A model generated the notes under the pieces. The model ran no database searches and had not been told where the DNA came from. It was given only the letters and a program-made list of their open reading frames with translations. Source: Glaciimonas sp. CA11.2 (GTDB lineage Bacteria > Pseudomonadota > Gammaproteobacteria > Burkholderiales > Burkholderiaceae_D). Taken from it: a stretch of DNA of 64,000 nucleotides. The stretch spans positions 1,116,001-1,180,000 of the forward strand of contig NZ_JAVIWL010000001.1 in NCBI RefSeq assembly GCF_034314045.1, given 5' to 3'. Both the position numbers and the translations under genes were made by a program. Positions 1 through 64,000 of the stretch are shown here, piece after piece. Each line of letters starts with the position of its first letter. Position 1 is the first letter of the stretch.

Positions 1-124
1 AGGGTTGACGCAACCGGTTTCGACGACTCTGATTGGCGCTGTATTGACGCCTGCTTGACCCTTATTTTGCACAAGCATCTTTAGCAATTTCGGTAAAAAC
101 ACGACTCATGCGACCTATTAGACT
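1..124 (+). other. Left edge: possible tail of the gene upstream of rapZ
   Basis: Two frames are open from the edge: one stops at 56-58 and the other at 82-84. In Burkholderiales rapZ usually follows hprK, so this may be the hprK 3' end. Neither tail is one I recognise, so the assignment is inference from gene order. No terminator or clear promoter is visible before rapZ. Confidence 0.25.
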
Positions 125-1000
125 ATGCGAATAATTCTCATCACTGGCATTTCCGGCTCCGGAAAATCTGTCGCCCTTCGCGTTTTAGAGGATGCTGGCT
201 ACTTCTGCGTCGACAATTTGCCACCGACTTTATTACGGGAATTGGTCGCAACCCGCGTCGACGAGGACATCCAAATGCTCGCAGTTGCCACCGACGCACG
301 TAGCGCCGATTCGTTGGCACGGCTTCCTTCCGATATTAAACAGCTAAAAGCCCAAGGTCATGACGTCAAAGTTATTTTTCTGACCGCCCAAACCGAAGCA
401 TTGATCGCACGCTTTTCTGAGACTCGCCGTAGTCATCCGTTATCGCATCGCTTACGTCCCGGCCAGAATCCCTCAGACCGTATGACGCTGACCGAATGCA
501 TCATTGGGGAACGTGAGTTGCTGGTAGACATTGAAGGTCTTGGTCATATCATCGACACGTCTGATTTGAGTACCAACAAACTACGCGGCTGGATCAAAGA
601 TCTGGTCGATACCGAACACGCCCCGCTGACGTTGCTGTTCGAATCGTTCGCTTTCAAGCATGGCGTGCCACTCGATGCGGATCTGGTGTTTGACGTCCGC
701 ATGCTGCCCAATCCACACTACGATCCGGTCCTGCGCCCGTTGAACGGTCGCGATCAACCGGTCATCGATTTTCTTGACGAGTTGCCGCAGGTCGCGGAGT
801 TACTGCACGACATAGCAGGCTTCATCAGCAAATGGCTTCCGTCCTTTAAACAAGACAATCGTAGCTATCTAACGGTCGCGATCGGTTGTACCGGCGGACA
901 ACATCGGTCCGTTTATATGGTCGAACATCTTGCCCAACATTTTGAAACGACCGAGCATGTAGTCCGGCGTCATCGACAACTTAGCCACGTTGTCAGTTAA
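125..1000 (+). CDS. rapZ: RNase adapter protein RapZ (P-loop nucleotide-binding)
   Basis: The 291-residue protein has the family's Walker A loop GISGSGKS at residues 8-15, followed by [12 protein letters not shown], and the C-terminal signature [11 protein letters not shown] near 253-263. In E. coli RapZ binds the small RNA GlmZ and guides RNase E to it, so controlling glucosamine-6-phosphate synthase. In betaproteobacteria the gene usually sits behind the PTS-related hprK/ptsN, and the RNA partner is not established. Length is close to the usual 280-290. The next gene, mutY, is convergent. Confidence 0.96.
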
Positions 1001-1078
1001 TTGAGCGACCTATGTCGTTCAATTAATATCTGATCAGGTTTGATGACGCAGTGGCGCATTAAACATTTCGTAGTGCGC

Positions 1079-2284
1079 TTACACAAAAAGATCAGCCTGG
1101 CGAAACACTGCCAGCAATAATTTTTTGACTGGCGCTGGCAACGGTGCATCTGCTAATTTTTCTGCCGAATACCAAACATACGCTGATTGCGCCGCCATAT
1201 TAAGTCGGCGTTCAAGCCGGATTTCATAAGGGGAAATCTGAAGCTTGAAATGGGTGAAAACATGCAGGAAAGACTGTAATGGCTCACACGAAGCCACCGT
1301 ACCAAAGGGGGCTGTCAGCCGCGTCACTGATGATTCAATATCATGCTCCATATCGAACTCTGGCAGCGATAATAATCCGCCCCAAATACCGCTATCTGGT
1401 CGTTGCTCCAGAAGTACCTGGTTTCCATCAACAATCACCAACATACACGTTTGCTTCTCTGGAATTGTCTTTTTCGGCTTACGCACAGGCAACTCCGCCA
1501 CTCTATTAGTCGCCAGCGCAACGCAACGTTGCGCCAAGGGACAAGCCATACAAGACGGTTTGCTGCGCGTGCAAAGTGTTGCTCCTAAATCCATCAGGCC
1601 TTGAGTATAAGATTCGACACCTTGCTCCGGCAACAAATCCACAGCCCGACGCCACATGGGTAACTCAATTTGCTTAGCGCCGGGGTAACCGTCAATACCG
1701 AATACGCGAGCGAATACGCGTTTGACATTACCATCCAAAATAGCTGCGCGCACACCGTAGGAAAACGCAACGATGGCCGCAGCGGTCGACCGTCCGATGC
1801 CAGGCAAATCTTCTAGCAATAAGGGATCGCTGGGAAATACACCACCGTACTCCGCCACAACGCGCTGCGCGCAGCGATGCAAATTGCGGGCGCGCGTGTA
1901 GTAACCCAATCCAGCCCAATGCGCCATCACATCTTCACTCGGCGCTTCTGCCAGACTGTGCAGGCTTGGAAAGCGCACCATAAACTTTTGATAATAAGGA
2001 ATTACCGCTGTCACTTGTGTCTGCTGAAGCATGATTTCCGAGAGCCAGACACGATAGGGATCACGCGTATTTTGCCAAGGTAACGCGTGCCGTCCGTGCT
2101 GTTTCTGCCATCTAATCACAGCATCAGAAAACGTGGGATCAACGTAATGGACGAGGTGCTGATTGTTGTCTGATAGGGTCTTGCTCACGTCCGCGGCAAC
2201 GACACCTTCAGCACTATTGGCAGCGATATTATTCGCAATAAGGACGCCATCACTGGCAAGAGAATTCTTCACGACACGCTTCAT
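1079..2284 (-). CDS. mutY: A/G-specific adenine DNA glycosylase MutY
   Basis: Removes adenine mispaired with 8-oxoguanine. The motif WLSEIMLQQTQV holds the catalytic Glu83. The helix-hairpin-helix LEDLPGIGRSTAAA is at 157-170 and the catalytic Asp184 lies in AILDGNVKRV. The 4Fe-4S cluster cysteines are C238, C245, C248 and C254 (C-x6-C-x2-C-x5-C). A NUDIX-like 8-oxoG recognition domain fills the C-terminus. About 45 residues precede the usual N-terminus (near FSDAVIRWQ) and no strong Shine-Dalgarno supports the ATG at 2284, so an internal start is possible. mutM, of the same GO repair pathway, lies next upstream on the same strand. Confidence 0.96.
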   Translation of the reverse strand: MKRVVKNSLASDGVLIANNIAANSAEGVVAADVSKTLSDNNQHLVHYVDPTFSDAVIRWQKQHGRHALPWQNTRDPYRVWLSEIMLQQTQVTAVIPYYQKFMVRFPSLHSLAEAPSEDVMAHWAGLGYYTRARNLHRCAQRVVAEYGGVFPSDPLLLEDLPGIGRSTAAAIVAFSYGVRAAILDGNVKRVFARVFGIDGYPGAKQIELPMWRRAVDLLPEQGVESYTQGLMDLGATLCTRSKPSCMACPLAQRCVALATNRVAELPVRKPKKTIPEKQTCMLVIVDGNQVLLEQRPDSGIWGGLLSLPEFDMEHDIESSVTRLTAPFGTVASCEPLQSFLHVFTHFKLQISPYEIRLERRLNMAAQSAYVWYSAEKLADAPLPAPVKKLLLAVFRQADLFV

Positions 2285-2508
2285 TTATACGGCTACTTTC
2301 AACGATTGTTTTGTGGGTTAAGCCCATCTGGCGGCGCTTATTTATGCGAAGTCAGCCTCAATTTTGCCCCATTCAACGCATTTGCCTCACTCCGATGCAG
2401 ATTCGATTTTCTATTTAAAACTAGCAATCGGTAACTTCTGGTCTTCGAATAAAGGTCAGTATAGTAAGCGGCTCCGATACGCCGCAGATTAATTGCCATT
2501 ACTTAATT

Positions 2509-3330
2509 TTATTTTTGACACGTTTTACAATAAAAAGTCGAACGCTGCCCTTGCTTCATTTGCTCGATCAACGAACCGCAGACCCGACAAGGCTCTCCGG
2601 CACGATCATAGACAAAATAACTCTGTTGAAAATAGCCAGAGCGGCCATCAGCACCAACAAAATCCCGCAAAGTGCTGCCGCCTTTTTCGATAGCACGCGC
2701 GAGAATATCGCGGATCGCGCTGGCTAATTTAGCATACCGCGCCTTGCCGATCCTCTGTGCGGCAGTCTTTGGATTGATGCCCGCCTCAAATAAACTTTCA
2801 CACGCATAAATATTGCCAACACCAACAACAATATCTCCAGCCAACAATACCTGCTTGATCGGTGCGCTGCGATGACGTGTTTGGGCGTACAAAATATCGC
2901 CTGAAAAAACATCTTCTAACGGTTCCAGTCCAAGCTTGGCCAACAAGACATGCTGCGCAACCGGGCCGTCTTCCATAGCATGCCAGAGTACTGCGCCAAA
3001 ACGACGTGGGTCGTTCATCCGCATCAACTGCTGACCAACAACTAAATCGAAATGATCATGCTTTTTGGGGAGCGTTGCCAGTGGCAAAATACGCAAATTT
3101 CCTGACATGCCAAGGTGAACGATCAAGGTACCATGATCAAAATGAATCAATAAATATTTACCACGTCGGCCCGTACCGCGAACCGTGCGACCGCTCAGAC
3201 TTAACGACAGTTCCAAGGGAAAAGGCCAACGCAGTCCACTCCGCCGTAACACTACTTCGGTAACCATCTTGCCTTCAATATAAGGCGCGACCCCACGTCT
3301 CGTCACTTCAACTTCTGGGAGTTCTGGCAT
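2509..3330 (-). CDS. mutM: Formamidopyrimidine-DNA glycosylase MutM (Fpg)
   Basis: Bifunctional glycosylase/AP lyase that excises 8-oxoguanine and formamidopyrimidines. I place the start at the ATG at 3330 rather than at 3339, because the enzyme must begin MPELPEVE: after Met removal the N-terminal proline is the catalytic nucleophile and the next Glu is essential. The C-terminus has the family zinc finger C-x2-C-x16-C-x2-C ending in CKTCQK. Length is 273 residues, normal for Fpg. The gap to mutY is 224 bases, so co-transcription is uncertain. Confidence 0.97.
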   Translation of the reverse strand: MPELPEVEVTRRGVAPYIEGKMVTEVVLRRSGLRWPFPLELSLSLSGRTVRGTGRRGKYLLIHFDHGTLIVHLGMSGNLRILPLATLPKKHDHFDLVVGQQLMRMNDPRRFGAVLWHAMEDGPVAQHVLLAKLGLEPLEDVFSGDILYAQTRHRSAPIKQVLLAGDIVVGVGNIYACESLFEAGINPKTAAQRIGKARYAKLASAIRDILARAIEKGGSTLRDFVGADGRSGYFQQSYFVYDRAGEPCRVCGSLIEQMKQGQRSTFYCKTCQK

Positions 3331-3723
3331 AACGTACACGCATTCAAAAAAGTTAGATGATGATAACCCGATGATATCACTTTGAAAATCAGCCCATTAT
3401 CTTACTGCGTAGTCACGAGTGACCATCGATTTGGCGCTCACTTCGCAATAAACACACGAACACACCTCAAAATGCCGGGTGCATTTCAGCTATGCCGTTT
3501 TTTACGCGACGTTATTGTGAACTTGGAATAGACCAGCGCCGTTAAGGCCGCAAATAGTAAGCGGATTCTAAGATAACGCGTAAACTGCAATCCCGTGGGG
3601 CAGTCGCACATTCCGCTCTGGTTGGGCGTAAAATCAAGGCTAACTTTAAAAAGTTTAGCTGCAGCAAACACTGATTTTATTAGAACTGCCCTACAACTCT
3701 GCTTTGCTAGTCAGGATAATGCC
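3331..3723. other. Divergent intergenic region, mutM / TPR lipoprotein
   Basis: The region separates mutM (minus) from the TPR lipoprotein (plus) if the latter starts at 3724. The frame is open back to 3595, but that upstream part has no hydrophobic signal and no family character, so I treat it as leader. No clear operator or terminator was found. Confidence 0.4.
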
Positions 3724-5517
3724 TTGAAAAAAGCTCTTGCCATTGTAACGCTCTCGACCTTGTTGTCTGCATGTGCAGGCCTGGCGCCAACCAATAGCAC
3801 CGGTGATACGAAAGATACGCCCACCGAAAAAATGGCGTCGTCTGCGCCAAAATCGGATGACGACACATCCGATGCCAACGTTAAGAAGGCCGATGAGCAC
3901 CTACCGTTGGTCGAATTAACCAGTGAAATTTTGTTCAAAGAGTTGAGCTCTGAGATCGCATTTCAGCGCGGCAACTGGCAATCAGCCTACGTCACATTAA
4001 TGAGTGTGGCTAAACAGACCCGCGATCCGCGTCCGGCCCGTCGCGCTGCCGAAATGGCACTCAGCGCCAAACAAGCCGGCGACGCATTGGTCGCCATTCG
4101 CTTGTGGCGTGAACTTGCCCCCGATTCAGAAGAGGCAACACAGTATTTTCTCGGCTTCATCATACTGAGCAATAATCTGGCAGAAGCACAGCCAATTTTG
4201 GAACAGCGAGTGGCGAATGCCACGCCGCAAACGCGCGGATTGATCATCTTCCAAATTCAGCGTCTGTTAAGTCGCGCGCAAGACAAAGTCGCTGCCATGC
4301 GGATGCTCGAAACCATTGTAGCGCCGTATTTAAGCATGCCGGAAGCGCATCTGGCGCTGGCGCAATCAGCTTTCTCGAATGGCGACAGTCCTCGCGCAAT
4401 CGAAGAAGCCAATCTCGGATTGCAACTGAAACCGGATTCTGAGCTGGCGATCCTGACTGTGGCGCAAGTCGCACCAGACAAAGTAATTGCAGGCAAAGCA
4501 CTAACCGATTTTCTCGCGTCCCACCCTAAAGCGCGTGAAGTCCGCATCGCCTATGCACGCACTTTGGTCGAACAAAAAGAATACGATAAGGCCCGCGCTC
4601 AATTTGAAATATTACTTAAAACTGACAAAGAGGATTTGACCACGCTGTTGGCCCTCGGTTTGCTTAACGCCCAAATTGGCGACACCAAAACGGCCGAAAA
4701 ATACCTCACCCAATATGTTGATAAACTCGAAACGCATCCAGACGAAAATCGCGATAACACCCAAGCGCTTCAGATTTTGGCCCAAATGGCTGCAGAGCGA
4801 AATGATATTGACGGCGCACTCAAATGGCTCGCCAAGGTTGGTCCGGGTGAAGCTTACCTTGACACCCAGTTAAGACGCGCGCAATTAATAGCGAAACGTG
4901 GCGATATCGATGGCGCTAGAAAAGTTCTGGCACAAATCGAAACCAATGGCGAGGGCGAAGAAGTTCAGGTTACACAAGTCGACGCACAATTCTTGCGCGA
5001 TGCGAATCGCAATATAGAAGCGCTACACGTTCTCGAAGTCGCGCTCAAACACTATCCAAAAAATACCGATCTGTTGTACGACTATGCCATGGTGGCGGAG
5101 AAACTCGACAAAGTTGCTGTCATGGAGACATCGCTGCGCAAATTGATCGAAATTGCACCTAATAGCCAGCAAGCGTACAACGCACTGGGTTACTCGCTCG
5201 CCGAGCGCAATATTCGGCTCCCGGAAGCGTTGGTTCTTATTAAGAAAGCGCTGTCACTTGCCCCTCAAGACCCATTTATTCTCGATAGCATGGGATGGGT
5301 AGAATTTCGGATGGGCAATCTGACAGAGGCAGAAGTCCACCTGCGCGCGGCTTACGGTAAATTACCCGATGTTGAAATCGGCGTTCATTTAGGGGAAGTC
5401 TTATGGACTACCGGAAAAAAAGAAGAAGCACAAAAGATATGGCGCGAACTCCGGGCCAAAGATCCTAAAAACGCCGCATTAACCAGCACGCTGACACGCC
5501 TGCACGTCCGCCTATGA
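3724..5517 (+). CDS. Tetratricopeptide-repeat outer-membrane lipoprotein
   Basis: 597 residues from a TTG start at 3724, chosen because AGGA lies 7 bases upstream (3713-3716) and the product then begins with a compact lipoprotein signal: MKKALAIVTLSTLLSAC, with lipobox LSAC and Cys17. The rest is alpha-helical with many TPR-like repeats, for example in the blocks around YDKARAQFEILLKTD and LVLIKKALSLAPQDPFILDS. The stop overlaps the start of lolB (ATGA), so the two are translationally coupled. Betaproteobacteria commonly carry such a TPR protein before lolB. A role in envelope assembly is inference. Translation from 3595 would bury the signal peptide and is less likely. Confidence 0.85.
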   Translation: MKKALAIVTLSTLLSACAGLAPTNSTGDTKDTPTEKMASSAPKSDDDTSDANVKKADEHLPLVELTSEILFKELSSEIAFQRGNWQSAYVTLMSVAKQTRDPRPARRAAEMALSAKQAGDALVAIRLWRELAPDSEEATQYFLGFIILSNNLAEAQPILEQRVANATPQTRGLIIFQIQRLLSRAQDKVAAMRMLETIVAPYLSMPEAHLALAQSAFSNGDSPRAIEEANLGLQLKPDSELAILTVAQVAPDKVIAGKALTDFLASHPKAREVRIAYARTLVEQKEYDKARAQFEILLKTDKEDLTTLLALGLLNAQIGDTKTAEKYLTQYVDKLETHPDENRDNTQALQILAQMAAERNDIDGALKWLAKVGPGEAYLDTQLRRAQLIAKRGDIDGARKVLAQIETNGEGEEVQVTQVDAQFLRDANRNIEALHVLEVALKHYPKNTDLLYDYAMVAEKLDKVAVMETSLRKLIEIAPNSQQAYNALGYSLAERNIRLPEALVLIKKALSLAPQDPFILDSMGWVEFRMGNLTEAEVHLRAAYGKLPDVEIGVHLGEVLWTTGKKEEAQKIWRELRAKDPKNAALTSTLTRLHVRL

Positions 5518-6269
5518 TAATGCCTTGGATTGTCCGCCTTTGGCAGCAGAGGATGAGCACAGACATCCCGTCAGGGTTGAATGCGTTGATTTCCAGCGGC
5601 GGACTGGGATTTCATCGGAAATTAGCGCAGTTGACAAAGCGCACTACTTTTACCGCCATTAGCCTGGCTGCCGCTTTGACGATCAGCGGTTGCGCGGCAC
5701 TCACAACGCCTGCGCCACCACCCGCTTCAGCTATTAATGGCGTTAGTCGTTCGTATCATCAGGCGATTGATTTAAGTGGGCGGTTGTCGGTCCGCTATCA
5801 ACAGGATGGCAAAGAACAAGCGCTGCACGGCAGCTTCACCTGGGCGCAAACTAGCCAGCACACGCTCGTTACGTTGCTTTCCCCGCTGGGTCAAACTTTG
5901 GCGACCATTGATATAACACCCAAACAATCAACTCTTCATCAAGCCGGTCAGCCATCACGCACGGCAGCAGATGTCGATCTATTGACCGCGCAAGCACTGG
6001 GATGGCCACTGCCCATTGCGGGTCTGCGGGACTGGTTGCAGGGCTTTGGTACTGATGTCAATAGCAAACCCTTTAACGTCAATCCGGCCAGCGATAACGG
6101 GGTGACAACCGTTACTACCACCGATCACTGGTCCATTCAATATGCTAGTTGGCAGCCTGCAGAAGGCGCCGCCAACCCCCTGCCGAAACGCATTGATCTG
6201 ACGCGCAATACCGCGCAAGCTGGCGACGTGGCTATCCGTATCGTGATTGATAGCGCGCAGCCGCACTAA
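5514..6269 (+). CDS. lolB: Outer-membrane lipoprotein receptor LolB
   Basis: LolB takes lipoproteins from the periplasmic carrier LolA and inserts them in the outer membrane. The signal ends in the lipobox ISGC (Cys60 counting from 5514). The mature part shows LolB features such as SGRLSVRYQ and GSFTWAQ near the N-terminus and the ALGWPLPIAGLRDWLQG segment. From the ATG that overlaps the TPR stop, about 39 residues precede the hydrophobic signal. A TTG at 5631 would give a normal-length signal but has a weak Shine-Dalgarno, so the start is uncertain. ispE follows. Confidence 0.92.
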   Translation: MIMPWIVRLWQQRMSTDIPSGLNALISSGGLGFHRKLAQLTKRTTFTAISLAAALTISGCAALTTPAPPPASAINGVSRSYHQAIDLSGRLSVRYQQDGKEQALHGSFTWAQTSQHTLVTLLSPLGQTLATIDITPKQSTLHQAGQPSRTAADVDLLTAQALGWPLPIAGLRDWLQGFGTDVNSKPFNVNPASDNGVTTVTTTDHWSIQYASWQPAEGAANPLPKRIDLTRNTAQAGDVAIRIVIDSAQPH

Positions 6270-6381
6270 ATCGTGCCATTGCATTCTTACAGACCAAAGC
6301 GGTCAGTGAGATTGCGAATGGATGGCCTTAATTCAGCATGTGCGCCATTTTCGGCGCTTATTACCCGCACCTTTATCCGTT

Positions 6382-7245
6382 ATGACCCGTACGCTTAAAA
6401 ACTGCCCTGCTCCTGCCAAATTAAACCTTTTCCTGCACGTTAATGGGCGGCGCGCAGACGGATATCATCTATTGCAGACAGTGTTTCAATTGCTTGATTA
6501 CTGTGATCTGCTGGACTTCGAAACACGGGACGACGGGATCATTCAACGTATTACCGACATTCCAGGTATACCGGCGGAAACTGACCTGATCGTGCGCGCG
6601 GCAAAATTGCTACAAACGGCGATGCAAAAAAAATTAGGTCAACCACCACCCGGCGCCAACATTACCGTAAACAAAATATTGCCGATGGGCGGTGGTCTGG
6701 GAGGCGGCTCATCGGATGCCGCAACGACACTAATGGCACTAAATCACCTATGGGACGGTGGTTTCAGCCGCGCAGAGTTAATGGTGATCGGGCTGCAATT
6801 AGGAGCGGATGTACCATTTTTTATATTCGGTCAAAATGCATTTGCCGAGGGTGTTGGCGAGACGCTGATGCCAGTCGATACCCGGGATTACTGGTACATC
6901 GTCATCGAACCCGGCGTTCAAATTTCCACTTCGTTAATATTTTCGTCAGAAGAATTGACACGGACGACAAAATTGGTCAAAATAGCGGACTTTTCAGGGC
7001 ATCAGGATTGCTTCGGAAAGAATGATTTACAAATCGTTGCTACCAAGCTTTTTCCAGCTGTTGCCGAAGTCATTAATTGGCTGAACGCATATGGAAATGC
7101 GCGGATGACCGGTTCTGGTGCATGCGTCTTCTGCGCCTTTGAACAGGAAAGTCAAGCCGATGAAGTACTGAAATTAGTACCTCAACGTTGGAAAGTGTGG
7201 AAAGCTAAAGGAATAAGCTTCCATCCTTTAAAAGATTTGCTATAA
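6382..7245 (+). CDS. ispE: 4-diphosphocytidyl-2-C-methyl-D-erythritol kinase
   Basis: ATP-dependent kinase of the MEP isoprenoid pathway and a GHMP-family member. The motif PMGGGLGGGSSDAATTL is the ATP-binding GHMP loop, and the N-terminus CPAPAKLNLFLHV is typical. I start at the ATG at 6382 (287 residues) because the 20 residues before it in the open frame (from 6322) are outside the family. The C-terminal MTGSGACVFCAF is the third GHMP motif. The stop codon overlaps a promoter-like TATAAT for the following tRNA. Confidence 0.95.
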   Translation: MTRTLKNCPAPAKLNLFLHVNGRRADGYHLLQTVFQLLDYCDLLDFETRDDGIIQRITDIPGIPAETDLIVRAAKLLQTAMQKKLGQPPPGANITVNKILPMGGGLGGGSSDAATTLMALNHLWDGGFSRAELMVIGLQLGADVPFFIFGQNAFAEGVGETLMPVDTRDYWYIVIEPGVQISTSLIFSSEELTRTTKLVKIADFSGHQDCFGKNDLQIVATKLFPAVAEVINWLNAYGNARMTGSGACVFCAFEQESQADEVLKLVPQRWKVWKAKGISFHPLKDLL

Positions 7246-7246
7246 T
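7238..7246 (+). promoter_or_regulatory. Extended -10 promoter element for tRNA-Gln
   Basis: TGCTATAAT matches the extended -10 consensus TGnTATAAT exactly and overlaps the ispE stop codon. The -35 region is poor (TTCCAT about 16 bases upstream), as expected for an extended -10 promoter. A transcript from about 7253 would carry a leader of roughly 70 bases before the tRNA. Assignment is by match and position only. Confidence 0.5.
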
Positions 7247-7324
7247 CTGGTCCCTAATTCGTTGGTCATGAAATGCAAGCGCTAGATTAGCGCATTGACG
7301 ATTTTGATCGACAACAAGTTGCGT

Positions 7325-7401
7325 AGGGGAGTCGCCAAGTTGGTTAAGGCACTGGATTTTGATTCCAGCATTCGAAGGTTCGAGTCCTTCCTCCCCTGCC
7401 A
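7325..7401 (+). tRNA. tRNA-Gln (anticodon TTG)
   Basis: A complete 77-base cloverleaf. The acceptor stem AGGGGAG pairs with CTCCCCT, the D arm is GCC/GGC, and the anticodon stem CTGGA/TCCAG holds loop TTTTGAT with anticodon TTG at 7359-7361. The T stem GAAGG/CCTTC has loop TTCGAGT. The 3' CCA is encoded at 7399-7401. Its position between ispE and prs is conserved in Burkholderiales. Confidence 0.97.
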
Positions 7402-7632
7402 TAAAGTTCTTGTGCTATCCGTATCTGTTGGTAGTACAAAATAATTAACACCAAGGCAGCAAGAGAAACAGCGTTTTATGTGGCAGCAACACCGCCCGTA
7501 GCATCGCGAAAAATACGACAATACAAGAACAAGCCGCCAACGCAAGACTGTCGCAGTCGGGCATTGTCGGCTTTTTAACTTGGATTTTCAACTTGGCTTT
7601 TTAACTTTTAACGACTGTACTCAGGGATCTCC

Positions 7633-8586
7633 ATGGCACTCGAAAACCTTATGGTTTTTACCGGCAACGCAAACCCGGAACTAGCTATTGGAGTTGCCAA
7701 ACAGCTCGGCATTCCGTTGGGCAAAGCGAACGTCACCAAATTCTCTGATGGTGAAATAGCCGTCGAAATTAACGAAAATGTCCGTGGTAAAGACGTCTTC
7801 GTTCTGCAATCGACCTGCGCGCCGACCAACGACAGCTTAATGGAAATCATGTTGATGGTTGATGCACTTAAACGTGCTTCTGCTGGTCGCATTACTGCGG
7901 CAATTCCTTACTTTGGTTATGCTCGCCAGGATCGCCGTCCGCGCTCAGCGCGCGTTGCGATTTCGGCAAAAGTGGTTGCCAATATGTTGCAGGAAGCTGG
8001 CGTTGAACGTGTATTGATTATGGATCTGCATGCAGACCAAATTCAGGGATTTTTCGACATCCCTGTTGACAATATCTACGCGTCGCCCATTTTATTGGGT
8101 GACCTGGTAAGCAAAAATTATGATGATCTGCTGGTCGTTTCTCCAGATGTCGGCGGCGTAGTACGTGCTCGGGCTCTGGCAAAACGTCTGAATTGCGATC
8201 TGGCTATTATCGATAAACGTCGTCCAAAAGCCAACGTTTCCGAAGTCATGAACATCATCGGTGAAGTCGAAGGCCGTAACTGCGTGATTATGGATGACAT
8301 GGTCGATACCGCCGGCACCCTGACCAAAGCAGCTGAAGTATTGAAAGAACGCGGCGCGAAGAAGGTCGTTGCTTATTGTACGCACCCGGTATTGTCCGGT
8401 CCGGCCCTCGAGCGCATCGTCAATTCTCCGCTAGACGAATTAGTGGTAGTCGACACGATTCCACTTTCTGCCGAAGCAAAAGCCTGCGGCAAGATTCGCC
8501 AATTGTCATGCGCAGAGTTGCTAGCCGAGACATTCAAGCGCATTAGCAGAGGCGACTCAGTCATGTCGCTATTTGCTGAATCGTAA
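7633..8586 (+). CDS. prs: Ribose-phosphate pyrophosphokinase
   Basis: Makes PRPP from ribose-5-phosphate and ATP for purine, pyrimidine, histidine, tryptophan and NAD synthesis. The protein is 317 residues, a normal class I length. Visible motifs are the catalytic flexible loop around [28 protein letters not shown] (Mg/PRPP site) and the PRPP loop [13 protein letters not shown]. Start ATG at 7633, about 230 bases after the tRNA. rplY follows after about 120 bases. Confidence 0.97.
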
Positions 8587-8707
8587 TATTTTTTAAGAAT
8601 TTATACCCCCCGAACTGGGATTTTCCCTTTCGGTGGTGTACTTAAATCCCCTGGTCGCGGGAGATTTTTACCGCAAGATGCAAATCTTGCAAACATGGAG
8701 TTTCAAA

Positions 8708-9328
8708 ATGAAAGTTATCGCATTTGTTCGCAAAGAGCTGGGTACCGGAGCGAGCCGCCGCCTGCGCATTGCTGGCCAAACACCAGGAATCGTATACGGT
8801 GGTTCTGACGCGCCAGTTAACCTGTCGCTCGATCACAACGCGCTTTACCACGCGCTGAAGAAAGAAGCATTCCACTCTTCGATCCTTGATCTGGAAATCG
8901 ACGGCGCTGTGCAAAAAGTGTTGTTGCGCGACTTCCAAGTCCACGCATACAAACAGTTAGTCTTGCACGCAGATTTCCAACGCGTAGACGCGACACACGC
9001 GATCCACGTTAAAGTCCCACTGCATTTCATCAACGCAGACGTTTCGCCAGCAGTGAAATTGTCGGCTGGTATCATCAGCCACGTTATCACTGACCTGGAC
9101 ATTTCTTGCTTGCCTAAAGACTTGCCAGAGTTCGTCGAAGTTGATCTGTCCGCTCTGGATGTGGGTCACTCGATTCACTTGGTCGACCTGAAGTTGCCTA
9201 ATGGCGTGACAGTTGTCAGCCAGGAAAATCTGACAATCGCAACTGCTGCGATTCCAGCTGGTAAGGTTGAAGCTGAAGTACCTGCTTCCGTTGTTGCCGC
9301 TGCTGCTCCTGCTGCAGAAAAAAAATAA
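8708..9328 (+). CDS. rplY: 50S ribosomal protein L25 (long CTC form)
   Basis: 5S rRNA-binding protein. I start at the ATG at 8708, preceded by GGAG in CATGGAGTTTCAAA, because the family begins [20 protein letters not shown]; the open frame runs back to 8633 but that part is not L25. The product is 206 residues, with an N-terminal L25 domain (about 1-90), a C-terminal TL5/CTC beta domain (about 95-180) and an Ala-rich tail ending in AAAEKK. It lies between prs and pth as usual, with a strong terminator behind it. Confidence 0.96.
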
Positions 9329-9360
9329 TGTAATTAGTCAGCATGTTTTGTGACGAGAGA

Positions 9361-9388
9361 ACCCGCCCCTTGTGGCGGGTTTTTTTTA
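9361..9388 (+). terminator. Rho-independent terminator after rplY
   Basis: Perfect 7-bp stem ACCCGCC/GGCGGGT with a 6-base loop, followed by a run of T at 9381-9387. It ends the prs-rplY unit, so pth has its own promoter. Confidence 0.9.
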
Positions 9389-9609
9389 TTACCATCCTTA
9401 TACCCAACTAATCCACGATCCCTAACCAGCTATCGGACGATCCCAATCACGATAGTCGTAACATTGACGGTGAACTAACCAGATTGCAACAGTTGGGTAT
9501 TTACCCCTAAAATCGATACAAGAGCGTAAAGCTGCCTAATGGGATGTAAGCAAAATGCCATTCGCGTTTATATCGCCTCAAATCCACCGCACGCTTTATT
9601 CGGAATCTC

Positions 9610-10194
9610 ATGTCTATTCGCCTCATCGTTGGCCTCGGTAATCCCGGCCCGGAATACGAGCAAACACGCCATAACGCCGGCTTCTGGCTAGTCGACAATC
9701 TGGCGCAAGATCTCGGCTGCAGCCTTCAGCGCAAAGCTGATTTCAAAGCACTCATGGTAAAAACAAGAATTAATGCGCAAGAAGTATGGCTTCTTGAACC
9801 GCAAACCTTCATGAATCGTTCCGGCCAATCCGTCGGCGCATTAGCGCGCTTTTATAAAATTTCTCCTGAGGAAGTTTTAGTGGTACATGACGAACTGGAT
9901 TTGTTACCAGGCATCGCCAAACTAAAAAAAGGCGGTTCATCCGGTGGTCACAATGGCCTAAAAGATATTACCGCTGCACTCGGAACGCAAGACTACTGGC
10001 GCTTGCGCATCGGCATCGGACACCCGCGCACCTTAAATTTACAACAGGCTGTGGCTGACTTTGTCTTGCATCGACCACGTAAAGAAGAACAACCACTCCT
10101 TGATGAGGCCATCGCAGAAAGCCTAAAAGTCATCCCAATGCTGTGCGACGGCAAATTTTCTGAAGCAACCATGCTATTGCATACCGCCAAATAA
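9610..10194 (+). CDS. pth: Peptidyl-tRNA hydrolase
   Basis: Releases peptides from dropped-off peptidyl-tRNA. The protein is 194 residues. The N-terminal signature [17 protein letters not shown] contains Asn11 and catalytic His21. [12 protein letters not shown] holds the substrate-binding Asn, and HDELDLLPG the conserved Asp. [12 protein letters not shown] is the family glycine-rich loop. The gene is monocistronic by appearance, because a terminator precedes it and 180 bases follow. Confidence 0.97.
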
Positions 10195-10374
10195 GCTCCG
10201 CTGATGCGTTGCGCCATTAGATCAAGAGAGAAATTCAGCTTCATTTGGACGCTAATCGACCCATTTTAAGACGCATTTAATATAAAAACATTGTCAACCA
10301 ATTCAATTTGATAGCGTTTTGATATCGTACCGCTGCCCATGCGGTTAACACTTCAACCACTAGAAGGAGTGAAA

Positions 10375-10515
10375 ATGAAAAAGCTACTTTGCCTTGTGGC
10401 ACTTGTCCTGGGATGTATTCCGTTCGCGCAAGCACAAGATCACCGTCCAATGATGCGCCACCATCACCATCATCATTACTCTCAACACCACCACAGACCT
10501 CATCATTATCGTTAA
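10375..10515 (+). CDS. Small exported histidine-rich protein
   Basis: A 46-residue reading frame with a strong Shine-Dalgarno (AGAAGGAGTGAAA just before the ATG). It begins with a Sec-type signal, MKKLLCLVALVLGCIPFAQA, and a likely cut after AQA. The mature part of about 26 residues carries about twelve histidines, in runs of six, three and two, with Met-Met and Tyr between them. I know no named family. A periplasmic Ni, Cu or Zn buffer is the natural guess, which is inference. A cysteine inside the signal is not in a clear lipobox. It stands alone between pth and a terminator-like hairpin at 10669. Confidence 0.75.
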   Translation: MKKLLCLVALVLGCIPFAQAQDHRPMMRHHHHHHYSQHHHRPHHYR

Positions 10516-11250
10516 TGCGTTGTGAAGCCTCCTTTTTGTGAGGCCATCATAGTGAATGCGATGTTCTAGCTGAGATAAGGAAGCCAATATGCGTAAGCTA
10601 GGGCAATCACATCTAGGCTTATGACAATTAACGCTATCAGGATGGAATAAAGACGCTTCTAACGTTCTGCGCTTCGAGCAACTCTCGTTCGAAGCGCGTT
10701 TTCTCCCCAACCTCCATCACCGCTCGCCCTTTGCTATAAAAATGGTGTCCAATGCCCGTGTCCTACGGACTTTTATTGTCCAACAGCCCAAAAAACCTAC
10801 ATCCACAGTTTCGAACTAAAAAAGGGGCACGATTCGACCTTCGCCAACCAATCCAAATATCAGGAAATGTAGAGATTCGTAGAATTATCAATGTATTTTC
10901 TTGGCATGATGAGATAATCAAAATAGAAAAAATAACAACATTTCTACCGTTGTTTGAAAATGGTTATGCATACTTGCCGAGCGCATTAGCCGCTTCACAC
11001 TGTATTAATGGCCGTTGTGCCTAAATGAACAGTGATGTTCTCACTGCGCGCAACACCAGATTAGGAGGAAATAATGTTTTTTCTGCGCCTGTTTTATTTT
11101 CAGAAGTATTCGGTAAAAAAATAGATGATTGCTTACAGTCTCAGCCGGAAAACAAGAGCAATCGAAATGTAGTCCGAACTACCCAAAAAAATACGGATTG
11201 CCCCTATCACTGCAGACACAAAATACATCAATTATCTTAGGAGAATTTCT
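10516..11250. other. 735-base stretch without a convincing gene
   Basis: Two open frames (90 and 71 residues at 10752-11024 and 11025-11240) have no Shine-Dalgarno or recognisable protein character, so I leave them out. A short GCCTC/GAGGC hairpin lies at 10527-10544 and a stronger hairpin with a T run at 10669-10701. The part from 10780 to 11000 is AT-rich. Confidence 0.5.
10669..10701 (+). terminator. Terminator-like hairpin downstream of the His-rich gene
   Basis: Stem GCGCTTCGA (10669-10677) pairs perfectly with TCGAAGCGC (10689-10697) and is followed by GTTTT. It lies about 150 bases behind the His-rich gene. It may end that transcript or a small RNA. Confidence 0.5.
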
Positions 11251-13227
11251 TTGGCACTGCTCCCGTTTGCACTCTCACGTCGCGCTTCTTTTTTTTCAAC
11301 ACTACTTTCTCTGCGCCCGGAATGCCAAGCTCGCAGAACTGGGTGGACTCTCGCTATCAGCGCCAGTATTGGGATAGGCCTGTGCATAGCGCCCGTCGCG
11401 TCTGCCTCGAATTTTTCACAAATGGTTTTTTTTGGCGATTCCTTAATGGATAGCGGCTTTTATACCGGTGTCGGTCAACAGCCATCTTTTACGACCAATC
11501 CTGATTTGATCTGGACGCAATTACTGGCACATAAAAATGGCCTGACTGCCGACCCAGCTTATGTGCTGACGCCGAATGGCGTGGTACCGTTGAGCGGAAC
11601 AAATTACGCTGTTGGCGGCGCGCAAACAAGCCAGGCCTCTTTGGATCCGGCGAGTGGATACTTGACTCCCTCTATCACCGATCAGGTGAATGGTTATTTA
11701 GCCAGCCACCCTAAAGTGGATAAAAATGCCCTTTACACCGTATGGGCGGGCTCCAACGACGTTTTTGCTTATACAACCCTGAATCAGGCGGGACTAGGAG
11801 ACCCAGATCCTGCGGTGCAAGCAGCCACCGCACAAACGATCGTCGGACTAGTCGCGGGTGAAGCCGTTAACGTTGCAGGATTGGTGGGCGCGTTGCAACA
11901 CGCTGGCGCAGGAAAAGCAATGGTATTGAATTTGCCCGATATCGGAAATACGCCACTGGCGGCTCAACTCGGATTACAGCAATTATGGACGGCTTCGACC
12001 TACACATTTAATCAAACCTTGAATCAAAGTCTGAACAAGTTAGGCGGCAATATTGTTGCATTAGATGTCTTCAGTCTGCTGGATGAAGTAATCCGCAATC
12101 CGACGCTATACGGTTTTAAAAATGTCATATCAGCGGCATGTACAACACCCGATTCTGGCACTTGCACGGCAGCTACCTTAGTAGAGCCGAACGCAAATAT
12201 GACCTACCTATTCGCCGATAGCGTGCATCCCAGCGGCGCAGCGCAGGCAATCCTCGCCCAATATGCGCAGTCGGTATTGTTAGCACCAACGCAGATTAGT
12301 ATGCTGGCTTCAGCGCCGTTAGTCGGCACACAAGCCCAAACGCTCGCCATCGATAATCGTTTGCGTTTATTCGGCCTGGCACCAGCAAACGTAGGCAAGC
12401 CAGAAGCCTACGCGGTAGTTGGCAATACCCAGCGTAACTACAGCAGAACCGATAATATGCAGGGCCTGGATGGTTCCGCCACGAGTGCCACAGTGGGAAT
12501 TGATTACGCGATTAATCGGCAGTGGATGATTGGAACCGCGTTTGGATACGGTCAAAATAAAGAAAATTTTGGCAGCAATACCGGACACTTCAAGCTGGAT
12601 CAAACCATGATCTCAGCCTATACCCAATACCGTGATGGCGCATGGGCTGTCAATGCTATCGGCTTAGCCGGTTTGCTCGACTATAACAATGTCACCCGAA
12701 GTATCTTGCTGGGTCAGGCTTTACGTAACGAAAACGGTAAGACTTCAGGTGATCAAGTACTTCTGCGCTTAGGCGCTCAATATGACTTCACACTAGGCGC
12801 CGCCGTATTGAGTCCTCTGGTTAATTTGACCTGGCAACAGATAAAGGTCGATGCATATGATGAACTGGGTAACGACAGCACAGCCATGCACTTTGACGCG
12901 CAAACACGTACATCGCTAGTATCCAGCGTTGGGCTGCAATTAACCTCCAATCAAACTATGTGGGGCTTTACGATCCAACCATTTGCCAAACTAGCGTGGG
13001 ACAGAGAATTGAAAAATACGCCGGATGATGTCCGTGCGCATGTGGTCGGAATGGGTGGCAGTTTTGGGATGCCAGGGTATCAAAGCGCGGCAAACACAAC
13101 CCATCTTGATCTGGGTGCGAACATCAAACTGGCAGCCGATACAACTGCCTTTGCAAATTATAGCGGTCAGTTCGCGAGTGGAAATAAAGCCAATACATTC
13201 CAGCTCGGCGTCGCTAAAATATTTTAA
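11251..13227 (+). CDS. Autotransporter GDSL esterase/lipase (EstA-like)
   Basis: A 658-residue type Va secreted enzyme. The TTG start at 11251 is supported by TAGGAGAA just upstream. A long signal with a basic N-region ends near VASAS (49-53). The GDSL catalytic domain has FGDSLMDSG with Ser64, GTNYAVGGA, WAGSNDVF near 165-172 (oxyanion Asn) and DSVHPSG with Asp323/His326. The C-terminal third, from about 380, is a beta-barrel translocator ending in Phe (LGVAKIF) for Bam-dependent insertion. It is like Pseudomonas EstA, an outer-membrane esterase acting on short-chain or glycerol esters. The exact substrate is unknown. Confidence 0.93.
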   Translation: MALLPFALSRRASFFSTLLSLRPECQARRTGWTLAISASIGIGLCIAPVASASNFSQMVFFGDSLMDSGFYTGVGQQPSFTTNPDLIWTQLLAHKNGLTADPAYVLTPNGVVPLSGTNYAVGGAQTSQASLDPASGYLTPSITDQVNGYLASHPKVDKNALYTVWAGSNDVFAYTTLNQAGLGDPDPAVQAATAQTIVGLVAGEAVNVAGLVGALQHAGAGKAMVLNLPDIGNTPLAAQLGLQQLWTASTYTFNQTLNQSLNKLGGNIVALDVFSLLDEVIRNPTLYGFKNVISAACTTPDSGTCTAATLVEPNANMTYLFADSVHPSGAAQAILAQYAQSVLLAPTQISMLASAPLVGTQAQTLAIDNRLRLFGLAPANVGKPEAYAVVGNTQRNYSRTDNMQGLDGSATSATVGIDYAINRQWMIGTAFGYGQNKENFGSNTGHFKLDQTMISAYTQYRDGAWAVNAIGLAGLLDYNNVTRSILLGQALRNENGKTSGDQVLLRLGAQYDFTLGAAVLSPLVNLTWQQIKVDAYDELGNDSTAMHFDAQTRTSLVSSVGLQLTSNQTMWGFTIQPFAKLAWDRELKNTPDDVRAHVVGMGGSFGMPGYQSAANTTHLDLGANIKLAADTTAFANYSGQFASGNKANTFQLGVAKIF

Positions 13228-13252
13228 GTTCTGATCAAACATAAAAAAGCAA

Positions 13253-13280
13253 GCGCCGTTCCCTAGCACCGGAACGGCGC
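13253..13280 (+). terminator. Strong hairpin after the esterase gene
   Basis: Perfect 10-bp stem GCGCCGTTCC/GGAACGGCGC with an 8-base loop, 25 bases after the esterase stop. The tail is only pyrimidine-rich (ACCCTCTTCT). An A run precedes the stem. Confidence 0.7.
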
Positions 13281-13847
13281 ACCCTCTTCTACTTCTGATA
13301 TTCAGGCGCGGCAAATCACAACTTTATATAAGCTCATGATAGTGAGTGACACATCATCGCCGAATCGACAAGAAATGGTCCGCTCATGACTACGCATTTT
13401 TACTCCAGGTGCGGGTGGTTCTGATTGCAACGCACGCAAGACTATTTACAGCAATTCAGCCGAACGTACCTGTTCACCGACAAAATGCATCTGAAAACCT
13501 TTACACCGCGCCTATGTTGCGTGAAAGTCGCGCTATTTGCACACAAAACCGATGTAAAGCAGGATCTCGCAGATATCCAGCCGTTTTAGGTCAGCGCCGT
13601 TGGCAGAAGACCTTCCGAGAGAGTTACAATAGGCATCTTTTTGAACAAAGTCTCGATAAAATTGGTGAACGTCACCCAAGTTTGTTGGTACTGTTGCAAG
13701 TCTGTTGTGCATCCTCGTTGTGAATCTTCGTTACGCGTCCTGGCTTATTGGCACTTCGAATCGCCGACGCGCATTTAACCTGACACTGCGCCGGACCGCT
13801 TCATCTGTAACTGTTCCTGTGTAACCTATTGATCTAGAAAGATTTTC
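13281..13847. other. 567-base stretch with no supported gene
   Basis: An open frame of 125 residues (13346-13723) has no Shine-Dalgarno and a composition unlike a bacterial protein, so I do not call it. I see no tRNA, repeat or clear regulatory site. The promoter of ychF should lie near the right end. Confidence 0.4.
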
Positions 13848-14939
13848 ATGAGTCTCAAGTGCGGCATCGTCGGCCTACCTAACGTTGGCAAATCTACCCT
13901 GTTTAATGCACTGACTAAAGCAGGCATTCCAGCAGAAAATTATCCATTCTGCACTATCGAACCGAATGTCGGCATGGTGGAAGTACCAGACCCGCGCTTG
14001 ACGTCGCTAGCCGAAATTGTCAAGCCAGAGCGGATTCTGCCTGCGACGGTTGAGTTTGTGGACATCGCTGGTCTGGTAGCCGGCGCTTCCAAAGGCGAAG
14101 GCCTTGGTAATCAGTTTCTAGCCCATATCCGCGAAACAGACGCCATCGTCAATGTAGTACGCTGCTTTGAAGATGACAATGTCATCCACGTTGCTGGCAA
14201 AGTCAGCCCGCTAGACGATATCGAAGTTATCCAGACCGAATTAGCGCTAGCCGACATGGGAACGGTCGAGAAAGCGATTCATCGCGAAAACAAAAAGGCC
14301 CGATCCGGCGACAAGGATGCAGCCAAGCTAGTCGCAGTATTAGAACGTTTGATGCCGGAATTGAACCAGGCCAAGCCAGTACGCGCTTGTGGCCTTGATG
14401 AAGAAGAAATGGCGCTGATCAAGCCACTTTGTTTGATTACGGCAAAGCCCGCGATGTATGTTGCCAATGTTTCAGATACCGGCTTCACAAACAATCCATT
14501 GCTCGATCAATTAACCGCGTACGCCGCGTCGCAAAACGCACCGATGGTACCAATTTGCGCATCAATTGAATCTGAAATTTCAGACCTCGATGAAGCCGAC
14601 AAACACGAGTTTCTGGCAGACATGGGCATGGAAGAGCCGGGTCTGGATCGTCTGATTCGTGCTGCATTTAAGTTGCTCGGTCTGCAAACCTATTTCACTG
14701 CGGGCGTGAAAGAAGTCCGCGCCTGGACCATCCACGTCGGTGATACCGGGCCCCAAGCAGCAGGCGTTATTCATACTGACTTCGAACGCGGTTTCATTCG
14801 CGCACAAACAATCGCTTACGATGATTTCATTACGTATAAGGGTGAGGCTGGCGCTAAGGAAGCTGGCAAGATGCGCGCTGAAGGTAAAGAGTATGTAGTG
14901 AAAGATGGCGACGTTTTGAACTTCTTGTTTAACGTTTAG
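13848..14939 (+). CDS. ychF: Ribosome-binding ATPase YchF (OLA1 family)
   Basis: P-loop protein of the Obg group that prefers ATP to GTP and binds ribosomes; it is linked to oxidative stress responses. Walker A GLPNVGKS is at 9-16, the G3-like segment is [20 protein letters not shown], and the C-terminus carries a TGS domain ([12 protein letters not shown] onwards). Length is 363 residues, exactly typical. Start ATG at 13848, after GAAAG. A hairpin follows at 14957. Confidence 0.97.
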
Positions 14940-14956
14940 CATCTAATCTCTGAATC

Positions 14957-14989
14957 TGAATCGCCAACCAAAAAATGGCTGGCGATTCA
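14957..14989 (+). terminator. Terminator-like hairpin after ychF
   Basis: Perfect 10-bp stem TGAATCGCCA/TGGCGATTCA around a 13-base loop, 17 bases after the ychF stop. Only a short T run follows, so it may be a weak intrinsic terminator. Confidence 0.6.
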
Positions 14990-15218
14990 TTTGCCTCAAG
15001 AGATGCTCCTTACTCATTTGTTCGGTAAGGACATCCTGACCGAATGCAAAGTCATTCTCCCTTCGTCAGCCCAAAAATAAGAAAACCAAATCGTTATCCG
15101 CTAAAGACGCCATGCGTTTCAGTTTTTTTAACGTTTGGTCAATTAATATCTATGGCTTTATGACGCTTTGGTCCGGGTATCTCTGGAGCGCGCAGCATTA
15201 AGCGTCGCGATCAGTTAA

Positions 15219-15860
15219 TCACCGCTTACCGGTTGTATTGATTTTTTGATATCCATTCCGAGGTTTCCAGGAAAACTGCATAGTCATTCCTGCAATATCA
15301 ATTACATCCCCATCTGATAGCGACCATGCCCCCACCTTCAGCGGTGCACCGTTGACACGCGTGTAGGTATTTCCCTCAACGTGCGTCAGCTCATAACCGT
15401 GCGCTCTACGCGCCACAATGGCAACTTGAACACCAGGACGGCCAATTGTCGTCAGTACTTTCACCAACGCCAGTTTCTTGCCAGCACCGGGGCCGTCAAT
15501 CACGGTAACGATCGCATCAGGACGCAGCGACGGAAACATCTTCAGATGGTGGTCCTCGCTGATATCCTCAACCGCGTCGACGAGATACACCAGTTTGTAC
15601 TTCGCCATCTGTATGACGTCGTTGTGCTGTAAAAAATGTTTTGTAACGGCATGCCCGTTGACTTGCGTGCCGTTAGTGCTGCTCAGGTCTTCCAAAAACG
15701 AATCATTATAGATAGTGATGATGACAGCATGTTCACCGCTAACAGCGGGGCTGTCGATCACCAGGTCATTGTGAGGGCGCCGACCGATGGTAGTGCGCTC
15801 CTTATGGAGGACCATTTCCTGAACGACATTGTCCCCTTCGGTTAATACAATCTTCGCCAT
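15219..15860 (-). CDS. FHA-domain protein with two FHA modules
   Basis: A 213-residue cytoplasmic protein. The first FHA domain (about 1-90) has the phosphothreonine-binding signature GRRPHNDLVIDSPAVSGEHAVI and DLSSTNGTQVNG. A second, degenerate FHA-like module (about 115-205) has TTIGRPG and NTYTRVNGAPL but lacks the conserved Ser-x-x-His. FHA domains bind phosphothreonine peptides. The PP2C phosphatase gene lies directly upstream on the same strand, so the two probably work in one Ser/Thr phosphorylation circuit, but no kinase gene is in the window. Confidence 0.9.
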   Translation of the reverse strand: MAKIVLTEGDNVVQEMVLHKERTTIGRRPHNDLVIDSPAVSGEHAVIITIYNDSFLEDLSSTNGTQVNGHAVTKHFLQHNDVIQMAKYKLVYLVDAVEDISEDHHLKMFPSLRPDAIVTVIDGPGAGKKLALVKVLTTIGRPGVQVAIVARRAHGYELTHVEGNTYTRVNGAPLKVGAWSLSDGDVIDIAGMTMQFSWKPRNGYQKINTTGKR

Positions 15861-16048
15861 TCCTATCTCTCTCGTTTTATGTGGACAACTGGAGAAATAT
15901 TATTTTAAATACATTTTCTCAGGATTGATATCAATTTCTACTCGTTTTTCCCTGTTGAGAAAATTAAAAACGTTGATGCTACAAGTGCAATTATGAGCGC
16001 TCGGGTCCCAGCGCTTTGTGAGTGAATCACCATGGGTATCCATAGGTG

Positions 16049-16873
16049 TTAATGACTCGGCTTTAATTGCTCTGCGGCACTGCATTGGGAGTCATTCTGG
16101 GCATCATTATTAACAACTTTTATTAACACTACAGAAATATTATCTTGCCCACCGCCTTCATTAGCGGCTTTTATCAGGAGTTCACATGCTGCTTTCGAAT
16201 CATCGCTTGTGGCGTTGATAATGTTTTTAATTTGCAGTGGTGAAAGGCGGTCTGATAAGCCGTCAGAACACAACAAAAAAAGATCGCCGACCTCCACCGC
16301 TTGCTCTTGCACGTCGACTACCAGTTGATGCTCTACACCTACTGCGCGCGTAATCACATTACGATTCATGGCGAATGCTGCTTGTTCTTGCGTTAAAAGC
16401 CCTGCAGAAATTTGCTCTTGTACCAGAGAATGATCTCGCGTTAATTGCGCCAACTCGCCATTGCGCAACACATAGGCGCGTGAATCACCAACATGTGCAA
16501 TGCTTACGCAATCACCCTGAAACCACGCCAGCACCACCGTCGTCCCCATTCCGCGATATTCAGGATGTTGGCGGGCAGTCTCGATAATTGTGCTGTTGGC
16601 CTTTCGAACAGCCTGAATTAAACACAGACGCCTAACCGCTGGCTGATCATCTGGATGACTATATTGGTTTTCACGTTGATGCCGCTCTACCGCATGCTGA
16701 ATTGTCACCGTGGCGATGCCACTTGCCACTTCGCCCGCGTTATAGCCGCCCATCCCATCCGCCAAAATAGCCAGTTGCAAAACCTCGCTTATCGCAATAG
16801 CATCCTCATTTTCTGGTCGCACCATGCCAACATCGGTCTTGGCAAAAAAATCAAATCGTAAAGGAATGGACAT
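16049..16873 (-). CDS. PP2C-type serine/threonine protein phosphatase
   Basis: A 274-residue metal-dependent phosphatase of the PppA/Stp1 type. Metal-binding motifs are visible: RPENEDA (Asp24), ILADGMGGYNAGEVAS (Asp39, Gly40), HVGDSRAYVLRNG, CSDGLSD and GGGQDNISVV. No membrane segment is seen. It is followed after about 190 bases by the FHA gene. Likely role: dephosphorylation of proteins modified by a Hanks-type kinase encoded elsewhere. Confidence 0.93.
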   Translation of the reverse strand: MSIPLRFDFFAKTDVGMVRPENEDAIAISEVLQLAILADGMGGYNAGEVASGIATVTIQHAVERHQRENQYSHPDDQPAVRRLCLIQAVRKANSTIIETARQHPEYRGMGTTVVLAWFQGDCVSIAHVGDSRAYVLRNGELAQLTRDHSLVQEQISAGLLTQEQAAFAMNRNVITRAVGVEHQLVVDVQEQAVEVGDLFLLCSDGLSDRLSPLQIKNIINATSDDSKAACELLIKAANEGGGQDNISVVLIKVVNNDAQNDSQCSAAEQLKPSH

Positions 16874-17260
16874 TTTCAGTAGCGATCAAAAGAGTATAGA
16901 TATCAGGCAAATGCTGATCTAAATGTATTTTCGTTGGTTAATAGAACGACAGCAACATAAAAAAAGGCGAAAAACTAGATATTTCTTGATGACGTACATG
17001 GTTGTTTGGCGAAGCCGTTCAAACACCTTAACTCCCAAGAGAAATCTTAACTTATCTATTGTGTAGTGAATCATCGCAGTCCATGTAGATAACGAAATCG
17101 TCTGGCATCTCATCCATCCAAAGTCCTCGAAGGCCCACTCTGAAAAAGCCTCGTAGCCATGTCATTGCTGAGGGAAGCAACATAAAACTTGCGATTTTCG
17201 GTAGCGTAGAAAATAGCCGACATAACAAAATCAGCACTAGACGGTTAACGACTGACCACA
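16874..17260. other. Gene-free stretch between the PP2C gene and sucD
   Basis: No convincing reading frame. A minus-strand frame of 69 residues starts inside the sucD terminator and is not believable. The promoter of the PP2C-FHA unit should lie near 16880-16950, but no clear consensus was recognised. Confidence 0.4.
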
Positions 17261-17284
17261 AAAAAGGAGCCGAAGCTCCTTTTT
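17261..17284 (-). terminator. Terminator of sucCD with a UUCG tetraloop
   Basis: On the minus strand the sequence reads AAAAAGGAGC-TTCG-GCTCCTTTTT. The stem is closed by C-G around an extra-stable UUCG loop and followed by five T. The symmetry makes it able to act in both directions. Confidence 0.92.
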
Positions 17285-17317
17285 ATTCATTCAATTACAA
17301 TCAGGCAAGTAGCCGGA

Positions 17318-18199
17318 TTACAACATCGCCATCAACAAACGCGCCATCTCAGACGGATTCTTAGTGGTTTTGATACCGCAAGCTTCCATGATGTCGAGTT
17401 TTGCTTGTGCTGTATCAGCACCGCCAGAAATCAACGCACCGGCATGACCCATACGTTTGCCCGGAGGCGCTGTAACGCCAGCGATAAAGTTAACGACCGG
17501 CTTTTTCATGTTGTCTTTGATCCAGTAAGCTGCATTAGCCTCATCAGGACCGCCGATTTCACCGATCATGATGACCGCATCGGTATCAGGATCGTCATTG
17601 AACATCTTCATGATATCGATATGTTTCAGGCCGTTGATTGGATCGCCGCCGATACCAACTGCCGATGATTGACCCAGACCCAGCGCGGTCAACTGACCGA
17701 CTGCTTCATACGTCAATGTACCCGAACGCGATACCACACCGATACGGCCTCGCTTGTGAATATGGCCTGGCATGATACCAATTTTGATTTCGTCCGGCGT
17801 GATCAGACCTGGGCAATTTGGTCCTAGAAGCAAAGTCTTGCTACCGGATTTAGCCATACGGTCTTTCAATGCCAGCATATCGCGGACAGGAATACCTTCC
17901 GTGATACAGATCGCCAGATCCAGTTCTGCTTCAACCGCTTCCCAAATCGCTGCTGCCGCGCCTGCTGGCGGCACATAAATCACTGAAACGTTAGCGCCGG
18001 TAGCGGCCTTGGCTTCTCCGACGTTAGCGAAAATAGGAATGCCTTCGAAATCTTCACCGGCTCTTTTAGGGTTCACGCCAGCGACAAAAGCTTCTTTGCC
18101 ATTTGCATAATCACGGCAACCGCGCGTGTGGTATTGACCGGTTTTGCCAGTGATACCTTGGGTGACGACTTTTGTATCTTTGTTAATCAGGATCGACAT
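17318..18199 (-). CDS. sucD: Succinyl-CoA synthetase alpha subunit
   Basis: TCA cycle enzyme making succinate and ATP from succinyl-CoA. 293 residues with the N-terminal CoA-binding Rossmann domain ([13 protein letters not shown]), SRSGTLTYE, and the phospho-histidine loop [10 protein letters not shown] near 250. It forms a heterotetramer with SucC, whose gene lies about 96 bases upstream. The UUCG terminator follows. Confidence 0.97.
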
Positions 18200-18295
18200 G
18201 TTTGTTCCTTGCCTTATTTTTGAGCGTGAATCAATTCGTCAACGTAAGTGCAAATTGATCGTCGCTAAATTCTCAGATCGCTAAAACCAATGCGA

Positions 18296-19462
18296 TTATT
18301 GACCGTTAGCTGCAGCAACAACTTTCTGCGCCGCTTCTTCCATGCTGTCGGCAGCAATGATAGGCAAGCCCGATTCCGCCAGCAATTTTTTGCCGATTTC
18401 TTCGTTGGTACCCTTCATGCGCACGACAAGTGGCACGCTCAATGAAACCGCCTTCGATGCAGCGATCACGCCTTCAGCGATCACGTCACAACGCATGATA
18501 CCGCCGAAAATATTGACCAGAATTGCCTTCAAACTTGGATTCTTCAGCATGATCTTAAATGCTTCAGTCACTTTTTCTGCTGTAGCACCACCGCCTACAT
18601 CAAGGAAGTTCGCTGGCTCGCCGCCGAACAATTTGATCGTGTCCATCGTGGCCATCGCCAGACCAGCGCCATTTACCAGGCAACCGATGTTACCGTCGAG
18701 TGAGATGTATGCCAGATCAAATTTCGATGCTTCGACTTCTGCTGGGTCTTCTTCGTCCAGATCGCGATAAGCAACGATTTCAGGTTGGCGATACAAAGCG
18801 TTAGGATCAAAGTTAAACTTCGCGTCCAAAGCAATAATTTTGCCAGAGCCAGTGACGATCAGCGGGTTGATTTCGGCCAATGAGCAATCGGTATCCCAAT
18901 AAGCTTTGTATAGACCTTGCAGTTGTACCCGAGCGTCAGCAATAGAACCCGCTGGTACGCCGATTTTTGCGGAAATACTGTCCGCTTCTGCGTCAGTGAG
19001 TCCTGTCGATGGATCAATGACGACCTGATGAATTTTTTCCGGATGACTTTCCGCAACTTCTTCAATGTCCATGCCGCCTTCGCTCGATGCCATCAGCACC
19101 ACGCGTTGACTAACACGGTCAGTTACCATACTGACGTATAGTTCTTGCTTGATGTCTGCGCCCTCTTCGATCAACAAACGACGCACTTTTTGACCTTCTG
19201 GGCCAGTTTGATGCGTGATCAGCTGCATGCCCAGGATTTCATTAGCGTATTCGCGAACTTGTTCAAGCGATTTAGCCACTTTCACGCCGCCGCCTTTACC
19301 GCGACCACCTGCATGAATTTGTGCCTTCACGACCCATACCGAACCGCCGAGAGTTTCAGCAGCTTTAACTGCCTCATCGACGCTCAGGCACGGAATACCG
19401 CGCGGTGTTGTTACCCCAAATTTACGGAGAATTTCTTTGCCCTGATACTCATGGATTTTCAT
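18296..19462 (-). CDS. sucC: Succinyl-CoA synthetase beta subunit
   Basis: 388 residues, the standard length. N-terminal ATP-grasp domain beginning [17 protein letters not shown], with [19 protein letters not shown] as the nucleotide-binding region, and a C-terminal flavodoxin-like ligase domain with [10 protein letters not shown]. It binds ADP or GDP and succinate. First gene of the sucCD operon on the minus strand. Confidence 0.97.
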
Positions 19463-19556
19463 GCGAGCTTCCCTTCTGACGCTGATTTAAATTAACTTGC
19501 TGGTTGGACTAGATAAATGCACTAAGAATTAAATTACAACAAAATCATTAACGACA

Positions 19557-20189
19557 CTAACGGGGTTCGGACTGTATGTCCGGGGGCTTACTAACTGGCA
19601 TGTTGGATTGTGTCTCAGGAATTTCTGGCCGCGCGGACGCCCACTTTGGATAAAATTGCGCGACAACCGCTCCATCCCTCCGCAGCGCGTAGCAACTTCC
19701 TACCTGAAATGGTTTTTTGTCTCCTGTACTCAACCGTGTCGGTGCCGTGCTGCCAACACTCGTTTCACCAGAAAACGCTTGAAGCGCAACAGTCGGCAAT
19801 ATTTGAGCAAGCTCAGTCAGATGAGTGCAAGCCAGCGCACCACCGACACGCTCTTTCAACGTATAGCGAAATCCTTTTAACAGATTCAGGCCAACTAATT
19901 GATTGTAGGCAGGGGAGACGGTATTGCAATGTCCGGGATAAGGCATGGCCTCAGAATGCACCGCGACCTCGGTAATGGTGTAGAGATTGTCTAGCGTTAA
20001 ACGCAGCCATAAATCGTGCACAGCCTCGCCGGCTGGCAAAATTCCGTGCGGCAACTCAAGATCACTGGCTTTAATATCGGTAATGTGCGCGTCCAACTCC
20101 CATAAGCCATCGTCACGAATAAACGCGTCGACTTGTATGGTGCGCGTATGTGTCAGCGCCCTGCGAGAAGTAGGAGGTAATAGGGACAT
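19557..20189 (-). CDS. DUF2889 domain protein
   Basis: A 210-residue protein of a family common in proteobacteria and of unknown function. It has the characteristic N-terminal RRALTHTRTIQVDAFIRDDG, the middle ITDIKASD, and a conserved segment AYNQLVGLNLLKGFRYTLKERVGGALACTHLTEL. No signal peptide or membrane segment is seen. It lies between recX and sucC on the same strand, about 90 bases ahead of sucC, so it may share their transcript. No function can be assigned. Confidence 0.85.
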   Translation of the reverse strand: MSLLPPTSRRALTHTRTIQVDAFIRDDGLWELDAHITDIKASDLELPHGILPAGEAVHDLWLRLTLDNLYTITEVAVHSEAMPYPGHCNTVSPAYNQLVGLNLLKGFRYTLKERVGGALACTHLTELAQILPTVALQAFSGETSVGSTAPTRLSTGDKKPFQVGSCYALRRDGAVVAQFYPKWASARPEIPETQSNMPVSKPPDIQSEPR

Positions 20190-20559
20190 TTTTTTGGTCT
20201 GCTTTGCTTATCGCTACTACAGTTTCTATAGTAGCTGCCGCTCCTGCGGTTTGCAAAAAACCACAAAAGTGTAGCACAGATGTAGTGAATAGGTGAGTTT
20301 GTGTGCGTTGCAACAATCTCACAGTATGACCTAGTTACGGTAAATTTGCATGGCCGCCCGCGTATGGGCGATTTAAGCTGTTTAAATCACGTATATGAAA
20401 GAATGTGCGAGGATGTACAGGCATGTACAAGGATTGTACGAGGATCGTCGAAAATCCACTCTATTAGACGCATCAGACGTCTTCGGCATCATAAGAACCA
20501 AATTAGGTTAAGGCCCAAATTAGGACCGAACCGGTGGCAATAATATGTTGATGTCCGCC
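20190..20559. other. 370-base gap between recX and the DUF2889 gene
   Basis: No gene seen. It contains an AT-rich hairpin GATTTAA/TTAAATC at 20370-20388 and three TGTAC elements at 20414, 20424 and 20435, spaced about one helical turn apart, within repeated GAGGAT-like words. These could be a protein-binding array upstream of the DUF2889 gene. Confidence 0.4.
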
Positions 20560-21075
20560 CTAAACAATCCCATCTTCATCAGATTCAACGGGCTCGAACG
20601 CATCGTCATCACCAACGCTGTTAATCGCAGCTTGCACCGCCCGATGAGAAAATCCGCGCTGCAATAAAAACCGCATCTGTTTGCCGCGTTCGATAGCATT
20701 AAGCGGTTGACGCCCAAATTTCCTCACCCACACTTCGCGGGCGCGGGCAAATTCGCCTTCTGCAAGCTGTGATTTAACCGCACTAATCGCATCGGCGGCG
20801 ATACCGTGACTTTTTAATTCCATCACGATGCGGCTATTGCCATAACGTCCAGAGCGCCGATTAATAAGAGATTCGGAGAAGCGTTCTTGAGATAAAAATT
20901 TAGACTCCTCAAGCCAATCGAGCAAAACCTCTATGTCATCGCCCTCTTCGACGTAACGCGATAACTTACGCTTTAACTCGATACGGCTATGCTCACGCAT
21001 CGATAAGTAACGAAGCGCCCTGCCCTTCAGACTGACTGTTGGTTTTGCCATTACTGGATGCGGGTCAGGTAACAC
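20560..21075 (-). CDS. recX: Regulatory protein RecX
   Basis: Inhibits RecA filament growth and ATPase. 171 residues, mostly helical, with the family pattern [23 protein letters not shown] in the first repeat and [20 protein letters not shown] in the second. The frame begins at a GTG (21075) that has AAGG 7 bases upstream; an ATG at 21051 lacks a Shine-Dalgarno but would also give a normal protein. It lies directly behind recA, as in many bacteria. Confidence 0.93.
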
Positions 21076-21272
21076 GGCCCGCCTTATTAAAAAATATTTC
21101 CCAAAAACAAAACGTTACAAAACGTTGGGTTCGCTTTTACGACAGCACATTAAGTTTGCAGCGTCGCAACCTTGTTTAAAACGCAATCTTAAAAGCACAT
21201 AAGGAGTCAGGAGAAAGCTATAACCTCACTTAACACTCATCACACTTATTTTGCACTCATCAAGAACAAAAT

Positions 21273-21310
21273 AAAAATCGGACGAGGAGCCATGCGCCAC
21301 CCGACCGATT
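21273..21310 (-). terminator. Terminator between recA and recX
   Basis: On the minus strand AATCGGtCGGG pairs with CTCGtCCGATT (one T-T mismatch, one G-T pair) and is followed by TTTTTAT. It lies just behind the recA stop. Partial read-through could set the low RecX/RecA ratio, which is inference. Confidence 0.65.
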
Positions 21311-21323
21311 CACTTTTCTTTGA

Positions 21324-22448
21324 TTACTCTACTTTTGCGGCTAACGCTGCGGCTTCTTTGGCTGCTGCTTTTTCAGCGGCTTTTGCTGCTTTCTCAGCGG
21401 CTTTGTCGGTTTCTGTCGACACTGCGCCCTCTAGTAATGGTACGCCTAGTGATGCACGTACTTTGTTTTCGATTTCACGTGCCAGTTCTGGACGCTCTTT
21501 CAGGTAGTTACGGGCGTTGTCTTTACCTTGACCAATACGCTCGCCGTTATAACTGTACCAGGCACCTGATTTTTCAACGATTTTGGCATCCGATCCAAGA
21601 TCCAGAATTTCGCCTTCACGCGAAGTACCTGTACCGTACAGAATGTCGAAATGCGCTTCCTTAAACGGTGGTGCGATTTTGTTCTTCACAACTTTTACAC
21701 GTGTTTCGTTACCGATCACTTCGTCGCCTGATTTAATTGAGCCAGTACGACGAATATCCAGGCGGACCGAAGCGTAAAACTTCAGTGCGTTACCGCCGGT
21801 TGTTGTTTCCGGATTACCAAACATGACACCAATCTTCATCCGAATCTGGTTAATAAAAATCACCAGTGTATTCGTGCGATTAATGCTGCCAGTCAATTTA
21901 CGCAATGCTTGTGACATCAGACGCGCTTGCAAGCCCGGCAAGGAATCGCCCATGTCGCCTTCGATTTCGGCGCGTGGCGTCAATGCGGCAACGGAATCGA
22001 TAACAATCAGATCTACACCGCCGGAACGGACCAGCGCATCGGTAATTTCAAGCGCCTGTTCACCAGTATCCGGTTGTGAAATCAGCAGGTCTGCCAGATT
22101 GATCCCAAGCTTTTGAGCGTAACCGACGTCAAGCGCATGTTCTGCATCAATAAACGCACAGGTGCCGCCCAGCTTTTGCATTTCAGCAATGGTTTGCAGG
22201 GTCAGCGTGGTTTTACCGGATGATTCAGGGCCATAGATTTCGACCACACGACCGCGCGGCAATCCGCCAACGCCTAGCGCAATATCAAGACCTAATGAAC
22301 CAGTGGAAACGACCTGGACCTCTTCGACCACGGCACCATCTTCCATGCGCATGATCGAACCCTTGCCGAATTGCTTTTCGATTTGTGCCAATGCTGCGGC
22401 AAGTGCCTTGCTTTTATCAGGATTTGCTGCGGATTTTTTATCGTCCAT
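21324..22448 (-). CDS. recA: Recombinase RecA
   Basis: 374 residues. Walker A GPESSGKT, the Walker B region [16 protein letters not shown], and loop L2 around [25 protein letters not shown]. Catalyses strand exchange and stimulates LexA autocleavage. The C-terminal tail (from about 340) is unusual in being rich in Ala and Lys (repeats like [15 protein letters not shown]) rather than strongly acidic as in E. coli. Two SOS boxes precede the gene. Confidence 0.98.
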
Positions 22449-22478
22449 GGATTTTCTTTCGGCAAAAGGGGTGTAAGA

Positions 22479-22512
22479 CTGTATTAATAGACAGTACTGT
22501 ATAAAAAAACAG
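22479..22512 (-). promoter_or_regulatory. Two tandem LexA (SOS) boxes before recA
   Basis: Both sites match the CTGT-N8-ACAG consensus used by proteobacterial LexA: 22479-22494 (CTGTATTAATAGACAG) and 22497-22512 (CTGTATAAAAAAACAG), separated by two bases. They lie 31-64 bases upstream of the recA start, where a promoter must be. Centre-to-centre distance is 18 bases. Confidence 0.88.
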
Positions 22513-22777
22513 TGCGAATTGCAAGCGTTGTAAACTTAAAGTTAGATAATGTTGCAAACCAGCTGCAACCACTTTCTTTACCCGCATTGTAAACCCGTGT
22601 GGAATTTTGGTTGAAATCTTGATGCAAGAGGATACAAACTAACCGTCCTAGCAACGGGCTTGCCAACCCTGCCGACGCAGACAGTACGCCAGTACCGGGG
22701 CTAGCAGCGGCAAGGAAAGCAAAACGCGGCCAGGAGAGCAAAACGCCGCTTGGGCGATTTGCGTAAGCCCTCTGGAT
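22513..22777. other. Upstream part of the recA leader region
   Basis: No gene seen between the SOS boxes and the 3' end of the regulator gene at 22778. A minus-strand open frame here runs through the SOS boxes and is not believable. Confidence 0.4.
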
Positions 22778-23353
22778 TTATCGGTGAATCACTACCAATA
22801 GAGCTCTCGCCTCGGTTTTTCCTGTGTTACGTATCACATGATTTTTGTCGGCGGGGTAGCGTGCAGTGCCACCAATTTTCAGCTTTTTCTTCACGCCATC
22901 CACGACGACCTCGACACCACCATTCAACAACGTTAAATGCTCCATCGTGCCAGGATCGTGCGGTGTGGAAACTAATGCCCCTTCCGGTGCCAACGTCAAT
23001 TCGTACCATTCATATTTGCCGGCCAATTCCATCGGCCCGAGAATGCGCAGGACGTAACCAGCGTGAAGACCAGGCAAAGTAGGCGTTTCGTGCGGTTCCA
23101 TGATGTGAATAGCTTCCCGTTCCGACGTTTCGGTAGCGAGCAATTCTTCTATACCAATACCTAAAGCGTTGGCCAATCGCCATGTCACCGCTATGGTCGG
23201 ATTCGCTTTTTCACGTTCAATTTGCGACAGCATGGATTTAGACACGCCGGCCGCACGCGACAAATCGTCAAGCGTCAGACCGCGCTTAAGCCGTAGCCGT
23301 TGAAGCGTCGCGCCGACTTCGGGTGGTGTGTTGTGAGCAATAGGTGAATGCAT
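22778..23353 (-). CDS. XRE-family transcriptional regulator with cupin domain
   Basis: 191 residues. An N-terminal helix-turn-helix (about 12-66) contains LDDLSRAAGVSKSMLSQIEREKANP in segments typical of XRE/SinR proteins. A C-terminal cupin (about 105-190) should bind a small ligand. It is divergent from kbl-tdh, so it is the likely regulator of threonine/glycine metabolism, perhaps sensing an amino acid or derivative. The palindrome at 23389-23424, just upstream of its start, is a candidate operator. Regulator-target pairing is inferred from position. Confidence 0.9.
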   Translation of the reverse strand: MHSPIAHNTPPEVGATLQRLRLKRGLTLDDLSRAAGVSKSMLSQIEREKANPTIAVTWRLANALGIGIEELLATETSEREAIHIMEPHETPTLPGLHAGYVLRILGPMELAGKYEWYELTLAPEGALVSTPHDPGTMEHLTLLNGGVEVVVDGVKKKLKIGGTARYPADKNHVIRNTGKTEARALLVVIHR

Positions 23354-23388
23354 AAATTTACTTGCTATGTTTAATGGCAGTCGTTAAT

Positions 23389-23442
23389 ATCCACTATATT
23401 GAATATTTGTTCGATATAGTGGATTCATATCTTTATATTGAA
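23389..23442. promoter_or_regulatory. Candidate operator of the XRE-cupin regulator
   Basis: Perfect 11-bp inverted repeat ATCCACTATAT (23389-23399) / ATATAGTGGAT (23414-23424). Within and beside it the half-site TATATTGAA occurs at 23395 and again at 23434, and inverted as TTCGATATA at 23410. It lies 36 bases before the regulator start, which suits autoregulation and control of kbl-tdh. Confidence 0.6.
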
Positions 23443-23748
23443 CTTCATAGTAACAGATGCAACAGTCGATAATAGATCAAATAGGTCCCAATACCCCACT
23501 AGGTGTTAAGCGTAGGCCGACGCCGTTTGCTAAAGCGTTCCGCTACCGGATTTTACAGCCACATTTATGGTTACAAAATTGACAAAAGACATAAGACTCA
23601 AAACGATAAATGGGGCCGTCATTTGGCCTTGGGCAACCGCTCACAATACGAAAATGCACACGATCGCCGTACAAGTTTTAAGATAGATAGTGAACATTAA
23701 AACCGTGGGTATTAAAACCGTCTGCATAAAAAACGACAAGGAATTGAA
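23425..23748. other. Leader region of kbl
   Basis: No gene seen apart from the third half-site at 23434-23442. I looked for a glycine riboswitch, as the operon makes glycine, and found no clear aptamer pattern. The last bases carry the Shine-Dalgarno AAGGAA before kbl. Confidence 0.35.
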
Positions 23749-24957
23749 ATGACGCCGACATCCTCAAAAGCAAGCTTCTTCGCCAGTCTCGACACCAACC
23801 TGAACGCTCTGCGCGAGCAAGGACTTTATAAGCCGGAACGCGTTATCAATTCGCGTCAGGGCGCCGAAGTTGTCTGCGACGACGGCCGCACTCTAATCAA
23901 TCTTTGTGCGAACAATTATCTCGGCCTCTCCGGCGAAGAAAAATTGGTTCAGGCGTCGATTGATGCCACCAAGCAATATGGTTACGGTTTATCCTCGGTA
24001 CGCTTTATTTGCGGCACGCAAACCGTGCACAAGCAATTGGAGCAAGCCTTGTCTAGATTCCTCGGGATGGAAGACACGATCTTGTACGCGGCGGCATTTG
24101 ATGCCAACGGCGGCTTGTTCGAGCCATTATTTGACGAGCAAGACGCGATCATCTCAGACACACTGAATCACGCATCAATCATTGATGGCATTCGTCTGTG
24201 CAAGGCCGCGCGTTTTCGGTACACCCATAACGACATGACCGATCTCGAAATTCAGTTGCAGGCGGCTGGCGACAAGCGTCATAAGGTCATTGTCACTGAC
24301 GGTGTATTTTCGATGGATGGCACGATTGCACAGCTCGACAAAATCTGCGATCTGGCTGACAAATACGGCGCACTGGTGATGATCGATGAATGCCACGCGT
24401 CGGGCTTCATGGGTTCGACCGGACGCGGTACGCACGAGCATCATCATGTGATGGGTCGGATAGATATCATCACCGGAACGCTCGGTAAAGCACTCGGCGG
24501 TGCAATGGGTGGTTTTACCGCTGCACGGCGTGAAGTGATTGAAACATTGCGGCAAAAATCTCGCCCCTATTTGTTTTCCAACACGTTGGCACCATCCATA
24601 GCAGGGACCTCGTTGACGGTATTAAATATGCTTTCAAACTCGACCGAGTTACGTGATCGTTTGCAGGCAAACACGGAGCATTTCCGGCGCGAAATCACTC
24701 AGTTGGGCTTCACCATCAAACCGGGTACGCATCCGATTGTGCCGGTGATGCTATTCGATGCGCCGATAGCCCAACAATTTGCGCAACGCTTGTATGCATT
24801 GGGCATTCTGGTTACCGGCTTTTTCTATCCGGTCGTACCAATGGGCCAGGCGCGGGTGCGCGTACAAATGTCGGCCGCCCACAGCACGCAACAACTCGAT
24901 CTGGCATTAGCAGCATTTGCGCAAGTCGGCCATGAGCTCGGCCTCTTGAAACATTAA
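23749..24957 (+). CDS. kbl: Glycine C-acetyltransferase (2-amino-3-ketobutyrate CoA ligase)
   Basis: PLP enzyme that splits 2-amino-3-oxobutyrate with CoA into glycine and acetyl-CoA. 402 residues of the alpha-oxoamine synthase family: [11 protein letters not shown], the [17 protein letters not shown] region, [16 protein letters not shown], and the PLP lysine Lys247 in [14 protein letters not shown]. The start is preceded by AAGGAATTGAA. The threonine dehydrogenase gene follows after 13 bases, giving the complete two-step threonine-to-glycine route. Confidence 0.96.
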
Positions 24958-24970
24958 GACGGAAAACAAA

Positions 24971-25918
24971 ATGGAAAAGATTCTGGTCATTGGTGCTAAC
25001 GGTCAAATTGGCAGCGAGTTAGTGGATGCGCTCGTAGAAAAACATGGTGCCGCCAATATCATCGCGGCCGATATCAGCCCTTCCAGTTCGTATGGCGCGG
25101 CTTGCTACGAGCGTCTCGACGTACTCAATAGCAATCTGCTTGCAGAAGTCATCAACCGTTATGAGATTACACAGGTCTACCAATTGGCCGCGATGTTATC
25201 GGTCACCGGCGAGCAAGCACCGTTGAAAGCATGGACATTAAATATCAATGGCTTACTCAACATTTTAGAACTGGCGCGGGAACGCAATCAGGTCGGTAAA
25301 CCTTTACGGATATTTTGGCCATCCTCAATCGCCGCATTTGGGCCAAATACGCCAGCCATCAATACGCCGCAAATGACGATCATGGACCCAACCACCATTT
25401 ACGGCATCAGTAAACAAGCCGGTGAAAGACTGTGCGAGTACTATTTCAGCAAGTTCGATATTGATGTCCGCAGCATCCGCTATCCGGGTATCATCAGCTT
25501 CAAATCGCCTCCCGGCGGGGGCACGACTGACTATGCAATCGCTATTTTTCATGCTGCCAAACGTGCTGAACAATATCAATGTTTTCTTTATCCGGAAACC
25601 ACCTTGCCGATGATTTATATGCCCGATGCCATTCGGGCTACTATCGAACTGATGGAGGCACCAGCAGCGCAAGTGCGGATACGGTCGGCCTATAATGTGG
25701 CTGGATTGAGCTTCAACCCAGCGCAGTTAGCGCAAGCCATCAGGCAACAGTTGCCGCAGTTCGAGATCGTTTATCAACCGGATGATCGACAAGATATCGC
25801 CGACAGTTGGCCGCAGAGTCTGGACGATACGCAAGCACGCACCGACTGGAACTGGCATGCCGAAATTGGTCTGGATCAAATGGTGCGGGATATGCTAGAA
25901 AATATTCACGCAAAATAG
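24971..25918 (+). CDS. L-threonine 3-dehydrogenase, SDR (epimerase-like) type
   Basis: 315-residue NAD-dependent extended SDR. The N-terminal GANGQIG (8-14) is the dinucleotide loop, and YGISK has catalytic Tyr144 and Lys148. The segment SIRYPGIIS and the C-terminal pattern match epimerase-like threonine dehydrogenases rather than UDP-sugar epimerases. It oxidises threonine to 2-amino-3-oxobutyrate, which Kbl then cleaves. E. coli uses an unrelated zinc-dependent MDR enzyme for this step. Its place right behind kbl is the main support for the substrate. Confidence 0.9.
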   Translation: MEKILVIGANGQIGSELVDALVEKHGAANIIAADISPSSSYGAACYERLDVLNSNLLAEVINRYEITQVYQLAAMLSVTGEQAPLKAWTLNINGLLNILELARERNQVGKPLRIFWPSSIAAFGPNTPAINTPQMTIMDPTTIYGISKQAGERLCEYYFSKFDIDVRSIRYPGIISFKSPPGGGTTDYAIAIFHAAKRAEQYQCFLYPETTLPMIYMPDAIRATIELMEAPAAQVRIRSAYNVAGLSFNPAQLAQAIRQQLPQFEIVYQPDDRQDIADSWPQSLDDTQARTDWNWHAEIGLDQMVRDMLENIHAK

Positions 25919-26069
25919 TGAATGATGCATTAACCGGGACGATGAAGCGAATTGATGAATGCGCCTTTCAGTAAGCCGCTACTTCGCTTTACCGACATCC
26001 GTCACTGTCTTTATCACTCTTCTAGCATTGACTCGGCACTCTTCAGGACTTTTGCACCATGTAGTGCGT

Positions 26070-27566
26070 TCACTGCCAACGCGTATCCATATCCAGCGGA
26101 TAAATGGGGCGGCGTACATTCTTGATGGGAAATAACGCAAAATTCGAACTGGTCGGACCGCCAGTATCGGAGTCGCACTCCTCCAAGCCTTTACTAATCG
26201 GTCCGAATACCGGACGACAATACATACGCGATTTCAGCAACAAGAACGTTTTTTTAACTGGATCAAGGCCCATACTAGTAAAGACGCCAAGGTCGTAAGG
26301 TTCCACCCGCTCTTCGGTCACAACGATTTGTGCCACGCCAATATCGAACAGGACACTTTTCCCCATTTGTATGGTGGAACCAGTATAGATAGGACCGGTT
26401 ACCGAAAATTGTCCATCCGTTATCGCTAACACTTGGCCAGTCAAGGTTAGCGGTGTTTTAGTAATGCCTTGTTTGGTGAGGGCGACCTTGTTGCCTAGCG
26501 TAACGGTGACGGTCGCGCCGATACCCGCAGCGACCAATTTTGAGACCGCTTCTGGATCACTGATTGGTCCGACACCGATGTCTGTAAGACCTTCGGCCAT
26601 GGCGACTTCAAGCACATCGAGCGTGTTGCACGTGCCGCCAGACATGACATTATCGCTATGATCAAGCAATAACACTGGTCCGGCACCGTCACCTGCGGCC
26701 ATCTCTTTTGCGTTCGCCAGCGACTGCTTTAAGGGCTTGCTGTCATACACAAAACCATCACGCTCGCACCACATCGAACGGGCAATTTTTTCTGCTACCT
26801 GATTGGCAAGAACCACATCGTTTTCGGTCACCACTACTACCGACATCCCTGCATCGCGGAAATCCGACAACGGAAAACCGGCGAAGATCGATACCGCCAA
26901 GACACCCGTTTCAGATTCCGCAGCGATCGCGGCTTGCACTGCACGCTGCATCGCGCTGGTCGATGTGTCGCTAGTCAGTGAGGCCGACAGCAATGGCAAC
27001 TGACACCACCCGACTACCGGATGACTTTTTTGTTGCAACATATCAACCAGCAAACGACCGGCATGCTCGCCAGCTTCGTACATGTCGATGTGTGGATAGG
27101 TCTTGAAGCTGACAATAATATCCGCGTTATCTATTATTTTTTGTGTAATGTTGCCATGCAGATCAAGGGCGACGCACAGAGGGGTATCAGGCGCTATCTC
27201 GCGTATTTTTTGGAGTAGCGAACCTTCACCATCTTCAGCGTTTTCCGCTACCATCGCGCCGTGAAGATCCAGCATGATCGCATCGCAACCCACGCTGATG
27301 GCCCGCAAGATAGCGTCATTCATCAGCGTGTAAGCATCTGCAGCGACGGCCGCGCTTGGATTGGCCATGGCCGCGATTGGTGTCACTATCGTAGCGCCCA
27401 ACCCGTCCGCAATATCCAGAAATGCACCCATGGCGGTACGTGCCCCTTTCTGATCACGATAGGCCGCCTCATCCCATTGCGGCGCGAAAGCATCCAGCGG
27501 CGTAGTGATAGGAGAAAACGTATTTGTCTCGTGATTCAGTCGCGCGACAACGATTTTCAATAGCAT
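26070..27566 (-). CDS. M81 family metallopeptidase (MlrC-like)
   Basis: 498 residues from the ATG at 27566, chosen because GAGGA lies 8 bases upstream; the open frame begins five codons earlier at TTG. The N-terminus IVVARLNHETNTFSP, MLDLHGAMVAENAEDGEG and DLHGNIT are the M81 motifs, with likely zinc ligands in the two DxH segments. DNVMSGGTCNTLDVLE begins the second domain. MlrC is known from degradation of linear microcystin peptides, but most homologues are of unknown substrate. Neighbouring amidohydrolase remnant and aminotransferase suggest breakdown of a nitrogenous compound. Confidence 0.9.
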   Translation of the reverse strand: MLLKIVVARLNHETNTFSPITTPLDAFAPQWDEAAYRDQKGARTAMGAFLDIADGLGATIVTPIAAMANPSAAVAADAYTLMNDAILRAISVGCDAIMLDLHGAMVAENAEDGEGSLLQKIREIAPDTPLCVALDLHGNITQKIIDNADIIVSFKTYPHIDMYEAGEHAGRLLVDMLQQKSHPVVGWCQLPLLSASLTSDTSTSAMQRAVQAAIAAESETGVLAVSIFAGFPLSDFRDAGMSVVVVTENDVVLANQVAEKIARSMWCERDGFVYDSKPLKQSLANAKEMAAGDGAGPVLLLDHSDNVMSGGTCNTLDVLEVAMAEGLTDIGVGPISDPEAVSKLVAAGIGATVTVTLGNKVALTKQGITKTPLTLTGQVLAITDGQFSVTGPIYTGSTIQMGKSVLFDIGVAQIVVTEERVEPYDLGVFTSMGLDPVKKTFLLLKSRMYCRPVFGPISKGLEECDSDTGGPTSSNFALFPIKNVRRPIYPLDMDTRWQ

Positions 27567-27616
27567 TTTCTTATTCCTCAAAAATTCATTACCAGATTAA
27601 TTCAGCCTATTCTTAA

Positions 27617-27874
27617 TTAATCAGCGATACGAATTGCGCTGTTTAATATGGCGTGCAGCAAGACGTTCGCACCCGCTTTCAGATGTTCTGATTTAGCATC
27701 CTCGATTTCATTGTGGCTGACGCCATCTTTGCACGGCACAAAAATCATTCCGGACGACGCAACGCGAGCAGTATAAATCGCATTGTGACCGGCACCGAAT
27801 ACCACGTCCATCTTCGCGTATCCAAGAAAATCCTCAGCGAAGCCGATAAAAAATAATGGCATGAGATTACTCAT
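27617..27874 (-). pseudogene. C-terminal remnant of an M20-type amidohydrolase
   Basis: An open frame of 85 residues whose last about 65 residues resemble the end of Zn-dependent N-carbamoyl/allantoate amidohydrolases (HyuC/AllC group): VVFGAGHNAIYTARV, GMIFVPCKDGVSHNEIED and LKAGANVLLHAIL. Full-length enzymes have about 410 residues, so most of the protein is missing. The first 16 residues are encoded by a terminator-like hairpin, so this is a broken gene joined to foreign upstream DNA. It lies between the M81 and aminotransferase genes. Confidence 0.75.
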
Positions 27875-27885
27875 GCCATTATTTT
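27850..27885 (-). terminator. Perfect 16-bp hairpin with T run
   Basis: AAAATAATGGCATGAG (27850-27865) is perfectly complementary to CTCATGCCATTATTTT (27870-27885) around a 4-base loop. On the minus strand the stem runs into TTTTTTATC, which fits an intrinsic terminator for the lost gene upstream. It overlaps the 5' end of the amidohydrolase remnant. Confidence 0.75.
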
Positions 27886-27911
27886 GCGTAATTATTTTTT
27901 CGCATTCCAGA

Positions 27912-28130
27912 TTACTTCATTTTCTGAAATGCAAACTTGACACCCCAACTAGCGGTATTCGGCCGAGGTTGCATGACTGCTATCGGCGACATGAAAAAAC
28001 GTAGTGCTGACTGCAGCAATCGCTGCAACGACTTCCTACGCGATACCGAGAACGACTTGTGCAACTGGTTTGCCGAGCGTGGCATTAAAAACGTCGGCAT
28101 AACTTGGTGCAAACCCAGTTCTTATTTTTG
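27912..28130 (-). pseudogene. Possible decayed gene end, family not recognised
   Basis: Between the aminotransferase stop and the 16-bp hairpin, one minus frame reads like protein (TGFAPSYADVFNATLGKPVA..., then EVVAAIAAVSTTFFHVADSS...) but has in-frame stops. Another minus frame ends WGVKFAFQKMK at 27912. This suggests a decayed gene that once ended at the hairpin. I cannot name the family, and it could also be non-coding. Confidence 0.3.
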
Positions 28131-28132
28131 GC

Positions 28133-29452
28133 TCAATCCAAGGTTTTTAAAATACCGGATAGTTTGCCGATCAGTTCATCGATATGCGTTTTTTCGAATA
28201 CTAACGGTGGCGATAACGCGATGATGTCGCCTGTGGTGCGAATTAGAATGCCATCATCAAACGCCTGTTTGAAAGCATCAAAAGCGCGCGCGCCGGGCTT
28301 GCCCACAATCGAGGTGAGTTCGATCCCTGCGATCAAACCAATGGTTCGGATGTCAACAACGTGCGGAAGGCCTTTCAACGAATGCACTGCATCTTCCCAA
28401 TATCTGGCGATGCTCTTTGCGTGATCCAGAATGCCATCGTTTTCAAAGATATCCAAAGACGCCAGTCCGGCGGCACAGGCCAGCGGATGACCAGAATAGG
28501 TGTAACCATGGAACAGTTCGATTCCAGTCGGGCCGTCCATGAACGCATCGTAAATATGTTGCTTTACAAATACTGCGCCCATCGGTACCACGCCATTGGT
28601 CAAACCTTTTGCTGTCGTCACCAGATCCGGTTCAACGCCAAAGTAATCAAACGCAAATGGCGTCGTGAGACGACCAAAACCAGTGATCACCTCATCAAAT
28701 ATAAGCAGGATGCCGTGCTTGGTACATATTTCACGCAAGCGTTTCAGATAACCTTTTGGCGGGACCAAAATGCCGGTTGATCCAGCCACCGGCTCAACAA
28801 TAACGGCGACGATATTTGAGGCGTCATGCAAAGCCACAATGCGTTCAAGATCGTCCGCCAGATGACCGCCCCATTCCGGCTCTCCTTTGGTGTAAGCATT
28901 TTGTTCAAGATTATGAGTGTGCGGCATATGGTCGACACCCACTAACAGCGACCCGAAGGATTTGCGATTACCTGAAATGCCGCCGACCGAGATACCACCG
29001 AAGCCAACGCCGTGATAGCCACGCTCGCGGCCGATCAAGCGAGTGCGCGTACCGTCACCACGCGCACGGTGATAGGCAATTGCCATTTTCAACGCAGTAT
29101 CAACCGATTCGGAGCCGGAATTGGTGAAGAACACTTTGCTGTAGCGGTTATTAGTGTATTGCTTCAAACGGTCGGCCAACTCAAAAGCGGACGGATGCCC
29201 CATCTGAAATGTAGGCGCAAAGTCCAGTTTGGCAACCATGTCCTGTACCGCTTTGACAATTTTTGGCTGCGCGTGTCCCAGCGGGACACACCACAAACCG
29301 GCAGTGCCGTCCAAAATCTTGCGCCCTTTCACATCTTTATAGTACACACCGGATGCCGATTCCAACAGGCGTGGCGCTTCTTTAAAGTCGCGATTTGCAG
29401 TGAAAGGCATCCAGAAAGCAGACATATCAGCATGGCTGGTGTTAGTTGTCAT
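28133..29452 (-). CDS. Class III aminotransferase (omega-amino acid:pyruvate type)
   Basis: 439 residues from the ATG at 29452, supported by GAGG 8 bases upstream; a GTG at 29461 is less likely. PLP fold type I: FTNSGSESVDTALKMA, FDEVITGFGRLT and the PLP lysine Lys282 in TTAKGLTNG. The N-terminal pattern (FWMPFTANRDFK, GLWCVPLGHAQP) matches beta-alanine/omega-amino acid:pyruvate transaminases. It moves the terminal amino group of an omega-amino acid or amine to pyruvate. Divergent from a MocR regulator, its likely controller. Confidence 0.93.
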   Translation of the reverse strand: MTTNTSHADMSAFWMPFTANRDFKEAPRLLESASGVYYKDVKGRKILDGTAGLWCVPLGHAQPKIVKAVQDMVAKLDFAPTFQMGHPSAFELADRLKQYTNNRYSKVFFTNSGSESVDTALKMAIAYHRARGDGTRTRLIGRERGYHGVGFGGISVGGISGNRKSFGSLLVGVDHMPHTHNLEQNAYTKGEPEWGGHLADDLERIVALHDASNIVAVIVEPVAGSTGILVPPKGYLKRLREICTKHGILLIFDEVITGFGRLTTPFAFDYFGVEPDLVTTAKGLTNGVVPMGAVFVKQHIYDAFMDGPTGIELFHGYTYSGHPLACAAGLASLDIFENDGILDHAKSIARYWEDAVHSLKGLPHVVDIRTIGLIAGIELTSIVGKPGARAFDAFKQAFDDGILIRTTGDIIALSPPLVFEKTHIDELIGKLSGILKTLD

Positions 29453-29678
29453 TGCGCGCACCTCAGGTAGGATTGTTAATCATTCATATTAATAACTGAT
29501 TATTACGGGACACGCCCAGTATTGTTAGATACACTTTTGCTTTAGTTGAAAAACTGTATTGCTCGGACAAAGTGTTTTTAGGTTGCTTTTTTAATACCTT
29601 TTCTGCCTCGCTCTTTGGACTGCGCAATTATTGTCGAACTAGTTGTCGAAATTTTATCTAAAATCGCCAGGAATTGTC
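29453..29678. promoter_or_regulatory. Divergent control region, aminotransferase / MocR regulator
   Basis: 226 bases shared by two divergent genes. It contains TAATCA (29477-29482) and TGATTA (29497-29502) as an inverted pair, and TTGTTAGATACA further right. These are possible operator parts for the MocR protein, but the match to any known consensus is not established. Confidence 0.35.
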
Positions 29679-31097
29679 ATGAAACAAGCACGCGCCAAAT
29701 CCATCCAGTTATCGCTGGACCGCGCTTCCCCCATCGGTTTGGTCGATCAGATTGCCACGAATCTTGCGCAATTAATTGCCCAAGGCATGCTCCGTTCAGG
29801 CGAACAGTTACCATCCGTACGCCAATTCGGTATTGATCAGGGCATTGGAACGTCAACGGTCGTGGAAGCCTATGAACGGCTTGTAGCGCGCGGCTTGGTG
29901 GCGGCGCGCCGTGGCGCTGGCTTTTTCATCGCTTATCAATCCACGCAGACACAACCAATACCCACCTTTAATCCGCCTGAGCCGGTGATCGATTCTGCCT
30001 GGTTGTTATCCGAAATGTTTGCAGATGAGCGTGTTCCGATCAAAGCGGGATGCGGATGGTTGCCGGGAAAATGGCTGGACGACGATGGTCTGCATCAGGC
30101 CGAACGGCGCATCATCCGAGCGCCTGGCGCGCAGCAAGTTGGCTACGGTCATCCTTACGGCTATGCGCCACTACGGCTGACTATTAGTCAATTTTTGGCA
30201 CAATGGTCGCTTGAGGTGCCGATTGACCACATCCTTACGACACATGGCGCGACGCAAGCGCTTGATCTGATTATCAGAACTATGGTCAAGCGCGGTGATA
30301 CCGTGTTGGTCGACGATCCTAGTTATTGTAATTTAATCGCGATGTTGAGGATGGCGGATGTGAACGTGATCGGCATCCCGCGCACACCAAGCGGGGTTAA
30401 TACCGAGCAACTGGAGATATTAGCCAGGACACATAAACCCGTGTTGTACTTCACGACCAGTGTGTTGCACAATCCAACGGGCACTTCCTATACGCCCGCT
30501 TGTGCCATGAGGGTTTTGCAGGCGGCAGAGCGAAACGGATTTTGGGTGGTCGAGGACGATATTTTTCGGGAGTTAGGCCAACCAAACGATCCGATGCTGG
30601 CCGCGCTTGATGGCTTGCAGCGGGTGATCTACGTTGGTAGCTTTTCCAAAACAGTCGCACCTTCGCTTCGACTGGGATACATCGCCTGCCAGCGTGAATT
30701 AGCGCGACAATTGGTCCATACCAAAATGGTACTTACACTCACTAACTCGGAAATTACCGAGCGGTTGGTACACAGCGCATTGACTGAAGGTCATCACCGT
30801 CGTCACGTTGAGAACCTTTCTGCCGCTTTGTTAAATGCGCAAGCGCGCGTCAATGCGCGACTGATCGAAGCTGGATTGACGCCATTTGCCACACCACGCG
30901 GGGGTATGTTTTCTTGGGCAAAATTTGAACATACTGATTTATCGGCCCGTGATATTGCCGACCTTGCCCGACAAAAAGGAATTTGGCTTGCGCCGGGAGA
31001 CTTTTTTCATCTAGCTGCACCAGCGCAACCTTGGTTTCGCTTCAACGTAGCGTATTCAGACGTGCCTGAATTGGTGAGTTTCTTCCAGAGCATTTAA
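29679..31097 (+). CDS. MocR/PdxR-type GntR regulator with aminotransferase domain
   Basis: 472 residues from the ATG at 29679, chosen for the AGGA at 29669-29672; the open frame begins 12 codons earlier at a TTG. An N-terminal winged helix (about 15-80) has the GntR pattern LIAQGMLRSGEQLPSVRQFG. It is joined to a class I aminotransferase-like domain with YVGSFSKTVAPSLRLGY holding the PLP lysine. Such proteins sense PLP-amino acid adducts. Divergent position suggests control of the omega-aminotransferase gene. Confidence 0.93.
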   Translation: MKQARAKSIQLSLDRASPIGLVDQIATNLAQLIAQGMLRSGEQLPSVRQFGIDQGIGTSTVVEAYERLVARGLVAARRGAGFFIAYQSTQTQPIPTFNPPEPVIDSAWLLSEMFADERVPIKAGCGWLPGKWLDDDGLHQAERRIIRAPGAQQVGYGHPYGYAPLRLTISQFLAQWSLEVPIDHILTTHGATQALDLIIRTMVKRGDTVLVDDPSYCNLIAMLRMADVNVIGIPRTPSGVNTEQLEILARTHKPVLYFTTSVLHNPTGTSYTPACAMRVLQAAERNGFWVVEDDIFRELGQPNDPMLAALDGLQRVIYVGSFSKTVAPSLRLGYIACQRELARQLVHTKMVLTLTNSEITERLVHSALTEGHHRRHVENLSAALLNAQARVNARLIEAGLTPFATPRGGMFSWAKFEHTDLSARDIADLARQKGIWLAPGDFFHLAAPAQPWFRFNVAYSDVPELVSFFQSI

Positions 31098-31155
31098 GCT
31101 TGAGGCACGCATTGACGCATTACCTCTTTTCCCATCATACAAGCAGGTAAAAATA

Positions 31156-31195
31156 ATAAAAAACCGCGTGCAATTTCTCGCAGACGGTTTTTTAT
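31156..31195. terminator. Bidirectional terminator between the MocR and Tim44-like genes
   Basis: ATAAAAAACCG pairs with CGGTTTTTTAT, with an inner TGC/GCA pairing and an 8-base loop. A and T runs on both sides let it serve both convergent genes. Confidence 0.85.
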
Positions 31196-31254
31196 TTTCA
31201 GCTCAGCAAGACCTGCGTTCACCGTCAAGTGAGCGCCATCAAAGGTTTTATAAC

Positions 31255-32247
31255 TTAGGCCACTTGCTCTATACCAGCCAAAGTCCATCCACCATTGCCG
31301 TTGATAGGCTTGGTTAGATTCCAGATTTCATTGAACGGCTCTGCCAGTGCTGTTGGATCGTCCTTGATCATGCCCGAGAATTTGACGCCAGCCATGTAGT
31401 CGTTACCAATGGTTTCCAAGCCGAGGAATTCAGCATCAATCGTGATCACGTCCGTCTTGTTGGCCGATTGACCACGTTCCTGTAATTGCATTTTCAATTC
31501 GGCAAACATTTCAGGTGTAGTGAAATCACGGATATCATCGGTATCACCCTTATCCCACGCCGCTTGCAAACGGATAAAGTTGGTTTTTGAATGGCGCACA
31601 AAACCCGCTGTATCGAAATCTGCCGGTACATCAATCGCATTGCTGCCCGCCGCTGAAGATGCGCTTGCAGCGCCAAAAGCAGTGCCAGTCGTTGCACCGG
31701 TACTGGTTGGCGCATCAAATGTGTTTGAGTCAAATGTGGTCTTTTGCGCTGGTTCCACATTTGACATACGTGACGCAATTTCCGGCGTAAAGCTTGCGCT
31801 GCGAACGTTATTCATCGGGCCAGATCCGGAGAATGCTGGCTTCATGCCATTGTTGCTATCCATTTTCCGACGCACCATGCGGTAGATGAACATACCCGCC
31901 ACCGCTAACAAGCCCACCATTAAAATAGTGCTGATCATACTGGCCATCGCCCCGCCAAGACCCATGCTCGACAACAACGCACCAAGACCTAAGCCCAACA
32001 ACGCGCCGCCCAGCATTCCTTTCCATGCGCTGGACTTGGCTGCGCCACCAACTGCTGCTGCGGCCGCAGCAGGTGGAGCGGCTTTAGCAGCTGCCTGATT
32101 TTGTGCTGGCGTGGCCTGTTGACGATTCATGCTTTGGGATTTTTTCCCAAACGAACCACCGCCGCCCATACGTTTTGCTTCTACCGATGAAACGCCGACT
32201 GACAACGTCATCGCAACGACCATCAGCGCAATAAACATTTTTTTCAT
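31255..32247 (-). CDS. Tim44-like domain membrane protein
   Basis: 330 residues. A Sec signal with cleavage near VEA-KR (about 24), then a low-complexity region rich in Gly, Ala, Gln and Ser. Two Gly/Ala/Met-rich hydrophobic segments (about 78-125) form a membrane hairpin, and the C-terminal Tim44/MBA1-like domain (about 205-328) has FVRHSKTNFIRLQAAWDKGD. Bacterial members are inner-membrane proteins of unclear function, and the mitochondrial relative anchors Hsp70 at the import pore. The repeated PTSTGATTGTAFGAAS region is low complexity. Confidence 0.9.
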   Translation of the reverse strand: MKKMFIALMVVAMTLSVGVSSVEAKRMGGGGSFGKKSQSMNRQQATPAQNQAAAKAAPPAAAAAAVGGAAKSSAWKGMLGGALLGLGLGALLSSMGLGGAMASMISTILMVGLLAVAGMFIYRMVRRKMDSNNGMKPAFSGSGPMNNVRSASFTPEIASRMSNVEPAQKTTFDSNTFDAPTSTGATTGTAFGAASASSAAGSNAIDVPADFDTAGFVRHSKTNFIRLQAAWDKGDTDDIRDFTTPEMFAELKMQLQERGQSANKTDVITIDAEFLGLETIGNDYMAGVKFSGMIKDDPTALAEPFNEIWNLTKPINGNGGWTLAGIEQVA

Positions 32248-32644
32248 GCTAACTCCCGAGATTTAAATCAGTGTGAAATAGGGCCACTTGAAGGGCCATA
32301 CTCGCTAAAAACTTCCTGACTTTCCTCGCTTAGCGGTTGTTACCCACGTAAGCTAGTCTGCCATCAGGTGAAAATCTTGCAATTAATTGACAATGCAAAT
32401 AACAACGTAGCGCCCCTTGCGACCTTTAACTCACCATTGCACTAAACACTAATTGATGCGACCGGATGATGAAACCAGGTGGCGTACATTAGCGGCTGCG
32501 CGAACGTGTAGCGACAAGCAGGATCGCAGAACAACTAAAAATGAAGATTTACAGAAATAGAGCGTGAAATATACGCATTAAGCCGATAACAATTCGGCCA
32601 ACGCATATTGCTGACTAACCGAAAACGCAGTTAGCCAACAGTGT
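32248..32644. other. 397-base stretch without a gene
   Basis: Only very short frames without Shine-Dalgarno were seen. The promoter for the Tim44-like gene should lie near 32260-32330. No repeat or hairpin stands out. Confidence 0.4.
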
Positions 32645-33028
32645 TTATGCTCGAGGTGGAGGAGAAATGAGGGGTAAGAAAGGCGGTTCACGCATGCCGT
32701 CATTGCCGTGCGCCGCGGCTAACGGAGATGAATTTGGTCTGAAGTTGAAGCCAAGTGCTGGCACTGGTTCGTCGCTCAGGTCGGCATGCAAATTGAGTTC
32801 AGCTGAATCTTCATCATCACCGAACGAGCAACAATCTTCACTCATGCTTTTTTGATACGCCATCACATCGGCGATATCAAGAAATTGCGATTGTTGCTGT
32901 AGCTGCTCATGTTGTACCAATGCATGATTGTCTTGCGCCAGTGCGAACTTAATATGCGCGTCTACACCGCTTGCAAATACTTGCATAGGCAGCAAAAACG
33001 TCAAGAAAAGTATCAACACTCGGATCAT
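32645..33028 (-). CDS. Small exported protein, CzcI-like in layout
   Basis: 127 residues from the ATG at 33028 (a TTG four codons upstream is also possible; neither has a good Shine-Dalgarno). A signal peptide MIRVLILFLTFLLPMQVFA is followed by a hydrophilic mature part. That part has several His, Gln and acidic residues, a Cys-Cys pair in SEDCCSFGDDED, and a Pro-rich end FLPLISPPPRA. The plan recalls the small CzcI-type proteins of metal-efflux loci, but no efflux genes are present, so this is only a resemblance. It is divergent from the response regulator gene. Confidence 0.6.
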   Translation of the reverse strand: MIRVLILFLTFLLPMQVFASGVDAHIKFALAQDNHALVQHEQLQQQSQFLDIADVMAYQKSMSEDCCSFGDDEDSAELNLHADLSDEPVPALGFNFRPNSSPLAAAHGNDGMREPPFLPLISPPPRA

Positions 33029-33421
33029 GAATAATCGCAATAATAAATTTCAAAGGAACAACTTCTTTATTATACCAAAAGTGCCGGGTCGTCGCCTCAA
33101 TCGGCCGCACCATTAGCCACTTACCCCAAATCTCAGATTAATTTGTGAATAAAGTGCACGCTAAAGATACACTCAGTAACCGATGGTCTTAAATAGTTAC
33201 AACGCTTGCCGCTATGGCGGAAACGCCCTAGACTATGCTTGAGACAAAAGTAACAATAAAGTAACAAGTATTATTAGCAACGCGCAACCGAAAACACTGA
33301 CCGACGCTGAATGTAGCCGACGAATAAAGCCCAGAATGTAAGCCGACGACGATAGCTGCTGAAAACAATCATAACCAGCGCCATATCCCGATCATAGAAC
33401 ATCCAAAAGGCAAACTTAGCC
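33029..33421. other. Divergent region before the two-component system
   Basis: About 390 bases with no gene. It should hold the promoters of the small exported protein and of the response regulator. ACAAAAGTAACAATAAAGTAACAAG (33243 onward) carries a direct repeat AAAGTAACAA, a possible regulator-binding site. Confidence 0.4.
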
Positions 33422-34138
33422 ATGCGTATTTTACTCGCTGAAGATGATAGTGTTTTAGCCGACGGACTCACCCGTTCATTACGCCAATCCGGTTACGCGA
33501 CCGACTGCGTGCTGAACGGTATGGAAGCTGACTCGGCATTATCGACACAAGATTTCGATCTGTTGATCCTTGATTTAGGACTGCCGAAAATGGCTGGTCT
33601 GGAAGTACTACGCCGCCTGCGCGCACGTAACTCACGTTTGCCGGTGCTGATATTAACCGCAGCAGACTCCATCGAACAGCGCGTCAAAGGGCTTGATCTG
33701 GGCGCCGATGATTACATGGCCAAGCCATTTGCGCTCTCGGAACTCGAAGCGCGCGTGCGCGCGCTTACGCGCAGAGGTGCTGGCGGTGGCCCGACCGTGA
33801 TCAAACATGGTCCGTTATCTTACGATCAGGTTGGCCGGATCGCCTATATCAGCGATCAGATGCTGGATTTATCCGCGCGAGAAATCGGATTACTGGAAGT
33901 GTTGCTGCAACGGACCGGTCGTCTGGTATCGAAGGAACAGTTGGTCGATCACTTGTGTGAGTGGGGTGAAGAAGTCAGCAATAATGCCATTGAAGTCTAC
34001 GTACACCGGTTACGCAAAAAAATCGAAGTCGGCGGTGTGCGGATTGCGACTGTGCGCGGATTGGGTTATTGCCTCGAAAAAATTGCTGAGGTGCCTGCCC
34101 CGCAAACGCCGCCAGCTACCTTCTCCAGTACAAAATAA
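33422..34138 (+). CDS. OmpR-family response regulator
   Basis: 238 residues. Receiver domain (1-115) with acidic pocket EDD (7-9), phosphoacceptor Asp51 in LLILDLGLP, Thr79 and Lys101. A winged-helix DNA-binding domain (about 128-222) ends in the usual RLRKKIE...VRGLGYCLE. It lies 9 bases before the sensor kinase gene and is probably co-transcribed. It is of the QseB/TctD subgroup by sequence pattern, with a Pro-rich tail. Likely targets are the transporter genes downstream. Confidence 0.95.
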   Translation: MRILLAEDDSVLADGLTRSLRQSGYATDCVLNGMEADSALSTQDFDLLILDLGLPKMAGLEVLRRLRARNSRLPVLILTAADSIEQRVKGLDLGADDYMAKPFALSELEARVRALTRRGAGGGPTVIKHGPLSYDQVGRIAYISDQMLDLSAREIGLLEVLLQRTGRLVSKEQLVDHLCEWGEEVSNNAIEVYVHRLRKKIEVGGVRIATVRGLGYCLEKIAEVPAPQTPPATFSSTK

Positions 34139-34147
34139 TTTCCTCAG

Positions 34148-35746
34148 ATGCGTGACGACCAAATCATGGCCGCGCAGGCTTCCAGCATACCCCTCTCGGA
34201 TCGGGATCATATAGTCGAATCCGAGATCGGTCTCGATCTCGGATTCGACCCGAGCGTGGCGTTAGAAAGTGAATCGAAAGAACGCATTCAACGCTCACTA
34301 TTCGGCGAGATTCTTGACTGGATGTTGGTGCCATTGCTATTACTATGGCCGATGAGTATCGCCATCACGTATTTAGTGGCTAAGTCCATTGCCAACCAGC
34401 CATTTGACCGCGCATTGGATGATAGCGTCACAGTCTTATCACAACAGGTTAGTCAAGCCAACGGTAAGGTCGTTACCCGCTTATCGGGTGCAGCGCGCGA
34501 TTTTTTGCGTGCCGATGATATCGACAATATCTATTTTTTGATCACCGGCCCCAAGGGTGAATATGTCGACGGCGACCGGGAAATGCCAGCGATTGCCCCG
34601 GATGAGGATCCACCGCATGCAGGCACCGTACAATTTCATAATGGATCGATGCATGGCACCGACGTGCGGGTGGCGTACACGTATGTCGATTTGCGTAACG
34701 ATGCAGCTAGCGCCAACATCAATGATCCGGCGCCGCCGATGGCGTTGGTGCAAGTAGGGGAAACGCTGGAAAAACGTGCACAGTTAGCCAATGAAATCAT
34801 CAAGGGAGTGATCTTGCCGCAGTTTTTGATTCTGCCGATCGCACTCGCACTCGTCTGGTTTGCCTTGTCGCGCGGTTTATCACCGCTATCCGAATTGCAG
34901 CAACGGATAAGAGCTCGACGACCTGATGACTTAAGCCCCATTGATTCCGGTCAGGTTCCCGAGGAAATATCGCCTTTAGTACGCTCGCTCAACGACATGC
35001 TCTCACGTCTTTCACAGACGATACAAACCCAAAAACGTTTTATCGCTGACGCCGCGCATCAAATGAAAACGCCGTTGGCGGGCATGCGCATGCAATCCGA
35101 ACTGGCGCTGCGCCAAACGGACGGTCACGATATTCGTCGGTCCCTTGAGCAATTGGCGAAGAGTTCAGATTCTGCCACGCGCCTTGTAAATCAACTGCTC
35201 TCGTTAGCGCGTGCAGAAAATCAAACCCAGGAAAATACCGCTCTCATTCCTATTGAATTGTCAGAGTTGGCACGCAACGTCGTGGGCGACTGGGTACAAG
35301 CATCGTTTACACAGCGTATCGATCTGGGCTTCGAAGAAGCGCCACAACCTCTCCTTGTCATCGGCAATCCAATGATGCTGCGAGAGTTGATGAGCAATTT
35401 GATTGATAACGCGTTGCATTACACGCCGCCAGAAGGCCACGTGACGGTGCGCATTCGTGCCGGAGAAAATAAGCAAGAGGCAATTCTGGAAGTAGAAGAT
35501 ACCGGCCCAGGTATCCCGCCAGCGGAGCGTGAACGTGTGTTCGAGCGTTTCTATCGCATACTTGACAGCAATCGGAGCGGAAGCGGTTTAGGGCTCGCTA
35601 TCGTGCGGGAAATAGCCCAACAACATGACGCTGACGTCAGTATTTTTTACAATCCTCGTTGCGACGATCAAAAGCTGCCAGGGTGTTTATTTCGCGTCAC
35701 ATTCAAGCAAACTTCCCCAGCTAATTTTCGTGATGAATATCGCTAA
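34148..35746 (+). CDS. TctE-like sensor histidine kinase
   Basis: 532 residues. About 55 cytoplasmic residues precede the first membrane helix (DWMLVPLLLLWPMSIAITYL). The periplasmic sensor region of the 2CSK_N/TctE type starts near NQPFDRALDDSV, and a second helix is near 222-240. The H-box is RFIADAAHQMKTPLAGMR (His near 304), the N-box NLIDNALHYTPPEG, with G-boxes DTGPGIPP and GSGLGLAIV. Relatives sense tricarboxylates or related acids. The gene has a perfect 16-bp inverted repeat in its 5' coding part (34214-34249). Confidence 0.94.
   Translation: MRDDQIMAAQASSIPLSDRDHIVESEIGLDLGFDPSVALESESKERIQRSLFGEILDWMLVPLLLLWPMSIAITYLVAKSIANQPFDRALDDSVTVLSQQVSQANGKVVTRLSGAARDFLRADDIDNIYFLITGPKGEYVDGDREMPAIAPDEDPPHAGTVQFHNGSMHGTDVRVAYTYVDLRNDAASANINDPAPPMALVQVGETLEKRAQLANEIIKGVILPQFLILPIALALVWFALSRGLSPLSELQQRIRARRPDDLSPIDSGQVPEEISPLVRSLNDMLSRLSQTIQTQKRFIADAAHQMKTPLAGMRMQSELALRQTDGHDIRRSLEQLAKSSDSATRLVNQLLSLARAENQTQENTALIPIELSELARNVVGDWVQASFTQRIDLGFEEAPQPLLVIGNPMMLRELMSNLIDNALHYTPPEGHVTVRIRAGENKQEAILEVEDTGPGIPPAERERVFERFYRILDSNRSGSGLGLAIVREIAQQHDADVSIFYNPRCDDQKLPGCLFRVTFKQTSPANFRDEYR
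34214..34249 (+). repeat. Perfect 16-bp inverted repeat inside the kinase gene
   Basis: GTCGAATCCGAGATCG (34214-34229) is followed after GTCT by its exact reverse complement (34234-34249). It lies 66 bases into the coding region, in the variable N-terminal tail of the kinase, and would form a very stable mRNA hairpin. Confidence 0.85.
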
Positions 35747-36009
35747 AAGCGTATTGCAGTTTAGCGGTTGCGTGAGTAAAAAATATGATTAAAAAGCCAG
35801 TGTAAGAAGTCTGTAATACAGGAAAAAATAAGCAGAGGAAAGTCGCAAGTCAGTAGAAAATAAGCACAGAAAATGTTAAATAAATGCAGCTTACTGCCTC
35901 CGCAATCTTGAGGTTCAAAGGTAAAGGAGCTGCATAAAAAGTCCCTTAAAGTACTCGCCAGATTGTAGCGCGTTCAATGTTTTTGATTCTTTGATTGTTG
36001 ACTAAAACC

Positions 36010-36342
36010 ATGGCCCAATCCGTCCCTCAGAATATCGCTGCTCGCAATGCCAGACACTGGCGCAGGACCAAAAAACTGACTTTCAGCCTGTTACTGATTT
36101 GGTTTTCGGTCACGTTTCTTGTGATTTTCTTTGCGCGAGAATTATCAAGCGTTACCGTGTTCGGATGGCCCTTATCTTTTTATATGGCCGCACAAGGATT
36201 GGTCGTGATTTACCTCCTACTCGTCGGTATATATACCTGGCAAATGGGACGATTTGACCGTGATGCCGATATGACTTTGCCCGATCCAAAGCTGCGCGCA
36301 ATGAAGTCGTCTCAACTGGCTGAACTCAATAATGAAAAGTAA
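36010..36342 (+). CDS. DUF4212 small subunit of a sodium:solute symporter
   Basis: 110 residues from the ATG at 36010 (a TTG at 35995 is possible). Two membrane helices: LTFSLLLIWFSVTFLVIFF and a second around FYMAAQGLVVIYLLLVGIY, then a short charged tail. DUF4212 proteins are always next to VC_2705-type symporters and are thought to form a two-part transporter. The end overlaps the symporter start by 11 bases. Confidence 0.92.
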   Translation: MAQSVPQNIAARNARHWRRTKKLTFSLLLIWFSVTFLVIFFARELSSVTVFGWPLSFYMAAQGLVVIYLLLVGIYTWQMGRFDRDADMTLPDPKLRAMKSSQLAELNNEK

Positions 36343-38383
36343 GTCATTCTTATCGCGTTTGACGCGCTATTACGCTTGGTACACCGCAGGCTTCATTGGC
36401 TTTCTGATCATTCTCGCCATCCTCGAAAAAGAAGGATTTCCACGCTCCTGGATTGGTTATATGTTCATGTTCGCTACCATCGCCCTGTATGCGGGCATTG
36501 GCGTCGTTAGCCGGACATCCGACGTGTCGGAATATTACGTTGCGGGAAGACGTGTACCGGGAATTTTTAACGGCATGGCAACGGCTGCCGACTGGATTTC
36601 GGCAGCAACTTTCATCAGCTTGGCCGGGGGCTTATATTTGCAGGGCTTTGATGGTCTCGCCTATATCATTGGCTGGACCGGCGGCTACTGTCTGGTTGCG
36701 CTCCTCATTGCGCCTTATTTACGCAAATTCGGTCAGTACACTATTCCGGACTTTTTGGCCGCACGCTACAGCGGCCGCATTGGTGGTCGGTATGGCGGCA
36801 ATCCAGTTCGCATTTTGGCGGTAATCGCCACTGTACTCATCTCATTTACATACGTGGTGGCACAAATTTATGGTGTCGGACTTATCACGTCGCGCTTCAC
36901 TGGCGTCGATTTTTCCGTTGGCATTTTTCTCGGTCTTGCCAGCATTTTGGTTTGTTCATTTTTAGGTGGAATGCGCGCGATTACGTGGACGCAAGTGGCG
37001 CAGTACATCATCATTCTTTTTGCCTACTTGATTCCCGTCATCTGGCTATCAGCCAAACATACACATAATCCAATTCCGCAATTTGCATATGGCTCGGTCA
37101 TGACGCAATTAAGCAATATTGAAAAAACGTTGAGCGATGATCCCAAAGAATTAGAGGTGCGGAGTATTTACAAAGCACGTGCCGAAGCATTCGACAAGCG
37201 CTTGAACAATTTGCCTCAATCCTGGACGCAAGGTCGGATCGAAGCACAGCGCGAACTTAAAGCCTTAAAACATAGCAGTGACACTTCGCTGATCGACATT
37301 CGCGTTGCCAATCGTAAGTTGAGCGAATATCCAAAATCACCGGAAGAAGCCCAGCAGAGATGGAGAGATGCCAAAGCCCTCAATCTGGCGCACGCCGAGC
37401 CACCCACGCCACAAGCAACCCCATTTCCGGGCAAGGATAAAGAAGCATCGGATATTAAACGTAACAACTTTTTGGCAGTAGTGTTTTGCCTGATGCTAGG
37501 GACAGCCGCATTGCCGCATGTGTTGATGCGCTACTACACCACGCCATCGGTACAAGAAACGCGTAAATCGGTTTTCTGGACGCTGTTTTTTATTTTATTG
37601 ATCTACCTGACGGTCCCTGCTTTAGCGGTATTGGTCAAGTACGACATCTATACTTCATTGGTCGGGACCGAGTACGCGCATCTACCAAACTGGGTGTCGT
37701 ATTGGGCCAATATCGACAAAACTAATCCGCTGGTCAGCATCATCGACCTGAATCATGATGGTATCGTACAGTTATCGGAAATATCGCTGGACGGTGACAT
37801 GATCGTATTGGCGACACCAGAAATTGCCGGATTGCCCTATTTCATTTCAGGATTGGTTGCTGCGGGCGGTTTAGCAGCAGCGCTATCCACTGCCGATGGC
37901 CTGCTTTTAACGATCTCTAACGCGCTATCACACGACGTTTATTACAAAATGATTGATCCGGTGGCCTCCACACAAAAGCGCGTTACGATTTCCAAATTGC
38001 TGCTACTCGTCGTGGCGTTGCTGGCGGCTTATACCGCGTCGTTAAAACCCGGCGATATTTTGTCTATGGTTGGAGCGGCATTCTCACTCGCCGGTTCGGC
38101 ACTTTTCCCCGCGCTCATGCTTGGTGTATTTTGGAAAAGAGCCAATCAACACGGTGCCATTGCCGGGATCATTGCCGGATTCGGCATGTGCGTGTTTTAC
38201 ATGTTGCACACCCTTCCTGCATTGGGCGGGTCCGTCACGGGGCAGTGGTTTCACATTGCTCCCATCTCAGCTGGCGTTTTTGGCGTCCCAGCTGGATTGC
38301 TGACGATGATAGTCGTCAGCTTACTGACACCACCACCGGATGCACGCACGATGGCGTTGGTCGATTATATTCGTGCGCCTTGA
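36332..38383 (+). CDS. Sodium:solute symporter, VC_2705 subfamily (ActP-like)
   Basis: 683 residues, a member of the SSS family with about 13 membrane helices. The family signature is seen as TAADWISAATFISLAGGLYLQG and GGLAAALSTADGLLLTISNA. A hydrophilic insert of roughly 120 residues (about 255-375) with coiled-coil character separates helices. A loop near residue 472 reads DLNHDGIVQLSE, a full EF-hand consensus. Relatives carry acetate and other short acids. With the TctE-like sensor upstream, an organic acid is the probable substrate, which is inference. Confidence 0.93.
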   Translation: MKSKSFLSRLTRYYAWYTAGFIGFLIILAILEKEGFPRSWIGYMFMFATIALYAGIGVVSRTSDVSEYYVAGRRVPGIFNGMATAADWISAATFISLAGGLYLQGFDGLAYIIGWTGGYCLVALLIAPYLRKFGQYTIPDFLAARYSGRIGGRYGGNPVRILAVIATVLISFTYVVAQIYGVGLITSRFTGVDFSVGIFLGLASILVCSFLGGMRAITWTQVAQYIIILFAYLIPVIWLSAKHTHNPIPQFAYGSVMTQLSNIEKTLSDDPKELEVRSIYKARAEAFDKRLNNLPQSWTQGRIEAQRELKALKHSSDTSLIDIRVANRKLSEYPKSPEEAQQRWRDAKALNLAHAEPPTPQATPFPGKDKEASDIKRNNFLAVVFCLMLGTAALPHVLMRYYTTPSVQETRKSVFWTLFFILLIYLTVPALAVLVKYDIYTSLVGTEYAHLPNWVSYWANIDKTNPLVSIIDLNHDGIVQLSEISLDGDMIVLATPEIAGLPYFISGLVAAGGLAAALSTADGLLLTISNALSHDVYYKMIDPVASTQKRVTISKLLLLVVALLAAYTASLKPGDILSMVGAAFSLAGSALFPALMLGVFWKRANQHGAIAGIIAGFGMCVFYMLHTLPALGGSVTGQWFHIAPISAGVFGVPAGLLTMIVVSLLTPPPDARTMALVDYIRAP

Positions 38384-38463
38384 AGCGCTGCGAGCAGCCA
38401 AGCGATCTTGCTGGGAGGGAATGATTTCCCCTTAAGCAAATTGTTACCATAAACATCAGCTAT

Positions 38464-38480
38464 CTGGCACGGGAATTGCT
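38464..38480 (+). promoter_or_regulatory. Sigma-54-type promoter
   Basis: CTGGCACGGGAATTGCT matches the -24/-12 consensus TGGCAC-N5-TTGC exactly. It lies 225 bases upstream of the cupin gene and 80 bases behind the symporter stop. No enhancer site was identified and no RpoN activator gene is in the window, so this rests on the sequence match. Confidence 0.6.
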
Positions 38481-38641
38481 AGACAAAAAGAGTAATTTCT
38501 ATCATCTCAATCGTCATTTCGAGCGCCGCTTGAAGGCGATTCAGGAGTAAAGTTACTACTGAAATTTTATTACGAGTATGTGTTGTATGTAGCTGTTAAA
38601 GTCACTCTACAACAGTCCATGCGACCGATTTATCAATGGTC

Positions 38642-38667
38642 ACCATGACATTGATTGTCGTCATGGT
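38642..38667 (+). other. Hairpin in the cupin mRNA leader
   Basis: ACCATGAC pairs perfectly with GTCATGGT around a 10-base loop, about 25 bases before the Shine-Dalgarno AAAGGACAG of the cupin gene. It may be a dyad operator or an mRNA structure. Confidence 0.4.
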
Positions 38668-38704
38668 CGTGTTTAATTCGTATTTTGCATGAAAGGACAG
38701 TGCA

Positions 38705-39184
38705 ATGGATGCGCAAAACACCAATGACCAAACCGTTCCAAAAACCGCGTTTTCTCATATACGCGAGGGCGATACTGCATTTGAACCTGGTGGTCTCCGG
38801 GATTTTTTCCTATATCGCGATTTAGGTATTAGTGCGGCCACAGGTGGCCAGGTCATCGCTCAGTTGGTGAAGGCGAACATGGCACCAGAAGAAGGCACTG
38901 GCTGGCATCGACATGAAGCAAAGTTTCATATGGTCTACATGCTCAAAGGTTGGGCACGCTTCATGTATGAGGACCAATTAACGCTGGTCAACGCGGGTGA
39001 TTGCGTGCACCAGCGCCCCGGTATAGTGCATTTTTTATTCGACTACTCTCCCGACATGGAATATCTGGAAGTTGTTGGCCCCGCTAATTTCACCTCAATC
39101 GATGCGCCCGCTCCGTGCGCAGTACCGAAACCAACACCTTGGTTTTCCGAGTTAACTGAAAGCTCAACTATCAATAGCGAATAA
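38705..39184 (+). CDS. Cupin-domain protein
   Basis: 159 residues, a single cupin. Motif 1 is GWHRHEAKFHMVYMLKG with metal-ligand histidines, and motif 2 follows as NAGDCVHQRPGIVHFLFDYS. The N-terminus (AFSHIREGDTAFEPGGLRDFFLYRDLGI) is shared with a group of small stand-alone cupins of unknown activity. The Shine-Dalgarno AAGGACAG precedes the ATG. A sigma-54-like promoter lies upstream. The substrate is unknown. Confidence 0.88.
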   Translation: MDAQNTNDQTVPKTAFSHIREGDTAFEPGGLRDFFLYRDLGISAATGGQVIAQLVKANMAPEEGTGWHRHEAKFHMVYMLKGWARFMYEDQLTLVNAGDCVHQRPGIVHFLFDYSPDMEYLEVVGPANFTSIDAPAPCAVPKPTPWFSELTESSTINSE

Positions 39185-39347
39185 CGGCTTAAAACTGCCT
39201 TGGCTAACCATGCAGGGCAGTTGCCACTCAGTACGAATAATGCTATTTTGATAAAATTAATACGAGACTAAATGCCATCAGCGCTGACCTTGGTCATCAG
39301 GGGAAATCTTTTGATGTTTACGTACAAAACAACTGCGAAGTAAAGTT

Positions 39348-40763
39348 ATGGCAAATTTTTTCGATGAAATGTACACCGATGGTTCCGACGTTGCTCGTCC
39401 CCATTATGGTGAGTTTTCAAACTGGCTTGGACAGCAATCGGCCGAAACGATTGCTAGAAAACGCGTTGAAGCAGATGTCATTTTCCGTCGTGTCGGCATC
39501 ACCTTTGCAGTGTATGGCAACGACGCCGGTACCGAACGACTGATCCCTTTCGATATTATTCCACGCATCATTCATGCCGCCGAATGGTCGGTGCTGGAAG
39601 CAGGGCTGATTCAGCGTGTTAAGGCGCTGAATATGTTCATCCATGATATTTATCATGATCAAAACATCATCAAGGCCGGCGTGATCCCTGCGGAACAAAT
39701 TTTCCGCAATGCGCAGTACCGCCCTGAAATGCAGGGTATTTCAGTGGCCTCGGATATTTATGCGCACATTGCAGGCGTCGATATCGTACGCGCTGGTCAA
39801 GGCGAATTTTATGTATTAGAAGACAATCTGCGTGTCCCGTCCGGCGTGTCTTATATGCTAGAAGACCGCAAGATGATGATGCGCCTGTTTCCAGAATTAT
39901 TCACACGTCATAAAATCGCACCGGTTGATCATTATCCTGACATGTTGCTCGATAATTTGCGCTCCGTGGCACCAGTTGGTGTTACCGATCCAACGGTCGT
40001 GATCATGACGCCGGGGATGTATAACTCAGCGTACTTTGAGCATGCATTTTTAGCGCAGCAAATGGGCGTTGAGCTAGTCGAAGGAAAAGACTTGTTTGTC
40101 GACGATAACGCAGTATATATGCGCACCACGCGTGGACCAAAACGCGTCGACGTCATTTATCGCCGAATCGATGATGACTATCTGGATCCGCTGGCGTTCC
40201 GTCCGGACTCTACACTTGGTGTGCCCGGTTTGCTATCGGTCTATCGTGCGGGCGGCGTCACGTTGGCGAACGCTATCGGTACCGGCGTGGCTGATGACAA
40301 ATCGATTTATCCATACGTTCCCGACATGATCAAGTTTTACATGGCGGAAAAACCGATTCTCAATAATGTCCCGACTTTTCAGTGTCGCAAAAAAGACGAT
40401 CTGGCATACACCTTGGCGAATCTTAAAGATCTGGTCGTCAAGGAAGTCCACGGCGCTGGTGGTTATGGCATGCTGGTCGGTCCGGCATCGACGAAGCAAG
40501 AAATCGAAGATTTCCGTGCTCGCGTGATCGCCAATCCAGAAGGCTACATAGCCCAGCCAACATTGGCGCTCTCAGCCTGCCCTACTTATGTTGAGGCCGG
40601 GATTGCCCCGCGCCACATCGACCTGCGACCATTTGTTCTTTCGGGAAAAAACGTTTCGATGGTACGTGGTGGACTGACGCGCGTGGCGCTCAAAGAAGGC
40701 TCGCTCGTCGTCAATTCGTCCCAAGGCGGCGGCACCAAAGACACCTGGATACTGGAGAAATAA
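39348..40763 (+). CDS. Circularly permuted ATP-grasp protein (Anbu cluster)
   Basis: 471 residues, the old DUF404/DUF407 pair. Regions typical of the family are FDEMYTDGSDVARPHYGEF at the N-terminus, FYVLEDNLRVPSGVSYMLEDR, FKEVHGAGGYGMLVGP-like VKEVHGAGGYGML, and the end ALKEGSLVVNSSQGGGTKDTW. Circularly permuted ATP-grasp enzymes are predicted amide ligases that join amino acids or peptides using ATP. One base separates it from the alpha-E gene, so the two are in one operon. Its partner genes are the transglutaminase and Anbu peptidase further on. Confidence 0.94.
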   Translation: MANFFDEMYTDGSDVARPHYGEFSNWLGQQSAETIARKRVEADVIFRRVGITFAVYGNDAGTERLIPFDIIPRIIHAAEWSVLEAGLIQRVKALNMFIHDIYHDQNIIKAGVIPAEQIFRNAQYRPEMQGISVASDIYAHIAGVDIVRAGQGEFYVLEDNLRVPSGVSYMLEDRKMMMRLFPELFTRHKIAPVDHYPDMLLDNLRSVAPVGVTDPTVVIMTPGMYNSAYFEHAFLAQQMGVELVEGKDLFVDDNAVYMRTTRGPKRVDVIYRRIDDDYLDPLAFRPDSTLGVPGLLSVYRAGGVTLANAIGTGVADDKSIYPYVPDMIKFYMAEKPILNNVPTFQCRKKDDLAYTLANLKDLVVKEVHGAGGYGMLVGPASTKQEIEDFRARVIANPEGYIAQPTLALSACPTYVEAGIAPRHIDLRPFVLSGKNVSMVRGGLTRVALKEGSLVVNSSQGGGTKDTWILEK

Positions 40764-40764
40764 C

Positions 40765-41778
40765 ATGTTGAGCCGCACCGCAGATCACTTATTCTGGATG
40801 GCCCGTTACACCGAGCGCGCTGAAAATATTGCACGCATGCTGGATGTACATTTGCAAACAGGCATGTTGCCGCAGGCGGATGAAGACGTTGAGCAAGGCT
40901 GGCGTGCCCTCCTCGGCATCTCCGAGCTACAGGAGGCTTATGATAAGCGACATAAAACATTGACACCGCAAAACGTCATCGATTTCATGGTCCGCGACCC
41001 GGCTAACTCATCCTCTATTTCCGCCTGCCTTACTCAGGCGCGGGAAAATGCACGCGCAGTGCGGGGAGCATTAACCACGGAAGCCTGGGAAATCCAAAAT
41101 GCCACCTGGCTAAAAATGCAGGGCTATCTGAAAACTGATGCGCTAGATCAAAACCCTGCAGAATTTTTCGAATGGGTCAAACATCGCTCGCACCTCTCAC
41201 GTGGCGTGACAATCGGCACCATGCTGAAGGATGAAGCATTTCACTTTATCCGCCTCGGGACTTTTTTGGAGCGTGCAGATAATACTGCACGGATCATTGA
41301 CGTCAAGTTTCATAGCGCCAATGAGAAGCAGCAAAAACAATCTCAATCTCAGTCCCAATCGCAAGATCAGGAACAAAAGCACGAACAGGCACTCGAAGCG
41401 AAGACCGAGCCGCAAATTGACTTCTACTATTGGGCAGCAATCTTGCGTTCGGTTTCAGCGTTTGAAATTTATCGTAAGGTGTATCGTGACGTCATCACGC
41501 CGGCACGCGTCGCTGACTTGCTGATTTTGCGCGCGGACATGCCACGCTCACTTGCGGCATGTATGGAAGAGGTCCTCAATAATCTGAAACACGTCAGCAA
41601 TAATGTATCAGCTGATACGGAGCGCTTCGCTGGCAAGTTGCATGCTGAACTTCAGTTCGGTAGCATTGATGAAATTCTTGAGGCCGGTCTGCACGATTAT
41701 TTGACGGTATTTTTCGAGCGCATCTTTGAATTGGGCAATCGTATCAGCCGTGACTTTCTGGTTCCACTAGCGGCCTGA
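40765..41778 (+). CDS. Alpha-E domain protein (DUF403)
   Basis: 337 residues, all alpha-helical, starting MLSRTADHLFWMARYTERAENIARMLD, the family hallmark (given here in two parts: MLSRTADHLFWMARY, TERAENIARMLD). A glutamine-rich insert at about 188-212 (QKQSQSQSQSQDQEQKHEQ) interrupts the fold and comes from short CAR-TCN repeats. The second half has RTADNTARIID-like ERADNTARIIDVKF. Always linked to circularly permuted ATP-grasp genes, with its activity unproven. Confidence 0.93.
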   Translation: MLSRTADHLFWMARYTERAENIARMLDVHLQTGMLPQADEDVEQGWRALLGISELQEAYDKRHKTLTPQNVIDFMVRDPANSSSISACLTQARENARAVRGALTTEAWEIQNATWLKMQGYLKTDALDQNPAEFFEWVKHRSHLSRGVTIGTMLKDEAFHFIRLGTFLERADNTARIIDVKFHSANEKQQKQSQSQSQSQDQEQKHEQALEAKTEPQIDFYYWAAILRSVSAFEIYRKVYRDVITPARVADLLILRADMPRSLAACMEEVLNNLKHVSNNVSADTERFAGKLHAELQFGSIDEILEAGLHDYLTVFFERIFELGNRISRDFLVPLAA

Positions 41779-41808
41779 CCGGCCTCTGCTCCACTTCCGC
41801 TAACTATC

Positions 41809-42627
41809 ATGCTGCTGACCATCAGGCACGAGACGATTTATCACTATACCGAAGAATTAACCTACACGATTCAACAGTTGCGATTGACGCCACGTCCCGA
41901 AGAGCATCAGCGCACACTTAACTGGCATATCACCAGTTCCGGTGTGCGCAATCCCTTCACGGATGCGTTCGGCAATCTGAGTCATATGTTGACCATCACG
42001 GGTCGGCATAACGAAGTCAGGATCGTTGCCGAAGGCAGCATCGCGGTCACCCCCTTGTACTTGGGGCGATTGCCACAAACCGGTGCAGTTTCTCCACTCG
42101 TGTTCACCGTAGCAACATCGCTGACCCAAGCGACGCCAACGATCATCGAGTTTGCCCATCGTCACTTATCACGTAATCCAAACAGCGAGGATTTAGTCAC
42201 GCTGGCGCAAGCCATTTGCAATGCGGTCACCTATCAAAGTGGCTCCACGCTAGTCACCAGCAGCGCAGATGATGCATTACGACTGGGCCAAGGTGTTTGC
42301 CAGGATCATGCACATTTATTTCTTGCCTGCTGCCACGCTGTTGGCATCCCGGCCTGTTACGTGTCCGGCTATATCGATCCGGGGAATAGCGATCACGCTG
42401 AAAGCCACGCGTGGGTAGATGTGTGGGTGGCCCAGTCAGATTTTACAGGCTGGGTAAGCATTGATGTCACCCACGCGTGCTTTGCCAGCGATGCCTATTG
42501 TCGGCTGGCGATCGGCCGCGATTACGACTCAGCCGCACCAGTTCGGGGCGTTCGTCGTGGTGGCGGAGAAGAAACCTTGAGTGTCAGTGTCCATGTCAGC
42601 GCTAAAGCGCTAAGTTTAAGTCCATGA
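41809..42627 (+). CDS. Transglutaminase-like cysteine protease family protein
   Basis: 272 residues. An N-terminal beta domain begins MLLTIRHETIYHYTEEL. The transglutaminase core has catalytic Cys in GQGVCQDHAHLFLACC, His in ESHAWVDVWV and Asp in WVSIDVTHAC. The end RDYDSAAPVRGVRRGGGEETLSV in parts matches family members next to alpha-E proteins. It is predicted to act as a peptidase or amide-bond-transferring enzyme in the same pathway as the ATP-grasp ligase. It starts 30 bases behind the alpha-E gene. Confidence 0.94.
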   Translation: MLLTIRHETIYHYTEELTYTIQQLRLTPRPEEHQRTLNWHITSSGVRNPFTDAFGNLSHMLTITGRHNEVRIVAEGSIAVTPLYLGRLPQTGAVSPLVFTVATSLTQATPTIIEFAHRHLSRNPNSEDLVTLAQAICNAVTYQSGSTLVTSSADDALRLGQGVCQDHAHLFLACCHAVGIPACYVSGYIDPGNSDHAESHAWVDVWVAQSDFTGWVSIDVTHACFASDAYCRLAIGRDYDSAAPVRGVRRGGGEETLSVSVHVSAKALSLSP

Positions 42628-42848
42628 TAGTGCGCACTAGAAGATATGCTGATGCATGACACTTCGTTTCAACGCATGAAAAGCAATCCCTGACGGAGCT
42701 TAAATACACATTCAAAATATAATAGTTCCAACATGAAATATAGTGGAAAATCGACTTGTTGCATCTTGATGTGCGTGTTACTAGTTAGATAACCAGGATT
42801 AAATGGCTATGCTGTAAAATCCATTTTTTGTATTTTGAGCTCTACATC

Positions 42849-43718
42849 ATGACTTATTGTGTTGCTATGCGCCTGAAGGCCGGACTCGTTTTCTTGTCCG
42901 ATTCGCGCACCAATGCTGGCGTTGATCACGTCAGCACTTTTCGTAAAATGAGTGTCTTTGAGAATCCTGGCGAACGCATGCTAGTCATGATGACTGCTGG
43001 CAACTTATCCATTTCGCAATCGATTAAACAAATCATTTCAGAACACACTAATGCCGATGGCAAAAGTATCTGGAACGCCACCTCAATGTACGAGGCAGCG
43101 CAAATAGTAGGCGCCGCTATTCGGTTGGTGTACGAGCGCGATGCGAGCGCCTTGCAAAAATTTGGCATCGACTTCAACGTCGGCATCATTTTTGGTGGCC
43201 AGATCAAAGGTGAGCGCTGCCGTTTGTTTCAGATTTATTCGGCAGGCAATTTCATCGAAGCGCATGACGAAAATCCCTACTTCCAGATTGGTGAATCCAA
43301 ATACGGCAAACCGATCATCGACCGCGTGTTGGCTGGATCGGAAATCACCCTAGATCAGGCTGCGAAGTGTGCGCTGATTTCAATGGATTCAACGTTGCGC
43401 TCCAATCTATCGGTTGGCTTGCCGCTAGATCTGCTGGTATATGAAAGTGGACAATTGGCCTTGACCCGCTTCGTCACTATCGATTCGAAAAATGAATATT
43501 TCAAATCCATTTCGAGCGGTTGGTCTAGTCGCTTGAGAGAAGTTTTCGACGAAATCGAAGACCCGGTCTGGCACACGGTAGCAACTGCCGTCGATTCAGC
43601 AGCGTTGAAAACCGATCAACGTCAACCCTTGGTAACGATGCCAAAAGAAATCAATTGGGTTGGCACGCCAGCGGCACTACAAACGCTGGCCCAGAATGAC
43701 GAAACGGGGCAAAAGTAG
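42849..43718 (+). CDS. Anbu, proteasome-type N-terminal nucleophile peptidase
   Basis: 289 residues from the ATG at 42849. This start is required by the chemistry: Met removal exposes Thr1 (MTYCVAMRLKAGL), while a start at 42828 would bury it. Counting from that Thr, Asp17 and Lys32 (SDSRTNAGVDH, STFRKM) sit as in proteasome beta subunits (Thr1, Asp17, Lys33). Homologues form open spiral or ring oligomers rather than a closed four-ring core. Their natural substrate is unknown. The gap to the transglutaminase gene is 221 bases, so it may have its own promoter as well. Confidence 0.95.
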   Translation: MTYCVAMRLKAGLVFLSDSRTNAGVDHVSTFRKMSVFENPGERMLVMMTAGNLSISQSIKQIISEHTNADGKSIWNATSMYEAAQIVGAAIRLVYERDASALQKFGIDFNVGIIFGGQIKGERCRLFQIYSAGNFIEAHDENPYFQIGESKYGKPIIDRVLAGSEITLDQAAKCALISMDSTLRSNLSVGLPLDLLVYESGQLALTRFVTIDSKNEYFKSISSGWSSRLREVFDEIEDPVWHTVATAVDSAALKTDQRQPLVTMPKEINWVGTPAALQTLAQNDETGQK

Positions 43719-44158
43719 ATTTATTTGATTTACTTCACGTCGCCTGAATTAGGATTTTTCTTTCGGTGACGTGTATCAAATTCAGTCGTATTTTTTACTA
43801 TCTCAATAAATTCTTTGTAGTCACCATTCGTCGAACATCGGATCGAACCTTTAAAAAAATTCCCCTGACTGGTTGGCACTTCACAAAATATGCTTTCATA
43901 ATGGAGACGGTCCGACGTCGCCCAACGCAGACACGACGTCGATACCATTCTGGATCGCAGTATCCATTCAGCTTTTCTGTTCGCCAGCTCGACGCAACCC
44001 GAATAACAAGCAGTCCATCAGAACATTATTAATCGCGAATCTATACGCGACATAATAAAAGACGAGTACGTCGAAAGGCTTAGCCATTCAGCCGATTACT
44101 TCAAACGTACCAGTTTTAGAGGGTAATCGACGTCTTTAACTCGTCTTAATCTGCTTGA
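43719..44158. other. 440-base stretch without a supported gene
   Basis: Small open frames on both strands (72, 88 and 60 residues) overlap each other and lack ribosome-binding sites. No hairpin with T run was seen behind Anbu. The stretch separates the Anbu cluster from the unknown secreted protein. Confidence 0.4.
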
Positions 44159-45772
44159 TCAAAAATGCCCGCGAACAAATCCATGAACGTCAGTAATCAT
44201 GGAACCACAAGCAAAAGCTCCCTCACTGGTTGATGTAAATCGCAGTTTCATATCCTCATTGCTTGGTTCAAATATCATTTCTAAAGGCCTCCAGTTCGGC
44301 GTCAAATAATGAGAGGAATTTTTGTTGGCGCTACCAATATTAAATGCTTTACTGGCGATGACCGTACCTGCACGGTCAAGCGCTTCCAACATAAAAGTCT
44401 GATCTGCACCTAGAGCAAGACCCTTCCCACATTTTGGCATTACATTGTTTCCTGCGTAGAAAGAAATCTTCAAATTTCCCCTACGGGACTCATCCAAAGC
44501 TTTTAAGCTACCTTCAATCACACCTGCTTCGCCACCATTTGCTCGAGTACTGTTCAACATAACCGCTCTGGTATTTCCAGGAAGACTTTTGCCAATGATC
44601 TTATCGGTATACAACGTCACTGCCTTCAATGCTTCCCAACTGCCAAAATTGCCAACCACGACCACACCGGGATCTTCTTTATTTATTGGATGCTCCAGGA
44701 ATTTTCCATCATCAACAAGATGGCGCTCCACCTCAACACAGGCTGCCTCTCCTGTTGCGGCCTCTTGAGAATTATCGACAGCCGTGACGACTATATTGCC
44801 ATCGACTTGCATTGATGCTGGGAGATTCAAACAGTGTCCGTAATTATTTAAATTCACATGTGCATTCGTACCATTGACCATCCACGACACGTTACGAAAT
44901 TTGCCATGAGAATCCAGAGCAGATATCGTCACCGTGTCTGTACCCGCAATACGATAGATTGGATAGCCATCTGATCGGGTTGCGGGTCTATTGACCTGCA
45001 AAGTGAGTTCATGCCCGAAAGGGCCTTCTGCAGTAGTAGCGACATCTACTTTCCCCAAAGGGGTTGGATCAAATTTTGCATAATAAGGATTTGCTTGATA
45101 TTTTGTGAAATTATTACTGTGCTTACTTCCGTTAGATACTCTTTCTGGAACCGAAAAAACCCCGCGAATGAACTGACGTTTAAAGCCGCCAGGAAAAGCA
45201 ATTTCATTCGTAAAGTGATCTCCGGAATATTTAGGAAGGGTGTTATTTACGTTGATCCCGCCAGGAGCATCAATCATGTACAACATATCACCGTAAAAAG
45301 AAGTAACGGAAGAGCTATATGTTGTGCTTTTTAAGGCCGACTCCTTGCCGGAAATACCATGATAGAACGGTTCCAGAGTAAGATTTCCGTCCACTGTTTT
45401 ACCAGGAATATCTCCTTTTTGAAAAATATCATCAGGGTTGACGTGACTTTTTATGGCACGAAGCTGCCAACGCTTATCGTTACGCCACACCATGGGTAAA
45501 TCTTCGCCGCTGGGATTATTCACCGCGTTGTGGCCCGGTGCTGCCGTTAGATCAACACAAATCGTAGTGGTCGCTTTTAGCCAGTCCTGATAATAACGCT
45601 GCTCTTTTATTGCATCAGTTGCCCAAATCGGCTCTTTTCCCTTAACCGGCAAACACTCCTCCGGTACAACATAGGGCACATCGATATCGCCAAGTGTCTG
45701 CGCAGACAAAAGAGGACTAAAAGAACAAAGAGCGGCAACGCTACTCAAACAAAATAGAGATATTTTTTTCAT
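44159..45772 (-). CDS. Secreted protein of unknown function
   Basis: 537 residues from the ATG at 45772, which begins a good Sec signal (MKKISLFCLSSVAALCSF...LLSA, cut near SAQ). The frame is open 46 codons further but that part is not signal-like. No clear Shine-Dalgarno precedes the start. The mature part has six cysteines, many Asn, Gly and Ser, and an alternating beta-strand pattern. The last about 150 residues (from GNFGSWEALKAVTLYTD) look like a galactose-binding or carbohydrate-binding beta-sandwich. I do not recognise the family. It stands alone in gene-poor DNA, so horizontal gain is possible. Confidence 0.7.
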   Translation of the reverse strand: MKKISLFCLSSVAALCSFSPLLSAQTLGDIDVPYVVPEECLPVKGKEPIWATDAIKEQRYYQDWLKATTTICVDLTAAPGHNAVNNPSGEDLPMVWRNDKRWQLRAIKSHVNPDDIFQKGDIPGKTVDGNLTLEPFYHGISGKESALKSTTYSSSVTSFYGDMLYMIDAPGGINVNNTLPKYSGDHFTNEIAFPGGFKRQFIRGVFSVPERVSNGSKHSNNFTKYQANPYYAKFDPTPLGKVDVATTAEGPFGHELTLQVNRPATRSDGYPIYRIAGTDTVTISALDSHGKFRNVSWMVNGTNAHVNLNNYGHCLNLPASMQVDGNIVVTAVDNSQEAATGEAACVEVERHLVDDGKFLEHPINKEDPGVVVVGNFGSWEALKAVTLYTDKIIGKSLPGNTRAVMLNSTRANGGEAGVIEGSLKALDESRRGNLKISFYAGNNVMPKCGKGLALGADQTFMLEALDRAGTVIASKAFNIGSANKNSSHYLTPNWRPLEMIFEPSNEDMKLRFTSTSEGAFACGSMITDVHGFVRGHF

Positions 45773-46426
45773 GATATTTAACATATAAAACGCCACAAAT
45801 TCTATGGCATAGATTGAATCGAACAGGGAAAACTTATTTGGAAGAAAGAGACGACTGCATCGCCTTGCAACAAAGCGAAAACGACACAGATCATGCGCGG
45901 CCGACCCCATGCTAATATCACCGTCGCCCCTTTTGAGGGTCCAGGTGCCAGCAGCAGTGACTTGTGAAAACAGCTCGCCTTAGGCGGATGCGCTCAAGGG
46001 TCTTATCATCACCCCAATAAGAAACTCAATGGCCATTGCAACGCGTGCTAAATCCCCGCAATGCAAGCAATGTCGATGCAGCGAAACTATTTGAGGTCAC
46101 AGATTCAACTCACCGACAATTCGGGTGTTTGTCTGACTCCTAGCCACGTGAAGATAATATCAGTACGACATAATTTTTAAATCCAGACGAATCTGAAAGT
46201 TGAGTAAGGCTTTTCTTTTTTTTAAAAGAAAAAATCTTAGGCATTAGAAATCTACGCAGCATTAATAAATGGCAGCACTAAATCATGGGATTTTCGCCAG
46301 GCGCTTAAAGATTTTTAATCATCCCGGAAAACTTCGTCGTCTGGAATGATCATCCGGCAGGCGCTTCACCGCGCGACTGTATAGATGCAAGGATTGTATT
46401 TACTTTTACATCATTGGTTTCCACGT
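45773..46426. other. About 650 bases without a gene
   Basis: No convincing frame on either strand. It includes an AT hairpin TTTTCTTTT/AAAAGAAAA near 46210-46232. The promoter of the secreted protein must lie near the left end. No IS ends, tRNA or attachment-like repeats were seen. Confidence 0.4.
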
Positions 46427-46462
46427 AAAAAAGGCCACGAAAATTTCTTCGTAGCCTTTTTT
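46427..46462 (-). terminator. Terminator after purM
   Basis: AAAAAAGGC-C-ACGAA pairs with TTCGT-A-GCCTTTTTT, with one mismatch, 22 bases behind the purM stop. The minus strand ends in a run of T. The A/T symmetry means it may work in both directions. Confidence 0.85.
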
Positions 46463-46484
46463 AATACAAATTACTGTAAACGTT

Positions 46485-47528
46485 TTACAAAACGATCGTC
46501 TGTGCTTCGCCTTCAGCACGTGTGCGGATTGTACCGATTTTGAAAACCGTCTCACCGGCAGCTTGCAATTGTGCAAACGCAGCGTCAGCGTTTTCCTTAG
46601 CCACAATTACCGCCATCCCGATACCGCAGTTGAAGACCCGATGCATCTCGTCATCAGCCACGCCGCCGTGCTGTTGCAGCCATGTAAAGAGTGGTGGCAT
46701 CGTCCAGCCATCGCGATGCAGTTCAGCGGTTAGATTGTCTTGCAATACACGCGGAATGTTTTCTACCAGGCCGCCACCAGTAATGTGGACCATGCCTTTG
46801 ACTTCCATCGCATCCATCAAGGCCAGCAATGGCTTGACGTAAATCCGGGTCGGCGCCATCAAAACATCCGCTAGTGGACGACCGTGGAAGTCCGCGTCCA
46901 GATCAGGCTGTGCAACCGAAATAATTTTGCGTACCAATGAATAGCCGTTGGAGTGCGCGCCAGACGATGCCAGACCAAGAATGACATCGCCCGGCGTGAT
47001 TTTGGTACCGTCGATCAATTTCGACTTCTCTACCGCGCCCACCGCGAAACCGGCAAGATCGTATTCGCCTTCCGGGTACATACTTGGCATTTCGGCGGTT
47101 TCGCCACCGATCAGCGCGCAACCAGCTTGCTCGCAACCTTGAGCGATACCCTTGATGACGTCGGTGGCGATGGCAACATCAAGTTTTCCGCAAGCGAAAT
47201 AATCCAGGAAAAACAACGGTTCGGCACCTTGCACCAAAATATCGTTGACGCTCATGGCGACCAGGTCGATACCAACGGTGTCGTGGCGGTTCAGCATAAA
47301 TGCTAATTTCAGCTTGGTGCCGACGCCATCGGTTCCAGAGACCAGCACTGGCTCCTTAAATTTCTTGCTGATTTCAAAGAGAGCACCAAAACCGCCGATG
47401 CCACCCATGACGCCTTCACGCATTGTGCGCTTGGCAAAGGGCTTGATAGCCTCGACTAAAGCGTCGCCGGCGTCCATGTCAACGCCGGCGTCGCGATAAG
47501 AAAGAGAAACATTGGTTGTTGAAGTCAT
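46485..47528 (-). CDS. purM: Phosphoribosylformylglycinamidine cyclo-ligase (AIR synthetase)
   Basis: Fifth step of purine synthesis, making AIR from FGAM with ATP. 347 residues from the ATG at 47528 ([25 protein letters not shown] in two parts: [25 protein letters not shown]); the open frame goes back to 47582 but those 18 residues are outside the family. Motifs: [31 protein letters not shown] and [15 protein letters not shown]. Divergent from the permease gene. Confidence 0.96.
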
Positions 47529-47681
47529 GATGTGATTGGCAGCAGAGGCGGTAAAATAGAGGAATACGTCCGCGCGTAGCAAAACAACAATAAGTAAACA
47601 CTCTATTAGTGAGTTTACTTTGTTCCGTTACCGCGATAAAAGCGCTATTTTATCAAACCGATTCAACTATCCCCCAATTAC

Positions 47682-48764
47682 ATGCCATTTTCTTTTACTG
47701 ACGAACAAAAACAAACAATGTTATGGCTAGTTGTGGCGATATTGCTCATTGCGCTTTTTGTTGCTTTGGGGCCGATCATGACGCCATTTGTGGCTTCTGC
47801 CATCCTCGCATACGCGCTGAACCCGGGTGTTGACTGGCTAGCTAGGCGGCGGATTGGAAAATACCCTTTTCCACGGGCGTTGGCGGTATTGCTTGTCATG
47901 CTGATACTATCGCTTGCGATTCTGGCAGTTATCCTCATTGTGATACCGGTGTTGCGGACTGAATTTCCGTTGTTACAAAACCAAATTCCAAACTTTTTGA
48001 CCAAATTAGATGGTTTTATTGGCCCGCACCTGGAAGACTTTGGTATTCATTTTCGACTAAATAGTAGTGGTATCAAAGAGATGCTGACCAAACAAATGGC
48101 AACCAGCGGTGACGAAATCTGGGCTGCGGTTCTGGCTTCGGTCAAAGTCGGTGGAACCGCGGTATTAGGTTGGATCGCAACGATACTGTTAGTCCCAATC
48201 ATGTTATTTTATCTATTGCAAGACTGGCATCGATTTATTGCCACATTAGGTCACATGGTCCCGCGTCGCTGGCAAGCCAAGACCAATAGCATGGCCCTTG
48301 AAGTAGATGGATTGCTGGCGCAATATTTCCGCGGTCAATTGTTGGTGATGTTGGTTCTGGCGATTTATTACTCAACCGGCCTGGCAATTGCAGGTTTTGA
48401 CGTAGCGCTGCCGGTCGGCATCATCACCGGTTTGCTGGTGTTTATTCCATACGTGGGCTTTGGTCTCGGTTTAGCGCTGGCGCTGATCGCAGCGATGTTA
48501 CAGTTCAGCGGTTTTCACGGTTTAGCGGCAGTGGCAATTGTTTATGGATTAGGTCAAATGCTTGAAAGTTTCTTCCTGACGCCGCGTTTGGTCGGTGAGC
48601 GGATTGGCTTGCACCCGCTGGTGGTAATTTTTGCTTTAATGGCATTCGGACAACTATTTGGATTCGTCGGCATCTTGCTGGCGCTACCAACTTCGGCGAT
48701 TATGTCGGTCATTGTGAAACATATTCGCATGCATTATCTGAATAGTAGTTTTTATACTCAGTAA
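47682..48764 (+). CDS. AI-2E family transporter (PerM-like permease)
   Basis: 360 residues with about eight membrane helices in the family arrangement: two near the N-terminus, a hydrophilic domain (about 90-150), then the C-terminal bundle with LPVGIITGLLVFIPYVGFGLG and FFLTPRLVGERIGLHPLVV. Family members export autoinducer-2, or act as Na+/H+ antiporters; the substrate here is not known. In Burkholderiales it regularly lies between purM and hda. Confidence 0.92.
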   Translation: MPFSFTDEQKQTMLWLVVAILLIALFVALGPIMTPFVASAILAYALNPGVDWLARRRIGKYPFPRALAVLLVMLILSLAILAVILIVIPVLRTEFPLLQNQIPNFLTKLDGFIGPHLEDFGIHFRLNSSGIKEMLTKQMATSGDEIWAAVLASVKVGGTAVLGWIATILLVPIMLFYLLQDWHRFIATLGHMVPRRWQAKTNSMALEVDGLLAQYFRGQLLVMLVLAIYYSTGLAIAGFDVALPVGIITGLLVFIPYVGFGLGLALALIAAMLQFSGFHGLAAVAIVYGLGQMLESFFLTPRLVGERIGLHPLVVIFALMAFGQLFGFVGILLALPTSAIMSVIVKHIRMHYLNSSFYTQ

Positions 48765-48859
48765 AATGCATTTATATCAACAACGTACGGAATTTAATAG
48801 CGCATTCAATGCGCAACTCAATACGCAATTAAGTCTGTAAAAAGTATGAAAAATCAAGC

Positions 48860-49600
48860 ATGAGGCAATTACTACTCGATATTACTGCCGACGACGCGCA
48901 AACGCTCGATACTTTCGTGATTGGAAACAATCAGGAAGTGTTGCAGTTTTTGCGCCAATTGACAGCGCCATCGACTACCTCAGCAACCGCACCGGGAGAT
49001 CGATTCGTCTATTTATGGGGTCAATCCGGTGCCGGAAAAAGCCATCTGTTGCAAGCCTTTGCACGCATTACTAACGCCCATCTGATCAGCGCTGCTGATT
49101 TAAACGCGCATCATGCAATTGAATACAACGAGTCCTATAGCGCTGGTCTGTTTCATTTTTCTGCCGAAGATACCGGCTATCTGATTGATGATTGCGACAA
49201 GCTATGCGCAGAAGATCAGATTTTGGCGTTTGCTTTATTTAATCAAATTCGTGAGCATGGCGGTTGGTTTATTACCAGTGGCGCACAACCGCCAGCAGAA
49301 TTAACCCATACCATACGTGAAGATTTGCGAACGCGACTTGGATGGGGCCTGATTTATCAACTAAATGGCCTCAGCGATGAAGAAAAAATCTCAACATTGT
49401 CACAAGCAGCGCAAGCACGTGGACTCACCTTGTCGAGTGGCGTGCTACCCTATCTCATTACGCATTTTCGACGCGATATGCGCTCATTAATGGAAAAACT
49501 GGACGAACTTGATCGTTACTCGCTAGAAACTAAGCGTCCTATAACCCTGCCGTTGTTACGCAGCCTGTTACAACTCGAATCTGAAGAAAAATCACTATGA
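48860..49600 (+). CDS. hda: DnaA regulatory inactivator Hda
   Basis: 246-residue AAA+ protein like DnaA domain III. Walker A GQSGAGKS is at 54-61 and the Walker B-like part is LIDDCDKL. The N-terminal QLLLDI (3-8) is a beta-clamp-binding motif, by which Hda joins the sliding clamp to trigger DnaA-ATP hydrolysis after initiation. The C-terminus has RRDMRSLMEKLDELD. The stop overlaps the next start (ATGA). Confidence 0.93.
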   Translation: MRQLLLDITADDAQTLDTFVIGNNQEVLQFLRQLTAPSTTSATAPGDRFVYLWGQSGAGKSHLLQAFARITNAHLISAADLNAHHAIEYNESYSAGLFHFSAEDTGYLIDDCDKLCAEDQILAFALFNQIREHGGWFITSGAQPPAELTHTIREDLRTRLGWGLIYQLNGLSDEEKISTLSQAAQARGLTLSSGVLPYLITHFRRDMRSLMEKLDELDRYSLETKRPITLPLLRSLLQLESEEKSL

Positions 49601-50268
49601 ATCTGGCCCTATTCGACCTTGACCACACTCTGCTGCCGATCGACTCGGATTATGAGTGGGGCCAATTTTTAATCCGCATCGGTGCGGTGGATGCTGATCT
49701 ATTTAGTAAAAGTAATGCCGAATGGTTTGCCCAGTATCAAGCGGGTACACTCGATCCGGTAAAGTATTTGGAATTCACTTTCGGCACGCTGTCTACATTT
49801 CCGCGTAAGCAGCTTGACGCCTGGCACCAACAATTCATGAAAGAAGTGATCGTGCCGCGGATTACTCCGCAGGCGTTAGACCTTCTGCAACAGCATCACG
49901 ATGCGGGCGATCTGGTCGCCATCGTGACAGCCACCAATAGTTTTGTCACCGAACCGATTGCGAAGGCACTTGGCGTAGACTTTTTGATTGCCTCCGATCC
50001 AGAAACTACGGATGACGGAGAAATCACCGGAAAACTGTTAGACACGCCGACATACGGCCCTGGTAAGGTTATTCATACCCACGCATGGCTGGCAACGATG
50101 GATATGACGCTCTCCAGCTTTCCACGGTCTTTTTTCTATAGCGATTCGCATAACGATCTACCGCTGATGATGCTGGTGACCGATCCGATCGCTACCAACC
50201 CAAATGCCCAGCTAAAAGCACATGCTGACGCACACGGTTGGTCAATACTGCAGTTGTTCGACGAATAG
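49597..50268 (+). CDS. HAD-IB family phosphatase
   Basis: 223 residues. The N-terminal FDLDHTLLPIDSD has nucleophile Asp7 and acid/base Asp9. Motif II is IVTATNSFV, and motif III/IV is SDSHNDLPLMMLV. The SerB-like cap is inserted between. Family members include phosphoserine and histidinol-phosphate phosphatases; the substrate cannot be told from sequence. It is translationally coupled to hda by a 4-base overlap. Confidence 0.92.
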   Translation: MNLALFDLDHTLLPIDSDYEWGQFLIRIGAVDADLFSKSNAEWFAQYQAGTLDPVKYLEFTFGTLSTFPRKQLDAWHQQFMKEVIVPRITPQALDLLQQHHDAGDLVAIVTATNSFVTEPIAKALGVDFLIASDPETTDDGEITGKLLDTPTYGPGKVIHTHAWLATMDMTLSSFPRSFFYSDSHNDLPLMMLVTDPIATNPNAQLKAHADAHGWSILQLFDE

Positions 50269-50485
50269 ACACATCTCTAAAAAAACCGTAACAAACGCCC
50301 CAATTTGGATTGGCGATGCTGCCAACTATGCAATCTCATGCAAATGCAAGTTTAAGTGTTAATACAATCACACCATTTGCAATAACGAGAGCATGCATCG
50401 CACAGACAAGCTTGGTAGATGCAGGTGGTTTTTTGAGTTCGTCTGTAGTCGAGGCGACATATAGCCAACATATAATCAAGACACA

Positions 50486-51865
50486 ATGATCAAAAAGCTG
50501 ATTCGCTCCATTCTCGGACCCAAAAAAAAGGTGGAAGACCACACCAAGCCGGTGGTGCTAAGCCCCAAGCAACATGGCATTGACCTTCAACTCGTTTCGC
50601 CCAATGCGATCCGTGTCACCAGCACCTTGCAAGAAGCCGGTTTCAAGGCCTTCATCGTCGGTGGTGCGGTCCGCGATCTTCTATTGGGCGTTAAACCAAA
50701 AGATTTCGACGTCGCCACTAACGCTACGCCGGAGCAGGTCAAACGGTTATTTCGACGCGCCTTTTTGATCGGCAAGCGCTTTCAAATAGTCCACGTCATG
50801 TTTGGCCAAGAGTTGATCGAAGTCACCACCTTCCGTGGCGCCTCATCGACAGGCGCGCCAAAGGATGAGCATGGCCGGGTGTTACGCGACAACACGTTCG
50901 GCGAGCAACATGAAGACGCAATCCGACGCGACTTCACGATTAACGCCATGTATTACGATCCAAGTAGCCAGAGTGTCCTCGATTATCACGGAGGAATTGC
51001 GGATATTCGCTCCAAGACCTTGCGCATCATCGGCGTTCCCGAGGCCCGCTATCGCGAAGATCCGGTGCGCATGTTGCGGATTGTTCGCTTCGCCGCCAAG
51101 TTAAACTTTACGATTGAACCGGACACCCGCGCCCCGATTCCTATTATGGCAACCCTCATCAATAACGTGCCGACTGCACGCGTATTTGATGAAATGCTGA
51201 AATTGCTCATGAGCGGGCATGCGCTGGCTTGTCTGCAACAACTGCGCAAAGAAGGCTTACATCACGGCCTTCTGCCGCTGCTGGACGTGGTTCTTGAGCA
51301 ACCGATGGGCGAAAAATTCGTCACGCTGGCATTAGCAAATACCGATCAGCGCGTATTGCAAGGCAAACCCGTTTCGCCCGGCTTTCTCTTTGCATCGTTG
51401 CTGTGGCATCAAGTACTCGAAAAATGGACGGCCTACAAAGCTGCTGGCGAATTTCCTATTCCGGCGCTGCATCTTGCCGCGGATGATGTGCTGGATGCCC
51501 AAACCGACAAGTTGGCGTTGCAACGGAAAATCGCTTCAGACATGCGCGATATCTGGGCTATGCAACCGCGTTTTGAACGTCGCGTAGGTAAAGCGCCATA
51601 CAAATTGTTGGAACATATACGCTTGCGTGCGGGCTACGACTTTCTGCTATTGCGCTGCGCTTCCGGTGAACTGGATAGCGAACTGGGCGAATGGTGGACC
51701 GCTTTTATGGAAGCCGACGGTACAGGCCGTGAAATTTTGCTGGCACAGAAACCAAAGTTGACCAACGAAGGCCCGCCGCCAAAAAAACGTGCGCGACGCC
51801 GGAGTCCGCGCAGTCCTGGCAGCAGCAACAGCGGTAACAGTAGCGGCACGCAGGACGGTGCTTAA
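50486..51865 (+). CDS. pcnB: Poly(A) polymerase I
   Basis: 459-residue class II nucleotidyltransferase that adds 3' poly(A) to RNA and speeds its decay. The catalytic head is FIVGGAVRDLLLG followed by KPKDFDVATNATP, with RRAFLIGKRFQIVHV and FRGAS. RDFTINAMYYDP and RYREDPVRMLRIVRFAAKL in parts follow as in PcnB. The basic, Ser-rich tail (KKRARRRSPRSPGSS) suits RNA binding. folK starts 3 bases after the stop, so the two are co-transcribed. Confidence 0.95.
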   Translation: MIKKLIRSILGPKKKVEDHTKPVVLSPKQHGIDLQLVSPNAIRVTSTLQEAGFKAFIVGGAVRDLLLGVKPKDFDVATNATPEQVKRLFRRAFLIGKRFQIVHVMFGQELIEVTTFRGASSTGAPKDEHGRVLRDNTFGEQHEDAIRRDFTINAMYYDPSSQSVLDYHGGIADIRSKTLRIIGVPEARYREDPVRMLRIVRFAAKLNFTIEPDTRAPIPIMATLINNVPTARVFDEMLKLLMSGHALACLQQLRKEGLHHGLLPLLDVVLEQPMGEKFVTLALANTDQRVLQGKPVSPGFLFASLLWHQVLEKWTAYKAAGEFPIPALHLAADDVLDAQTDKLALQRKIASDMRDIWAMQPRFERRVGKAPYKLLEHIRLRAGYDFLLLRCASGELDSELGEWWTAFMEADGTGREILLAQKPKLTNEGPPPKKRARRRSPRSPGSSNSGNSSGTQDGA

Positions 51866-51867
51866 GC

Positions 51868-52356
51868 GTGGCTGATCTGCATCCTGTCAAAAGTTACATT
51901 GGTATCGGTGCGAATTTGGGCGACGCCAAGGCACACGTGCTTAACGCTATTATGCAACTGGGCAGATTGCCCAAGACATCAATCATTGCGCAATCCAGCC
52001 TGTTCCGCACGGCTCCGATTGATTCCAGCGGCGATGACTACATCAACGCTGTGGTCAGCCTCGATACCGTATTAACGCCGCATGCGTTGCTGCAAGCGCT
52101 TCAGGACATTGAGCAACGTTTCGGCCGCGAACGTCCCTATCCGAATGCACCACGTACTCTGGATCTGGATCTGTTGTTATATGGCGCGATGACGATCGCC
52201 GATGCGATCTTGACCGTGCCACATCCCCGCATGATACAACGCGCTTTTGTCTTGATCCCGCTGTTGCAAATTGACCCTTTTATCACCATACCCGGACACG
52301 GGCCAGCGCATCAGTTCATGCCGCAAGTGGCAGATCAGTCGATTGCCAAAATTTAA
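51868..52356 (+). CDS. folK: 2-amino-4-hydroxy-6-hydroxymethyldihydropteridine pyrophosphokinase
   Basis: Folate pathway enzyme (HPPK) transferring pyrophosphate from ATP to the pterin. 162 residues with a GTG start at 51868. Signatures: YIGIGANLGDAKAHV at the N-terminus, FGRERPYPNAPRTLDLDLLLYG with the Mg-binding Asp pair, and VPHPRMIQRAFVLIPL. It follows pcnB directly. The neighbouring kinase and panB are also biosynthetic. Confidence 0.96.
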   Translation: MADLHPVKSYIGIGANLGDAKAHVLNAIMQLGRLPKTSIIAQSSLFRTAPIDSSGDDYINAVVSLDTVLTPHALLQALQDIEQRFGRERPYPNAPRTLDLDLLLYGAMTIADAILTVPHPRMIQRAFVLIPLLQIDPFITIPGHGPAHQFMPQVADQSIAKI

Positions 52357-52572
52357 CTGAATCAATATTGATAACACCAGCGGAACGTGTGATCTTCGGT
52401 GATATTGGGCCAACGCCCAAAAGCGTTTACGCTAAACTTGTTACACCATGCTCGCTAAGTACAGACCAACGCAACATGACCACAATCTTTTTTGCGACTG
52501 TTCTCATGACAATATTGCCACTTATTCATTCACATCGTATGTGAGTTAAGCGATCCCTTTTATCTTTCGAAT

Positions 52573-53220
52573 ATGAATCTACATAATTACAGGTACGTCG
52601 TGGTTGAAGGCCCTATCGGAGTCGGTAAAACCACCTTAACGCAAAAAATCGCGGCACACATTGGCGCACAAGTTCTGCTCGAGCAACCGGAAAGTAACCC
52701 ATTTCTGGAAAAGTTTTATGCCGATCAATCGCGTTATGCGCTATCGACCCAAATGTTTTTCTTGTTCCAACGCGTCAATCAGTTGCGCAGCCTTTCACAG
52801 ACCGATCTTTTCGATGGCTCGAGCGCGATAGTTACAGATTTTTTGCTCGATAAAGACCCTATCTTCGCTAATCTGACCTTAGCTGACGAAGAGCTGAAAC
52901 TGTATCAACAACTTTACGATCACTTACGTCCACAAACACCAACACCCGATTTGGTCATCTATCTGCAAGCTGAACCTGACACGCTGATTGAACGCATTAA
53001 AAAACGTGGCATTCCAATGGAATCGGGGATTACCCTCGACTATCTCAAGCGATTATGTGAGAGTTACAGCCGCTTTTTCTACGATTACGAAGCCGCCCCT
53101 TTACTGATCGTGAGTAATCAACATATGGATCTATCAGGCAATGATGGTGATTTCGCATTGCTGCTGGATCGCATCGAAAGCATGCGTGGCAAGCGTGAAT
53201 TTTTTAATCGCGGAGAATAA
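52573..53220 (+). CDS. Deoxynucleoside kinase family protein
   Basis: 215 residues, P-loop GPIGVGKTT near 14-22. [15 protein letters not shown] holds the DRS-like region, here in the form DFLL, and [20 protein letters not shown] gives the LID/Arg region. Such proteins phosphorylate deoxyadenosine or deoxyguanosine; in beta-proteobacteria they are often placed between folK and panB. The substrate is not known. The stop is 1 base before the panB start. Confidence 0.92.
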
Positions 53221-53221
53221 T

Positions 53222-54061
53222 ATGGCAGGCTATTTGCAAGGCGAAGCGGCGACATCAGCGCAGGCACGGACGAAACCGGTAACGATACCAGTGCTGCAAA
53301 ACATGCGTGATAAGGGCGAAAAAATTACCATGCTGACTTGTTACGACGCTAGCTTTACCGCGCTGCTGGATCGCTGCGGAATTGACACTATATTAATTGG
53401 TGATTCGCTCGGCATGGTGTGTCAGGGACATTCGTCAACATTGCCGGTAACCGTGCAAGATATTGCTTATCACACAGCCAGTGTCAGTCGCGCCAAGCCC
53501 ACCGCACTCGTGCTTTCCGATTTACCGTTCGGCAGTTACGGCACGCCGGAGACCGCCTTTATCAACGCCGTACAGCTGATTCAGGCTGGCGCACAAATGG
53601 TCAAATTGGAAGGCGGCGCGTGGCTCGCGCCAACCGTGCGCTTTCTCACTGAACGCGCGATTCCGGTCTGTGCACATCTCGGCCTTACGCCGCAGTCTGT
53701 GCATCAGATGGGCGGCTACAAAGTACAGGGTAAAACCAGCGCTGCGGTGGAACAACTGAAATCTGATGCATTGGCATTGCAGGCTGCCGGTGCCAGCATG
53801 GTGGTTCTCGAAGCGATCCCGGCGGTGCTGGGCAAGGAAATCACTGAATTGCTTACTATACCAACGATAGGCATTGGGGCTGGTCCGGATTGCTCCGGGC
53901 AAGTGTTAGTGTTGCACGATTTACTGGGCGTGTTTCCGGGTCACAAAGCACGCTTTGTTAAAGATTTTATGCAAGGCCAACCGAATATTGATTCAGCCAT
54001 CAAAGCGTATATCGCGGCGGTGAAGGACAAGTCATTTCCTGCGCCGGAGCATTGCTTTTAG
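53222..54061 (+). CDS. panB: 3-methyl-2-oxobutanoate hydroxymethyltransferase
   Basis: Pantothenate pathway; uses methylene-tetrahydrofolate to make ketopantoate. 279 residues from the ATG at 53222. The longer frame back to 53141 overlaps the kinase gene and is not family-like. Motifs: [19 protein letters not shown] in parts, [25 protein letters not shown], and MVKLEGG. The C-terminus has [20 protein letters not shown]. The folate-dependent step and folK in the same cluster suit each other. Confidence 0.96.
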
Positions 54062-54146
54062 GAATATTCTTTAATCCGCTCTTAAACGCTTTAGCGGCAA
54101 AATAAATCGAGCAAGATAAATCGATCACGATAATCGATCAAAATAC

Positions 54147-54186
54147 AAAAATCCCCAATCGGACATTCCTGATTGGGGATTTTTTG
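54147..54186 (+). terminator. Terminator after panB
   Basis: AAAAATCCCCAATC pairs with GATTGGGGATTTTT around a 10-base loop, with a run of T behind. It is 86 bases after the panB stop, closes the hda-panB run, and faces the convergent carbonic anhydrase gene. Confidence 0.92.
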
Positions 54187-54285
54187 TGAGCGATTTACTT
54201 TCTTATAAACGGCTCTTCAAAGATCAATTTATTTTGAAATCGTTTTCGCGCTAGCGTGCCCAAATCCGATTTTTCTTACTTTATC

Positions 54286-54954
54286 TCAATCTTCATACCG
54301 CTTCAGGCTGCAGATCATCGCTTTCGCCAAGTCGTCCGGACCACTGGCAGTGACGCCCAAATCTCTCAGCAAGCCGTCTTGCAAGCCATACACCCAACTA
54401 TGAATCGTCAGTTCCTGCCCTCGCTCCCAAGCATCTTGAACGATCGTGGTTTGACAGATGTTACCGACTTGCTCCATCGAATTGAGCTCGCACAGGCGAT
54501 CATGACGCAATTGTTCCGGTAAAGCCTCACCCAAATAGCGCTCATGCTTTTGATGCACGTCCTGGACGTGACGCAACCAGTTGTCAGCAAGCCCGACCCG
54601 GCGCTTGGTCAACGCCGCATGAACGCCGGAACAGCCGTAATGACCGACCACGAATACATGTTTGACCTTCAGCACATCAACTGCAAATTGAAGCACCGAT
54701 AAACAGTTCAGATCGCTATGCGCAACAACGTTTGCAATATTCCGATGTACGAATAATTCACCCGGACGAAGGCCTAATAATTCGTTTGCCGGAACCCGGC
54801 TATCAGAGCACCCAATCCAGAAATACTCTGGTGACTGTTGTGCTGCCAATGTTTTGAAAAATCCAGGTTCACGTGCCGTCATCCCGGCAGCCCATTGACG
54901 GTTGCTTTCGAAAAGTTGTTCCGTGGTTAGGACATTTTTATGTTCTATCATCAT
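54286..54954 (-). CDS. Beta-class carbonic anhydrase
   Basis: 222 residues. Interconverts CO2 and bicarbonate for carboxylation reactions. Zinc ligands are seen in CSDSRV (Cys and Asp) and GHYGCSG (His, Cys). IGCSDSRVPANELLGLRPGELF, in parts, is the family core, and HRNIANVV follows. The C-terminus has WVYGLQDGLLRDLGV. Related to E. coli Can. Stands alone; no promoter was identified. Confidence 0.95.
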   Translation of the reverse strand: MMIEHKNVLTTEQLFESNRQWAAGMTAREPGFFKTLAAQQSPEYFWIGCSDSRVPANELLGLRPGELFVHRNIANVVAHSDLNCLSVLQFAVDVLKVKHVFVVGHYGCSGVHAALTKRRVGLADNWLRHVQDVHQKHERYLGEALPEQLRHDRLCELNSMEQVGNICQTTIVQDAWERGQELTIHSWVYGLQDGLLRDLGVTASGPDDLAKAMICSLKRYED

Positions 54955-55285
54955 TTTCCAATCAAATTAACGGATTATCAACATGATGTTTATGCAACTC
55001 ATGTAAGCCCGCGTGCACGACATTTTATCGAAAATGGCGCGTAAGAACTTTTTTTTTGAAAGCCCTGCTAAAAGTGACGATAATTTGCACCTAAATATTG
55101 GTAATCGACACATGCATTGCAGAGCTAACATTTGTTAAAAACAACACATAAGCGCGATGGGAGTGTAGCGAGAAAATGCTAACTACGATTGTATTCGATT
55201 CCGAATTACCAATTTATTGGATATGGCTAGCTATCAGTCCAGTCGCGGACCACAGCTTGAAATAAGACAGCGAAAGTAAAATAGA
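54955..55285. other. Gene-free stretch before the carbonic anhydrase gene
   Basis: No gene seen. The carbonic anhydrase promoter should lie in the first 100 bases. The AT-rich middle has no repeat that stands out. Confidence 0.4.
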
Positions 55286-55321
55286 CAATAGCCGCTAACC
55301 ATTACGGATCAGCGGCTATTG
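55286..55321 (-). terminator. Hairpin after dnaJ
   Basis: CAATAGCCGCT pairs perfectly over 11 bases with AGCGGCTATTG around a 14-base loop. On the minus strand it is followed by TCTATTTTAC, a weak T tract. It lies 70 bases behind the dnaJ stop. Confidence 0.7.
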
Positions 55322-55390
55322 AAGGCGCAAGCTAAAAGTTATAGACAGATTTAGGACATCGAACCCGCCTAGGTTAAGCGCCATTACACC

Positions 55391-56530
55391 CTATTCAAAA
55401 AACTCTTTAACCTTATCTTTCCACGATTTACTCTGAGGATTGTGCTTAGCACCGCCTTCAGTAGTCAGTTCGTCGAATTCACGCAGAAGGTCTTTCTGAC
55501 GATCGCTAAGCTTGACTGGTGTTTCAACCACAACATGGCAAAACAGATCACCCGCATAACCTGAACGCACGCCTTTGATACCCTTGCTGCGTAGACGGAA
55601 GGTTTTGCTAGATTGCGTTCCCTCAGGAATGGTAAAGGAGACTTTGCCATTTAACGTCGGCACTTCAATTTCACCACCCAAAGCTGCTTTGGCAAATGAG
55701 ATCGGCATTTCGCAATGCAAATCATCACCATCACGCTGAAATACGCCATGTTGCTTGATATGAATTTCGACATATAAATCGCCAGGAGGACCGCCGTTTG
55801 TGCCCGGCTCTCCGTTGCCGGATGACCGAATGCGCATTCCGTCGTCGATACCTTCCGGGATTTTCACCTCGAGCGTCTTGTTACGCTTGATACGTCCAGC
55901 GCCTGCACATGACGCGCACGGCTCAGCAATCACTTTTCCGCTGCCATGACACTTAGGGCAGGTTTGCTGGATGCTGAAAAATCCTTGCTGCATCCGCACT
56001 TGACCATGACCGCCGCAAGTTGGGCAGGTTACCGGCTGCGTTCCAGGCTTGGCACCACTGCCGTGACAAGGTTCGCACGCATCCCACGAAGGAACCCGAA
56101 TCGTGGTATCAAAACCATGCGCAGCTTGCTCCAGCGTGATTTCCAGGTTGTAGCGCAAATCTGCGCCGCGATATACCTGAGGACCGGCGCCACGACCACC
56201 TCGCGCGCCACCGCCACCGCCGCCACCAAAGATGTCCCCGAAGATATCACCGAAAGCGTCGGCAAAACCACCGCCACCGCCACCGCCGCCTCCACCCATA
56301 TTAGGATCGACACCCGCGTGACCATAGCGATCATAGGCCTCGCGCTTTTGCGGGTCCGATAGCATCTCGTAGGCTTCTTTGCCTTCTTTGAATTTATCTT
56401 CGGCGCCTTTACTATCCGGATTACGGTCCGGATGATGTTTCATCGCGAGTTTGCGGTACGACTTCTTGATCTCTTCATCAGAAGCGTTTTTCGCTACACC
56501 CAGAATTTCGTAAAAATCACGTTTCGCCAT
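55391..56530 (-). CDS. dnaJ: Chaperone DnaJ (Hsp40)
   Basis: 379 residues. J domain (1-70) with HPD in KHHPDRNPD. Then a Gly-rich linker with long runs of Gly around [14 protein letters not shown]. The zinc region has four C-x2-C-x-G-x-G motifs: [24 protein letters not shown] and CASCAGAG. The C-terminal substrate and dimer domains follow. It delivers unfolded proteins to DnaK and stimulates its ATPase. It is third in grpE-dnaK-dnaJ, 335 bases behind dnaK, longer than usual. Confidence 0.97.
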
Positions 56531-56865
56531 GTTTTGGCACCTTACTTATTATTTAAGAACACAGTTGCTATTTTTAGCGTATCTGCGACAGCTCACCATT
56601 CGGTCAGAACTTCCCTACCGAATTTAACGATGTCCGACAATTAAACCCAGCGAAGGCGTTTAAACATCGCACTCTGATCATTAACTTCGCCTAAAGCTGA
56701 AGCATTTGCAAAAACCTCAAGCAATTTCAAGGCCAGAATCAATCCCGCAGTTGCAGCAACATAGCAATTTGTTCAAAGCGAAAACGCCGAACAGAGCTTT
56801 AAGCTATGTCCGGCGCGTCAATGCAGTACCTTGGAGAACCCTCCAAACCACTGCCCGGACGGGTT
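56531..56865. other. dnaK-dnaJ intergenic region
   Basis: 335 bases without a gene. It includes a short hairpin TTGGAG/CTCCAA at 56831-56846 and longer GTCCGG/CCGGAC pairing nearby. CTTGAAA occurs on the minus strand near 56720, but no -10 of the heat-shock type is spaced correctly behind it. Confidence 0.4.
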
Positions 56866-58809
56866 TTACTTATCTTTTACTTCTTTAAAGTCGGCGTCAA
56901 CGACGTCGTCTTCTTTTGGCTTGCCTTCTGATGCGCCACCACCTGCGGCAGCACCTTCAGCACCGCCAGCCGCAGCTTGCTGCGCTTGCATATCGGCGTA
57001 CATCTTCTCGCCAAGTTTTTGCGCCGCAGTGCTCAAGGCTGCTGATTTGTTGTCGATGGCGGCTTTGTCGCTACCCTTCAACACTTCTTCCAGTTCCTTG
57101 ATCGCTGCTTCGATGCTTTCTTTCTCTGCCGCTTCCAACTTATCGCCGTATTCAGCCAGCGATTTGCGGGTTGAGTGCACCAGAGCATCGCCTTGGTTAT
57201 GCGTTTCAGCTAGCTCTTTCAAGCGCTTGTCGTCTTCAGCATTCAATTCAGCATCACGCACCATCTTTTGAATTTCATCTTCAGTCAAACCAGAGTTTGC
57301 CTTGATGGTGATTTTGTTTTCCTTGCCGGTTGCTTTGTCTTTCGCGCCGACGTGCAAAATACCGTTCGCGTCGATATCGAAAGTCACTTCAATCTGTGGC
57401 GTACCGCGTGATGCTGGCGGGATACCTTCCAGATTAAATTCGCCCAGGCCTTTATTACCGGCAGCCATTTCGCGCTCACCCTGAAACACTTTAATTGTTA
57501 CGGCTGGCTGATTGTCGTCTGCTGTCGAGAAAACCTGGCTAAACTTGGTCGGAATAGTCGTATTTTTCTTGATCATCTTGGTCATCACGCCACCCATTGT
57601 CTCGATACCGAGCGACAGAGGCGTTACGTCCAACAACAACAAGTCTTTACGATCACCAGACAATACCGAACCTTGAATCGCGGCACCAACGGCAACCGCT
57701 TCGTCTGGATTGACGTCTTTACGTGCATCTTTACCGAAGAATTCTTTTACTTTCTCTTGCACTTTAGGCATACGCGTCATACCACCGACCAGGATGATAT
57801 CGTCGATGTCAGATACTTTGACGCCCGCGTCCTGAATCGCAATACGACAAGGTGCAATGGTCTTTTCGATCAACTCTTCGACCAAAGACTCCAGCTTGGC
57901 ACGTGTCATCTTCATGGTCAGATGGACTGGTGCGCCGTTAGCCATGGCAATGTACGGCTCGTTGATTTCGGTCTGTTGTGACGATGACAACTCAATCTTA
58001 GCGCGCTCAGCGGACGCTTTAATACGTTGCAGTGCAATCGCGTCTTTACCCAGATCGATACCGTTAACTTTCTTGAACTCGTCGAGGATGTAATCAATCA
58101 TGCGTTGATCGAAATCTTCACCACCGAGGAAAGTATCGCCATTAGTCGACAGCACTTCAAACTGCATTTCGCCATCAACGTCGGCGATTTCAATGATCGA
58201 GATGTCGAAAGTACCGCCACCCAAGTCATACACAGCAATCTTGCGATCACCTTTTTCGGTCTTGTCCAGTCCAAAAGCCAATGCGGCTGCGGTTGGCTCA
58301 TTGATGATACGTTTCACATCAAGACCAGCAATACGGCCAGCGTCTTTGGTTGCCTGACGTTGTGCATCATTGAAGTATGCAGGAACGGTGATAACCGCTT
58401 CTGTGACTTCTTCGCCGAGGTAATCTTCAGCGGTTTTCTTCATCTTGCGCAGCACTTCTGCAGCGATTTGCTGCGGTGCCAGTTTTTTGTCGCGCACAGC
58501 AATCCATGCATCGCCGTTGTCGGCTTTAGTGATCTCGTAAGGCATTAACGAGATATCTTTTTGCACTTCTTTTTCGTCGAACTTGCGACCAATCAGACGC
58601 TTGGTTGCGTACAGCGTATTTTTTGGATTTGTGACAGCCTGACGTTTAGCAGGTGCACCGACCAAAATTTCGCCGTCTTCCTGATAAGCGATCACGGATG
58701 GCGTAGTACGCACGCCTTCGGAGTTTTCAATAACCTTAGGCTTGCCGCCTTCCATGATGGAAACACAAGAATTTGTCGTACCCAGATCAATACCGATAAT
58801 TTTACCCAT
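56866..58809 (-). CDS. dnaK: Chaperone DnaK (Hsp70)
   Basis: 647 residues. The ATPase domain (1-385) starts [19 protein letters not shown] and has [13 protein letters not shown] and [10 protein letters not shown]. The peptide-binding domain follows (about 390-510), then a helical lid and a Gly/Ala/Gln-rich tail. The end [13 protein letters not shown] is the EEVD-like bacterial C-terminus. The Shine-Dalgarno is AAAGGACAG. It has its own sigma-32-like promoter, in addition to reading from grpE. Confidence 0.98.
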
Positions 58810-58851
58810 GATGCTGTCCTTTACTAAATTTGTTGAATTTTGATATGCTAA

Positions 58852-58879
58852 ATATTGGGAGAAAAATCAAGCTTTCAAG
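58852..58879 (-). promoter_or_regulatory. Sigma-32-like heat-shock promoter of dnaK
   Basis: On the minus strand CTTGAAA (58873-58879) is followed after 13 bases by CCCAATAT (58852-58859). That is a full -35 match and seven of eight in the -10 consensus CCCCATnT. The start point would be near 58845, giving a leader of about 35 bases. Confidence 0.7.
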
Positions 58880-58953
58880 CCTTTTCAGCGGAAATGAGCG
58901 ATTATTTTTGATTTTCTCGCTTATTTACACGCTTATTTTCACTTAATGCCGAC

Positions 58954-59493
58954 TTATTTACTTTGAGCAACAGTGACCAGCGCCGGACGTAACAGGCGGT
59001 CTGAAATCATGTAGCCCTTTTGCAATACGCTCACGACGGTATTTGCCTCTTGCTCGGCTGGTACCATTGAAATCGCCTGATGCTTCATCGGATCAAGACG
59101 CTCGCCCGGTTCTGGCGAAATTTCGAGAAGGCGATTTTTATCGAACGCTGCAACCAACTGCTTCAACGTCATTTCCACACCTTCCTTTAACGACTCGACA
59201 GAAGGTGTTTCCAGTTTCAATGCGATTTCCAGACTGTCCTTCACTGGAACCATTGCCTCGGCAAAATTTTCGATAGCGAACTTGCTGGCGCGCGCGATAT
59301 CTTCCTGGGCACGACGACGAACGTTCTCGGTATCTGCCTTGGCACGCAAAAATGCATCTTGCAAATCAGCAATTTTGGCTAGCGCTTCTGCTAATTCGAC
59401 TTCTAATGCTGATTCAGGCGTGACCGCCGCTTGTTCTTGAGCGATGGTATTTTCGGTTTCAACTTGCGCGGTCTGCTTTTCCATGTCTTCCAT
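58954..59493 (-). CDS. grpE: Nucleotide exchange factor GrpE
   Basis: 179 residues. A Gln/Glu-rich N-terminal tail, a long coiled-coil helix (about 40-95, [21 protein letters not shown]) and the C-terminal beta domain with [32 protein letters not shown] in parts. It opens the DnaK nucleotide site and works as a thermosensor in E. coli. The ATG at 59493 is supported by AGGAGA seven bases upstream. Confidence 0.97.
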
Positions 59494-59664
59494 TCAAAAA
59501 TCTCCTGCAATCAATGACTTAATGATGTGTTAAATCCGTTTAATGCGGTGTATTGCGATGTTTTAAGGTTTTGCGTCATCACGTGTGCAAAAAAAAGTTT
59601 TCCGGCGGCTTTTCGGCGCCCTTAAAACCACTTTAAAGCGGGACAAACTGATCTATGACTTGCC

Positions 59665-59692
59665 AAATGGGGCTATCCCCTACTTTTTCAAG
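59665..59692 (-). promoter_or_regulatory. Sigma-32-type heat-shock promoter of grpE
   Basis: On the minus strand CTTGAAA (59686-59692), 13 bases, then CCCCATTT (59665-59672): a perfect match to the RpoH consensus in both boxes. The start point would be about 165 bases ahead of grpE. Confidence 0.85.
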
Positions 59693-59875
59693 GGGATTAT
59701 GGCGTGTCAAATGTGTGGCGTTGCAACAATTTGTTTCACATTTTACCCCTTTGAATTTGCTGCGACGCATCAAGCGCACTATCATTTGGCTTTTACTCTT
59801 ATTTATTCAAATTTCAAGGCATTCAAATTGAAAATTAAAAGTTATTAAAAGTTGACTCGTCAATAGGTGAATACC

Positions 59876-59968
59876 ATGAAACTATCTCTCATTTCGGCCT
59901 TCATGCTGCTGTATATTTCACTAGCGGCCGGTTGGATAAGCTATTCACATTTAGTCGCGATTTATTAA
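59876..59968 (+). CDS. Possible 30-residue single-pass membrane protein
   Basis: ATG at 59876 with AGGTGA five bases upstream. The product, MKLSLISAFMLLYISLAAGW plus ISYSHLVAIY, is one hydrophobic helix with a lysine at the N-side. It is encoded on the plus strand between the minus-strand grpE and hemH genes. No family known to me. Short length means chance is possible. Confidence 0.45.
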   Translation: MKLSLISAFMLLYISLAAGWISYSHLVAIY

Positions 59969-60056
59969 TAGAAAATCTATTAATTGCATTAAGGAGTAGA
60001 ATCTGCCGACCACGACAGCACAGCATTCGTACCCATGATTCGTGGCATTAATTACT

Positions 60057-61163
60057 TCATCTCTCAGCACCGACGCGCAACGCCTCATCTTTTTGCACTT
60101 TCTCTTGCAGCTTTTGCTCAGCAACGTCATTGGGGGACAAATGGGTTGGCCAACCGATTAATTGCTCCTCTACCAACGTCGCCAAGCCTTGAATCCATGT
60201 TGATGATTCGTTCAGGCATGGGATCAGATAAAACTCCTTACCGCCTGCTTTTAAGAAATCGGCCTTTGCTTCGATACCAATCTCTTCTAATGTTTCCAGG
60301 CAATCACTGGTGAATCCTGGGCATATGACATCAACGCGCTCGACGCCTTGTTTGGCTAATTTTTCTAATGTTGGTGCAGTATATGGTTGCAGCCACTCCG
60401 CCTTCCCGAAACGCGATTGAAATGTCACCATATATTGCTCTTGTGACAAATCTAGCGCCTGTGCCAGCAATCTCGCCGTTTTATAACATTCACAGTGATA
60501 CGGATCACCCAGCAGCAATGTCCGCTTGGGGACACCGTGGAAGCTCAACACCAACTTATCCGGCATCCCATTCATCGCCCAATGCGTCAGCACCGACTCT
60601 TTTAGCGCATGAATATAGGCTTCGTGATCATGATAATGCTTGATAAGACGTAACTCGGGCACATTGCGTACCTTGGCGTAATGACTAAATACGGCGTCAA
60701 AAATGGACGCCGTGGTGGTCGCCGAATACTGCGGATAGGCTGGAACAATGAGTACTCGATCACAGCCGTCCAACTTTAATTTGTCCAGCACCGATGACAC
60801 GGACGGATTGCCATACCGCATGGCATAGGCAACCTGCACTTTGTGCCCACGTTGCCCCAGATAACCACGTAACAAGGTTGACTGCTTTTCGGTGTGCACT
60901 TTGAGTGGTGAGCCCTCATTTGTCCAGATCGACGCATATTTCAGGGCTGATTTTCCTGAACGAAACGGCAAAATAATGCCATGCAAAATCAACCACCAGA
61001 TTGCCCGTGGGATTTCAACCACTCGCGTGTCGGAAAGAAACTCTTTCAAATACCGCCGCACCGCGCTAGATGTTGGCGCGTCAGGTGTTCCCAGGTTTAC
61101 CAGTACGACTGCTGTTTTTGATGTCGTGCCGTGAGTGAAAGGTGGCTCTTTACGAAAGCGCAT
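60057..61163 (-). CDS. hemH: Ferrochelatase
   Basis: Inserts Fe2+ into protoporphyrin IX, the last step of heme synthesis. 368 residues. VVLVNLGTPDAP near 19-30, SFHGVPKRTLLLGDPYHCECYKT in parts with the catalytic His, and the end region PCLNESSTWIQGLATLVE. The Cys residues of HCECYK are not a 2Fe-2S ligand set as in animals. It is near recN and grpE as in related genomes. Confidence 0.96.
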   Translation of the reverse strand: MRFRKEPPFTHGTTSKTAVVLVNLGTPDAPTSSAVRRYLKEFLSDTRVVEIPRAIWWLILHGIILPFRSGKSALKYASIWTNEGSPLKVHTEKQSTLLRGYLGQRGHKVQVAYAMRYGNPSVSSVLDKLKLDGCDRVLIVPAYPQYSATTTASIFDAVFSHYAKVRNVPELRLIKHYHDHEAYIHALKESVLTHWAMNGMPDKLVLSFHGVPKRTLLLGDPYHCECYKTARLLAQALDLSQEQYMVTFQSRFGKAEWLQPYTAPTLEKLAKQGVERVDVICPGFTSDCLETLEEIGIEAKADFLKAGGKEFYLIPCLNESSTWIQGLATLVEEQLIGWPTHLSPNDVAEQKLQEKVQKDEALRVGAER

Positions 61164-61317
61164 GCGAAATTCCTAAAAAATTATCTGCGGCACAATATAG
61201 TGAGCGCACTTGAAAGCTTGAATAAAACCAGTTCCTTGAAACTTCTTACTTAGCGCGCGTCATTGACCGCGCCGCCGCATTATCTGGGTAATGCGCAACA
61301 CCGCCTTCGACGTTCCA

Positions 61318-62997
61318 CTATGAAGCCAGTAACTCGCGTGCGTGCTTACGCGTTGTCGCGGTAATTTCAAGACCGCCCAACATCCGCGCGATTTCTTCCA
61401 CTCTGCCCTTGGTATCAAGGCCATCAATTGCCGATACGGTTTTGTTGGCAGCACTTTGTTTACTTACCTGAAAATGCTGATTGGCTTGACTCGCGACCTG
61501 CGGCAAGTGGGTGACGCATAACACCTGACGCGCCTGACCAAGGCGTTTTAGCAAGCGGCCGACTACCTCGGCGACGCCGCCACCGATTCCACTATCGACC
61601 TCATCAAATATCAACGTTGGGGTAGCCGTGGCGCTTGACGTAATGACCGAAATTGCCAAGGCAATCCGCGCCAGTTCGCCTCCGGAAGCAACTTTTGCCA
61701 AGGGTCGAGGCGCAACTCCGGCATGGCCAGCGACCAAAAACTCAATTTGTTCAATGCCATACGCAGCAGGTTCACAAGGGTTTAAAGCGACTACAAAACG
61801 TCCACCATTCATACTCAACTCTTGCATCGCTATCGTCACGGTATTCGTCAAATTCCTGGCCGCTTTGGCGCGGGCCTTTGATAACTTTTGCGCCAATCCA
61901 AGATAGATCGTCTTAAGCTTTTCTTCCTGCGCGCGCAAAGCATCAAGATCGCTGGCATCGGCTAATTGCTGCAATTGGATGGAGAGCGTGACGAGCTCCT
62001 GCGGTATAGCATCAGGTTCGAGCCTGAACTTACGTGAAGCGGAGTGAATTGCCTCTAACCTGCGATCCACTTCGTTCAGGCGTGCAGGATCCAGCTCAAC
62101 CCGGCTCAGATAATCATTGAGGGCGTACACCGCCTCTTGCAACTGAATCCGCGCTGATTCCAGGGCTTCCAATACCGGCTTCATATCCGCATCCAGATCG
62201 ACTAATTTTCCAATCTTGATGTTGAGTCCTGATAACTGCGACAGCATGGGAATATCAGACTCTGAAATTATATTCAGCGCCTCTTGCGCGCCTTCGATCA
62301 AGCTGGCGGCATGCGACAAGCGACTATGCTCGTTGGTGATGTCATCCCACTCGCCCGGCTTGACCGCTAGTTTTTCCAACTCACTCACTTGCCATTCGAG
62401 GCGCTCGCGCTCCAGCAAAACGTTCTTGGCGTTTGTCTCAAATTCCTGACGTTGACGCGCCAATCCACGCCATTTTTTATACGCAGCCGCAACGATTTGC
62501 AAATCGTCCTGCAATCCTGCTTGTCCATCTAACAGTAGACGTTGTGAATCCGCTTTCAAGAGCGACTGATGCGCGTGTTGCCCATGAATATCGACCAGCA
62601 TTTCGCCGAGTTCGCGCAATTGCCCTGCGGTCGCGGCAATGCCGTTAATGTAGGCCTTGGAACGTCCTGCGTTATCTATCACCCTGCGCAGCAGTACACC
62701 ACCTTCTTCGCTCTCAAATTCGTTCGTGGTCAACCATGCTCTGACTGCTTCACTGGTGTCAATCGGGCTGCCTTCGCTGCGGTTTGATACCGAAAATTCG
62801 GCGCTGATGTCTGCTTTGGCCGCACCCTCGCGTACGACGCTGGCGTCACCCCGCCCACCTAACGCCAAAGCAAGCGCGTCGATCAGGATGGATTTCCCCG
62901 CACCGGTTTCACCGGTGAAGACAGTAAAGCCAGAGGCCAGGTCAAGCTCAATGGCATCAACGATAACAAAATCGCGAATGGAAAGGGTGCGCAGCAT
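61318..62997 (-). CDS. recN: DNA repair protein RecN
   Basis: 559 residues, an SMC-like ATPase for double-strand break repair. Walker A GETGAGKS at 29-36, a long coiled coil (about 160-370) and a C-terminal head with the ABC signature VASGGELARIALAI and LIFDEVDSGIGGGVAEVVG. It is often SOS-controlled, but no CTGT-N8-ACAG site is seen in the gap before it. nadK lies upstream on the same strand. Confidence 0.96.
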   Translation of the reverse strand: MLRTLSIRDFVIVDAIELDLASGFTVFTGETGAGKSILIDALALALGGRGDASVVREGAAKADISAEFSVSNRSEGSPIDTSEAVRAWLTTNEFESEEGGVLLRRVIDNAGRSKAYINGIAATAGQLRELGEMLVDIHGQHAHQSLLKADSQRLLLDGQAGLQDDLQIVAAAYKKWRGLARQRQEFETNAKNVLLERERLEWQVSELEKLAVKPGEWDDITNEHSRLSHAASLIEGAQEALNIISESDIPMLSQLSGLNIKIGKLVDLDADMKPVLEALESARIQLQEAVYALNDYLSRVELDPARLNEVDRRLEAIHSASRKFRLEPDAIPQELVTLSIQLQQLADASDLDALRAQEEKLKTIYLGLAQKLSKARAKAARNLTNTVTIAMQELSMNGGRFVVALNPCEPAAYGIEQIEFLVAGHAGVAPRPLAKVASGGELARIALAISVITSSATATPTLIFDEVDSGIGGGVAEVVGRLLKRLGQARQVLCVTHLPQVASQANQHFQVSKQSAANKTVSAIDGLDTKGRVEEIARMLGGLEITATTRKHARELLAS

Positions 62998-63134
62998 GGA
63001 ATCGAATCAGGTTGTAGAACAAAATCGGTTTCAGGAAAGCGGACTAAGGTATCGGCGGTCAGCGCTGGTGACAATACCGTCGAAGCAGCAGTGTACTGCA
63101 ATTGATCGCGCAGGACACCGCACCCATTCCGCAA

Positions 63135-64000
63135 TTAACGCAAATGACCGTCTGCCGAAGGATACTCATTCCAGTGTAACTTCTGGCGCAGGGTTTCATA
63201 GTAACTCCAGCCAGCAGGATGTAAAAAAGTGATCGCGTGCTCAGAACGCTGGATGACGATGCGGTCCCCAAGTTGCAGACTGGTCAGCGACTGCATATCA
63301 AAATTAACATTGATCTCCCGACCATTGACAATTTCAATGACGATTTCGCTACTGTCCGGCACGACAATCGGACGATTGGACAACGCATGCGGTGCAATCG
63401 GCACCAACACAATGCCATTCAACGATGGATGCAGCAAAGGCCCGCCAGCAGAAAGCGCATATGCCGTAGAACCGGTGGGAGTCGAAACGATCAGGCCATC
63501 GGAACGTTGGTTATACATAAAACGACCATCCACATCGACCCGCAACTCTGCCATGCCGGAAGTACCGCCGCGCGAGACAACAATGTCATTAAACGCTAGC
63601 GCACTAAAAATAACGACATCGTCACGCTTGACCACGCCTTGTAATAAGGTCCGCCGTTCCGACTCGACATTTCCATCCAGCATTTCCCCCAATACCGGAA
63701 GCATGCGTTCAAGAGAAATATCGGTCATAAAACCAAGTCGCCCTTGATTAATACCGATGAGCGGAACATTGTAAGGTGCCAGTTGACGCGCAATACCCAA
63801 CATCGTGCCATCGCCGCCGACAATGATCGCGGCATCGGCTTGCTGGCCGATTTGCTCGGGCGTCATCGCCTCGAATCCGGTTAAGGCAATATTTTGCGCG
63901 GTCTCGGCCTCAAACACGACTTTATGTCCGCGCACCTGAAGAAAGTCGGCCACCTCGGTCAATGAGTCGTCAATACCGGCGGCAAAATACTTGCCAACGA
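63135..64000 (-). CDS. nadK: NAD kinase (5' end cut by the window edge)
   Basis: Makes NADP from NAD and ATP. The visible part has the GGDGT motif in [23 protein letters not shown], and [19 protein letters not shown], all signatures of the family. The frame continues past the apparent start at 63962 to the edge as [13 protein letters not shown], which matches the family's N-terminus, so only about 8-10 residues are missing. The gene lies before recN, as is usual in proteobacteria. Confidence 0.95.

Follow-up and report, generated by a model that had tools for sequence, protein, structure and literature searches.

A Glaciimonas Anbu gene cluster headed by a conserved sigma-54 element: a possible nitrogen-limitation-induced module for amide-bond synthesis and turnover

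We analysed a 64,000 bp stretch of the Glaciimonas sp. CA11.2 genome (the window) and found that its Anbu cluster is the already published Anbu operon, a known four-gene set. Tentatively, at a little under even confidence, we read it as a nitrogen-limitation-induced module of amide-bond synthesis and turnover, in which Anbu would belong to the breakdown half. What the analysis itself shows are the gene identities, the conserved residues, the co-inheritance and the conserved sigma-54 boxes. Four features are new here: a perfect, putatively functional sigma-54 site before a cupin gene heading the cluster; a one-way dependence, Anbu being seldom found without alpha-E and alpha-E often without Anbu; the usual presence of Anbu near a small transglutaminase, although Anbu has other partners as well; and a family-typical, predicted disordered Anbu tail with a conserved LQTLAQ-like motif. 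The element hints at when the cluster is induced, the dependence at a genetic order with the ligase first, and the tail may offer a new way into the substrate hunt.

Gene identities and the Anbu core

The order and strand of the four genes given in the preliminary description agreed with both the open reading frames and the Pfam matches. The first gene (39348..40763, + strand) encodes a circularly permuted ATP-grasp protein of 471 aa, a predicted amide ligase (PF14403, 4.2e-168, 559.5 bits against a Pfam cut-off of 32; PDB 3n6x, 4.5e-234). After 1 bp it is followed by the gene for an alpha-E protein of 337 aa (40765..41778, +; PF04168, 2.8e-97, 326.4 bits against a Pfam cut-off of 20.8), which is all-helical in the AlphaFold2 model (mean pLDDT 85.3) and for which a sequence search at E <= 1 found no PDB relative. 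After a further 30 bp, a transglutaminase-like (papain-like thiol) enzyme of 272 aa is encoded (41809..42627, +; PF01841, 4.3e-20, 72.5 bits against a Pfam cut-off of 23; PF08379, 2.6e-19). Its columns C164, H200 and D219 were invariant in 47 host-family sequences, the window included, and as in the superfamily generally they presumably form the catalytic triad (Cys-His-Asp).

Anbu is known from other work as a dodecameric open split ring. The fourth gene (42849..43718, +), 221 bp further downstream, encodes a proteasome-like Ntn hydrolase of 289 aa (PF00227, 8.3e-05), identified as Anbu because of its match to solved Anbu chains (best 5loy, 1.6e-84, residues 2-241). TTG 42828, which opens the longest reading frame, was rejected as the start; the homologous start is ATG 42849 (MTYC...), which places Thr1 after predicted Met removal, as well as Asp17 and Lys32, with no propeptide. 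Met removal leaving Thr1 as the N-terminus has been reported for other Anbu (PMC5666114). M1, T2, D18 and K33 were invariant in alignments of 12 rows and 36 rows, both containing the window sequence, and the Thr1/Asp17/Lys32 assignment made earlier was thus borne out, columns T2, D18 and K33 being intact directly after the start Met. One sampled Anbu outside the host family (L169/L238) has Ser in the place of Thr1.

The Anbu operon prediction reportedly goes back to Iyer 2009, and the preliminary description had quoted correctly the published view of a peptide synthesis or protein tagging and trimming system. The operon of Yersinia bercovieri, Pseudomonas and others is described with the same four gene families and Thr1/Asp17/Lys32 (PMC5666114, PMC6376114), in the gene order of the window (PMC6376114). 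Compared with the Yersinia bercovieri type, the window adds the cupin gene and the sigma-54 site at the head, and its Anbu carries the predicted disordered tail with LQTLAQ. Anbu structures have been solved, but the accounts consulted name no known substrate, activity or partner. In published assays, Anbu reportedly showed no cleavage of three standard peptidase substrates and formed no detectable specific complexes with its operon partners; the operon ATP-grasp released phosphate from ATP (PMC6376114). Another account favours protein degradation and rates a peptide-synthesis role less likely (PMC5666114).

The sigma-54 element and nitrogen limitation

The putative sigma-54 (-24/-12) element, TGGCACG-N4-TTGCT (38465..38480, +), has no mismatch and is the sole perfect match in the window; the whole 5.5 Mb genome held 7 perfect matches against 1 for the reversed control. 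The other perfect genomic sites do not all precede nitrogen genes. The first gene after the element encodes a cupin-domain protein of 159 aa (38705..39184, +; PF07883, 1.1e-08). Of 76 fetched host-family loci, 12, from three genera (g1, g26 and g28), carry this cupin gene ahead of the ATP-grasp gene. In a wider sample it did not adjoin the cluster, where one weak cupin match lay 3.7 kb from Anbu, and in another wider sample a cupin beside the cluster was confined to Glaciimonas, Collimonas and Herbaspirillum.

All 12 fetched host-family cupin loci have the sigma-54 site with 0-2 mismatches; together with three named loci (15 in all), mismatches were none in 9, one in 5 and two in 1. Of eight pairs compared, seven agreed at all 11 box bases and one at 10 of the 11, with 120 bp flanks only 21-38% alike (ungapped). 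In a Herbaspirillum MAG (L251) that has neither the GST nor the cupin gene, the ATP-grasp ORF lies 163 bp downstream of the start of the site. Elsewhere in the host family, a site with no or one mismatch lay no more than 400 bp from the ATP-grasp ORF in 7 of 79 loci (about 0.4 expected); a close site was not found at most of the other host-family loci. Several of the sites fall inside automatically picked, mostly antisense ORFs.

Since NtrC-like boxes upstream of the window site occurred near the background rate, a role of NtrC here is only putative. Read-through from the site is putative as well, since cupin and ATP-grasp genes are separated by 163 bp holding a genus-conserved, promoter-like stretch. 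The transglutaminase/Anbu gap (42628..42848, +) was aligned among four Glaciimonas-type genomes; its last ~75 bp were more conserved within the genus and look promoter-like, and no conserved ORF was seen in it.

Expression data from relatives point to nitrogen. Burkholderia cenocepacia I35_5080-5083 (DUF404/407, DUF403, transglutaminase and large transglutaminase) shares ATP-grasp, alpha-E and transglutaminase with the window, but has the large transglutaminase and no Anbu within the listed cluster; the ntrC regulon table lists these four genes at -8.2, -9.4, -9.4 and -6.0, and they are named as sigma-54 and NtrC targets (PMC5491218). In P. putida, PP_2685-PP_2688 encode proteasome-like, transglutaminase, hypothetical and ATP-grasp proteins in a row, described as induced by nitrogen limitation and, in the sections concerned, with no cupin mentioned. 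PP_2686-2688 rose 11-15 fold in the nitrogen-limited wild type, in which Anbu itself rose merely 1.12 fold; in the rpoN mutant the induction was still 14-20 fold, and that of urtA also 11 fold (PMC7801951). With nitrate versus ammonium, log2 values for PP_2685 and PP_2688 were 4.44 and 3.99, and the PP_2688 promoter was induced 3.7-fold, the PP_2685 upstream fragment being nitrogen-agnostic (PMC8050072). In marine metagenomes these domains were linked to urea-metabolism domains (PMC3597751). The conserved sigma-54 site, taken with the published nitrogen-limitation and NtrC data on relatives, makes nitrogen starvation the likely inducing condition of the cluster.

We infer that regulation follows that of the relatives, and likewise the direction of the chemistry and the division of labour. 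During nitrogen shortage, the sigma-54 promoter would raise expression of cupin, ATP-grasp, alpha-E and transglutaminase, with Anbu probably also under its own promoter. ATP-grasp and alpha-E would activate a carboxylate with ATP and couple an amine to it, yielding a peptide-like or isopeptide product. Cleavage or transfer of this product by the transglutaminase-type enzyme together with Anbu, the Thr1 protease, would allow amino acids or amine nitrogen to be recovered. The substrate might be a small metabolite, a storage peptide or a protein tag. That the ligase makes an amide bond and Anbu degrades the product had been supposed in the preliminary description, and we retain it as a supposition.

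Co-inheritance and other explanations

The set does co-occur in relatives, a point on which the earlier reading had been staked beforehand: alpha-E was present in 77 of 78 host-family genomes with an Anbu match and a Bact_transglu_N protein in 76 of the 78. The cluster had been called complete, which holds here, where all four genes stand in order, but the arrangement is not rigid elsewhere, all four being together in 46 of 75 fetched host-family Anbu loci. In other arrangements, alpha-E and Anbu have no small transglutaminase between them, the locus contains an inserted fused-ligase/DUF2126 set, or Anbu is located apart. Anbu is not bound to one cutting partner, the DUF2126-fused transglutaminase being a partner too.

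Alpha-E was taken as proxy for the ligase pair, since ATP-grasp is present at 78 of 80 alpha-E loci. As raw genome counts, a phylum sample of 249 genomes gave 84 with both, 1 with Anbu only and 48 with alpha-E only, and in an order sample Anbu lacked alpha-E in 4 of 107 Anbu genomes, three of these being weak, fragmentary or from an incomplete genome. The order and family asymmetries (4 vs 10, 1 vs 7) are weak alone.

In mycobacteria, the Pup-proteasome pair is a tag-and-degrade system. By this parallel, the ligase pair might attach an amide-linked tag, the transglutaminase-like enzyme edit it and the Anbu split ring degrade tagged proteins for amino-acid recycling in starvation, which we hold to be somewhat unlikely. 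The scarcity of Anbu without alpha-E, the proteasome-type active-site residues, the nitrogen-starvation link in relatives and amino-acid recycling by the M. smegmatis proteasome in nutrient limitation, as mentioned in PMC4617892, would suit it. Against it, the four genes include no unfoldase, and of the 132 phylum-sample genomes with alpha-E, 48 have no Anbu. The suggested check for a small co-inherited substrate gene came out negative as well: near the cluster, no small ORF family common to at least 3 genera was found among 366 small ORFs, and hence no small tag gene of the Pup type beside the cluster. The likeness to the actinobacterial system is at most one of analogy, namely an amide ligase with a proteasome-type peptidase in starvation; the window has ATP-grasp and not a glutamine-synthetase-type ligase, no ATPase in the four genes, and in Anbu an open split ring.

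It is quite improbable that Anbu is a stand-alone recycling protease, merely co-regulated with a separate ligase/transglutaminase pathway. A possible promoter of its own, the nitrogen-agnostic PP_2685 fragment (PMC8050072) and the undetected complexes (PMC6376114) would agree with this. Some genomes, including one of the host genus (L051, L126), also have Anbu apart from the ligase genes, and no partner was found within the fetched stretch for 9 of 60 Anbu loci from other families. However, where the genes are separated one genome still holds them, just 1 of 85 (phylum) and 4 of 107 (order) Anbu genomes lacked alpha-E, and Anbu lies nearby at 25 of the 28 small-transglutaminase loci. In a RiPP-like pathway, the target of ligase and transglutaminase would be a ribosomal precursor peptide whose leader Anbu takes off. 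Such a pathway would draw on the ATP-grasp ligases of graspetide pathways (PMC8939145) but is highly improbable given the negative small-ORF search and the lack of a conserved ORF in the aligned transglutaminase/Anbu gap.

The Anbu C-terminal tail

Residues 242-289 of the window Anbu (~48 residues; 43572..43715, +) extend beyond the solved chains, which have 240-251 aa against 289 aa here, and are predicted to be disordered (pLDDT about 33-39 in the monomer model). At least 30 residues follow W241 in 70 of 75 host-family Anbu. The tail carries the motif LQTLAQ (residues 277-282; 43677..43694, +), absent from the solved chains; a motif of this class was found in 67 of the 75, and in 65 of these its end lies 7-9 residues before the C-terminus. 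The degenerate pattern had one further match in the genome, and reversed controls gave 2 and 1.

The tail with its conserved PVRV-like and LQTLAQ-like motifs might offer the operon partners a tether, a gate or a built-in substrate mimic, through which they would switch on, in nitrogen starvation, the Anbu activity that published tests on the isolated protein did not detect; we regard this idea as doubtful. In it, the Gln of LQTLAQ might be a transglutaminase site. A second module is present elsewhere in the genome; like the sigma-54 site, the cupin and the Anbu tail, it had been missing from the preliminary description.

Composition of the cluster and its published kind

The preliminary description had given four genes in the order ATP-grasp, alpha-E, transglutaminase and Anbu, and this order was borne out by open reading frames and Pfam, with all four genes on the plus strand and classed as circularly permuted ATP-grasp (39348-40763), alpha-E (40765-41778), transglutaminase-like (41809-42627) and proteasome-type (42849-43718). 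The proteasome-type gene was identified as Anbu from the strength of its matches to solved structures: of the five distinct chains matched, three are called Anbu and two peptidase. The ATP-grasp protein had a close solved relative (3n6x); by PDB sequence search the relative of the transglutaminase was weak and none was found for alpha-E. The named protein matches closest to the cluster were from Glaciimonas. Since Anbu starts with the ATG at 42849, Thr stands directly after Met; according to the available text of PMC5666114, Anbu has no propeptide and removal of Met exposes Thr1. One sampled Anbu outside the order (L169/L238) starts with MSYC, Ser replacing Thr1.

The cluster belongs to an already published kind. 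The available portions of PMC5666114 and PMC6376114 describe an operon of these gene families, credit the prediction of peptide synthesis or tagging to Iyer 2009, and report that an operon ATP-grasp releases phosphate, that Anbu showed no peptidase activity when given three substrates, and that specific complexes were not detected; no substrate was found in the available parts of the literature on the operon. The additions made here are a conserved promoter with a cupin head, a counted one-way dependence and a tail motif.

Sigma-54 site and nitrogen limitation

The only perfect sigma-54 site in the window (TGGCACG-N4-TTGCT, 38465-38480) lies 224 bp before the cupin gene (38705-39184) heading the cluster. 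The whole genome holds seven perfect sites and the reversed control one. Genes at the other six were assigned by reading ORF sequence, which was possible for four: one site each precedes a transporter-type binding protein, an aldehyde dehydrogenase and a 3-hydroxyacyl-CoA-dehydrogenase-like gene, and one is intragenic, so the perfect sites do not mark nitrogen genes exclusively.

A GST gene, cupin and ATP-grasp follow the site, in this order, in Collimonas- and Herbaspirillum-type loci; in a Herbaspirillum MAG (L251) without GST and cupin the site begins 163 bp before ATP-grasp. Eight chosen pairs of loci kept the boxes, with 21-38% agreement in the ungapped flanks. In 80 named loci, the 2.5 kb preceding ATP-grasp held four perfect sites versus about 0.7 expected and nine with at most one mismatch versus about 2.8, and 7/79 family loci had a site with at most one mismatch within 400 bp, counts that are not independent because the loci are related. 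In relatives these genes are tied to nitrogen limitation, according to the available text of PMC5491218, PMC7801951, PMC8050072 and PMC3597751. For P. putida, the available part of PMC7801951 names NtrB/NtrC as putative regulator; against the simple picture, loss of rpoN does not abolish the induction, and in the wild type of the same data set expression of Anbu itself stayed flat.

Co-inheritance, partners and proposed function

Among 116 family genomes, Anbu was found in 78, alpha-E in 84 and both in 77; Bact_transglu_N occurred in 83, including 76 of the 78 with Anbu. The corresponding numbers were 107, 113 and 103 in the order sample (n = 200; Anbu only 4, alpha-E only 10) and 85, 132 and 84 in the phylum sample (n = 249; Anbu only 1, alpha-E only 48). 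The excess of alpha-E without Anbu over Anbu without alpha-E was strong in the phylum (p ~2e-13) and weak in the order (0.18) and family (0.07), where all counts ignore relatedness, some genomes are common to several samples, and the Anbu query was one protein or one alignment while the alpha-E query was a Pfam model also matching fused proteins.

All four genes stood together in 46 of the 75 fetched family Anbu loci, and 11 had ATP-grasp, alpha-E and Anbu without a small transglutaminase between. Genes for a fused ATP-grasp/alpha-E and a transglutaminase lay in front (4/75) or in between (5/75), and the remaining nine loci were split, divergent or had Anbu alone within the stretch. A genome from the same genus as the window (L051, L126) retains both parts on separate contigs, one with Anbu and one with the other three genes.

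From named genomes, 80 alpha-E loci were kept out of at least 589, and ATP-grasp was nearby in 78. Anbu was present in 25 of the 28 with a small transglutaminase and in 2 of the 36 with the fused or DUF2126 set. Of 60 Anbu-centred loci outside the family, 28 contained the small transglutaminase and 18 the fused or DUF2126 set; the small transglutaminase thus predicts Anbu, and Anbu is not tied to it. In one genome of the order (L206), an ATP-grasp/alpha-E pair lies between two Anbu genes, adjoining a transglutaminase-DUF2126 gene.

The reading that we tentatively put first is amide synthesis and turnover under nitrogen limitation, in which the catalytic steps are predicted and Anbu would act on the breakdown side. 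Tag-and-degrade ranks second and seems rather unlikely. The co-inherited small substrate gene that the preliminary description proposed to look for was not found beside the cluster, which points to a metabolite or to ordinary proteins as the substrate and argues against a tag encoded next door.

Anbu tail and neighbouring genes

The window's Anbu has 289 residues versus 240-251 in solved Anbu chains. At least 30 residues follow W241 in 70/75 family Anbu, and Q-[TSAIV]-[LVF]-[AT]-[QEDG] occurs within the last 30 residues in 67/75 (LQTLAQ here). Most Anbu listed from the order and phylum samples had no tail or a different one, and a similar motif was seen in a few other families. Residues 242-289 have pLDDT below 50 in the model; a short motif that is conserved within such a disordered stretch suggests a binding or regulatory element. 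The available Anbu literature, PMC5666114 included, yielded no mention of the motif; for the Anbu C-end, the available text of PMC5666114 refers to a C-terminal helix. Another family of the order (f49; L148, L151, L165-L167) has a different common Anbu C-end, e.g. KKITNxxEKLI, so tails seem clade-specific.

About 145 kb downstream of the cluster, the same genome carries a second amidoligase module (contig G000:C1, ~1304715-1311935; L127, L002) of a fused ATP-grasp/alpha-E, a transglutaminase and a 1112-aa transglutaminase-DUF2126 protein, with no Anbu found in the stretch holding it. Immediately after Anbu, on the minus strand (44159-45910), lies a toxin-like 583-aa ORF that has a Scabin-like ADP-ribosyltransferase domain (PF22596, 8.5e-13) and is without a match in other family stretches at 1e-5. 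Upstream of the cupin gene (33422-38383) lie a response regulator, a sensor kinase, a small membrane protein, presumably DUF4212-like, and a TIGR03648 symporter. In many family genomes the symporter gene lies close to ATP-grasp, in some at a distance below 100 bp.
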